This document shows, piece after piece, positions 1-34,276 of a stretch of 34,276 nt of DNA. This DNA comes from Archaeoglobaceae archaeon (GTDB lineage Archaea > Halobacteriota > Archaeoglobi > Archaeoglobales > Archaeoglobaceae): contig JANXEF010000010.1 in the NCBI GenBank assembly GCA_025057895.1, positions 1-34,276 on the forward strand, in the 5' to 3' direction. Positions within the stretch are counted from its first letter, which is position 1; every line of letters starts with the position of its first letter. The translations under genes and the position numbers were made by a program. Below the pieces are notes generated by a model. That model was given only the letters and a program-made list of their open reading frames with translations, was not told where the DNA came from and did not search any database.

Positions 1-1447
1 AGTAATGGATTCCAACAAAAGGAGCATTCTCTTTCAATCCATTTTCTCTATACCAGTTCATATAATCTTCAAAGCTTAAAAATATACCCATTCCTCCATA
101 GCCATAACCAATCGCCCTTGGATGATAAATTCCATAAGGAGGAATTTCGATTGGCGGTGGAATAGATTTTAAACCGAAGCTTTCAACACTTATTCCACAA
201 AGCTTAACTCCAAGAAAGATCGTAAGTCTTCTAAAATTTTCTGAACCGCCGTAGTTCCAGTAAAGAGTTATGTTTCTGTATTCAGGAGCTGAAAGGTTTA
301 CGTTGGTTATGTTGTGAACGTCTGTGAAACCCATACCTAAAATTTTTATCTGGTTTTTCAAAGGCAAGAGGTGATCTTTTAGCAGATCCTGAACAGGATA
401 GCCGAGCATGTAGAGGAAAATTACGTTGAACTCGCTAAAATTCAAAGCTGTAATTCTCTCTTTTAAATCCAAAACGTCTGAATAGCCAAGAATTGTTATG
501 TTCAGATTTTTTTCAACGTAAAGATCTTTGCTCGCATTCATTATTAGTGGAACCTGTCTCAAGTTTTTGTCGAGGATGAACAGGATCTTTGTCCTATTTT
601 CGGGGATTTTTGGAGCTTCAAATGCGATGTTCAATTCGAAGAATTTTGCTCTTAAATAGTTCACAAGATTCAGCAAGTTCTCCTTTCCTCCGTAGATCCA
701 GTATTTTGATATATTTTCATCGCTGTAACCAACTGTAGAGTTAAATGAGACTATAATAGCGTTTGTTTTGTTAACAATCTCCTTAGATAAACTCTCGTTT
801 AAATTTGCTAGAAATATCAAGCTTTTGTTTTCAAAATCAACTTCTTGGCTAATATTAAAGACTTCGATCATTCCAATTTCATTTTCGATCTCTTTCAGTA
901 TCTCGTAGTTTTCATCGTTTCCAAGATAGAAAGTTATGAGATCCTCTAGAAGAATTACTGTGATTGAATCTGTTTCAGCTTCAACATTTCTGCTCAAATA
1001 ACCATCTTTTTGGACTAAAAATCTGAATCCTAGTTCTGTTGTATTGATCGTAACTTTTCCATCTTTGTCTGTCAGCTTTTCGATCTCTCCAACTTTAATC
1101 AAAGCTTTTTCAATTGGATCTCTTTTCAAGTTTAAAACTGTGATAGAGAAAACTTCGCATCTCAGTTCAATTGTTAAACTCATATTACTTGCTAGTTCTA
1201 CAAAGCTCTCGTTGAAACAAAGCTCGTGAGTTGCTTTAACTGTGTAATTCCCACCGAAAAGCTCAAATAGGGCTAATCCTCTTGTTGTATACTTTGTCAG
1301 CTTTAGAGTTTCGTTGTAAACTGAAACTGTAGCATTTTCAAGAGCTAAGCTGTTCATAGTAACTTCTACACTCAGCTCGTAGCCTGAGCTAGCTGCTATC
1401 ACCAATATTAGTGCTGAGATTAGGCATCCAATATTAATATTTTTCAT
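1..1447 (-). CDS. Exported CobN-like (cobaltochelatase large-subunit family) protein, 5' part only
   Basis: The reading frame is open from ATG at 1447 to the window edge: about 482 codons of a protein that is usually over 1,000 residues. Residues 1-22 look like a signal peptide or anchor, with a hydrophobic core rich in L, I and A. Residues ~25-160 read like a carboxypeptidase-regulatory-like beta-sandwich (DKDGKVTINT, KDGYLSRNVEAET). From ~170 two repeats share the pattern YW-YGG-EN (KYWIYGGKENLLNLVNYL and LYWNYGGSENFRRLTIFL). The last part carries GIYHPRA, then FEDYMNWY and APFVGIHY, as in archaeal CobN. CobN proper inserts cobalt into corrin rings in the cytoplasm. A signal peptide and an extra N-terminal domain suggest an exported relative of unknown substrate. 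Its start has a good SD (GGAGAGGG, 1451-1458, minus strand). Family assignment is fairly sure; function is not. Confidence 0.72.
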   Translation of the reverse strand, partial: MKNINIGCLISALILVIAASSGYELSVEVTMNSLALENATVSVYNETLKLTKYTTRGLALFELFGGNYTVKATHELCFNESFVELASNMSLTIELRCEVFSITVLNLKRDPIEKALIKVGEIEKLTDKDGKVTINTTELGFRFLVQKDGYLSRNVEAETDSITVILLEDLITFYLGNDENYEILKEIENEIGMIEVFNISQEVDFENKSLIFLANLNESLSKEIVNKTNAIIVSFNSTVGYSDENISKYWIYGGKENLLNLVNYLRAKFFELNIAFEAPKIPENRTKILFILDKNLRQVPLIMNASKDLYVEKNLNITILGYSDVLDLKERITALNFSEFNVIFLYMLGYPVQDLLKDHLLPLKNQIKILGMGFTDVHNITNVNLSAPEYRNITLYWNYGGSENFRRLTIFLGVKLCGISVESFGLKSIPPPIEIPPYGIYHPRAIGYGYGGMGIFLSFEDYMNWYRENGLKENAPFVGIHY

Positions 1448-1490
1448 ACTAACCCTCTCCAATTATTTTGATTTAAAGTAAAATGTAATG

Positions 1491-1500
1491 TATTTAAAGT
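1491..1500 (-). promoter_or_regulatory. TATA-like box for the CobN-like gene
   Basis: The minus strand reads ACTTTAAATA here. A start of transcription ~26 nt downstream would leave a ~22 nt leader that keeps the SD at 1451-1458. A second ACTTTAAAT lies at 1471-1479, but using it would remove the SD. Confidence 0.4.
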
Positions 1501-1512
1501 TTTCTGATTTTC

Positions 1513-1527
1513 TTTACTTTTAGTAAA
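1513..1527. promoter_or_regulatory. Perfect palindrome TTTACT-TTT-AGTAAA, possible operator
   Basis: Six-base half-sites are separated by three bases, inside the divergent promoter region of the CobN-like gene and the gene at 1638. Geometry fits a dimeric regulator site. No regulator is identified. Confidence 0.3.
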
Positions 1528-1559
1528 AATTTTTTGATTGATATCTTTTCTTAAAATTT

Positions 1560-1578
1560 CATATTTATCTGAAATATG
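1560..1578. promoter_or_regulatory. Perfect palindrome CATATTT-N5-AAATATG, possible operator
   Basis: Seven-base half-sites with a five-base spacer form a 19-bp inverted repeat, about 27 bp upstream of the TATA box of the gene at 1638. The AT content makes chance occurrence possible, but two perfect palindromes in one 190-bp gap is suggestive. Confidence 0.35.
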
Positions 1579-1603
1579 GACTTTGAAGTCGTGTATTGAT
1601 AAA

Positions 1604-1616
1604 AAAATATAAATAG
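1604..1616 (+). promoter_or_regulatory. TATA box of the small membrane protein gene
   Basis: AAAATATAAATAG is centred about 27 nt before the ATG at 1638, which implies an almost leaderless transcript. No SD is present. Confidence 0.45.
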
Positions 1617-1637
1617 TTCTACACATCACTCAAAGAC

Positions 1638-1970
1638 ATGCTATCATGGAAAAGCATCGGTAGAGAGGTGATTCTCTCGATAGTGATGGTTTTTTCTGCT
1701 GCAGGACTCGTTTACAAATGGCTATCTCTTTATGACAGAGTTGACTACGTTATCGTCTTTCTAGCAGCTCTTTTGATCGCTAGTCTTGCAATCTTCTTGA
1801 TAAGCGTAGAGTTAAGAATGCAAGAGATGACTGAAGAGTTTCAGAATGTGAGGAGGACTATTGCCATAAGCTCCGAAGAACTCGAAAATAGGATCTCAAA
1901 AGCACTAAGACCTGAAATGAGGGACTTGGGTGAGAAAATAGACTCTTTACAGCGAAAAATGTTTAGATAA
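1638..1970 (+). CDS. Small membrane protein with two transmembrane helices and a coiled-coil tail
   Basis: I do not recognise the family. The 110-residue protein has two hydrophobic helices (residues ~11-29 and ~37-56) joined by a short polar turn. A charged C-terminal half (~58-110) follows with heptad-like spacing and many E, R and K, likely a cytoplasmic coiled coil. There are no cysteines or catalytic motifs. The ATG lies ~27 nt after the TATA box, so a leaderless message is likely. It is divergent from the CobN-like gene and shares a gap holding two palindromes. It ends just before the aIF1A promoter. It could be an adaptor or scaffold at the membrane; nothing more can be said from sequence. 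Confidence 0.6.
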   Translation: MLSWKSIGREVILSIVMVFSAAGLVYKWLSLYDRVDYVIVFLAALLIASLAIFLISVELRMQEMTEEFQNVRRTIAISSEELENRISKALRPEMRDLGEKIDSLQRKMFR

Positions 1971-1980
1971 AATATTTAAG
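1970..1980 (+). promoter_or_regulatory. TATA box of the aIF1A gene
   Basis: AAATATTTAAG overlaps the 3' end of the upstream gene. Transcription ~26 nt downstream would begin near 2001, right at the SD GAGGTG (2001-2006), leaving only an ~11 nt leader before the start at 2012. Confidence 0.45.
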
Positions 1981-2011
1981 CAAGGCTAAGACCTCTTGAA
2001 GAGGTGTCGAT

Positions 2012-2302
2012 CTGAGTGAGGAAGAGATAATAAGAGTTCGACTACCGGATAAAGATAAAGGAGAGATGTTTGGAATTGTTTCCTCGATGCTAGGTGCAGG
2101 ACATATAAAGGTTAGATGTGAAGACGGAGTCGAGAGGCTTGGGAGAATTCCAGGAAAAATGAGAAAGAAAATCTGGATAAAGGAGGGCGACGTTGTCATT
2201 GTGATACCTTGGAGTTTTCAAAAAGATCGTGCAGACATTGTATGGAGATACACGAATCCTCAGGTTGAATGGCTGGAAAGAAGAGGATATCTAAAATTCT
2301 AA
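2012..2302 (+). CDS. eif1A: Translation initiation factor aIF1A, apparent CTG start
   Basis: aIF1A binds the A site of the small ribosomal subunit and helps place the initiator tRNA. The OB-fold core is complete: RIPGKMRKKIWIKEGDVV, then DIVWRY and a C-terminal WLERRGYLKF. The first ATG (2066) would remove the conserved N-terminal EEEIIRVRLPDK segment. In frame, the only codons between the upstream stop (1997-1999) and 2066 that could plausibly start are CTG at 2012. GAGGTG at 2001-2006 is a good SD five bases before it. The predicted protein is then 96 residues, normal for the family. No ATG, GTG or TTG exists in that stretch. A sequencing error upstream is the alternative. Family identity is certain; the start codon is inferred. 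Confidence 0.9.
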   Translation: MSEEEIIRVRLPDKDKGEMFGIVSSMLGAGHIKVRCEDGVERLGRIPGKMRKKIWIKEGDVVIVIPWSFQKDRADIVWRYTNPQVEWLERRGYLKF

Positions 2303-2377
2303 TATAATTAATTTTTTCATTAAATTTATTTAATATCTAAACCAGTAATCTAAAAAATTTAAAGGCGAGTGTTTTAC

Positions 2378-2887
2378 GTGGAGGTCTATGTTCTACGTCT
2401 TGGGCATAGAATTGGAAGGGACCAACGTATTTCAACACATGTCGCTCTAGTTGCAAGGGCATTTGGAGCTAAGGGGATATATTTCGATCGTTTTGACAAA
2501 AATCTTTTTGAGAGTGTGAGTAAAGTCGTTAAAACCTGGGGAGGCGACTTTTTTATTGAAGCTACTGAATGGAAAAAGATGCTTCAAAATTTTCAAGGTT
2601 TGAGAGTTCAGTTGACTATGTATGGAATTCCACTTCCAGAAAAAATCGAGGAAATAAGAAGAGCAAAAAAAATTTTAGTGGTTGTCGGATCAGAGAAAGT
2701 ACCAAAAGAAGTCTATGAATTATGCGATCTAAACATTTCCATTGGATTACAACCACACAGTGAGATATCTGCTTTGGCTATCTTTCTTGATAAGTTGCTT
2801 GATTTGGTTTTCAAAATCGAATTCAATGATGCAAAGCTCAAGATAATTCCATGTGAAAAAGGTAAAAAGGTTTTAAAGTTAAGGTGA
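2378..2887 (+). CDS. trm56: tRNA (cytidine-56-2'-O)-methyltransferase aTrm56
   Basis: This SPOUT-class enzyme methylates the ribose of C56 in the T loop of archaeal tRNAs. The N-terminus VYVLRLGHR, the block THVALVARAFGAKGIYF, the motif LTMYGIPLP and the SAM-binding knot region LVVVGSEKVPKEVY followed by SIGLQPHSEISALAIFLD are family hallmarks. GTG at 2378 gives the usual M-E-V-Y-V start and has GGCGAG about 8 nt upstream. GTG at 2369 (three codons longer) is possible but sits directly on that SD. The gene lies between aIF1A and purB; purB starts 10 nt after its stop, so co-transcription is likely. The length of about 169 residues is normal. Confidence 0.92.
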   Translation: MEVYVLRLGHRIGRDQRISTHVALVARAFGAKGIYFDRFDKNLFESVSKVVKTWGGDFFIEATEWKKMLQNFQGLRVQLTMYGIPLPEKIEEIRRAKKILVVVGSEKVPKEVYELCDLNISIGLQPHSEISALAIFLDKLLDLVFKIEFNDAKLKIIPCEKGKKVLKLR

Positions 2888-2897
2888 AATTGATGAC

Positions 2898-4229
2898 ATG
2901 ATCCACCCCATCGAATATAGATATGGAACAAAGGAGATGAAGAGAATTTGGAGTGAGGAGAGTAAGGTTAAGAGAATGATTCGAGTTGAAATCGCTCTAC
3001 TCAAAGCACTTTCAAAAATGGGATACCTAAATATAGAAGAAGTTGAAAGAGTGCGTAAAAAAGCCTTAAAGATAAGTCCAGCGAGAGTCAAGCAAATTGA
3101 GGATGAGATTAGGCACGATATAATGGCACTTGTAAGAGCGATAAGCGAAGTTGCGGAATGTAGATGGATTCACTTCGGTGCGACTTCAAATGATATCATC
3201 GATACAGCTACCGCTACACAGCTCAGAGATAGCATCCTCATCATGGAAGAAAAAATTAAAAAGTTAGGAAAAATCTTGGCTAGAAAAGCATTAGAGTTCA
3301 GAAACATTGTTTGCCTTGGTAGAACACATGGACAGGCTGCTTTACCAACAACATATGGCTTTAGATTTGCTTTATGGTCTTCTGAAATTACAAGACACTA
3401 CATAAGGCTTCAACAGATAAAGGAGAGACTTCTTGTCGGAAAAATGAGCGGTGCAATCGGAACACAGGCTGGATTTGGTAAGGATGGATTCGAAATAGAA
3501 AACGAAGTCATGAGACTTCTGAACTTAAAACCTGCAATAATATCGTCACAGATAATCCCAAGAGATATTTACTGTGAATATCTCGAGTTTTTGGCCAACT
3601 TAGCGACAACTCTTGAAAAAATTGCTTTGAATTTCAGAATTCTCCAGAGAAGTGAAGTCGGAGAACTGATGGAAAAGTTCGAAGCAAAACAAGTCGGGAG
3701 CTCTACAATGCCTCATAAGAGAAATCCAATAGACAGCGAAAATATCTGTGGACTTGCAAGAATAGTCCGAGCTTTTGTTGAACCACAACATCAGTCTGCA
3801 ATACTCTGGGAAGAGAGAGATCTGACTAACTCCTCTGCTGAGCGAATAACTTTACTCGAGGCGACGATACTTGCAGATCACATATTGACTAGGATGATAA
3901 GGGTTGTTTCTGGTGTTGCAATTGACCTTGAGAATGTCAAAAAGAATCTTGAGATGCAGAGGGGCTTGAATATGAGTGAGGCAGTTATGATTGCGCTAAC
4001 CAAGAAAGGATTTGACAGACAAATGGCACATGAGATTTTGAGAGAGGCATCTATGAGAGCTTATGTAAATAGCACATCTCTCCTAGATGAACTTCTTAAA
4101 TATGGAGATATAATGAAGTATTTCACAGCTGAAGAGCTATCAAATCTTCTAAAGCCTGAAAATTACCTAGGTACGGCTTTAGAAAGGATTGAAAAAGTTG
4201 TTGAATGGGTGTATGAAGTGCTGAAATGA
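2898..4229 (+). CDS. purB: Adenylosuccinate lyase
   Basis: It cleaves adenylosuccinate to AMP and SAICAR to AICAR, both with release of fumarate, in purine biosynthesis. The 443-residue protein carries the fumarase/aspartase superfamily regions in order: HFGATSNDIIDT (~92-103), GRTHGQ (141-146, general-acid His144) and the signature SSTMPHKRNP (268-277) with the mobile-loop catalytic serine. The C-terminal helical domain is complete, ending in LGTALERIEKVVEWVY. An SD (AAGGTGA, 2880-2886) precedes the ATG. The stop overlaps the next gene's ATG (ATGA), implying translational coupling to the regulator downstream. Nothing is missing or unusual in the enzyme itself. Confidence 0.97.
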   Translation: MIHPIEYRYGTKEMKRIWSEESKVKRMIRVEIALLKALSKMGYLNIEEVERVRKKALKISPARVKQIEDEIRHDIMALVRAISEVAECRWIHFGATSNDIIDTATATQLRDSILIMEEKIKKLGKILARKALEFRNIVCLGRTHGQAALPTTYGFRFALWSSEITRHYIRLQQIKERLLVGKMSGAIGTQAGFGKDGFEIENEVMRLLNLKPAIISSQIIPRDIYCEYLEFLANLATTLEKIALNFRILQRSEVGELMEKFEAKQVGSSTMPHKRNPIDSENICGLARIVRAFVEPQHQSAILWEERDLTNSSAERITLLEATILADHILTRMIRVVSGVAIDLENVKKNLEMQRGLNMSEAVMIALTKKGFDRQMAHEILREASMRAYVNSTSLLDELLKYGDIMKYFTAEELSNLLKPENYLGTALERIEKVVEWVYEVLK

Positions 4230-5152
4230 AGGCAGAAGATAAAATAATCTCTCAGCTCCAATTTGCTAAGGAAAAAGGATTATTACAGAGTGAAATTACT
4301 AGAAGACTCAATTTGTCAAAATCAACAGTATCTGAAATTCTTTCACATCTTGAAGAAAAGAGAGTAATTGTAAGGGAAGAAATCTCACAAAAGAGTTATC
4401 GAGTCTGGCTTGTGAAATACTATCCTAGAGTTGTTGAGGGAATAGTGAGAATTGGGATTCTAAAAGCAAGTGAGTATCCAAAAGTTGTTAGTGCAGGAGA
4501 AAAAGTTAACGCTATCCTCAGAGTTTACAAAAATAGTATCGAGGCTACTAAAGACTTAGTACATGGTATAGTCGATATTGTAGCCTCTCCATTTGTAACT
4601 CAAGCTTTTTTTGGAGTTTTGATGAAAAACATAAAGATTTTCAGAGTTGTAGCTATGAATGGAAGTGGTGTTGCTATTTCGAATGGTAAAGGCTTTGGCT
4701 GTTCGGAGTTTTCAACAATGGAGAGGATTTTAAGAAAATATTTAAAGATGAAAGAAATAAAAGAAGAAATAAAATTTTTTGATAATCCAGATGAAATGAT
4801 TTCGCAAATCTCTAACTTGCGTGGAATAGCAATATGGGAACCTTATTTTTCTATGTTTGAAAAAGTTGAGCTATTTTGTGATGTGATCGGAGATTTTGTT
4901 TGCTGTTCTTTGGCAGTAAATGAGAATTTTTTAAACAAGAACAGAGAACTCTTCGATGAATTCTTAAAATACTATGACAAATCTTCACCAAGGGATGGGG
5001 TGAAAGGACTTTCAGAGATACTTGGTTTTTCTGAAGAACTGATCAAAAAATCTCTCGAAAATTACAGATTTGATTTTGGAATAGAAAGTCTTGAAAAAGA
5101 GGCTGAAGAATTAAATTTTGGTAGAGTTCAGGAAATTCTTTGCTTTTATTAA
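4226..5152 (+). CDS. Winged-helix regulator fused to a periplasmic-binding-protein-like (NMT1/SsuA-type) domain
   Basis: Residues ~4-62 form a MarR/TrmB-like winged helix; the recognition helix is in EITRRLNLSKSTVSEILSHL, followed by the wing. From ~75 the chain resembles type-2 substrate-binding domains of the NMT1/THI5/SsuA kind: RIGILKASEYPKVV, then a DLVHGIVDIVASPFVTQ block and VVAMNGSGVAIS. There is no signal peptide or membrane segment, so this is probably a cytoplasmic one-component sensor in which the binding fold holds the ligand. It overlaps purB by 4 bp and its 3' end overlaps the convergent pyrE by 42 bp. The nucleotide-pathway neighbours hint at a pathway-related effector, but that is inference; thiamine-pyrimidine-like or sulfonate-like ligands are also possible. 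Confidence 0.75.
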   Translation: MKAEDKIISQLQFAKEKGLLQSEITRRLNLSKSTVSEILSHLEEKRVIVREEISQKSYRVWLVKYYPRVVEGIVRIGILKASEYPKVVSAGEKVNAILRVYKNSIEATKDLVHGIVDIVASPFVTQAFFGVLMKNIKIFRVVAMNGSGVAISNGKGFGCSEFSTMERILRKYLKMKEIKEEIKFFDNPDEMISQISNLRGIAIWEPYFSMFEKVELFCDVIGDFVCCSLAVNENFLNKNRELFDEFLKYYDKSSPRDGVKGLSEILGFSEELIKKSLENYRFDFGIESLEKEAEELNFGRVQEILCFY

Positions 5153-5635
5153 ATCGCTGAGTTTTAATAGACTTTCAAATTTTAAATTCGATTCTTCCCT
5201 GTCTACAACTGCGACTAATCCAACTATTATTCCTCCTTTTTGTCTAACCCTTTCCATAATCGATATAGCTGACTTTCCAGTGGTCACGACATCCTCGATT
5301 ATCACAACTCTATCTCCATTTTTTAAATCTCCAATCAAATCTTCGCCTAATCCATAAACCTTTTTTTCTTTTCTAAATATTAATACTGGTTTTTTCAATT
5401 TTAAAGATACAGCAATCGCAAGAGGCACTCCACCAAGCTCTATACACGCTATTTTATCGAATTCAACAGATCTCAGTTTTTCTACGATAGCATTCGCTAT
5501 TGTCTCTAAAATCTCTGGATTAGTAGCAGCTAGTTTTATGTCAATGTAAACGTTGCTCTTTTTACCAGAAGAAAGAGTAAATTCACCGAATTTTATTGAT
5601 CCAACTTTGATCAATTTATTTATCAAATCATCCAT
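5111..5635 (-). CDS. pyrE: Orotate phosphoribosyltransferase
   Basis: It joins orotate to PRPP to make OMP in pyrimidine synthesis. Visible motifs are SSGKKSNVYIDIKLA near the N-terminus, IACIELGGVPLA, and the PRPP loop VVIIEDVVTTGKSA. The 174-residue length is typical. I chose ATG 5635 (MDDLINKLIKVG). The upstream candidate at 5671 adds a hydrophobic leader unlike the family, and it lies between the TATA box (5681-5690) and the predicted transcription start near 5660. The gene is convergent with the regulator at 4226, and the two 3' ends overlap by 42 bp. There is no SD. Confidence 0.94.
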   Translation of the reverse strand: MDDLINKLIKVGSIKFGEFTLSSGKKSNVYIDIKLAATNPEILETIANAIVEKLRSVEFDKIACIELGGVPLAIAVSLKLKKPVLIFRKEKKVYGLGEDLIGDLKNGDRVVIIEDVVTTGKSAISIMERVRQKGGIIVGLVAVVDREESNLKFESLLKLSDLIKAKNFLNSTKI

Positions 5636-5680
5636 AAAAAAAATAGACACAAAATAAAAGATTTTTGCCAAATTCAGCAG

Positions 5681-5690
5681 AATTTTTAAA
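5681..5690 (-). promoter_or_regulatory. BRE/TATA box of pyrE
   Basis: The minus strand reads AGGATTTAAAAATT around here. The predicted transcription start is near 5660, about 25 nt before ATG 5635. This supports the shorter PyrE. Confidence 0.45.
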
Positions 5691-5734
5691 TCCTAAGGAT
5701 TAAATTTATGAAACTTTGAAAAAGGAGAAGAAAA

Positions 5735-5750
5735 TGGAAAATAAAAAAGC
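5735..5750 (-). terminator. T-rich terminator after dsrC
   Basis: Just after the dsrC stop the minus strand runs GCTTTTTTATTTTCC, followed by further T-rich DNA. Archaeal termination commonly uses U-runs without a hairpin. It is the only such tract in the gap to pyrE. Confidence 0.35.
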
Positions 5751-5752
5751 AT

Positions 5753-6097
5753 CTAAACACAACCTGTTGGTTTTGGTAGTCCAGCAATTCTACAAGCGTC
5801 TTTTGCTGGGCCTTGGGGAAAAAGCTTATAGATGTATTGAAGGTCTACATGTGGCCCTATATCTTTTTTCATTTGTTTTACAAGCATTCTAATGGGCGGA
5901 GCGACTCCATATTTCAAAAAATAATCTCTGAGATATCTCACAACTTTCCAATGCTCTTCAGTCAATTGAATCGAAGATCCAAATCTGGTGTCTGTTGCAA
6001 GTGCTCTTGCCACATCTTCATCCCATTGCTCCCAATCTTGGAGAAATCCATCTTCATCTAGTCTTAGTTTTTTCCCTTTTAAAACTAATTCTGGCAT
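5753..6097 (-). CDS. dsrC: DsrC, sulfur-carrier protein of dissimilatory sulfite reduction
   Basis: DsrC carries the sulfur from DsrAB-bound sulfite as a trisulfide between its two C-terminal cysteines, linking reduction to membrane electron transport. The 114-residue protein ends KDACRIAGLPKPTGCV; Cys102 and Cys113 are separated by ten residues and the last cysteine is penultimate. That is the arrangement that distinguishes true DsrC from TusE/RspA homologues with only one. The core EDGFLQDWEQWDEDVARALA and LTEEHWKVVRYLRDYF is intact. The SD AGAAGGTGATCT just before ATG is an excellent match to the 16S tail, implying strong translation. The gene stands alone, divergent from alaS; no dsrAB or dsrMK is in the window. 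It marks the host as a sulfite/sulfate reducer. Confidence 0.96.
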   Translation of the reverse strand: MPELVLKGKKLRLDEDGFLQDWEQWDEDVARALATDTRFGSSIQLTEEHWKVVRYLRDYFLKYGVAPPIRMLVKQMKKDIGPHVDLQYIYKLFPQGPAKDACRIAGLPKPTGCV

Positions 6098-6101
6098 TAG
6101 A

Positions 6102-6109
6102 TCACCTTC
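6102..6109 (-). promoter_or_regulatory. Strong ribosome binding site of dsrC
   Basis: The minus strand reads AGGTGATC, an extended match to the anti-SD, with a short spacer to ATG 6097. Few genes in this window have an SD this good. Confidence 0.6.
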
Positions 6110-6229
6110 TACCTTATTTTACCCTTTACATAAATAATTTGCGGTTTTTGAGCACTTTTCAAGCTCTAAACTTAATTTTACGATTTATCAAGCTCTTAGA
6201 AAGTGTTGGATGTATGGTAGTGGATCGTG

Positions 6230-6240
6230 AAAAATATATA
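6230..6240 (+). promoter_or_regulatory. TATA box of alaS; decides the start
   Basis: AAAAATATATA is centred ~27 nt upstream of ATG 6263, implying a leaderless message. The GTG at 6227, which would give a 12-residue longer protein, lies at the upstream edge of the box and cannot be the start if this promoter is used. Confidence 0.55.
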
Positions 6241-6262
6241 TCGAAAGTTTAACAAGAACACG

Positions 6263-8953
6263 ATGACACTCGAAGAGGAATATCTAGACATCTCATTTCT
6301 AAAAGAGAATGGATTTGTTAGAAAGAAGTGTCCAAGCTGTGGAAAATACTTCTGGACAATCGATGATAGAGATATCTGTGGTGATCCTCCTTGTGAGAGT
6401 TATAGTTTCATAGATAATTCACCCTTTTACAGAAATTTTGATTTATCAGAAATGAGAGAATTTTACCTACAATTCTTTGAAAAAAGAGGACATAAGAGGA
6501 TTGAAAGATATCCAGTGGTTGCAAGGTGGAGAGATGATATATATCTCACCATAGCTAGCATAGCTGACTTTCAACCATTCGTCACTGCTGGTATCGCCCC
6601 TCCACCTGCAAATCCTCTTACGATTTCGCAGCCCTGCATAAGACTCGATGATCTTGAAAGTGTTGGTAAAACAGGGAGACATCTAACACTTTTCGAAATG
6701 ATGGCTCATCATGCGTTTAACTATCCTGAAAGAGAAATATACTGGAAAAATGAAACCGTTGCCTACTGCACTGAGCTTCTTGAAAAACTAGGAGTTAAAA
6801 GAGAGGAGATAATATACAAGGAAGAGCCTTGGGCGGGAGGTGGTAATGCGGGACCCTGTCTTGAGGCTATAGTTCGTGGTCTCGAAGTTGCAACTCTCGT
6901 CTTTATGAACCTCGAAACGAGTGAATATGGGGAAATAGTGATAAAGGGAGAGAGATATAGGAAGATGAAGAATTACATAGTCGACACTGGCTATGGACTT
7001 GAAAGATTTGTATGGATGAGTAAGGGGAGTCCAACTGTTTACGATGCTATTTTTGGGAATGTTATAGATAAGATATACGAATCTAGTGGCTTAAAAAGCT
7101 TAAAAGGTAAAGATCTGAAAAAGTTGATTTCTGAGTCTGCAAAATTGGCTAGTCTTGGAATCCAAAAAAATGCTCTAGTAGCTGAAATTGCTAAAAAGTT
7201 TGATATGAACATAGATGAAGTCAGAGAACTCATTGAGCCTGTTGGAAAGATATATGCACTTGCAGATCATACAAGGTGCGTTCTTTTCATGCTCGGTGAT
7301 GGACTCGTACCCTCAAATGCTGGAGCAGGTTATCTTGCGAGACTCATGATAAGAAGGATTCTAAGACTTTCCGAAGAACTACAATTGGATTGTGAAATTT
7401 TTGACCTAGTCGATTTGCATATGAAATCCTTGGGGATTGATTTTGAAGTCTCCTCTGAAACTATTCAAGAGATTCTAGAACTTGAAAGAGAAAGGTTCAA
7501 GTTCACGATTGAAAAAGGTATAAAGATAGTTGAGAGAACAGTTGATAGAAAAAAGAAGATAGGAAAAAATGATTTAATAGAGTTTTACGAGTCTCATGGA
7601 CTTCCTGCAGAATTCGTTTCAAAAATAGCTCAAGAGAAAGGTGTAGAGGTCGAAGCAGTAGATATTTACAGTGAACTTGCTAAAAGACATTCTAAAGCAG
7701 AAAAGGAGAAAAAAGAACATATAAAGTTAAAAAAAGAGTATCCAAAAACTTTAAAACTTTACTATGAAAATCCAAAGCTCTTCGAATTCACAGCAAAGGT
7801 TATTGGTTATGAGAATGGCTATTTGATTCTTGACAAAACTGCATTTTATCCAGAAAGCGGAGGACAAGAGAGCGATAGCGGTTTCATCATCAATGAAAAT
7901 GGAAGATTTAGAGTTTTAGAAGTTTTTGATCTCGATGGCATCGTTTTACATAAAATAGAAGGTACTGGAATGATCGGTGGAGAAATAAAAGGACTTATCG
8001 ACGTTGAGAAGAGATTGAGACATATGAGACATCACTCTGCGACACATCTTCTACTCTATACTCTACAGAAAATATATGGAAAACACATCTGGCAAGCAGG
8101 AGCTAAAAAAGAAGCTGATAGAGCAAGACTAGATGTGACTCACTACAAGAAGATCGGTGAAGAAGAGATTAGAAGAATAGAGCTGATTCTGAATAGAGAA
8201 GTCTTTGCAAATAAACCCATAGAATGGTTTTGGATGGATAGAATTGAAGCAGAGAGAAAATTTGGTTTTCGTCTGTATCAGGGTGGTGTCCCACCTGGGA
8301 AAGAAATAAGAATAGTTCGTGTTGGTGATGATGTTCAAGCCTGTGGTGGAACCCATTGTTATAGTACTGGAGAAATAGGTTTGATAAAGATTCTAAGCAT
8401 CGATTCCATTCAGGATGGTGTTATTAGGTTTGAATTTGCGGTTGCAGAAGCTGCACTCGATGCCATTGCAAGTATGGAGTCAATTCTCAAGAATTCTAGT
8501 AGAATTCTTAGAGTAGAGCCAAAAGCTTTACCAAAAACTGTAGAGAGGTTCTTTGAAGAGTGGAAAGAGCAGAAAAAGGAGATAGAAAGACTTAAAGATG
8601 AGCTAGCAAAAGTTAAAGGTGAATCGCTTTTGAGGAGTGCTGAAGAGTTCAATTCGATAAAGGTTGTTGTTGACATCTTGAGTGCAGACATGAACGAGCT
8701 GCTCAAAATAGGGGATTATCTTGCAAAAAAGGGAGCTATAGGTTGTCTTATGTCTAAAAGAGAGGGAAAGGTCCTCGTTGTTACATTTGCTGGAGAGAAT
8801 TATGATGCTCGAGAAATAATGAAGGGGGTGGGGACTCTTGCAAAAGGGAGTGGAGGGGGAAAGAAAGAGCTATCACAAGGAGCAGTTGCAGTGCTACCAA
8901 GCAGAGAAGAAGTTCTTCGTATCGTCTTCGAATATCTTGCGAGGAAAGCTTGA
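6263..8953 (+). CDS. alaS: Alanyl-tRNA synthetase, archaeal type
   Basis: It charges tRNA-Ala and hydrolyses misacylated Ser/Gly-tRNA-Ala. The archaeal N-terminal cysteine motif is present (CPSCGKYF ~23-30, then CGDPPC ~39-44), followed by the class II core (YPVVARW, FEMMAHHAFNYPE, PWAGGGNAGPCLE). The editing domain carries HHSATH (~590) and QACGGTHC (~692-699). A coiled coil plus C-terminal (C-Ala) domain with GSGGGKKELSQGAV closes the 896-residue chain. ATG 6263 fits the promoter and the MTLEEEYL start of archaeal homologues. It is divergent from dsrC across a ~165-bp gap. Its 3' end overlaps cofE by 17 bp, so cofE is likely co-translated. Confidence 0.97.
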   Translation: MTLEEEYLDISFLKENGFVRKKCPSCGKYFWTIDDRDICGDPPCESYSFIDNSPFYRNFDLSEMREFYLQFFEKRGHKRIERYPVVARWRDDIYLTIASIADFQPFVTAGIAPPPANPLTISQPCIRLDDLESVGKTGRHLTLFEMMAHHAFNYPEREIYWKNETVAYCTELLEKLGVKREEIIYKEEPWAGGGNAGPCLEAIVRGLEVATLVFMNLETSEYGEIVIKGERYRKMKNYIVDTGYGLERFVWMSKGSPTVYDAIFGNVIDKIYESSGLKSLKGKDLKKLISESAKLASLGIQKNALVAEIAKKFDMNIDEVRELIEPVGKIYALADHTRCVLFMLGDGLVPSNAGAGYLARLMIRRILRLSEELQLDCEIFDLVDLHMKSLGIDFEVSSETIQEILELERERFKFTIEKGIKIVERTVDRKKKIGKNDLIEFYESHGLPAEFVSKIAQEKGVEVEAVDIYSELAKRHSKAEKEKKEHIKLKKEYPKTLKLYYENPKLFEFTAKVIGYENGYLILDKTAFYPESGGQESDSGFIINENGRFRVLEVFDLDGIVLHKIEGTGMIGGEIKGLIDVEKRLRHMRHHSATHLLLYTLQKIYGKHIWQAGAKKEADRARLDVTHYKKIGEEEIRRIELILNREVFANKPIEWFWMDRIEAERKFGFRLYQGGVPPGKEIRIVRVGDDVQACGGTHCYSTGEIGLIKILSIDSIQDGVIRFEFAVAEAALDAIASMESILKNSSRILRVEPKALPKTVERFFEEWKEQKKEIERLKDELAKVKGESLLRSAEEFNSIKVVVDILSADMNELLKIGDYLAKKGAIGCLMSKREGKVLVVTFAGENYDAREIMKGVGTLAKGSGGGKKELSQGAVAVLPSREEVLRIVFEYLARKA

Positions 8954-9689
8954 AGTTATACCTGTGAGAGGTTTGCCGATAATAAAGGAGGGAGATAACA
9001 TAGCAAAGTTGATATCTGAAAAAGTTGAAGTCCGAGACGGTGATATTGTTGTTATTTGTTCGACTATTGTCTCTAAATCTGAGGGAAGAGTAAGAAAACT
9101 ATCTGATTATAAACCAGGTGATTTAGCTTTAGATTTAAGCAAAAATATAGCAAAACCTCCAGAGTTCATTCAAGCAGTCATTGAGGAAAGTGATGAAATT
9201 CTAATAAAAGAACCTTTCTTGCTTGTAAAAGCAAAATACGGTAACATATGTATCAATGCTGGCATAGATGCTTCAAACATTGAAAAAGGCAAGATTTTAC
9301 TACCTCCTGTTGATCCAGACAAAAGTGCAGAAAAAATACGAGAAAACTTTGAAAAACTTGGTAAGAGGGTTGGAATCATCATAACAGATACAAACGGTAG
9401 ATGTTTTAGAAAAGGGGTTGTAGGTATTGCTATGGGTATTTCTGGAGTTTTTGCAATGAGAGATTGGAGAGGAGAAAAAGATCTTTACGGAAATTTGCTA
9501 GAAGTCACAGTTGAATGTATAGCAGACGAGATTGCTGGATTTGCAAATTTGCTCATGGGAGAAGCAGGAGATGGAATTCCAGCAGTAATTTTTCGTGGTT
9601 TAAGAGTTCTTGGTGAGGGAAGCGCAAAAGAGATTTATAGAAGTGAAGAAGAAGACGTAATAAAGAGATGTCTGAAAAAGTGCTTCTAG
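8937..9689 (+). CDS. cofE: Coenzyme F420:L-glutamate ligase (CofE family)
   Basis: CofE uses GTP to add gamma-linked glutamates to F420-0, finishing the hydride carrier of methanogens and Archaeoglobi. Family regions seen: VIPVRGLPIIKEGDNIAKLI at the start, DGDIVVICSTIVSKSEGR, then IITDTNGRCFRKGVVGIAMG and DEIAGFANLLMGEAGDGIP. The ATG-like start at 8838 would add 33 residues that only copy the alaS end in another frame. TTG 8937 gives a 250-residue protein of normal length starting just before KLEVIPV. There is no SD; the 17-bp overlap with alaS implies coupling. It overlaps the ATP-grasp gene by 22 bp. Confidence 0.93.
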   Translation: MRGKLEVIPVRGLPIIKEGDNIAKLISEKVEVRDGDIVVICSTIVSKSEGRVRKLSDYKPGDLALDLSKNIAKPPEFIQAVIEESDEILIKEPFLLVKAKYGNICINAGIDASNIEKGKILLPPVDPDKSAEKIRENFEKLGKRVGIIITDTNGRCFRKGVVGIAMGISGVFAMRDWRGEKDLYGNLLEVTVECIADEIAGFANLLMGEAGDGIPAVIFRGLRVLGEGSAKEIYRSEEEDVIKRCLKKCF

Positions 9690-10726
9690 TAGGAACCAAT
9701 GTAAGAAATGTTGCAGAATCCGCTAGAAAAGCAGGTTATGAAGTTTATGCAATAACGAAATATTTTGATTTAGATCTGAGGATCTACTGTAGAGAAGTCT
9801 ATTTGATGAGAGAAAACTGTAGAGATTTGGTAGAAAAGCTTGCTCAGGAAAATAATGCAAGAGTTGTACTATGTTCCAATGCAGAAACACTCGAAATCAG
9901 AGCTGAGCTACTTTGTAATGATCCAAGAGTTTGTAAAAAAATCGTTGATAAACTAAAATTCTACAGAACTCTTGAAAAAGCTGGAATTCCTCATCCAGAG
10001 GTTCTAAAAGAGCCAGAGGGTAAAACTATAATTAAACCGAGAGTTGGTGGTGGTGGAGAAGGTATAAAGTTTGCTGAAAAAGCTGAAAATGGATTTATAT
10101 TGCAGAGATATGTTGAAGGTGTTCCTTGTAGTGTCTCCCTTATTTCTGGGAGAGAGGTAACTCCAATTGCTTGTAACTACATTTTTTCTGGATGGAAAGA
10201 GATGAACGCAAGTTTTTTTAGATATAGCGGTAATCTAACACCATTGAGAGTTAATGAGGAAAAGAGGATAGAAATTGAAAAAATTGCAGTTGAAACAGCT
10301 CAGCTTTTTGATATTAAAGGATCTATAGGGGTTGATTTCATACTCGGGGATAAACCTTATGTTTTGGAATTGAATCCAAGGTTTCAAGGCTCTCTCGATA
10401 GCATTGAATGGAGTTCAGACGTTAATCTTTTCTCAATGCATGTAAAAGCTTTTGAAAATGGAAAGGTCGAGAAAGTAAGATCAAAAAGATATGCGATCAG
10501 GGCAATATTTTTCACAGATAGAGATGTCGATTTGGGGACTTATTTGGTGAGTTTAGTAGGAAATCCATTTTTTGCCGACATTCCTTGGGGTTTTTACAGG
10601 AAGGGTGAACCAATCGTTTCAATTCTTGCCAGTGGAAATTATGAGGACATCTTTGCTAAAATTATCGAGAGGAGAGATCTATTTTTGAGATTGAATTCTT
10701 ATCTTTTGGCAAGGTCCAAGGAGTAG
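9668..10726 (+). CDS. ATP-grasp carboxylate-amine ligase, COG2232-like, substrate unknown
   Basis: The 352-residue protein opens with a nucleotide-binding-like pre-ATP-grasp domain (KVLLVGTNVRNVAESARKAG). The ATP-grasp fold follows: KTIIKPRVGGGGEGIKF with the phosphate-binding glycine loop (~123-135), ILQRYVEGVPCSVSLI, and the metal-binding end IGVDFILGDKPYVLELNPRFQG with acidic D, E and N ligands. Such enzymes join a carboxylate to an amine or thiol through an acyl phosphate. It overlaps cofE by 22 bp, so it may act on an F420-related or glutamylated compound, or on an amino acid conjugate. This is inference from position. No homologue with a proven substrate can be named from sequence alone. 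Confidence 0.8.
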   Translation: MSEKVLLVGTNVRNVAESARKAGYEVYAITKYFDLDLRIYCREVYLMRENCRDLVEKLAQENNARVVLCSNAETLEIRAELLCNDPRVCKKIVDKLKFYRTLEKAGIPHPEVLKEPEGKTIIKPRVGGGGEGIKFAEKAENGFILQRYVEGVPCSVSLISGREVTPIACNYIFSGWKEMNASFFRYSGNLTPLRVNEEKRIEIEKIAVETAQLFDIKGSIGVDFILGDKPYVLELNPRFQGSLDSIEWSSDVNLFSMHVKAFENGKVEKVRSKRYAIRAIFFTDRDVDLGTYLVSLVGNPFFADIPWGFYRKGEPIVSILASGNYEDIFAKIIERRDLFLRLNSYLLARSKE

Positions 10727-10962
10727 GTGATCGAGTTCTGAAAATGCATGTTATCTGGGTTCTAGGTCTTAAAAAGTCTACTTAGGGGAGCTCAAACTTA
10801 ATTTTCCATTTTGGATTAATCTTTATTTTAGCATCCCTAATCTTGAAACTTAGATCTATAAACTCTTGAATCGATTGCCTAAAAAACTCATGAATTCAAA
10901 GTTTTAAAAAACCTTGGAAACAGCAAAACTTAAATGGCTGAAACGGAGAGAACTATAGATGT

Positions 10963-12354
10963 ATGAAATTTGACGTCATAGTCATTGGTGCAGGTCCTGC
11001 TGGGATGTTCTCTGCATATAAGCTTGCAAAAAGGAAAAAAGTAGCGATCTTTGAAATGGGAAGGGATATATCTAAAAGAAAATGTCCAAGTGACTTATCA
11101 CAGAGTTTTTGTAAAAAATGCGACCCTTGTAACATCACTTGTGGTGTTGGTGGAGCTGGAGGTCTTTCAGATGGAAAATTGAATTATGTCAATCCAAATT
11201 ATTCTTCCAGTTTTACAGTGGGTGGAGACTTCGACTTCTTGAAGCCAGAGTATCTGATTGAAAAGATGAATGAAGTCGATGAGATATTTCAGAGACATGG
11301 TGTAACTAGAGAGATCTATGGAGAAAACGAAGAGAAAATAAATAGGTTTTTGAAAGAAGCAAACGCTGCTGGAATCGAGTTTGTACCTTTGAGACAGCGA
11401 CATGTGGGAAGTGATGAACTTCCGAAGGTTATTAAAAGTATTGAAAATGAGCTTAGAAGGAGGGGAGTTGAGATAAGAACTGAAACAACTGTAGTCGACA
11501 CAAATCCTGATGAAAAGGTTATTAAAACTGCTGATGGTAGTGAATTTGGTTATGAGAATCTTATAATTGCTGTCGGTAGAAGTGGAGCAAATTGGCTTGA
11601 GGAATGGGTTAGGAAATACGGCATTGAAGTTTCGGAAAACTCAAAGGCGATAGATGTTGGTGTAAGAATTGAAGTTCCTGCATCTATAATGAGTGACATA
11701 ACTTCAACGATTTACGACCCAAAACTCCGGGTCATAACGAGGAGACACGATGACTATATGCGAACTTTTTGCACGTGTCCAGGCGGTTGGGTTATAAGGG
11801 AAGATTACGGAGACTTTTGTCTTGTCAATGGGCATAGCAAAGCAAAAGAAAAAACCGGAAATACGAATTTCGCATTGCTTGGTCATTATGAGTTCACGGA
11901 ACCATTTGAAGAGCCTAACGAATGGGGTAGAGATCTTGCAAGGATTACAACAAAGTTAGGTGGCGGAAATCCAATTTTACAAAGGCTTAAAGACCTACGT
12001 CTAGGAAGAAGGAGTACTGAGAACAGGATAAGAAATAATCGTCTTGTTCAACCAACACTAAGAACTGCAATCCCGGGAGATATAAGCTTAGCATATCCTG
12101 GAAGAGTTATAGACGACATCCTAGATGCACTTGAAAGACTCGATAAGGTAATTCCAGGAGTTGCTGATGACTCTACACTCCTATACGCCCCTGAAGTCAA
12201 ATTTTATTCTCTAAAACTAAAAGTAGATGATAGGATGCGTACAAATATCCCCTTCATTTACGCAATAGGTGATGGAGCAGGAATCAGCAGAGGTATTGTT
12301 GGTGCTGCAGTTACTGGACTAATCGCTGCTGAAAGTATTTTGGGTGAGAACTGA
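10963..12354 (+). CDS. FAD-dependent dehydrogenase, COG2509-like
   Basis: A dinucleotide-binding motif opens the 463-residue protein (VIVIGAGPAGMFSAYKLA, GxGxxG at 9-14). A cysteine cluster (Cys41, 50, 53, 56, 60) follows and runs into GVGGAGGLSDGKLN (61-74). NAD/FAD-contact motifs are LIIAVGRSG (~204-212) and the C-terminal FAD motif FIYAIGDGAGISRGIVGAAV. These are the hallmarks of the uncharacterised FAD-dependent dehydrogenases grouped as COG2509. The cysteines are typical of that family and could be redox-active or hold metal, but this is not shown. A TATA-like CTTAAATGG (~10930) precedes the ATG. The stop overlaps tldD (TGATG), making it the first gene of a three-gene operon with TldD and TldE. 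Confidence 0.85.
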   Translation: MKFDVIVIGAGPAGMFSAYKLAKRKKVAIFEMGRDISKRKCPSDLSQSFCKKCDPCNITCGVGGAGGLSDGKLNYVNPNYSSSFTVGGDFDFLKPEYLIEKMNEVDEIFQRHGVTREIYGENEEKINRFLKEANAAGIEFVPLRQRHVGSDELPKVIKSIENELRRRGVEIRTETTVVDTNPDEKVIKTADGSEFGYENLIIAVGRSGANWLEEWVRKYGIEVSENSKAIDVGVRIEVPASIMSDITSTIYDPKLRVITRRHDDYMRTFCTCPGGWVIREDYGDFCLVNGHSKAKEKTGNTNFALLGHYEFTEPFEEPNEWGRDLARITTKLGGGNPILQRLKDLRLGRRSTENRIRNNRLVQPTLRTAIPGDISLAYPGRVIDDILDALERLDKVIPGVADDSTLLYAPEVKFYSLKLKVDDRMRTNIPFIYAIGDGAGISRGIVGAAVTGLIAAESILGEN

Positions 12355-13619
12355 TGTTCTACGATATAAGAGAAGTTGAAATTGAAAGTTTTACGATGAC
12401 ACTTGAAGATGGCATAATTGAAAAACCGAAGAAAAGTTTCTTCAAGTCTAAATGCTTTAGAGTACTCAAAAATGGTTTTTGGGGAGTTTTTGAAGGAAAT
12501 TTGAGCGATTCTGATGGTATAAGAGAAGCAGAACGGAATTTAATATGGAATGGGGACTCAGATGTTGAGAAAGTTGTAACAAGAGGGAATTACGAGATGA
12601 AAATGAAAATTCCACCTTGGAATTTGAGTATTGAAGAGAAGATCGAGATGTTGAGAGATCTTCATAAATGCTTGAATGCAAAGAGTGTTAAAATAAACTA
12701 TATCGAGAGCTTTAAAAAGTTCTTCTATAGAGATTCGGATGGAAGTGAAGTCAGCTACTTCGTTCCTAGGGTTGGAATTTCGATTTTTGCAGTTGAAAAA
12801 GGAAAATCTTTGCAGTTTTTATCGAAGAGATTGATGAAACCTGGTGGTTTTGAGAAACTAGAGGGTGTCTTTGAACTGACTGAAGAGATCAATGAAGTCC
12901 TTCCCAAACTTGCAAACGCAATTTCTCCCCCTTCAGGAGAAATGAACGTCTTGATGGATTCCAAACTTGCAGGTGTTTTCATTCACGAAGCTTTTGGGCA
13001 CGCAGTTGAAGCGGATCACGTCTTACAAGGTTCAAGTGTACTCAGCGGTAAGATTGGAAAAAGAATTGCAGGAGAGAATGTTACAATAGTAGATGATCCA
13101 ACTATAGAGGAATTTGGTTTCTTCCCATTTGATGATGAAGGGATAAAAGCTGAGAAAAAATTACTCGTTGAGAATGGAATTTTAAAGAGTTATCTTCACA
13201 GTAGAGAGACTGCTAAAAAACTTATCGGTAGACCAGGAAATGCAAGAGCAGAAGGAGTAGATTTTCCAATAGTCAGGATGAGTAATACTTATCTTGAACC
13301 TTGTGATTACACTTTTGAAGAGCTTCTTGAGTTTTGTAAAGATGGTGTTTATCTTTTAGGCTCGAGGGGAGGAGAAACAAATCCAGCTACTGGCTACTTT
13401 CACTTCAATGCACAGTATGGTTATTTAGTTCGAAATGGTGAAATCACCGAAATGATAAGAGATGTAGGATTGATGGGGTACCTAGATATTCTCAAAAATC
13501 TGAAAATCGGTGTAGAAGCTCAATTCGATCCTGGTTTTTGTGGAAAAGCGTATCAGATAATTCCAGTTGCAGATGGTGCACCAAGAGTTCTATGTAGGGC
13601 AAAAGTGGGTGGATTATGA
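12354..13619 (+). CDS. tldD: TldD, metalloprotease subunit of the TldD/TldE complex
   Basis: TldD is the catalytic half of a heterodimeric zinc protease that trims unfolded or modified peptides inside the complex cavity. The zinc motif HEAFGH (211-216) sits in AGVFIHEAFGHAVEAD. The third ligand region GFCGKAYQIIPV contains Cys396, as in E. coli TldD. Other family blocks are EFGFFPFDDEG and SRGGETNPATGYFHFN. At 421 residues it is a little shorter than the bacterial ~480. Start and stop overlap both neighbours (1 bp with the flavoprotein, 4 bp with tldE), so stoichiometric synthesis with TldE is expected. Confidence 0.95.
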   Translation: MFYDIREVEIESFTMTLEDGIIEKPKKSFFKSKCFRVLKNGFWGVFEGNLSDSDGIREAERNLIWNGDSDVEKVVTRGNYEMKMKIPPWNLSIEEKIEMLRDLHKCLNAKSVKINYIESFKKFFYRDSDGSEVSYFVPRVGISIFAVEKGKSLQFLSKRLMKPGGFEKLEGVFELTEEINEVLPKLANAISPPSGEMNVLMDSKLAGVFIHEAFGHAVEADHVLQGSSVLSGKIGKRIAGENVTIVDDPTIEEFGFFPFDDEGIKAEKKLLVENGILKSYLHSRETAKKLIGRPGNARAEGVDFPIVRMSNTYLEPCDYTFEELLEFCKDGVYLLGSRGGETNPATGYFHFNAQYGYLVRNGEITEMIRDVGLMGYLDILKNLKIGVEAQFDPGFCGKAYQIIPVADGAPRVLCRAKVGGL

Positions 13620-14794
13620 TGGAATGGGAAATATTCAGTGAAAAGATTGTTGGTTTTTCAGCAGAAATCGAAGGAGGAAAACTTAAATTTTTGAGAAAAT
13701 TGAAAGATCATGCTTTTGCTGTCAGAGTAATTGAAAATAACAAAGTTGGTTTCTCTTCTGGTAAGAACCTAGAAAAAACGATTGAAGAAGCGAAAAAAAT
13801 AGCAAGAATCTCGGAAGAGGAACTTAAAGAATTTCCTGTAGAAAAACCAGCGAGAGTTGAGAAAATATACGATCGAAGATTTGAAAATCCTCTTCAAGAA
13901 TTCATAAAAGATGAATACGAAATTCTAATCAATTCTGTTGAAAAAGCAAAGATTGCAAATGCTCTCATAAGTCATGAAGTTGTAGAAATTGAGCTAAAAA
14001 ATTCTTTTGGGGCTGAATTACGGGAAAAAGGTAGTTTTTCATTTTTTTCTATTGAGACAGTTTACGAAGAAGGTAGCGGTTTTGCTCAGACAGGGAGAAG
14101 AGAATTGGAGCTTGAAATAGAATCTACTGCTCGTTATGCTGAGGAACTTGCAATTAAAGCTTCAAAAGCTGAAAAGTTAAACTATGGGTACTATGACATA
14201 GTTCTCATGCCCCATGCGGTTCATCAACTTTTCTCTAATACACTCTACCCCTCTTTTTCAGCTGAAAACGTGGCAAGAGGAAGAAGTAGTATTCATAAGG
14301 GAATGTATCTTGGAGAACTGAAGATTTTAGATGACCCAACCCTTCCTGGAGGTTTCGTGAGTTTTTCTTTTGATGATGAAGGTGTCATGGCTAGAAAGAA
14401 AGTACTTTTGGACCGTGAAGTTCTTGGATTTTACTCAGACTGGAAAAACTCAAAAAAGTTTGGAGTCAGTGGAAATGGACTAAGAATTGATATAGATTCC
14501 CCACCTATGCCTTTGCCGAGTAACATTATCGTTGAGATCGATGAGGAGGTTGAGGTTGAATCTGCACTTATTGTGCACAACTTCATAGGCTCCCATACAA
14601 CGAATCCTATTAGCGGGGATTTCAGTGTTGAATGTCTCAATGCCGAAATCGATGGAAGAGCATTCAAGGGTGTGATGATATATGGAAACATCTTCGATTT
14701 TTTGAAAAAAATAAGAGGATTTTGTCTGGAGAAAGTGCAAATAGAAAACACGATCTCACCAGCGATCAGGTTTGAAAAAATTAAAGTAATTTAG
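13616..14794 (+). CDS. tldE: TldE (PmbA), non-catalytic partner of TldD
   Basis: The 392-residue protein has the TldE/PmbA layout. The N-terminal substrate-handling domain contains VIENNKVGFSSGKNLEKTI. The C-terminal domain has VLMPHAVHQLFSNTLYPSFS where TldD carries HExxxH, so the zinc site is absent, as expected for this subunit. FVSFSFDDEGVMARKKVLLD and HNFIGSHTTNPISGDFSVEC are conserved blocks that line the cavity. ATG 13616 overlaps the tldD stop by 4 bp. The 3' end overlaps the convergent gene at 14781 by 14 bp. Together with TldD it forms a processing chamber whose substrate here is unknown. Confidence 0.93.
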   Translation: MMEWEIFSEKIVGFSAEIEGGKLKFLRKLKDHAFAVRVIENNKVGFSSGKNLEKTIEEAKKIARISEEELKEFPVEKPARVEKIYDRRFENPLQEFIKDEYEILINSVEKAKIANALISHEVVEIELKNSFGAELREKGSFSFFSIETVYEEGSGFAQTGRRELELEIESTARYAEELAIKASKAEKLNYGYYDIVLMPHAVHQLFSNTLYPSFSAENVARGRSSIHKGMYLGELKILDDPTLPGGFVSFSFDDEGVMARKKVLLDREVLGFYSDWKNSKKFGVSGNGLRIDIDSPPMPLPSNIIVEIDEEVEVESALIVHNFIGSHTTNPISGDFSVECLNAEIDGRAFKGVMIYGNIFDFLKKIRGFCLEKVQIENTISPAIRFEKIKVI

Positions 14795-15203
14795 CTATAA
14801 ATATTGAAATAAGTAGAAAAATGCAAAGTAGGAGAATGAACAGAAAAATCAGTTTTGCGATCCTTAAAATTTTTTTCTTTCTTTCGCTTTCCACGACTTG
14901 AAATTTTATTGATTTGTAGCTTGGTTCATAGCCTTCTGCTTCGAATTTAATATCTACTCTATGTCTGCCTAGAGATGGGGAGAGAAATTTGAAGGAAAAT
15001 TTTCCAAAATTTGGTTTTGTAAAACCAATTTCTTTTCCGTCCAAATAAAAGAAAATTTCAGAATCTAGAGGTTTCCATCTTTTTTCCTTTTCATCGTAAA
15101 GAGTCAAATAACCTTCAACAACAACTTTTTCACCCTTTGCTATAAAAGAATCCAAAAGATGTGCTGAGATCCTAGTCTTAAACGACGAACTTAAAGAAGA
15201 CAT
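14781..15203 (-). CDS. Small beta-rich protein with C-terminal membrane anchor, pilus-operon accessory
   Basis: I do not recognise the family. The 140-residue chain has an N-terminal domain (~10-108) of alternating strands that resembles an Ig-like or PEGA-like sandwich: VVVEGYLTL, EIFFYLDGKEIGFTKPNFGKF, LGRHRVDIKFEAEGY. A basic stretch (SERKKK) and one hydrophobic helix (~115-138) follow. There is no signal peptide, so the beta domain may be tail-anchored; orientation is unclear. It is the last gene after the ATPase and TadC-like platform gene and overlaps the latter by 26 bp, so it probably serves the same secretion or pilus machine. No SD precedes the ATG. Confidence 0.65.
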   Translation of the reverse strand: MSSLSSSFKTRISAHLLDSFIAKGEKVVVEGYLTLYDEKEKRWKPLDSEIFFYLDGKEIGFTKPNFGKFSFKFLSPSLGRHRVDIKFEAEGYEPSYKSIKFQVVESERKKKILRIAKLIFLFILLLCIFLLISIFIAKLL

Positions 15204-17001
15204 ATGTTATCATGAGGAGTAAGAAGATGTGCTTCAATCCAGCTTCAACTCTCCCCTCTCCCATTATTCCTCCAGCTAAACCTGAAAAAATGGCTATGAG
15301 CAGAGAAGTCTCCATGAATATTTTCTCTAATTCTATGAGATCTAAATAGGCGAACTGAGATGGAGTTGATGCTAAAACAGAGAACATGTTATTCATCAAA
15401 ACGAATGTTGTATACAAGAATACGCCGAAAGCGAGATATATTATTATTAAATATGTGCTCATTATACCTCGAAGTCTCTCTCTAATTTCTATTTCAAGAG
15501 TTGAAAAAATCGAAGCTGTGTAGAGAGCATCCTTAATACTCGGAGAAACCTCTATTGCTTTGACGAGCATCGATATAGCTTTTTGAAATATTCCGCTTCT
15601 TATCCTTTTTTCGAGTTTTAAAAAAGCTTTTGTCACGAGTTCGCCCCATTCGAGCTCTCTTTTAATTATCTTTATCTCCTTACTAACCAAACTTGCCTTA
15701 GAATCTCCAATATTCTTTAAAACCTCTATAACGTTTAATCCAGCCTCGTTCAAGGAAGCAAACTGCTTTAAGAATTCCGGAAGCTCTTTTTCAGCTCTTT
15801 TTATCAACCTTTCTCTGTATTCAACGAAGAATACTAAAGGTATGCCAATTGCAAGAAAAGTTGAGAAAAGAAGATAATCGAATTCCATTTTATCATAGAA
15901 GATGAGGAAAAAGATAAGTCCAGGCGTTAAGAAATAAAATGCTATGTGTTTTATTTCCAAAACATAGGGTTCCTCAAAAACTGGATAGAGCAGGAAGTTC
16001 TTAATTGAGTTGTAAACTCTTTTTAACTTCTTAAATCTGAAATTAGGTCTTCTTTGCGAAATAGGAGCATTTATATGTTCTTTCTCGATTACAACTTTTC
16101 TGAATTCTCTGCTCTCTTTTAGAGATGATGAATGAGCTATCCAGAGAACGATCAATGAACCTATAGGTAGCATGGTGTATGCAAAAATTCTATAAAGGTT
16201 GAAAGAAGATGCTCCGAGTAGGTTAAAAACAACCAAGATTATGAGAAGAAAGAGTGGTGCTACTATAAAAAGTGTTAAGTATATTTCTGCAAGTATTTGC
16301 ATGGATTCTACAAATATGGTGTAATTCCTTTCTTTTTCCATGAAGAACTGTTCTGATTTTGCTTTTAGGTAGTTAATAACACTTCCACTGCCACGATAGA
16401 CGTCTATCAAGTTTTCAAGGAAAAACTTTAGCTTTTCCGATGGTGTCGTATCTGCAACGTATCTAATCGCACTTTCAAGATCACCAAGTTCAGCAAGTAC
16501 GGAAATTCTTTCAAATTCAACACTAACCTCTCCAAAAAGTGTTCGGTTTTCTGCTATGAATTTAAAAGCTGAAATCAAAGGTACATTACCTTTTACCATT
16601 CCAAGCATCATGTTAACAGCATGGGGCAGTGATGAATCTATCTTGCCTTTTCTCGAATTTGCAACATAGTATGGATATGCGAGTATCAAATAACGAGTTA
16701 TGGAGAAGATCAAAATGGAAAAGATTGTTGTGATTGCAATCTGGAACTGCCAAAGCTCGATTTCAAAAAAGTAAATGAAATATATGTTTAGAAGATTTCC
16801 CGCATAGATCAGTCCAATATAAAATAAGAACCATCCAAAAACCATAGCAATTAGAGCGTAAAGAATGGATGAAGAGAGGAGTTCAGCCAAAGTTATCTTT
16901 AACCTTGAGCTTTCAAGAGTTTTTTTGATATCTTTATACTTTTCCGGGTTTTTCTCTATTTTTTTTCTGAAATATGTTTTCAAAGCATTTGTAACTCTCA
17001 T
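15178..17001 (-). CDS. Type IV pilus/type II secretion platform protein (TadC/ArlJ/GspF family)
   Basis: The 607-residue integral membrane protein has the doubled archaeal T2SSF layout. Each half contains a soluble helical module (LPHAVNMMLGMVKGNVPLI at ~125-143 and ELPEFLKQFASLNEAGLNVI at ~400) followed by hydrophobic helices; about nine or ten helices in total, ending ITYVFFKFVV. Such proteins form the membrane platform on which the ATPase drives pilin assembly. The gene overlaps the upstream ATPase by 4 bp. Archaeal pilus and archaellum platforms are usually paired with this ATPase and with class III pilins, but no pilin with a KG/Q cleavage motif appears in the window. Confidence 0.9.
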   Translation of the reverse strand: MRVTNALKTYFRKKIEKNPEKYKDIKKTLESSRLKITLAELLSSSILYALIAMVFGWFLFYIGLIYAGNLLNIYFIYFFEIELWQFQIAITTIFSILIFSITRYLILAYPYYVANSRKGKIDSSLPHAVNMMLGMVKGNVPLISAFKFIAENRTLFGEVSVEFERISVLAELGDLESAIRYVADTTPSEKLKFFLENLIDVYRGSGSVINYLKAKSEQFFMEKERNYTIFVESMQILAEIYLTLFIVAPLFLLIILVVFNLLGASSFNLYRIFAYTMLPIGSLIVLWIAHSSSLKESREFRKVVIEKEHINAPISQRRPNFRFKKLKRVYNSIKNFLLYPVFEEPYVLEIKHIAFYFLTPGLIFFLIFYDKMEFDYLLFSTFLAIGIPLVFFVEYRERLIKRAEKELPEFLKQFASLNEAGLNVIEVLKNIGDSKASLVSKEIKIIKRELEWGELVTKAFLKLEKRIRSGIFQKAISMLVKAIEVSPSIKDALYTASIFSTLEIEIRERLRGIMSTYLIIIYLAFGVFLYTTFVLMNNMFSVLASTPSQFAYLDLIELEKIFMETSLLIAIFSGLAGGIMGEGRVEAGLKHIFLLLMITYVFFKFVV

Positions 17002-18500
17002 ATGATTCGCGAAAAAGCGAGTTCTGGATTGCGATAGTAGGCATGGATTAGTTTTGTAAAATCTTTGTAATCTCTAATATCTCTTTTTATCATCCATTCT
17101 AGATACTTCTTTCTCCTTTCTAGCTCTTCAAAAACATCATCTCCTCTTGATAGAGCTATTTTCTCGAGATTTTTTGGAAAACTGACTTGAATATGCTCAT
17201 CTTTCTTTGGGTCCCATTTTAAAAATTGATTTACTAGTAGATTTTTATCCACGGGGTCGACTCCAAGGATTTCATTGACTTCTCTAGTTCTTCTTATTCT
17301 TTTTCCCTGTCTTAGATAAGTGTTTTGAACGAGAACGACGTTAAGAAATTGGAGCATGCTTCTCGGAACGTTTAAAGGATCATTCTCAAATCGATAGACC
17401 ATCTGATTTATGTCACCTGCGTGAAAAGTAGAATAACTTGCATGTCCAGTTGACATTGCCTGAAAAAGTGTTAGTGCTTCTTTACCTCTAACTTCCCCTA
17501 CTACGATGTAATCGGGTCTTTGTCGGAGGGTTGCTTTCAGAAGATCATACATATCTATCTCACGTTCTCCAATTCCAGTCCTAGTAACTTGGGCAAGCCA
17601 ATTTTCATGGTAGAGCTTTATCTCCCTTGTATCTTCAATCGAAACAACTTTTGCTTCTGGAGGTACAAACATGAGCATTGCGTTTAAAGTTGTTGTTTTA
17701 CCACTCGCAGTTTCACCTACTATGATTGCGGAAAGTTTATGTTCTATCATAAGCCACAGATATGTCATGATGTCTAAAGGTACAGTTCTAGACCTTATGA
17801 GATCCAGAGGTGTTAGGGGTCTTGTTGTGAATTTCCTTATCGTAAAGCTCGAACCTCTTGGTGTAACTTCTGTGCCATAAGTGGCTTGTAATCTGCTTCC
17901 ATCAGGTAGTGTCGCATCTACGATTGGATTCGCAACTGAAATATGTTTATTGCTTCTCTGGGTAAGTAAAAGTACCGTTCTGTCAAGTGTTTGTCTTCCA
18001 AGCTTTATGTTTGTCTCGAGATATCCATAGTCTTTGTGATATACAAAGATAGGTACTTCATAACCATCACAGGAAATATCTTCGATGTTGGGATCTAGCA
18101 TCAAGGCTTCGATGACGCTGTAACCAAAAAATTCTCGGAAAAAATAGTATAGCATCTTTGTGTATAGCTCATCACTAGTCTCTATTCCATGTTCTTTCAT
18201 CAGTCTCTCTACAGCTTTTAGAAGATTTTCTATTCTCTGCTCTAACTCTTTAGAAACATCGGAAAGAGATAGAATTCGCCTTAGATCGTAGATCATAGAT
18301 GACAGAATATGAACCTCTTCAACGCTAAGCGATGGTTCTATTACGTGGTATTTCAGTCTGCTCTCTTCCATATCTTCTACTATCACAATTCTTATAAATG
18401 GATCAGCAACGTAGTAATCACTTACAACGTTCTTTAAATTCAACTCTTCTCTTATCTCCGCCTTCGTTAGTTCTCTGAGAATTCTGTATCTTTCAACCAT
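16998..18500 (-). CDS. Type IV pilus/secretion ATPase (GspE/VirB11 family)
   Basis: The 500-residue protein has an N-terminal domain followed by the secretion ATPase core. Walker A is GETASGKTT (262-270), the aspartate box is VVSIEDTREIKLYHENW, Walker B is YIVVGEV (331-337), and the His box region is GHASYSTFHAGD. It is the motor for pilus, archaellum-like or secretion fibre assembly, acting with the platform protein coded just downstream (4-bp overlap). A TATA box at 18521-18530 is centred 26 nt before the ATG, so the message is leaderless. Sequence alone does not show whether this is an adhesion pilus, uptake or secretion system; the window has no archaellum genes. Confidence 0.94.
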   Translation of the reverse strand: MVERYRILRELTKAEIREELNLKNVVSDYYVADPFIRIVIVEDMEESRLKYHVIEPSLSVEEVHILSSMIYDLRRILSLSDVSKELEQRIENLLKAVERLMKEHGIETSDELYTKMLYYFFREFFGYSVIEALMLDPNIEDISCDGYEVPIFVYHKDYGYLETNIKLGRQTLDRTVLLLTQRSNKHISVANPIVDATLPDGSRLQATYGTEVTPRGSSFTIRKFTTRPLTPLDLIRSRTVPLDIMTYLWLMIEHKLSAIIVGETASGKTTTLNAMLMFVPPEAKVVSIEDTREIKLYHENWLAQVTRTGIGEREIDMYDLLKATLRQRPDYIVVGEVRGKEALTLFQAMSTGHASYSTFHAGDINQMVYRFENDPLNVPRSMLQFLNVVLVQNTYLRQGKRIRRTREVNEILGVDPVDKNLLVNQFLKWDPKKDEHIQVSFPKNLEKIALSRGDDVFEELERRKKYLEWMIKRDIRDYKDFTKLIHAYYRNPELAFSRII

Positions 18501-18520
18501 TAAAAATTTTTTTAGCCCTT

Positions 18521-18530
18521 GATTATTTAT
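18521..18530 (-). promoter_or_regulatory. TATA box of the pilus-like operon
   Basis: The minus strand reads AGATAAATAATC, centred ~26 nt before ATG 18500. This predicts a leaderless transcript for the three-gene operon. Confidence 0.5.
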
Positions 18531-18635
18531 CTTTTACTACTACAAATGAAAGTGGTAGAGATTTAAGCTAGTAAAATTGGGATCCAGGATTACTTAATAA
18601 TGATTTTGGAAAATTTTGAGCTGTATAAAACAATC

Positions 18636-19910
18636 TCATGGAACAAGTCTCGTCCTATCTCGAGGAAATAGCATCGCCTCTCTTATATTACTCAATCCGA
18701 GCATTGCCATGATGAGTCTCTCGAGTCCGAGTCCCCAACCAGCGTGCGGAGGTATACCGTAACGAAAAGCCTTTAGATAGAATTCGAAACTCTCTGGATA
18801 TAGATTCCTCCTCTTTATGTTTTCCAGTAGCTTCTCATATCTATGCTCTCTTTGCGCTCCACTGGCGATTTCAATGTATCCATACATAAGATCAAAACTC
18901 TTACATATTCTATCATCTTCAAAGGGCATTACATAGAATGGTTTGATCTTTGTAGGCCACTCTGTTATAAAGTAAAATCCACCTATTTCATTTCCGATCG
19001 TTTTTAACGCTTGTAAATCTAAATCTTCTCCCCAAGGGATCTTGTTTTCGAGGATCTTGATAGCTTCTGTATATGTTATCCTTTTGAAAGGAGTTTTGGG
19101 AACTTCTAATTCTATTTCTAGAGTTTTGAGCTGTTTTTCACATTTTTCTATTACATTTCCATATACCTTTTTGACCATCTCTTCTAGAATTTCCATGACT
19201 CCCTCGTGATCTACGAAGCTCATTTCTATGTCTACAGATGTCGCCTCGTTCAAATGTCTCGTGGTGTTATGTTCTTCAGCTCTAAAAATTGGTCCAATTT
19301 CGAAAACTTTCTCTAAACCAGCCGACATTAGTATCTGTTTGTATAACTGGGGACTTTGGTTAAGAAAAGCTTCTCTCTCAAAATAACTGATTGGAAAGAG
19401 TTCTGTTCCACCTTCAGTTGCAGTTGAGACTATTTTTGGAGTATGAACTTCGATGAAACCCCTATTACTGAGAAAGTCTCGGATACTCTTCGATATCTGA
19501 GATTTTATTCTAAAAATAGAAGAAACTTTTGGTCTTCTTAAATCCATAAAGCGGTTGTCAAGTCTTGTTTCTAGATCTGCGGGAACTTTTTCAGTCACTT
19601 CTAAAGGCAAAGGTGAATGACTCTCACTTAGAATTTCAAAAATATCTGGAATTATTTCAAATCCGTTCGGAGCTTTATCCTCTCTTTTAACAATTCCTTC
19701 AACCTTAATAACACTCTCTCGACTAATCTTCTTTGCTTTCTTGAACATTTCTAGATTAACTGTTTTTTTTGGCAATGTGATCTGAATAAAACCATCTCGA
19801 TCTCTGATAACGATGAAAACGAGTCCTCCAAGGTCTCTAACTTCATGAACCCATCCGGCAATTATTACTCTCTCTCCATCCATCTCTGGTTTGATCTCTG
19901 TAGATCGCAT
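18636..19910 (-). CDS. aspS: Aspartyl-tRNA synthetase, archaeal type
   Basis: It charges tRNA-Asp; many archaeal forms also charge tRNA-Asn (non-discriminating). Residues ~1-100 are the OB-fold anticodon-binding domain ([20 protein letters not shown]). The class II catalytic core follows: [21 protein letters not shown], the motif 2 region [20 protein letters not shown], and motif 3 [16 protein letters not shown]. It ends [12 protein letters not shown], standard for the archaeal/eukaryal group, at a normal 424 residues. A TATA-like GTTAAAAACT (~19935-19942) is ~26 nt upstream of the ATG, suggesting a leaderless message. Whether an AsnRS or GatCAB exists elsewhere decides discrimination; it cannot be seen here. 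Confidence 0.96.
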
Positions 19911-20030
19911 GAAAAGAGAAATGAGAACAGTTTTTAACTCTATCGTAATATTTTCATTTCTTTTTAGTTTTTTAACTTTTAAAACATCCTTTTTTCACTT
20001 GAATCACATGTAAACAAGAAAAATTGATCT

Positions 20031-21971
20031 CTATTTAACTCTTGTCCCAACTTCTACTTCTTTCTCTGGAATCAACAAAAAAGCCTTACCATCTGCATCT
20101 GCAGCGAGAATCATTCCTTTGCTTTCGACACCCATTATTCTTGCTGGTTTTAGGTTTGTTAGAACTACTACAAGCTTGCCAAGTAGTTCCTCTGGTTTGT
20201 GATTTTCCGCTATTCCAGCAACTATCTGTCTTCTTTCGTTTCCAATGTCAACAATAAATTTCAGTAGTTTTTTGCTCTTTTCAACTCTTTCTACACTTAA
20301 AATTTTTCCAATTCTTATATCAAGCTTTTTAAAATCTTCAATTGAAATCTCTGGTTTTTCTGCAAATCTATCCAGTAGTGCCATCTTCAAATTTTCTAGA
20401 TCTTTTTCCTCTATCTTTTCAAAGGGTAACTCTAACTTCATGATTTTTAATTCTTTCTCAACTTTTGTTGCATCCTCTATTGAGCAGCTTTTTAAATTCA
20501 TTTCAATAGCTTTTCCTATCTTTTCCATGCTTTTTGGCATTACCGGGTAGCTAAAAATTATCAGTGCTTTTGCTATCTGAAGAGCATTAGCGACTATTTT
20601 CATCGCTCTCTCTTTGTCAGATTTTATTATCTCCCAGGGCTTTGAGTTCTGGAAATAGGTATTCCCGAAACTTGCAAGTTCCATTATTGCATCAGTTGCA
20701 CTCTTGAACTCCCATTTTCTTATAGCTTCGACTATTCTTTCCTTTGATTTTGCAATTCTTTCGATTATTTCTCTATCGACCACCATTTTCACAGTTCCAA
20801 AGTTTTTCCAAGAAAAGCTCATGATTCGAAAGAGAAAATTTCCTAGAGTTGCTATTACCTCATTGTTAATTTTTTCTCTGAATACGTCCCATGAAAAGTT
20901 CAAATCTTTTTCATGACTCGTGTAGTTCACTATGTAATACCTAAGATAATCTGGGTTGAATCCAGCTCTCAGATACTCATCTTCAACCCATACAACATAA
21001 CCTCTACTCTTTGAAAAAGTTTTTCCCTCAATTTTTACCATGCCACTTGCAACTATGGCATTTGGTAGAGCATAGTTTGCAGCCCTAAGCATCGCAGGCC
21101 AGAAAATGCAGTGATGATAAGCAATGTCCAGTCCTATGAAGTGGATGATCTCAGCATCTCCTTTTAACCAGATATCTTCCCATTCTCTAGTGAATTTTTC
21201 TGTGAAGCTTATGTAGCCAATGGGCGCATCGACCCATACGTATAAGACAAGGGTTTCATCTAATGGAAATCTTACTCCCCAATCTAGGTCTCGAGTTATA
21301 CACCAATCTTTTAGATTTTCAACCCACTCTTTTGCATAGTTTATCGCGTTCTCTGTTCCAGAAAGATTTGATAGATAGTATTTAATAAAATCCTGAAAAG
21401 CTGTAAGCTTAAAGAAATAATGTTTTCTCTTTTTAAAAATCGCTATGTTTCCACATAGCTTGCATCTAGGTTCTAGGATCTCTCCAGGCTCTAGATGTCT
21501 CCCACAGCCCTGGTCACACTCATCACCTCTTGCAGGTGATTTACAGTATGGACAAATACCTTCTACATATCTATCCGGCAAAAAACGATTGCATTTTTCG
21601 CAGAAGGCTAGTTCGACTTCTTTACTGTAAACATATCCTTTTTCAATCAATCTATTGACTATTTCTTTTGTACGTTCATGATGATAATATTCAGTTGTTT
21701 TTCCAAAAAAGTCAAAACTTATCTCCATCTCCTTAAAAACACGCATAAAATGCTCGTGATATTTTTCTACAAGTTCTTTTGGACTTATACCTTCTTTTTC
21801 AGCGTTAACAACAATCGGAGTTCCATGACAATCACTACCGCAGATGAAGATAACTTTTTCATTCATCATTCTGAGAAAACGAACATAAACATCTGCGGGA
21901 ACATATGTGCGAAGATGTCCAATATGGAGCTTGCCATTAGCATAAGGCAATCCGCATGTCACGAGCTTCAT
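20031..21971 (-). CDS. metG: Methionyl-tRNA synthetase with fused C-terminal tRNA-binding domain
   Basis: The 646-residue class I synthetase has HIGH at 16-19 (KLHIGHLRT). Two zinc-knuckle CxxC pairs lie in CEKCNRFLPDRY...CPYC and CDQGC...CKLCG. WVDAPIGYISF and the KMSKS variant TFSKSRGY complete the active site, with a helical anticodon-binding domain after them. Residues ~535-646 form an EMAPII/Trbp111-like domain (KKLDIRIGKILSVERVEKS, NLKPARIMGVESKGMILAA). In some archaea this domain is a separate protein; here it is fused. The TATA box (minus strand of 21991-22000, GATATTTAAC) predicts a leaderless message. The gene is divergent from the Ni/Co transporter. Confidence 0.97.
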   Translation of the reverse strand: MKLVTCGLPYANGKLHIGHLRTYVPADVYVRFLRMMNEKVIFICGSDCHGTPIVVNAEKEGISPKELVEKYHEHFMRVFKEMEISFDFFGKTTEYYHHERTKEIVNRLIEKGYVYSKEVELAFCEKCNRFLPDRYVEGICPYCKSPARGDECDQGCGRHLEPGEILEPRCKLCGNIAIFKKRKHYFFKLTAFQDFIKYYLSNLSGTENAINYAKEWVENLKDWCITRDLDWGVRFPLDETLVLYVWVDAPIGYISFTEKFTREWEDIWLKGDAEIIHFIGLDIAYHHCIFWPAMLRAANYALPNAIVASGMVKIEGKTFSKSRGYVVWVEDEYLRAGFNPDYLRYYIVNYTSHEKDLNFSWDVFREKINNEVIATLGNFLFRIMSFSWKNFGTVKMVVDREIIERIAKSKERIVEAIRKWEFKSATDAIMELASFGNTYFQNSKPWEIIKSDKERAMKIVANALQIAKALIIFSYPVMPKSMEKIGKAIEMNLKSCSIEDATKVEKELKIMKLELPFEKIEEKDLENLKMALLDRFAEKPEISIEDFKKLDIRIGKILSVERVEKSKKLLKFIVDIGNERRQIVAGIAENHKPEELLGKLVVVLTNLKPARIMGVESKGMILAADADGKAFLLIPEKEVEVGTRVK

Positions 21972-21990
21972 AGCTCAAGAAATGTTTTTG

Positions 21991-22000
21991 GTTAAATATC
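21991..22000 (-). promoter_or_regulatory. TATA box of metG
   Basis: GATATTTAAC on the minus strand is ~25 nt before ATG 21971, predicting a leaderless transcript. Confidence 0.5.
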
Positions 22001-22013
22001 TTTGCTTGATCGG

Positions 22014-22041
22014 TTATCTATAAAAATTTAACACTAGATAA
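22014..22041. promoter_or_regulatory. NikR-like inverted repeat TTATCTA-N14-TAGATAA
   Basis: Perfect seven-base half-sites with a 14-base spacer span 28 bp, the same overall length and two-turn geometry as the E. coli NikR operator (GTATGA-N16-TCATAC). It ends ~10 bp upstream of the TATA box of the Ni/Co transporter gene and lies on the upstream side of metG. The half-site sequence differs from the bacterial one. The operator role is inferred. Confidence 0.45.
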
Positions 22042-22051
22042 TAAGAATGAA

Positions 22052-22060
22052 AAAATTTAT
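22052..22060 (+). promoter_or_regulatory. TATA box of the Ni/Co transporter operon
   Basis: AAAATTTAT is centred ~28 nt before ATG 22084, predicting an essentially leaderless message. It lies just downstream of the inverted repeat at 22014-22041. Confidence 0.45.
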
Positions 22061-22083
22061 CAACCGAGTTAATCACAAAAAGT

Positions 22084-22977
22084 ATGCATATTCCTGATGG
22101 ATATTTAGATTTAAGTATTGCAGCTTTATTTTTTATTCTCAGCATAGCTGTTATTGGCTACTCGATTTTTAAGCTTAAAAATGAAAAGCTCACTTCACTC
22201 TTTGGAATTCTCTCTGCGGCAATATTTGCAGCTCAGATGCTAAATTGGCCAATTCCTGGTGGTACTTCGGCACACTATGTTGGTGGAAGTCTTGCAGGAA
22301 TACTTCTTGGCCCCTATGCCGGATCTTTGGCAATGGCGATAGTTCTAACAATTCAAACCTTAGTCTTTAACGATGGTGGTATCACCGCATGGGGAGCTAA
22401 CGTTTGGAACATGGCTGTTGTGAACGTCTTTATTGGTTACTACACATACAGAGCCCTTCAGAAAATTGACAGAGTTCTTGCTTCTTTCATTGCTGGTTGG
22501 ATTGGAATAACAGTTGCTGCAATTTTTGCTGGAATGCAAATCGGGCTATCGACGAGTTTTGCATATGGGTTAAGCATAACGGTTCCAGTCATGGGTATAT
22601 GGCACGCTATCCTTGGAGTAATAGAGGGAGTCATAACAGCTGGTGTGATTGGATACATAGCGACGAGAAGGATGGATTTTCTTGAAAAGAAAGAAACTGG
22701 TAAAAAATCTTCTGCATTGGTTTTTATCATGATTGTATTATCTCCTGTTTTTGCTTACCTTGCAGAAGAAGTAGGCTACTCGGAGCCGATGGAAAACGCA
22801 GCAAAAATACTTGAACTTGAGGAAATGAGAATATTTGAGGGAATATTTCCAGATTATACTTTTCCGGGTTTCGATCCCTATATTGGAGCTCTTATAAGTG
22901 GTTCCATCGGAGTTTTAGTGGTATTAGCTATTTCGCTTGCGATAAGATATGCATATTCTTCTCGAAAAAACCCTTAA
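22084..22977 (+). CDS. cbiM: Nickel/cobalt ECF transporter substrate-binding component, CbiM/NikM type with C-terminal PDGLE/CbiN-like part
   Basis: The mature N-terminus MHIPDGYLD supplies the amine, His2 and backbone ligands that bind Ni2+ or Co2+ in this family. PIPGGTSAHYVGG (~56-68) adds the conserved histidine. About six hydrophobic helices make up residues 10-190. From ~195 a second module contains a helix, a periplasm-like loop (GYSEPMENA...IFEGIFPDYTFPGFD) and a final helix (~270-290). It resembles the CbiN/PDGLE partner fused to CbiM. The next gene, cbiQ, overlaps by 29 bp, and cbiO follows, so the whole ECF transporter is encoded. Ni versus Co cannot be decided from sequence; CobN-like and corrinoid genes would favour Co, hydrogenases Ni. 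Confidence 0.9.
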   Translation: MHIPDGYLDLSIAALFFILSIAVIGYSIFKLKNEKLTSLFGILSAAIFAAQMLNWPIPGGTSAHYVGGSLAGILLGPYAGSLAMAIVLTIQTLVFNDGGITAWGANVWNMAVVNVFIGYYTYRALQKIDRVLASFIAGWIGITVAAIFAGMQIGLSTSFAYGLSITVPVMGIWHAILGVIEGVITAGVIGYIATRRMDFLEKKETGKKSSALVFIMIVLSPVFAYLAEEVGYSEPMENAAKILELEEMRIFEGIFPDYTFPGFDPYIGALISGSIGVLVVLAISLAIRYAYSSRKNP

Positions 22978-23680
22978 AAATGCTTCTAATTATTTTCAGA
23001 ACTTTTTAATTCAAGAATATCAGAATCCGTGCATCTTTCACAGGATAGATGCGAGGATAAAGTTCATATCTGTTATCATCTTCGTCATCCTTGCAGTCTC
23101 TACTTTTGAACTCAGAAAACTTTTTTTCCTTCTCTTTTCCATTCTTGGGATTTCTAAAATATTTGGACTTAGTATTAAAAAACTCCTTCTTAGAATCTGG
23201 ATTTTTACGGCTTTTTCTTTCATAATAGTTTTACCTTTGATCTTTTCAAATTCTCTATATCCTTTTATTTTCACACTTCGCGTCTTCATCTCTCTCCTAG
23301 CTGTTCAGATGCTCATAATGAGTACCAATTTTTTTGAACTATGTATAGCTATGAGATCTCTCAAAGTTCCAGAAATATTTGTACAAGCTCTCTGGCTATC
23401 CTATCGCTATATAATTGTTCTTTTTCAAGATATAATCAACGTTTTGCTTGCAAGAGAGAGTAGAAGAGTTGCAAGAAGTAGCCATTATGAGATATGGAAA
23501 AAAGGTGGTGAATCTATTGGCCTCTTTTTCCTTAGAAACATCGAGAAGTCTGAAAGATTACAGCTTGCAATGCTCTCGCGTGGTGAAAAAATAGTTTCGG
23601 GAGATAGTGATTTTGGTACTCTCGAAATTTCTTATATAGCGATAGTAGCATTCATAACTTTGTGGTGGATTATGCTGTAG
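22949..23680 (+). CDS. cbiQ: ECF transporter transmembrane (T) component, CbiQ family
   Basis: The 243-residue membrane protein links metal-binding CbiM to the ATPase. HRIDARIKFISVIIFVILAVSTF near the N-terminus is the conserved family start. Four or five hydrophobic helices follow. The two coupling-helix motifs are recognisable in LLARESRRVARSS (~166-178) and LQLAMLSRGEK (~205-215); each contains the A-R-S/R-G-like arginine that touches CbiO. The start at 22949 overlaps cbiM by 29 bp; an initiation just before DARIKF would be too short, so I keep the first ATG. It overlaps cbiO by 19 bp. Confidence 0.9.
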   Translation: MHILLEKTLKNASNYFQNFLIQEYQNPCIFHRIDARIKFISVIIFVILAVSTFELRKLFFLLFSILGISKIFGLSIKKLLLRIWIFTAFSFIIVLPLIFSNSLYPFIFTLRVFISLLAVQMLIMSTNFFELCIAMRSLKVPEIFVQALWLSYRYIIVLFQDIINVLLARESRRVARSSHYEIWKKGGESIGLFFLRNIEKSERLQLAMLSRGEKIVSGDSDFGTLEISYIAIVAFITLWWIML

Positions 23681-24357
23681 TTGCAAAGGAAATAAGTTAT
23701 CGATATCCAGATGGAAGCTTGGGAGTTGAAAGAGTAAATCTAAAAATTGATAGAGGTGAAAAAGTCGCGATTATCGGTGAGAACGGTAGTGGAAAATCTA
23801 CTCTCATCTTTCTACTTTCTGCTCTTTTGAAACCGAGTGAAGGAGAAGTTAATGTTCTTGGTTTCACGACTAGAGAGATTGAAGAGATAAGGAAAAGAGT
23901 TGGTGTTGTTTTCCAGAATCCAGACGATTTTCTTTTTAATCCTACGGTTAGAGATGAACTCCTTTATGTTCCAAGACAACTGGGAATGAGTAGGGAGGAG
24001 ATGGATTATATCTTAAGAGAGTTCTCAGAGTTGTTTGGTTTAAAAGAGATCTTACACAAACCACCATTCAGATTAAGTGGTGGAGAGAAAAAAAAAGTTG
24101 AAATCGCGAGCGTTCTAGTTTATAAGCCTGAAATTATTTTCTTTGATGAACCAACGGCTAACGTTGATGCTAAAACTAGGAAAATAGTTAAAGAGTTAAT
24201 CAAGTGCTATCAAGGAACTGTAATAGTTGCAACTCATGAGATGGATGTTGCAAAGATTTGTGAAAGGGTTCTGATCATGAAAAGAGGTAAAATCATTGCA
24301 GATTCAAATTTTAAATCAATAGATGACAGAATTCTTGAAATCGCTGGGCTTATTTAG
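23662..24357 (+). CDS. cbiO: ECF transporter ATPase, CbiO family
   Basis: The 231-residue ABC ATPase powers the Ni/Co importer. Walker A is GENGSGKST, the Q-loop region is VVFQNPDDFLFNPTV, the ABC signature is LSGGEKKKVEIA, Walker B is IIFFDEPTANVD and the switch His is in VATHEMDV. The start is GTG at 23662 (an adjacent GTG at 23665 is equally possible); both lie within the cbiQ end, so translation is coupled. A single ATPase gene suggests a homodimer. The 3' end overlaps the convergent MBL hydrolase by 8 bp. Confidence 0.95.
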   Translation: MVDYAVVAKEISYRYPDGSLGVERVNLKIDRGEKVAIIGENGSGKSTLIFLLSALLKPSEGEVNVLGFTTREIEEIRKRVGVVFQNPDDFLFNPTVRDELLYVPRQLGMSREEMDYILREFSELFGLKEILHKPPFRLSGGEKKKVEIASVLVYKPEIIFFDEPTANVDAKTRKIVKELIKCYQGTVIVATHEMDVAKICERVLIMKRGKIIADSNFKSIDDRILEIAGLI

Positions 24358-25315
24358 GTAGGTATCTAATTAGCTCTTCTTCTTTTTTTCTTATCATTCC
24401 ATTCAATTCTAAATGCTCCAGATGAGCTATAGTCTCTCCAACTGCGAACCATTTCTGCATTGTAGGCAAATCTTCCCAATTTTCATATATGAGATCCCAA
24501 GTTATATGTTGTGCAACTTCCCATGCGGTGTTGTAACCTCTTTTAACTGAACACAAAGCCTCTTCGAGTCTTTTTCTATGATGTCTCTTTAACTCCTCTA
24601 TTCTCTTTTTGTGAGAATTTTTGAAGTTCCTGTGCCCAGGTAGGGTTTTTATCACTTCAAGTTCATGTATTTTGTCGAGACTTCGGAGGTATTCTCCTAA
24701 AGAATCCTTCATTGATTCCCAAAACGTGATATTTGGTGTTATGTCGAATAGAATGTGATCTCCAGAGAAAAAGATCTTTTTTTCTGCTTCATAAAGACAA
24801 ACATGTCCTGGTGTGTGGCCAGGAGTAAAAATGATCTCGAGACAAAAGTTACCATATTCGAGAATTTCTCCTTTGTTTAGAAAAACGATCTCTCCACTGA
24901 ATTTAGAACCATATTTTATCGCTGGATGAATTCTTGTTACCTTTCTTGCTTCAACTTCAGGAAAACCATTTTTTACATATATTTCTGCTATTTTTTTCCA
25001 ATATTCTGGATCAAGCATTTCTTTTACTGTTATTTCAGCATCTATTTTGCTCATTAGCAAATTTCTCGCAATCTTTTCAGAAAGCCCAAGATGATCAACA
25101 TGCAAATGAGTTGAAAGAACATCTACTTTTTTAGGTTCAATTCCAAGCTCTCTGAGCCCTTTGAATAGAACCGTATAACATTTTTCCATGTTAAATCCTG
25201 TATCTATGACAAGAGCTCTTTTACCTATTAAAACATAGGAGTTTATAGATTTAAGCGGATTTTTTGGTAGAGGTATTTCAATTCTGTAAAGTCCTTCTTC
25301 GATTTTTTTGATCAT
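24350..25315 (-). CDS. Metallo-beta-lactamase-fold hydrolase (glyoxalase II/LACTB2-like)
   Basis: The 321-residue protein carries the two-metal motif THLHVDHLG (His70, His72, Asp74, His75). Further ligands are His167 or 171 in TPGHTPGHV and Asp186 in FSGDHIL, and GHRNF supplies the last. The C-terminal ~100 residues (HHRKRLEEAL, then IAHLEHLELNGMIRK) resemble the winged-helix-like tail of LACTB2-type enzymes. Members hydrolyse thioesters such as lactoylglutathione or CoA esters, or cut RNA; the substrate here is unknown. It converges on cbiO (8-bp overlap) and is divergent from pelota. No SD is evident. Confidence 0.87.
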   Translation of the reverse strand: MIKKIEEGLYRIEIPLPKNPLKSINSYVLIGKRALVIDTGFNMEKCYTVLFKGLRELGIEPKKVDVLSTHLHVDHLGLSEKIARNLLMSKIDAEITVKEMLDPEYWKKIAEIYVKNGFPEVEARKVTRIHPAIKYGSKFSGEIVFLNKGEILEYGNFCLEIIFTPGHTPGHVCLYEAEKKIFFSGDHILFDITPNITFWESMKDSLGEYLRSLDKIHELEVIKTLPGHRNFKNSHKKRIEELKRHHRKRLEEALCSVKRGYNTAWEVAQHITWDLIYENWEDLPTMQKWFAVGETIAHLEHLELNGMIRKKEEELIRYLPK

Positions 25316-25405
25316 AACTTTTCTTCACAACAGTTATAAAAAGCTATTAGTATGCTTCACCTTTTTAACATATGAAATAAATTTAAAAGAATTTGAAGTC
25401 GGGAA

Positions 25406-25414
25406 TTTTAAAAA
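25406..25414 (+). promoter_or_regulatory. TATA box of pelA
   Basis: TTTTAAAAA is centred ~25 nt before the GTG at 25435, predicting a leaderless start. Confidence 0.45.
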
Positions 25415-25434
25415 TCTAGACTGCTAATTAGGCT

Positions 25435-26466
25435 GTGCAGATAGTGGAGGAAAATCTTCGAGGTAATGAAGGAGAAATAAAGATTATTCCCGAAAAAATT
25501 GAAGATCTCTGGCATCTTAGATTTCTAATTGAAAAAGGCGATCGTGTTTTTTCTATGTCAAAACGTGCAATACAGAGCGATGACAAGTTGAGAAGTGACA
25601 AGGAAATGGTAGTAGTCAGAATTGGTATAGAAGTTGAAAGAGTCGAATTTCACAAGTTTTCAAATAGATTACGCATCATTGGCAAGATCTTTTCTGGTAT
25701 TGAGGCATCTGGTTTTCACACGCTAAACATAACTACAGGAAAGGAACTCAGTATAATAAAAAAGTGGAAAGAAGAACAATTAGAGAGGTTGAGAAGGACT
25801 GTCGAGTCTTCAAAGAGACCTGAAATAGTTATTTTGACAATCGAAGAAGGAGAGGCAATTGCTGGAATTCTGAGAGATTGGGGAGTTGAAGAAGTTTTTG
25901 AGGAAAGAAGAAGCTATTCAAAGAATTACAATGGTACAAGAGAGGAATTCTTTACCGAAGTCCTAGAAAAATTGAAAAGTATTAATTTTCGCTTTCTGAT
26001 AATTGCAGGTCCAGGATTTACTAAAAAAGATTTTTATGAATTTATTAAAATTAGGAATGCTGATATTGCTGAAAAAGTGATTATCGTGGACACAGCAGCA
26101 ATAGGGAGAAGAGGTTTTGTTGAAGTTATAAAGAGAAGGGCTATCGATAAACTCATAGGTGAAGTAAAACTTGCAGAAGAAACAGAAATCGTTGATAAAT
26201 TGCTATATGGGATAGCAAAAGGTGAAAAAGTCGCTTATGGAATTGAAGAAGTCAGATTGGCAGGGGAATGTGGTGCAATAGAGACACTTTTAGTTTCTGA
26301 TGACTATTTATTGCGGGAGAGAGAAAAATGGGATGTAGATGGTTTTATGGAGAATGTGAGATCTATGGGGGGAAAGGTTGTGATTTTAAGTTCTGAATTT
26401 GAGCCTGGAGAGATTGTTTCAAAGCTTGGTGGTATAAGTGCAATTCTCAGATTTGAGATCAAATAG
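25435..26466 (+). CDS. pelA: aPelota, ribosome rescue factor
   Basis: Archaeal Pelota enters the A site of stalled ribosomes with aEF1A and, with ABCE1, splits the subunits. The 343-residue protein has the Pelota N-terminal RNA-binding Lsm-like domain (GEIKIIPEKIEDLWHLRFLI, GDRVFSMSKRAI), a central domain (~125-250), and a C-terminal eRF1-like domain with GEKVAYGIEEV and LAGECGAIETLLVSDDYL. It lacks the eRF1 GGQ loop, as expected. Start is GTG 25435, placed ~25 nt after a TATA box, so probably leaderless. It is followed by an inverted repeat and tRNA-Gln. Confidence 0.95.
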   Translation: MQIVEENLRGNEGEIKIIPEKIEDLWHLRFLIEKGDRVFSMSKRAIQSDDKLRSDKEMVVVRIGIEVERVEFHKFSNRLRIIGKIFSGIEASGFHTLNITTGKELSIIKKWKEEQLERLRRTVESSKRPEIVILTIEEGEAIAGILRDWGVEEVFEERRSYSKNYNGTREEFFTEVLEKLKSINFRFLIIAGPGFTKKDFYEFIKIRNADIAEKVIIVDTAAIGRRGFVEVIKRRAIDKLIGEVKLAEETEIVDKLLYGIAKGEKVAYGIEEVRLAGECGAIETLLVSDDYLLREREKWDVDGFMENVRSMGGKVVILSSEFEPGEIVSKLGGISAILRFEIK

Positions 26467-26487
26467 ATGAAGAAGTTTATTTGAAGT

Positions 26488-26508
26488 AGAGTAAAATTAA
26501 TTTACTCT
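26488..26508. repeat. Perfect 8-bp inverted repeat, AGAGTAAA-ATTAA-TTTACTCT, between pelA and tRNA-Gln
   Basis: The 21-bp element is centred ~29 nt before the 5' end of tRNA-Gln, so its AT-rich centre can serve as the tRNA TATA box. It could equally fold as a hairpin at the pelA 3' end. The two roles cannot be separated from sequence. Confidence 0.5.
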
Positions 26509-26526
26509 GTGAAGAATAAGCTTTGA

Positions 26527-26599
26527 AGCCCCGTGGGGTAGTGGTCAATCCTGCCGGCCTTTGGAGCCGGCGACGCCGGTTCGAATCCGGCCGGGGCTA
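26527..26599 (+). tRNA. tRNA-Gln (anticodon UUG)
   Basis: The 73-nt gene folds as a complete cloverleaf. The acceptor stem is AGCCCCG/CGGGGCT with discriminator A, no encoded CCA and no intron. The anticodon stem is CCGGC/GCCGG with loop CUUUGGA, so the anticodon is UUG. The T arm is GCCGG-TTCGAAT-CCGGC. The A1-U72 pair is the identity feature read by archaeal GatDE for Glu-tRNA-Gln amidation. Confidence 0.97.
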
Positions 26600-26692
26600 A
26601 AACTTTATTTTTGCTTTATGAGCTAGGCTGATCTATTATAAATCTCAAGCTCGAGATAGATTTTAATTATCTTTTATAAGAGTTTAATTATT

Positions 26693-27679
26693 TTATTGGC
26701 ACATTGCTTTTTTAATTTTCATCTCAAAAACTGCGCCTTTTCTGTTATATGCTCTTATTTCTCCCCCATACCTCTCCAAAACTTTTTTCACTATGTAAAG
26801 ACCGAGACCACTACCGGATTTATTACCATACGTGAAACCTTCTTTGAAAAGATTGTTAGTGATCTCCGGAGGTAAACCTTTTCCATAATCTTCGACTGTT
26901 ATTTTATAATGATCACTAGAGGATTCTATCATGACATCTATTCTCTTTGCTTCTCCGTGTTTCACAGCATTGTTGAAAATGTTATCAAAAACTGAGTAAA
27001 GGGCTTCATCAGCCATCACTGAAGCCTCTCCTACTATGTTAACTTCAACTCCACGTTTTCTAAAGTTTTCAGCTACTTTTTCTACTACTTCTCGAACATT
27101 AACTATTTTTAGTTCACTACGTATCAAAGTCGTCTCGAACTCTCTCATTCTGTTGATCAACTCAACAGCATCATCTACGAATTTCAGTGCTCTTTCGAGA
27201 TTTCCCCTATTAGGATCCTCTATAGAAATCTCCAAAAAACCTTTCAATACTGCTAACTTGTTCAAGAGATCATGACGGAGCATTTTGTTCATCAATCTGA
27301 GTACTTCGTTCAGATCCTCTATTTTCTTATGAGCTTCAATGAGTGGGGTTATATCTCTGATCGCAAGGACAAAACCTGAAAAATCTTTAAGGGGAGTTGC
27401 ATAGACTTGAAGATGAATTCTTTCTTTTTCTTTAAAAACTACAAAGATTTCTCTTCTCTTCAAAAAACCGCTTAACTTGAGTTTTATGAAGAACTCTTCC
27501 ATTCTTTCGAAATCTTCCAAATTAGGGATCTTCCATAACTTCTTTCCTATTAGTTCTTCGGCTTTAATTCCTAGGATTTTTTGTGCTTGAGGACTTGCAT
27601 AAGTTATCGAGCCCTCTTCGTCGACGACCAAGATCAATTCCGCTATGCTCGATATCACAGTTTTGAGGAAATCATCCAT
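26693..27679 (-). CDS. PAS-domain sensor histidine kinase
   Basis: Residues ~5-115 form a PAS domain (ELILVVDEEGSITYASPQAQ). A short linker leads to the dimerisation helix with phospho-acceptor His136 in MLRHDLLNKL. The ATPase domain follows: N-box FDNIFNNAVKHGE (231-243), G1 DYGKGLP (264-270), and G2 GSGLGLYIVK (289-298). There is no transmembrane segment, so it is a soluble sensor, possibly of redox or a small ligand. No response regulator is nearby, so its partner must be elsewhere. A TATA-like TTTTTATAC (~27700) is ~26 nt upstream of the ATG. It stands alone between tRNA-Gln and the cupin gene. Confidence 0.92.
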   Translation of the reverse strand: MDDFLKTVISSIAELILVVDEEGSITYASPQAQKILGIKAEELIGKKLWKIPNLEDFERMEEFFIKLKLSGFLKRREIFVVFKEKERIHLQVYATPLKDFSGFVLAIRDITPLIEAHKKIEDLNEVLRLMNKMLRHDLLNKLAVLKGFLEISIEDPNRGNLERALKFVDDAVELINRMREFETTLIRSELKIVNVREVVEKVAENFRKRGVEVNIVGEASVMADEALYSVFDNIFNNAVKHGEAKRIDVMIESSSDHYKITVEDYGKGLPPEITNNLFKEGFTYGNKSGSGLGLYIVKKVLERYGGEIRAYNRKGAVFEMKIKKAMCQ

Positions 27680-27730
27680 CGTAGGATGAATATATGAAGT
27701 ATAAAAAATTTTTCTTTCGAAATTGAAAAC

Positions 27731-28066
27731 TCAATTTTCCCAAATGATGTCATTTTCTACGTAGTTGTATTTGAAAACAAGTATTTTAAATGGTTCATTG
27801 CTATAGTTTTTAACCCAGTGTCTTTCTTTTGGTTTGCAGAGGAATATTTCTCCAGCTTTTGCGTTATATATCCTTTCACCTATTCCTAGAATAGCTTCAC
27901 CGCTTAGAATGACAAAGATTTCGGTTTGTTTTTCATGGTAGTGCTTCTTTACTTCCTTTTTCTGTTTAACTTCTACGATTTGAGTGAAACAATCTTTAGA
28001 GAGTTCAAAACCTCTTGCGATTCTATAAACCCCTCTATCTTCCCACTGAAGGTTTTCAAGCTTCAT
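27731..28066 (-). CDS. Small cupin-fold protein
   Basis: The ~111-residue single-domain cupin has motif 1 KKHYHEKQTEIFVILSGEA with the H-H-E metal ligands, and motif 2 AKAGEIFLCKPKERHWVKN with a final His. Related proteins range from isomerases to dioxygenases and regulators; the substrate is not predictable. ATG 28066 is preferred over an in-frame TTG at 28084, because a TATA-like TTTTAATA on the minus strand (~28089-28096) lies ~26 nt before it. It shares only a 46-bp gap with the divergent ribH. Confidence 0.82.
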   Translation of the reverse strand: MKLENLQWEDRGVYRIARGFELSKDCFTQIVEVKQKKEVKKHYHEKQTEIFVILSGEAILGIGERIYNAKAGEIFLCKPKERHWVKNYSNEPFKILVFKYNYVENDIIWEN

Positions 28067-28112
28067 AAAGCTATTATCCGACAAGTATTAAAAGCTTAAG
28101 CAAACATTCTGC

Positions 28113-28547
28113 ATGGAAAAAGTTAGGTTAGGCTTTGTGGTTTCAGAGTTCAACAGAGATATAACTTACATGATGGAAATACTCGCAAAAGAGCATGCAG
28201 AGTTTCTTGAAGCAGAAGTTTTTGAAGTCATTCGAGTTCCGGGAACCTTTGACATACCTATTGCTGTTAAAAAGATGCTGGAAAAAGGAAATGTTGATGC
28301 AATCGTCGCAATAGGTTGTGTTCTTGAAGGAGAAACAGAACACGATGAAATTGTAGCCCAACACTCTGCTAGAAAGATAATGGATTTAAGCATAGATTTT
28401 GGAAAACCTGTAACCCTTGGAATCAGTGGTCCAGGTATGGGCAGAATTGCAGCAGCGGAGAGAATTGATTATGCAAAGAGAGCAGTTGAAGCAGCTGTTA
28501 AACTTGTTAGGAGGCTGAGAGAATATGAAAGTGGCAAGAAGAGTTGA
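28113..28547 (+). CDS. ribH: 6,7-Dimethyl-8-ribityllumazine synthase
   Basis: RibH condenses the pyrimidine and butanone-phosphate precursors to lumazine, the step before riboflavin. The 144-residue protein has [11 protein letters not shown] at the start, [15 protein letters not shown], and the active-site block [17 protein letters not shown] with catalytic His77. It ends [23 protein letters not shown]. It supplies flavin for FAD, FMN and F420 enzymes. The next gene overlaps by 23 bp. The gap to the divergent cupin gene is 46 bp, so the two promoters must overlap. Confidence 0.95.
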
Positions 28548-29658
28548 ATTGATAAATCCCTCCCCAACTCTCAAGATCTCTTCGATTGCCAAACAACTCT
28601 CTAGGGAAGGAAAAGATGTAGTAGACATGAGCGTTGGTGAACCAGACTTTAAGACACCACAGAGAATAATAGAAGCAGCTTACAGGGCTATGAATGAAGG
28701 AAAAGTTTTTTACACACCAACTAAAGGGATTCCAGAACTTTTGGATGCTATAGCAGAAAAGATGAGAAGAGAGAATAAAGTAGATGCAACTGCAGAAAAC
28801 GTAATTGTCACTCCAGGGGCAAAGTATGCGATTTTCGAGGCTATGATGAGTCTAGTCGATGAGGGAGATGAGATCATACTTTTTGATCCATCTTGGGTCA
28901 GCTATGAAGCCTGTGCCTTGATGGCTGGAGGTAAGGTTATCTGGGTTCCACATAGCGAAGATTTCAGCGATGTCCCAGTTGAAGAGTTCGTTAGTCCAAA
29001 GACAAAGATGATCATTGTTAACACACCAAGCAATCCTTTGGGTGTAGTTTATGGGAAAGAGTTCTTGAAGAAGATACGAGATATCGCGTTAGATGAGGAC
29101 ATATTTGTCATGTCTGATGAGATATACGAGAAGATAATTTTCAAGGGAACCCATTACAGTATTGCTAGCTTTGAAGATATGTTTGATAAAACTATCACGA
29201 TAAATGGATTCTCAAAAACTTATTCGATGACTGGATGGAGAATAGGTTATGCGGTAGCACCTAAGTGGATAATAGAGAAGATGAACGTTATTCAGTCACA
29301 TTCTGTCAGTCATCCAACTTCTTTCGTTCAATTTGCAGCCATCGAAGCGTTGAAGAGAGATGATTCATTCTTGAGAGAAATGGTTATGGAATTCAAGAGA
29401 AGGAGAGATATGATAATGGAGAGACTCGATGAACTTGGGATCAGTTATGCTCCACCAAATGGGGCCTTTTACATATTCATGAACGTTGGAAGAGATGGAG
29501 ATAAGTTCTGTGAAGAATTTCTGAAAAAAGAATATGTAGCGCTAATTCCAGGTTCTGCTTTTGGTGTTTCTTTCAAGAATTGGGTTAGATTGAGCTATGC
29601 AATTTCAAGAGAAGAAATTTCAGAATTTTTGAGAAGATTTGAGCGTTTTATTTCTTAA
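28525..29658 (+). CDS. aspC: Class I/II aminotransferase, aspartate aminotransferase-like
   Basis: The 377-residue PLP enzyme exchanges amino groups between aspartate or other amino acids and 2-oxoglutarate. Family motifs are [13 protein letters not shown], the [15 protein letters not shown] loop, [11 protein letters not shown] (substrate-binding Asn), SDEIYEKI, and the PLP lysine Lys231 in [17 protein letters not shown]; the C-terminal Arg lies in NWVRLSYA. Archaeal members of this Igamma group may use Asp, Tyr or Phe. The start overlaps ribH by 23 bp, so it is translated with it; I see no metabolic link beyond co-regulation. The gene ends in AT-rich DNA with the repeat TTAATATTTT. Confidence 0.92.
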
Positions 29659-29813
29659 TATTTTATCTTTTAATATTTTTCAATAAGCCTTTTGATCTCA
29701 GGTGAATTGAACTATATCTCATAAAATTTGCTCCAGAAATACAAAAAAATAGGAGAATGATTACGATGAACTTCGAATTTTTTGGTATTATTAATTCGAA
29801 TTAAAAAGTATTG

Positions 29814-29903
29814 CTATTTCTTTTCTTTCTTTGTGGTCTTCTCCTCTCCCTTTTCCTCTTTTTTCTCTTCCTTAGGCTTCTTACCCTTCGCACACTTTGC
29901 CAT
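29814..29903 (-). CDS. 29-residue Lys/Glu-rich micro-protein
   Basis: ATG 29903 opens a short frame that ends with TAG. It encodes MAKCAKGKKPKEEKK followed by more Glu/Lys and two Thr. Thirteen of 29 residues are lysine and seven glutamate; one cysteine sits at position 4. The TATA box TTTAAATATT (minus strand of 29921-29930) is ~23-26 nt upstream, placing transcription at or next to the ATG, so the gene has its own leaderless promoter. Neighbours are aspC (convergent) and tRNA-Ser (upstream). The charge pattern suggests a disordered nucleic-acid- or ribosome-binding peptide. I do not know its family; low complexity could also arise by chance. Confidence 0.5.
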   Translation of the reverse strand: MAKCAKGKKPKEEKKEEKGEEKTTKKEKK

Positions 29904-29920
29904 GATAAACAAATGTTTTG

Positions 29921-29930
29921 AATATTTAAA
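29921..29930 (-). promoter_or_regulatory. TATA box of the micro-gene
   Basis: The minus strand reads CTTTTAAATATTC. Spacing to ATG 29903 fits a leaderless transcript. Confidence 0.4.
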
Positions 29931-30019
29931 AGTTTTTCTCTCTTCTAATTTAATCTCTTTGAAAAGTATCCCCTTTTGAATTTTAAAGAATATCCATAAG
30001 ATTTAAACACCAACTAAAA

Positions 30020-30102
30020 CGCCGGGGGTGGGATTTGAACCCACGCGGGCAAAGCCCAGTAGATCTCGAGTCTACCGCCTTAGCCAACTCGGCAACCCCG
30101 GC
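30020..30102 (-). tRNA. tRNA-Ser (anticodon CGA)
   Basis: The 83-nt gene reads GCCGGGGTTGCCGAG... on the minus strand. It has a long variable arm (class II). Acceptor GCCGGGG pairs with CCCCGGC, and discriminator G (complement of 30020) is typical for serine. The anticodon stem GTAGA/TCTAC encloses CUCGAGA, so the anticodon is CGA. There is no intron or CCA. A TATA-like TTATAAATAG (minus strand near 30131) lies ~28 nt upstream. Confidence 0.95.
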
Positions 30103-30188
30103 AGAGTATATTATAGTAATTTAATTCTATTTATAAGTTTTATCCAAATATTTGTCATTTCTATTTAGACAAAAAATCTTGAGCTTCT

Positions 30189-31853
30189 TTAGGAGAGATC
30201 TAAAACTTCAAATCTCTCTACATCTATTAATCCGAGATCTGTAAGTTTCAGCTTTGGGATAACTGGCAAAGCTAAGAAGGACAGAGTTATTATTGGTGAT
30301 CTCAGCTTACAACCCAAATTCTTTATTTTTTCCTCCAACATCTTTAAATTTTCAAAGACATCTTCTGCTCTTTCATCGCTGATCAATCCAGCAACTCTTA
30401 AGGGTAGTTCTGTGAATTTTCCATCGTAAACAACTATTCCTCCCTGAATTTCAATCACTCTGTTCACAGCCATACAGATCTCTGTATCGCTTGATCCTAT
30501 GGCAACTATGTTATGTGCATCATGAGCTATGCTTTGAGCAATAGCGCCTTTTTTAAGCCCGAAACCCTTCACATAGGCTTTTCCAACTCTTCCAGTGTTA
30601 TGGTGTCTCTCAACGACAACAGCTTTCAGTATATCTCTTTCAATGTCTATTCCTTCAACGAATTCGACGATCTCACCTGTAATTATTTCTCCATCTAGTA
30701 CCTCTATTATTCTTTTTTTTCCACTTTTTATCCAGAGATCCTCTTCTCGTAACTTTTTTGCCCTAATCGTGTTCTTTACATGATCTGGATATCTGTAAGA
30801 TCTGAATTCTGGCTCTTTTCCTCCAATGAACACTTTTTCAACTACAAAATTTCTCAAGTCTTTTAGCAGAACTATATCTGCAAACCTACCTGGGGAAATA
30901 AAACCTGCTTTTATTCCAAAATACTCTGCCGGATTTAATGTTACCATCTGCAGAACTTTAATTTCATCTATCCCTTCTGCAACTGCTTTTCTGAAAACAC
31001 TGTCTAGATAACCTTCAAGAAATAAATCCTTTACACTTCGATCTCCATCTGTTACGAGCATTGTGTATCTATGTCCAGCGAGACCCTTCAGAGCTTTTAG
31101 ATTTCTCCCAGCTGATCCTTCGCGTATCATTATTCTCATACCGAGTCTCAACTTTTCTTTGGCTTCATAGATTTCGCTGCTCTCATGGTCTGAAAAAATT
31201 CCTGCTGAGATATATGCGTTTAGATCTTTTCCTAGAATTTTTGGACAATGTCCATCAACGATTCTCGCTTTGATTATCTTTTCAATTGTCCAGTCTTCAG
31301 CTTTTATTACTGCTGGATAGTTCATGAACTCTGCAAGCCCTATGACTCCTTCTAACCTCATGAGCTCTTCTATCTCCTCGGTTTTGATTTCTGCTCCAGA
31401 AGTTTCGAGTTGTGAAGAAGGGACACAGGAAGGAATTAAACAGTAGAATCTAAGCGGGACTATTCTCGCCTCTTCAAGAAGATATATTATTCCATTTTTA
31501 CCTAGAACATTAGCGATTTCGTGTGGATCTGCAACGACGCAAGTATTACCCCTTGGAACTACGAGTCTTGAAAACTCAGAAAGTGTTAAAAGACTCATCT
31601 CGATATGTGTATGCGCGTCTATCAATCCAGGAATTGCATAGAACCCTTTTGCATCTAATTCTCTTAATCCACTGTAGTGCCCAATTCCGGCAATTCTATC
31701 TCCACATACTGCAATGTCAGCAGTGTATATCTCTTCAGTTAGCACATTCACAACTTCGGCCCTTTTTATAACTAATTCTGCTCTCTCTTTTCCTCCAGCA
31801 ACTAAGATCAATCTTTTTAATTCATCCTTCGATAATTTCCCTGACGATATCAT
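30189..31853 (-). CDS. ade: Adenine deaminase
   Basis: It converts adenine to hypoxanthine and ammonia in purine salvage. The 554-residue amidohydrolase opens its barrel with GLIDAHTHIEMS (metal ligands His81, His83). VVADPHEIANVLG, DGHCPKI and SDHES hold further ligands, and TLNPAEYFGI starts the returning beta domain. The C-terminal region has HDAHNIVAIGSSDTEI and GGIVVYDGK, as in the AdeC family. It overlaps the upstream phosphoribosyltransferase by 32 bp. The pair makes a salvage route from adenine via hypoxanthine to a nucleotide. Confidence 0.95.
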   Translation of the reverse strand: MISSGKLSKDELKRLILVAGGKERAELVIKRAEVVNVLTEEIYTADIAVCGDRIAGIGHYSGLRELDAKGFYAIPGLIDAHTHIEMSLLTLSEFSRLVVPRGNTCVVADPHEIANVLGKNGIIYLLEEARIVPLRFYCLIPSCVPSSQLETSGAEIKTEEIEELMRLEGVIGLAEFMNYPAVIKAEDWTIEKIIKARIVDGHCPKILGKDLNAYISAGIFSDHESSEIYEAKEKLRLGMRIMIREGSAGRNLKALKGLAGHRYTMLVTDGDRSVKDLFLEGYLDSVFRKAVAEGIDEIKVLQMVTLNPAEYFGIKAGFISPGRFADIVLLKDLRNFVVEKVFIGGKEPEFRSYRYPDHVKNTIRAKKLREEDLWIKSGKKRIIEVLDGEIITGEIVEFVEGIDIERDILKAVVVERHHNTGRVGKAYVKGFGLKKGAIAQSIAHDAHNIVAIGSSDTEICMAVNRVIEIQGGIVVYDGKFTELPLRVAGLISDERAEDVFENLKMLEEKIKNLGCKLRSPIITLSFLALPVIPKLKLTDLGLIDVERFEVLDLS

Positions 31854-32400
31854 TATCTATCTCTATATCAAACTCTTTCAGAGCTTTAATCGCTTCATCG
31901 AAACTTTTAATACCTTTTTTCGTTATCAATCCCTTCAGATCTTCTCTTATACTCCAGGGATAGATTATCCACTTCCAGCTATCCATTTCAATTGCAAAAT
32001 AATCTGGAACAAAAGTGGAAGTCTTCTTATAGTCAAGAACAGCTGTTCTAACATCTTTTGCTTTTAGAGAAGTCACGTGGTCCTTTACTATCTTAATAGT
32101 CTCCCCCGTATCTGCGACATCATCTACTATGAGAACGTTTTTTCCATCTAGAGTGACTGATAGGGGTTGAGTTATTTTCGCTTTTCCAGTTATCGTTGCA
32201 ACAATTCCCCAATGCTCTGTTTTTACACTGTAAAGTTCTTTAACACCGAGTAAATCTGCGAGAATCCTTGCAGGAACCCATCCACCTCTCGCAATTGCAA
32301 CTATAGCGTCAACTTGAAAACCACTCGATTTTATAATCTCTGCAAGTTTTATACACAGATTCTCAATGTCTTTCCAAGTGTAGAGATGACATTTAAACAT
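31822..32400 (-). CDS. Purine phosphoribosyltransferase, COG2236 type
   Basis: The 192-residue enzyme has VDAIVAIARGGWVPARILAD near the N-terminus and the PRPP loop VLIVDDVADTGET (89-101). MDSWKWIIYPWSIRED in the C-terminal half resembles archaeal xanthine/hypoxanthine-guanine enzymes of the COG2236 (GpT) type. It likely makes IMP, GMP or XMP from the free base and PRPP. Its overlap with ade suggests hypoxanthine as a natural substrate; the exact base preference is inferred. A TATA box AATTTAAATTC on the minus strand (~32423-32432) lies ~27 nt before ATG 32400, predicting a leaderless message. Confidence 0.88.
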   Translation of the reverse strand: MFKCHLYTWKDIENLCIKLAEIIKSSGFQVDAIVAIARGGWVPARILADLLGVKELYSVKTEHWGIVATITGKAKITQPLSVTLDGKNVLIVDDVADTGETIKIVKDHVTSLKAKDVRTAVLDYKKTSTFVPDYFAIEMDSWKWIIYPWSIREDLKGLITKKGIKSFDEAIKALKEFDIEIDNDIVREIIEG

Positions 32401-32525
32401 TGTCCAGACTTTGCTGTGAGAATTTAAATTTTTTCGATTTAACGGAATCTAGATCACTCTTCCCAAAGAGTTTGTTTTTTAGCATCTACTAAGCTGCTTT
32501 ATTGGACATATCGTGTTTTTGCAAA

Positions 32526-32536
32526 AATTTAAAAAT
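32526..32536 (+). promoter_or_regulatory. TATA box of tRNA-Asp
   Basis: AATTTAAAAAT is centred ~27 nt before the tRNA-Asp 5' end at 32558. Confidence 0.5.
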
Positions 32537-32557
32537 CTTCGGCCTTAATGCTTTCAA

Positions 32558-32632
32558 GCCCGGGTGGTGTAGTCCGGCCCAACATGTGGGCCTGTCGAGC
32601 CCACGCCCCGGGTTCAAATCCCGGCCCGGGCG
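32558..32632 (+). tRNA. tRNA-Asp (anticodon GUC)
   Basis: The 75-nt gene has acceptor GCCCGGG/CCCGGGC and discriminator G. The anticodon stem TGGGC/GCCCA encloses CUGUCGA, giving anticodon GUC. The T arm CCGGG-TTCAAAT-CCCGG is complete. There is no intron or CCA. A decayed, gene-poor stretch begins directly downstream. Confidence 0.97.
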
Positions 32633-32739
32633 CTATTAATAAAGTTAAAAGCAAAGAAAAAAATTTCAATGCTTTAAATATCAGTTATAACAAAGGGAAG
32701 AACGTTATAGCAGTTGAGAAGCATCGAATATGATGGTAG

Positions 32740-32912
32740 ATTAAAAAAGAGATTGGGAGAATAGACAGAATAGATAGAGAAAACCAAGTTGTGAGCTTAA
32801 ACTTCCCTTACTCAACATAACAATTCCTCAAGAATATTTTCGATTCTTTTTTGAAAAGGATAGATTTATCTCTTCGGAAATTGGAGATTCTGAAGAATAT
32901 GGAATACCTTGA
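32740..32912 (+). pseudogene. Decayed plus-strand coding fragments
   Basis: Two overlapping frames read like protein. 32740-32820 gives KKEIGRIDRIDRENQVVSLN and 32808-32912 gives ITIPQEYFRFFFEKDRF and SSEIGDSEEYGIP. They join at 32808-32820 if one base is lost or gained. A third piece (LNLDEVYRSSV) can follow in yet another frame. No start or family is recognised. Confidence 0.35.
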
Positions 32913-33049
32913 ATCTTGATGAAGTTTATCGGAGCTCGGTATAGATTATACTGAAATTTGAAAGAAGATTTATAAAAAAGATGAATAAGCTCTTGAGATT
33001 TTTCTCTTCTTTTTTCATGATCCACTTGTTTTTTAGCTTTTTATAAGCC

Positions 33050-33421
33050 TCAAAAATTGATTTTTTTAGATTTAACGATTAAAACCCCTTTGCCATGTGG
33101 TACTAAGCAGATCCTTGGCTTTACATCTTTGGACCACTGGTCGTTTTCCAATAAAACCTCAATCCAACTTTATTTCAATGATCAACTGCGAATTTGATCG
33201 CATTTTCTAATTTTCTTACATCTTTTTCAAGTTTTTTAGGATTCCCAACAAATTGCAAGCATTTCTCAAGCACCTTTATTGAAGATCTCTTGGACAAGCA
33301 AGGAGAATATCAAGGGGAGCATGGAACGCTGGCTGACTCCAAATTCCCTTATCGCTCTCTTAGGATCCTCGGATTCTTCAGGAAAAGGATAAATGTCTAA
33401 ACCAGATAGAAGAACTGATTT
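33050..33421 (-). pseudogene. Decayed minus-strand gene with at least two frame breaks
   Basis: Three coding-like fragments follow one another. 33266-33421 reads LLSGLDIYPFPEES, then EFGVSQRSMLPLIFSLLV. 33175-~33300 reads VLEKCLQFVGNPKKLEK and KLENAIKFAVDH. 33050-33169 reads IEVLLENDQWSKDVKPRIC then LVPHGKGVLIVKSKK. The third could continue past a run of seven A (33061-33070 region) into SIFEAYKKLKNKW. The residue use resembles that of neighbouring real genes, so decay of a former gene is more likely than chance. I do not recognise the family. Confidence 0.45.
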
Positions 33422-33562
33422 TCATTCTCTTCACTCTCGCTGGATAAAGCTTAAGAGTTTTTATTTTTTTCTTGATTTTGAAGAAGCTTCGAAATAGCAA
33501 ACTTGATTCATTCGGAATAAAAAAATTAAAATTAGTATCTTTTTGAGATCACCTTAGCTTTC

Positions 33563-33830
33563 TTACCGCAACGAAAAAACTACGAATGTCAAAATTACGA
33601 TCAAGGTTATTATTGCGTAAGTTCTATATCCTTCTTTCGAGCAAAACATCGTCAGGAGAGACTGCAAGGTTTTCTTCGCCTACGAGAATTATTTTGTCAC
33701 CTTCAGTTATCGCACTAAGGTTCTGGAGTTTATCAGTAACCAGCAATGAGCGATCTCTGCAATTGCGAATTCCTAAATGTAATGAAAGCTTCGAGTGCAT
33801 AGTCCGCTTTGGGGACATTAAAAAGTCCAA
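33563..33830 (-). pseudogene. Small beta-rich domain broken from its membrane helix by a frameshift
   Basis: 33624-33830 reads a compact domain ending TEGDKIILVGEENLAVSPDD then VLLERRI and a stop. One base over, KEGYRTYAIITLIVILTF then VVFSLR runs to a stop at 33563. Together they look like one domain with a C-terminal membrane helix interrupted by a frameshift. The GDKIILVGEE strand pattern is vaguely like RCK_C or CooT-like domains; I would not name it. It starts next to the end of the kinase-like gene (stop at 33832). Confidence 0.4.
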
Positions 33831-33831
33831 T

Positions 33832-34276
33832 CTATTCTTTCACTTTTTCTAAAGCACCTTTGATCCTCTCGGATTCCATCCATAACTTATCAAGCCTTGA
33901 TATTATCTTATCTATCCTCAAAACCTGTTCATAAATTCTATCCCTTAGTTTTTCATCTGCAAAAAGCTCCGCACTGGAAAGGATAACCGCTAAGGGATTT
34001 CTAATTCCATCAACCAAATATGCAAGTTCATCGATGTTTTTCTTAAGCTGTTCTAATAACCTTGTTTTCTCCTCTTCAAGCTCCAACTTCTCTCTCACGA
34101 AGATGACATCCTCTAAAAGAGTTCTAATTAGTTCAAATTCACTCTCACGAAGTTTTTCCGCAATAAAAAGCAGAACTTTGATTTCTGATTCAAATTCGAG
34201 TGGATAAGCAATCACTTGTTTATCCTTGTGCTCTGAATAGAGTTTACAATCCTCAAAGCAATCTCTAACGATCTCT
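33832..34276 (-). CDS. Kinase-like sensor lacking phospho-acceptor His and ATPase domain, 3' part
   Basis: The frame is open to the right edge, so only the last ~147 residues are seen. The first part (RDCFEDCKLYSEHKDKQVIA, PLEFESEIKVLLFIAEKL) resembles the end of a GAF-like sensing domain with two cysteines. A coiled coil (~55-80) then leads to NIDELAYLVDGIRNPLAVI, which matches the histidine-kinase dimerisation helix HDxRNPLA except that Val replaces His. After it only ~50 helical residues remain before the stop, with no N, G1 or G2 boxes. It may be a dimeric sensor or anti-kinase, or a truncated kinase. A possible internal GTG start is at 34215. Confidence 0.65.
   Translation of the reverse strand, partial: EIVRDCFEDCKLYSEHKDKQVIAYPLEFESEIKVLLFIAEKLRESEFELIRTLLEDVIFVREKLELEEEKTRLLEQLKKNIDELAYLVDGIRNPLAVILSSAELFADEKLRDRIYEQVLRIDKIISRLDKLWMESERIKGALEKVKE

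What the first reader, a model, noticed from the sequence alone, without database searches (positions are those of the whole stretch)
29814..29903. A 29-residue Lys/Glu-rich micro-protein gene with its own promoter
The frame has ATG, stop and a well-spaced TATA box in an otherwise empty gap. Almost half the residues are lysine, with an MAKCAKGKK start. Small basic proteins of this type may bind RNA, ribosomes or DNA and are often missed by annotation.
Basis: partly seen in the sequence, partly recalled or inferred. Interest (0 to 1): 0.55.

Follow-up and report, generated by a model that had tools for sequence, protein, structure and literature searches.

The report
Tiny lysine-glutamate protein, archaeal genus-specific
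A real gene for a 29-residue, lysine- and glutamate-rich protein with one cysteine is kept under selection in a genus of Archaeoglobaceae archaea; what it does is still unknown.

Summary
On the minus strand, 29903 to 29814, an ATG..TAG frame encodes MAKCAKGKKPKEEKKEEKGEEKTTKKEKK, with an archaeal BRE/TATA-like element whose TTTAAA starts 27 nt before the ATG (leaderless layout, inferred). It is a true gene: five of nine other genomes of the genus carry a 26-30 aa homologue (MxKC, then a K/E-rich tail) with TTTAAA 25-27 nt before the ATG. Between G005 and G008, 18 substitutions in 28 codons give 17 silent codons and one Ser/Thr change; 0 of 20,000 random placements alter so few residues. Position 2 is A, P or T and Cys4 is invariant; AlphaFold2 gives a moderately confident helix, residues 7-29. 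Cys-less MAKKK frames occur in three genomes, a similar MFKRKKK frame in a fourth, an ACG-headed copy in G001. Of the hits outside the genus that I translated none clearly belongs; the nearest is a 24-aa deltaproteobacterial look-alike. The gene is not tied to tRNA-Ser. No Pfam, NCBIfam or PDB sequence match. Most likely it is a lineage-specific cationic microprotein that binds RNA, ribosomes or DNA; that role is inferred only.

The parts
29814..29903 (-). microprotein ORF, 29 aa, MAKCAKGKKPKEEKKEEKGEEKTTKKEKK, stop TAG
   Evidence: translation; homologues in 5 of 9 other same-genus genomes; silent-substitution bias between relatives
29923..29930 (-). TATA box TTTAAATA, first base at -27 from the ATG
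   Evidence: TTTAAA starts at -25 to -27 in all six MxKC genes
29932..29938 (-). BRE-like element GAAAAAC upstream of the TATA box
   Evidence: an A-rich run lies at about the same place in the other five
29799..29807 (-). T-rich stretch after the stop (TTTTTAATT), possible archaeal terminator
   Evidence: no hairpin terminator found in 29600-30250; a T-rich run also follows the G001, G004 and G007 copies but not obviously the G005 and G008 copies
30019..30103 (-). tRNA-Ser (CGA), same strand, 115 nt upstream; neighbour, not part of the gene
28525..29658 (+). class I/II aminotransferase, convergent neighbour; in G005 its orthologue is convergent with the Cys-less MAKKK gene

Best explanation
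A genuine stand-alone gene, probably transcribed as a leaderless mRNA of about 100 nt, encodes a genus-specific cationic microprotein. Shown by sequence: the coding frame, its conservation, the promoter-like element, invariant Cys4 and composition. Inferred: Met is removed (position 2 is A, P or T), leaving a short basic Cys-bearing N-tail on a charged helix (residues 7-29). The peptide most likely binds an RNA or DNA surface (ribosome or another nucleoprotein) by charge, with Cys4 as a contact, metal or disulfide point. The Cys-less MAKKK genes would be sister copies. Existence of the gene: about 0.95. The nucleic-acid or ribosome role: about 0.35-0.4.
For: Six MxKC genes with a K/E-rich tail, 26-30 aa, differing in length only in frame. 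G005/G008: 28 aligned codons, 18 substitutions, 17 silent codons, 1 replacement; 12.4 altered residues expected, 0 of 20,000 random placements as low. G007/G004: 6 substitutions, 2 silent and 2 replaced codons (fraction 0.013); G007/G001: 23 substitutions, 6 silent and 10 replaced codons (fraction 0.003). In G005/G008 the TATA element and ORF stand out from diverged flanks. Charge +6 to +8, pI 9.7-9.9. AlphaFold2 helix 7-29, mean pLDDT 70, pTM 0.25. The possibly related MFKRKKK frame of G002 lies just upstream of an RNA-methyltransferase-like gene and ribosomal protein L3.
Against: No transcript or peptide data. No constant neighbour that would point to a target. MxKC form not found in 4 of 10 genus genomes (G002, G003, G006, G009) by the patterns, so it is hardly a universal ribosomal part. 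A nearly balanced K/E helix is a weaker nucleic-acid ligand than an Arg/Lys-only peptide (general knowledge). Between the MPKC pair and the others the tail order is not conserved, only its composition. The start is not proven: G007 and G005 have an in-frame ATG 21 and 15 nt upstream, G000 an in-frame TTG 9 nt upstream. G004 and G007 are so close that their downstream flank is conserved too, so that pair adds little.
Confidence: 0.45

Rival explanations
1. A hydrophilin-like or single-alpha-helix protectant: an abundant charged peptide that keeps other proteins soluble at high temperature by bulk charge, with no specific partner.
For: No hydrophobic core (0-1 V/I/L/F/W/Y residues in the six), K/E-rich, predicted helix; Cys-less genes of similar composition in the genus.
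Against: The K/E order is kept between G005 and G008 over the 28 aligned codons through 17 silent codon changes, and Cys4 is invariant in the six; both argue for a more specific contact than bulk charge.
Confidence: 0.25
2. A metal- or redox-linked peptide: Cys4 binds a metal or forms a disulfide with a partner, the charged helix being only a handle.
For: Cys4 invariant in the six; a similar 24-aa MAKCG frame in a deltaproteobacterium lies about 61 nt downstream of a NifU-domain gene.
Against: Only one Cys and no His; sister genes with comparable promoters lack Cys; relatedness of the bacterial frame is unproven.
Confidence: 0.15
3. A small RNA gene or leader peptide in which the peptide itself has no role.
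For: Short unit with its own promoter; a same-strand gene follows in G001, G004 and G007.
Against: Silent-substitution bias shows selection on the peptide; in G000, G005 and G008 the next gene is convergent, so nothing downstream is there to regulate; no Rfam match at the locus.
Confidence: 0.04
4. Chance open frame in a purine-rich stretch.
For: Low-complexity K/E codons arise easily in purine-rich DNA.
Against:: conserved across species, rare in shuffles, silent-substitution bias.
Confidence: 0.01

Closest known systems
Archaeal small proteins below 70 aa found by Ribo-seq (Methanosarcina mazei, PMC11456600; I saw the search listing with the start of the abstract, and passages from a find)
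   Same: Unannotated very short coding genes in a euryarchaeon.
   Different: No sequence link tested or claimed; the word lysine has 0 occurrences in the held main text.
Ribosomal protein eL41 (recalled)
   Same: About 25 residues, highly basic, helical (recalled).
   Different: eL41 is Arg/Lys-rich with hardly any acid (recalled); the window protein has no Arg and 7 Glu; no PDB sequence match.
SERF / Hero-type charged heat-soluble proteins and single-alpha-helix K/E segments (recalled)
   Same: K/E-rich, no hydrophobic core, helix or disorder.
   Different: Those are longer and described from eukaryotes (recalled); not compared directly here.
24-aa frame MAKCGTTKKTEKKAAPKKAKKIKK in Deltaproteobacteria bacterium UBA5758 (L122)
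   Same: MAKCG start, Lys-rich, GGGAGG shortly upstream.
   Different: Bacterial, one Glu only; homology not shown, may be convergence.

Membership tests
MxKC K/E microprotein family of this genus (defined here) | M-x-K-C start followed by a K/E-rich tail, 26-30 aa | tested here: met
   (the window gene helped define the family)
MxKC K/E microprotein family of this genus (defined here) | TTTAAA starting 25-27 nt before the ATG | tested here: met
   note G005 and G008 were found with a pattern that already asked for TTTAWA, then again without it
eL41 ribosomal protein | Arg/Lys-rich, almost no acidic residues (recalled) | tested here: not met
   0 Arg, 7 Glu
eL41 or another ribosomal protein of solved structure | sequence match to a chain in the PDB | tested here: inconclusive
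   profile A4 gave 0 matches up to E 10, but profile searches are weak on such biased sequence: the genome search with A4 missed two of its own members
Curated protein families (Pfam, NCBIfam, PHROGs) | significant match of a member | tested here: not met
   none for six members in Pfam and NCBIfam up to E 10; two PHROGs at E 0.4 and 0.46 for one of six
Zinc-binding small proteins with two C(P)XCG motifs (as in the abstract start of PMC10716476, listing) | two C(P)XCG motifs | tested here: not met
   one Cys only in each of the six
Hydrophilin / Hero / SERF-like protectants | protects clients against heat or drying | not testable with these tools
   needs an assay

The most novel reading that the evidence does not exclude
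A lineage-specific peptide family, with a Cys and a Cys-less form, is an integral or stress-regulated component of the ribosome or chromatin of these Archaeoglobaceae. Its genes change place among intergenic sites, often beside tRNA genes, and Cys4 acts as a thiol switch on a nucleic-acid-bound helix.
Probability: 0.12. Interest if true: 0.65.

Novelty: new member of a known kind. Interest (0 to 1): 0.38.

Why it matters
Short K/E frames are easily discarded as low complexity, and profile tools miss them (one search failed on two of its own members). Here a gene of 26-30 codons shows clear protein-level selection, so such frames can be recovered by promoter spacing plus a silent-substitution test. 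If it proves ribosomal or chromatin-bound it would add a lineage-specific part to an archaeal nucleoprotein.

Tried and rejected
Profile search of 392 phylum genomes with alignment A4: 4 genus members plus two weak hits (E 0.33 and 0.83); it missed G005 and G008, so its negatives mean little. The single-protein search found only the window and one hit at E 0.49. The DNA search gave seven matches besides the window's own: two (L002, L004) led to homologues; L007 is the K/E-rich end of another protein; L003 gave no K/E frame as I read it (plus strand); L005, L006 and L008 were only scanned by script. The first pattern try had a spacing error of mine and found nothing, not even the window gene.

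Leader-peptide and small-RNA readings were rejected on the silent-substitution pattern and the convergent neighbours. Association with tRNA genes: as I group them (G001, G004 and G007 as one), four of seven sites of the MxKC, MAKKK and MFKRKKK genes lie within 500 nt of a tRNA (Ser; Glu; Asn; Phe) and three show none in the DNA held. Intergenic DNA is enriched for tRNAs and I made no proper null, so I claim nothing.

Pattern hits outside the genus: the six (G080, G160, G168, G278, G297, G315) translate to frames that are not K/E-rich, some short and K/R-rich; the reversed control pattern itself hit twice in G048 and once in G035. In the all-species scan (14 stretches) four are this genus, four are Aminicenantes proteins read as 200-216 aa (L128 at a contig end), one is a 53-aa archaeal protein with CxxC motifs, four are short frames unlike the family, and one is the UBA5758 frame. 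The looser genus pattern gave 22 rows against 8 rows for the reversed control, and the MAKKK genes were picked from it by reading translations; the stricter gave four matches (three MAKKK genes and one 175-aa protein) with one control hit. The loosest genus pattern had about as many control hits as matches; the translated loci held only known members and unrelated short frames. Hits without a locus were left untranslated apart from those fetched.

Literature: searches showed nothing on this family in their listings; besides listings I saw only passages of PMC11456600. The library holds open-licence papers only.

Full report
What is there. The window is G000:C1 of a 1.01-Mb, 79% complete assembly. 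Four same-genus contigs (G001:C72, G005:C8, G008:C50, G004:C27; lengths) agree in length and match with named records of Archaeoglobaceae or Archaeoglobales MAGs (JASKJN010000006, JAAOZI010000033, CALIUJ010000050, JASFYH010000004), so the genus belongs to that group. The finding's frame is on the minus strand, 29903 to 29814. It sits between a plus-strand aminotransferase (28525-29658, PF00155) and a minus-strand tRNA-Ser (30019-30103).

Chance. Of 156 frames of 18-45 aa from a first ATG in the window it is the only one with K+E at or above 50%; 100 shuffled windows gave two at 50% or more, one at 60% or more, and that one without TTTAWA in place. In the 601,810 bases of loci held then (redundant, and many fetched for this very pattern), the distinct frames with K+E at or above 55% were eight: four MxKC genes (G000, G001, G004, G008), three Cys-less ones (G005, G007, G002) and one unrelated frame in L089. 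The G005 and G007 MxKC genes drop out of that count because an in-frame ATG 15 or 21 nt upstream lengthens the frame.

Homologues. Six of 10 genus genomes carry the MxKC form: G000 MAKCAKGKKPKEEKKEEKGEEKTTKKEKK; G001 MAKCGARKKKAEEKKETKTEKKEEKK; G004 MTKCGTGKKKAEKKEEKTAKTEKEKKTKK; G007 MAKCGAGKKKAEKKEEKTTEKEKKTKK; G005 MPKCSKGGGKKKAKEEKKAEYSKGEEKAKK; G008 MPKCSKGGKKAKEEKKAEYTKGEEKAKKKK. A pattern without the TATA box found the same six of 10 and 0 of the other 49 class genomes, with no reversed-control hit in the genus; of 392 phylum genomes six others had a hit, none K/E-rich, and the control hit in two genomes. Not found in G002, G003 (73% complete), G006 and G009. All these are exact-pattern searches and can miss diverged members.

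Selection. In G005/G008, 28 aligned codons differ at 18 bases: 17 silent codons, one Ser/Thr. Random placement of 18 changes alters 12.4 residues on average and never one or fewer in 20,000 trials. The other pairs are weaker: G007/G004 2 silent and 2 replaced codons (fraction 0.013), G007/G001 6 and 10 (0.003). Gaps were placed by hand for these counts. In G005/G008 the TATA element and ORF stand out from diverged flanks; G004 and G007 are close, and part of their flanks is conserved as well.

Promoter and start. TTTAAA starts 25-27 nt before the ATG in all six, preceded by an A-rich BRE-like run. From general knowledge of archaeal promoters this puts the transcription start at or near the ATG, i.e. 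a leaderless mRNA; this is inference. The in-frame ATG of G007 at -21 overlaps the TATA box and the extensions are not shared among the six, so I take MxKC as the start.

Sister genes. Cys-less frames: G005 MAKKKEKKAEEKKEEKKEEKK, G007 MAKKKEKKEEKKAEPGKQAQTQAEKK, G009 MAKKKAEKKKEEKTATDKGSTSQEKKGGK, each with TTTAWA 27-28 nt before the ATG; G002 MFKRKKKEEKKEEKTEEKKKEEKAEKK has a GAGGTG upstream instead. G001 has, directly upstream of its MxKC gene and 26 nt after the start of a TTTAAA, a frame headed by ACG instead of ATG (TAKKKEKAERKEEKKEEKK); it may be decayed, use an unusual start, or be a MAG error. Leaving that copy out, 8 of 10 genomes have at least one such gene (none found in G003 and G006). 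In G005 the MAKKK gene is convergent with the orthologue (84% identity) of the window's aminotransferase, the position of the window's MxKC gene, and the MPKC gene lies about 1.1 kb away beyond a DNA_primase_S-domain gene. Relatedness of the Cys-less frames to the MxKC genes is likely but, at this length and composition, not proven.

Protein. Net charge +6 to +8, pI 9.7-9.9, no V/I/L/F/W/Y apart from one Tyr in G005 and G008. Residue 2 is A, P or T, so Met removal is expected (general knowledge). AlphaFold2 on the G008 protein with six rows: helix 7-29, mean pLDDT 70, pTM 0.25, moderate only.

Known families. No Pfam or NCBIfam match, two PHROGs at E 0.4-0.46, no Rfam match at the locus, no PDB sequence. 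An all-species exact-pattern scan found, outside the genus, one look-alike, a 24-aa frame in a deltaproteobacterium; a viral scan found two 15-aa phage frames starting MAKCG and one unrelated frame. Homology with either is unproven.

Verdict. A genuine genus-level microprotein gene, correctly spotted. Function is inferred: a cationic, probably helical, Cys-bearing peptide most likely bound to RNA, ribosome or DNA.

Noticed in passing
L161:3334-3381 and L162:9000-9047 (viral contigs): 15-aa frames MAKCGYKKGKGKKGK and MAKCGSKKGKGKKGK with a Shine-Dalgarno-like AGGAG, directly after a portal-protein gene (phrog_156, P22_portal) in two phage contigs.
   Followed up: partly
L122, minus strand from about 4595: 24-aa MAKCGTTKKTEKKAAPKKAKKIKK with GGGAGG upstream, about 61 nt after a 76-aa NifU-domain gene, in Deltaproteobacteria bacterium UBA5758.
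   Followed up: partly
L004, about 1394-1453 (G001): K/E-rich frame headed by ACG in place of ATG, 26 nt after the start of a TTTAAA, directly upstream of the MxKC gene.
   Followed up: partly
L071:9659-10300 and L072:9228-10100 (G007, G004): Proteins with an acylphosphatase-like N-terminal part (Pfam match for the G007 one) followed by a run of MLEKQD-type repeats whose copy number differs between the two species.
   Followed up: no
L051, L052, L054, L070 (genus g2 of the family): 41-43 aa MNKC proteins with two CxxC motifs and TTTAAA 27-28 nt before the ATG: another small, possibly leaderless, zinc-ribbon-like gene.
   Followed up: no
L106 (G002), about 1450-1533 minus: MFKRKKKEEKKEEKTEEKKKEEKAEKK lies just upstream, on the same strand, of a Methyltrn_RNA_3 gene and ribosomal protein L3, so possibly at the head of a ribosomal operon.
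   Followed up: partly
L121, L127, L128, L130: Aminicenantes Cys-rich proteins, read as 200-216 aa, starting MAKCSKCK(K/R)RKGKR, alike in four MAGs.
   Followed up: no
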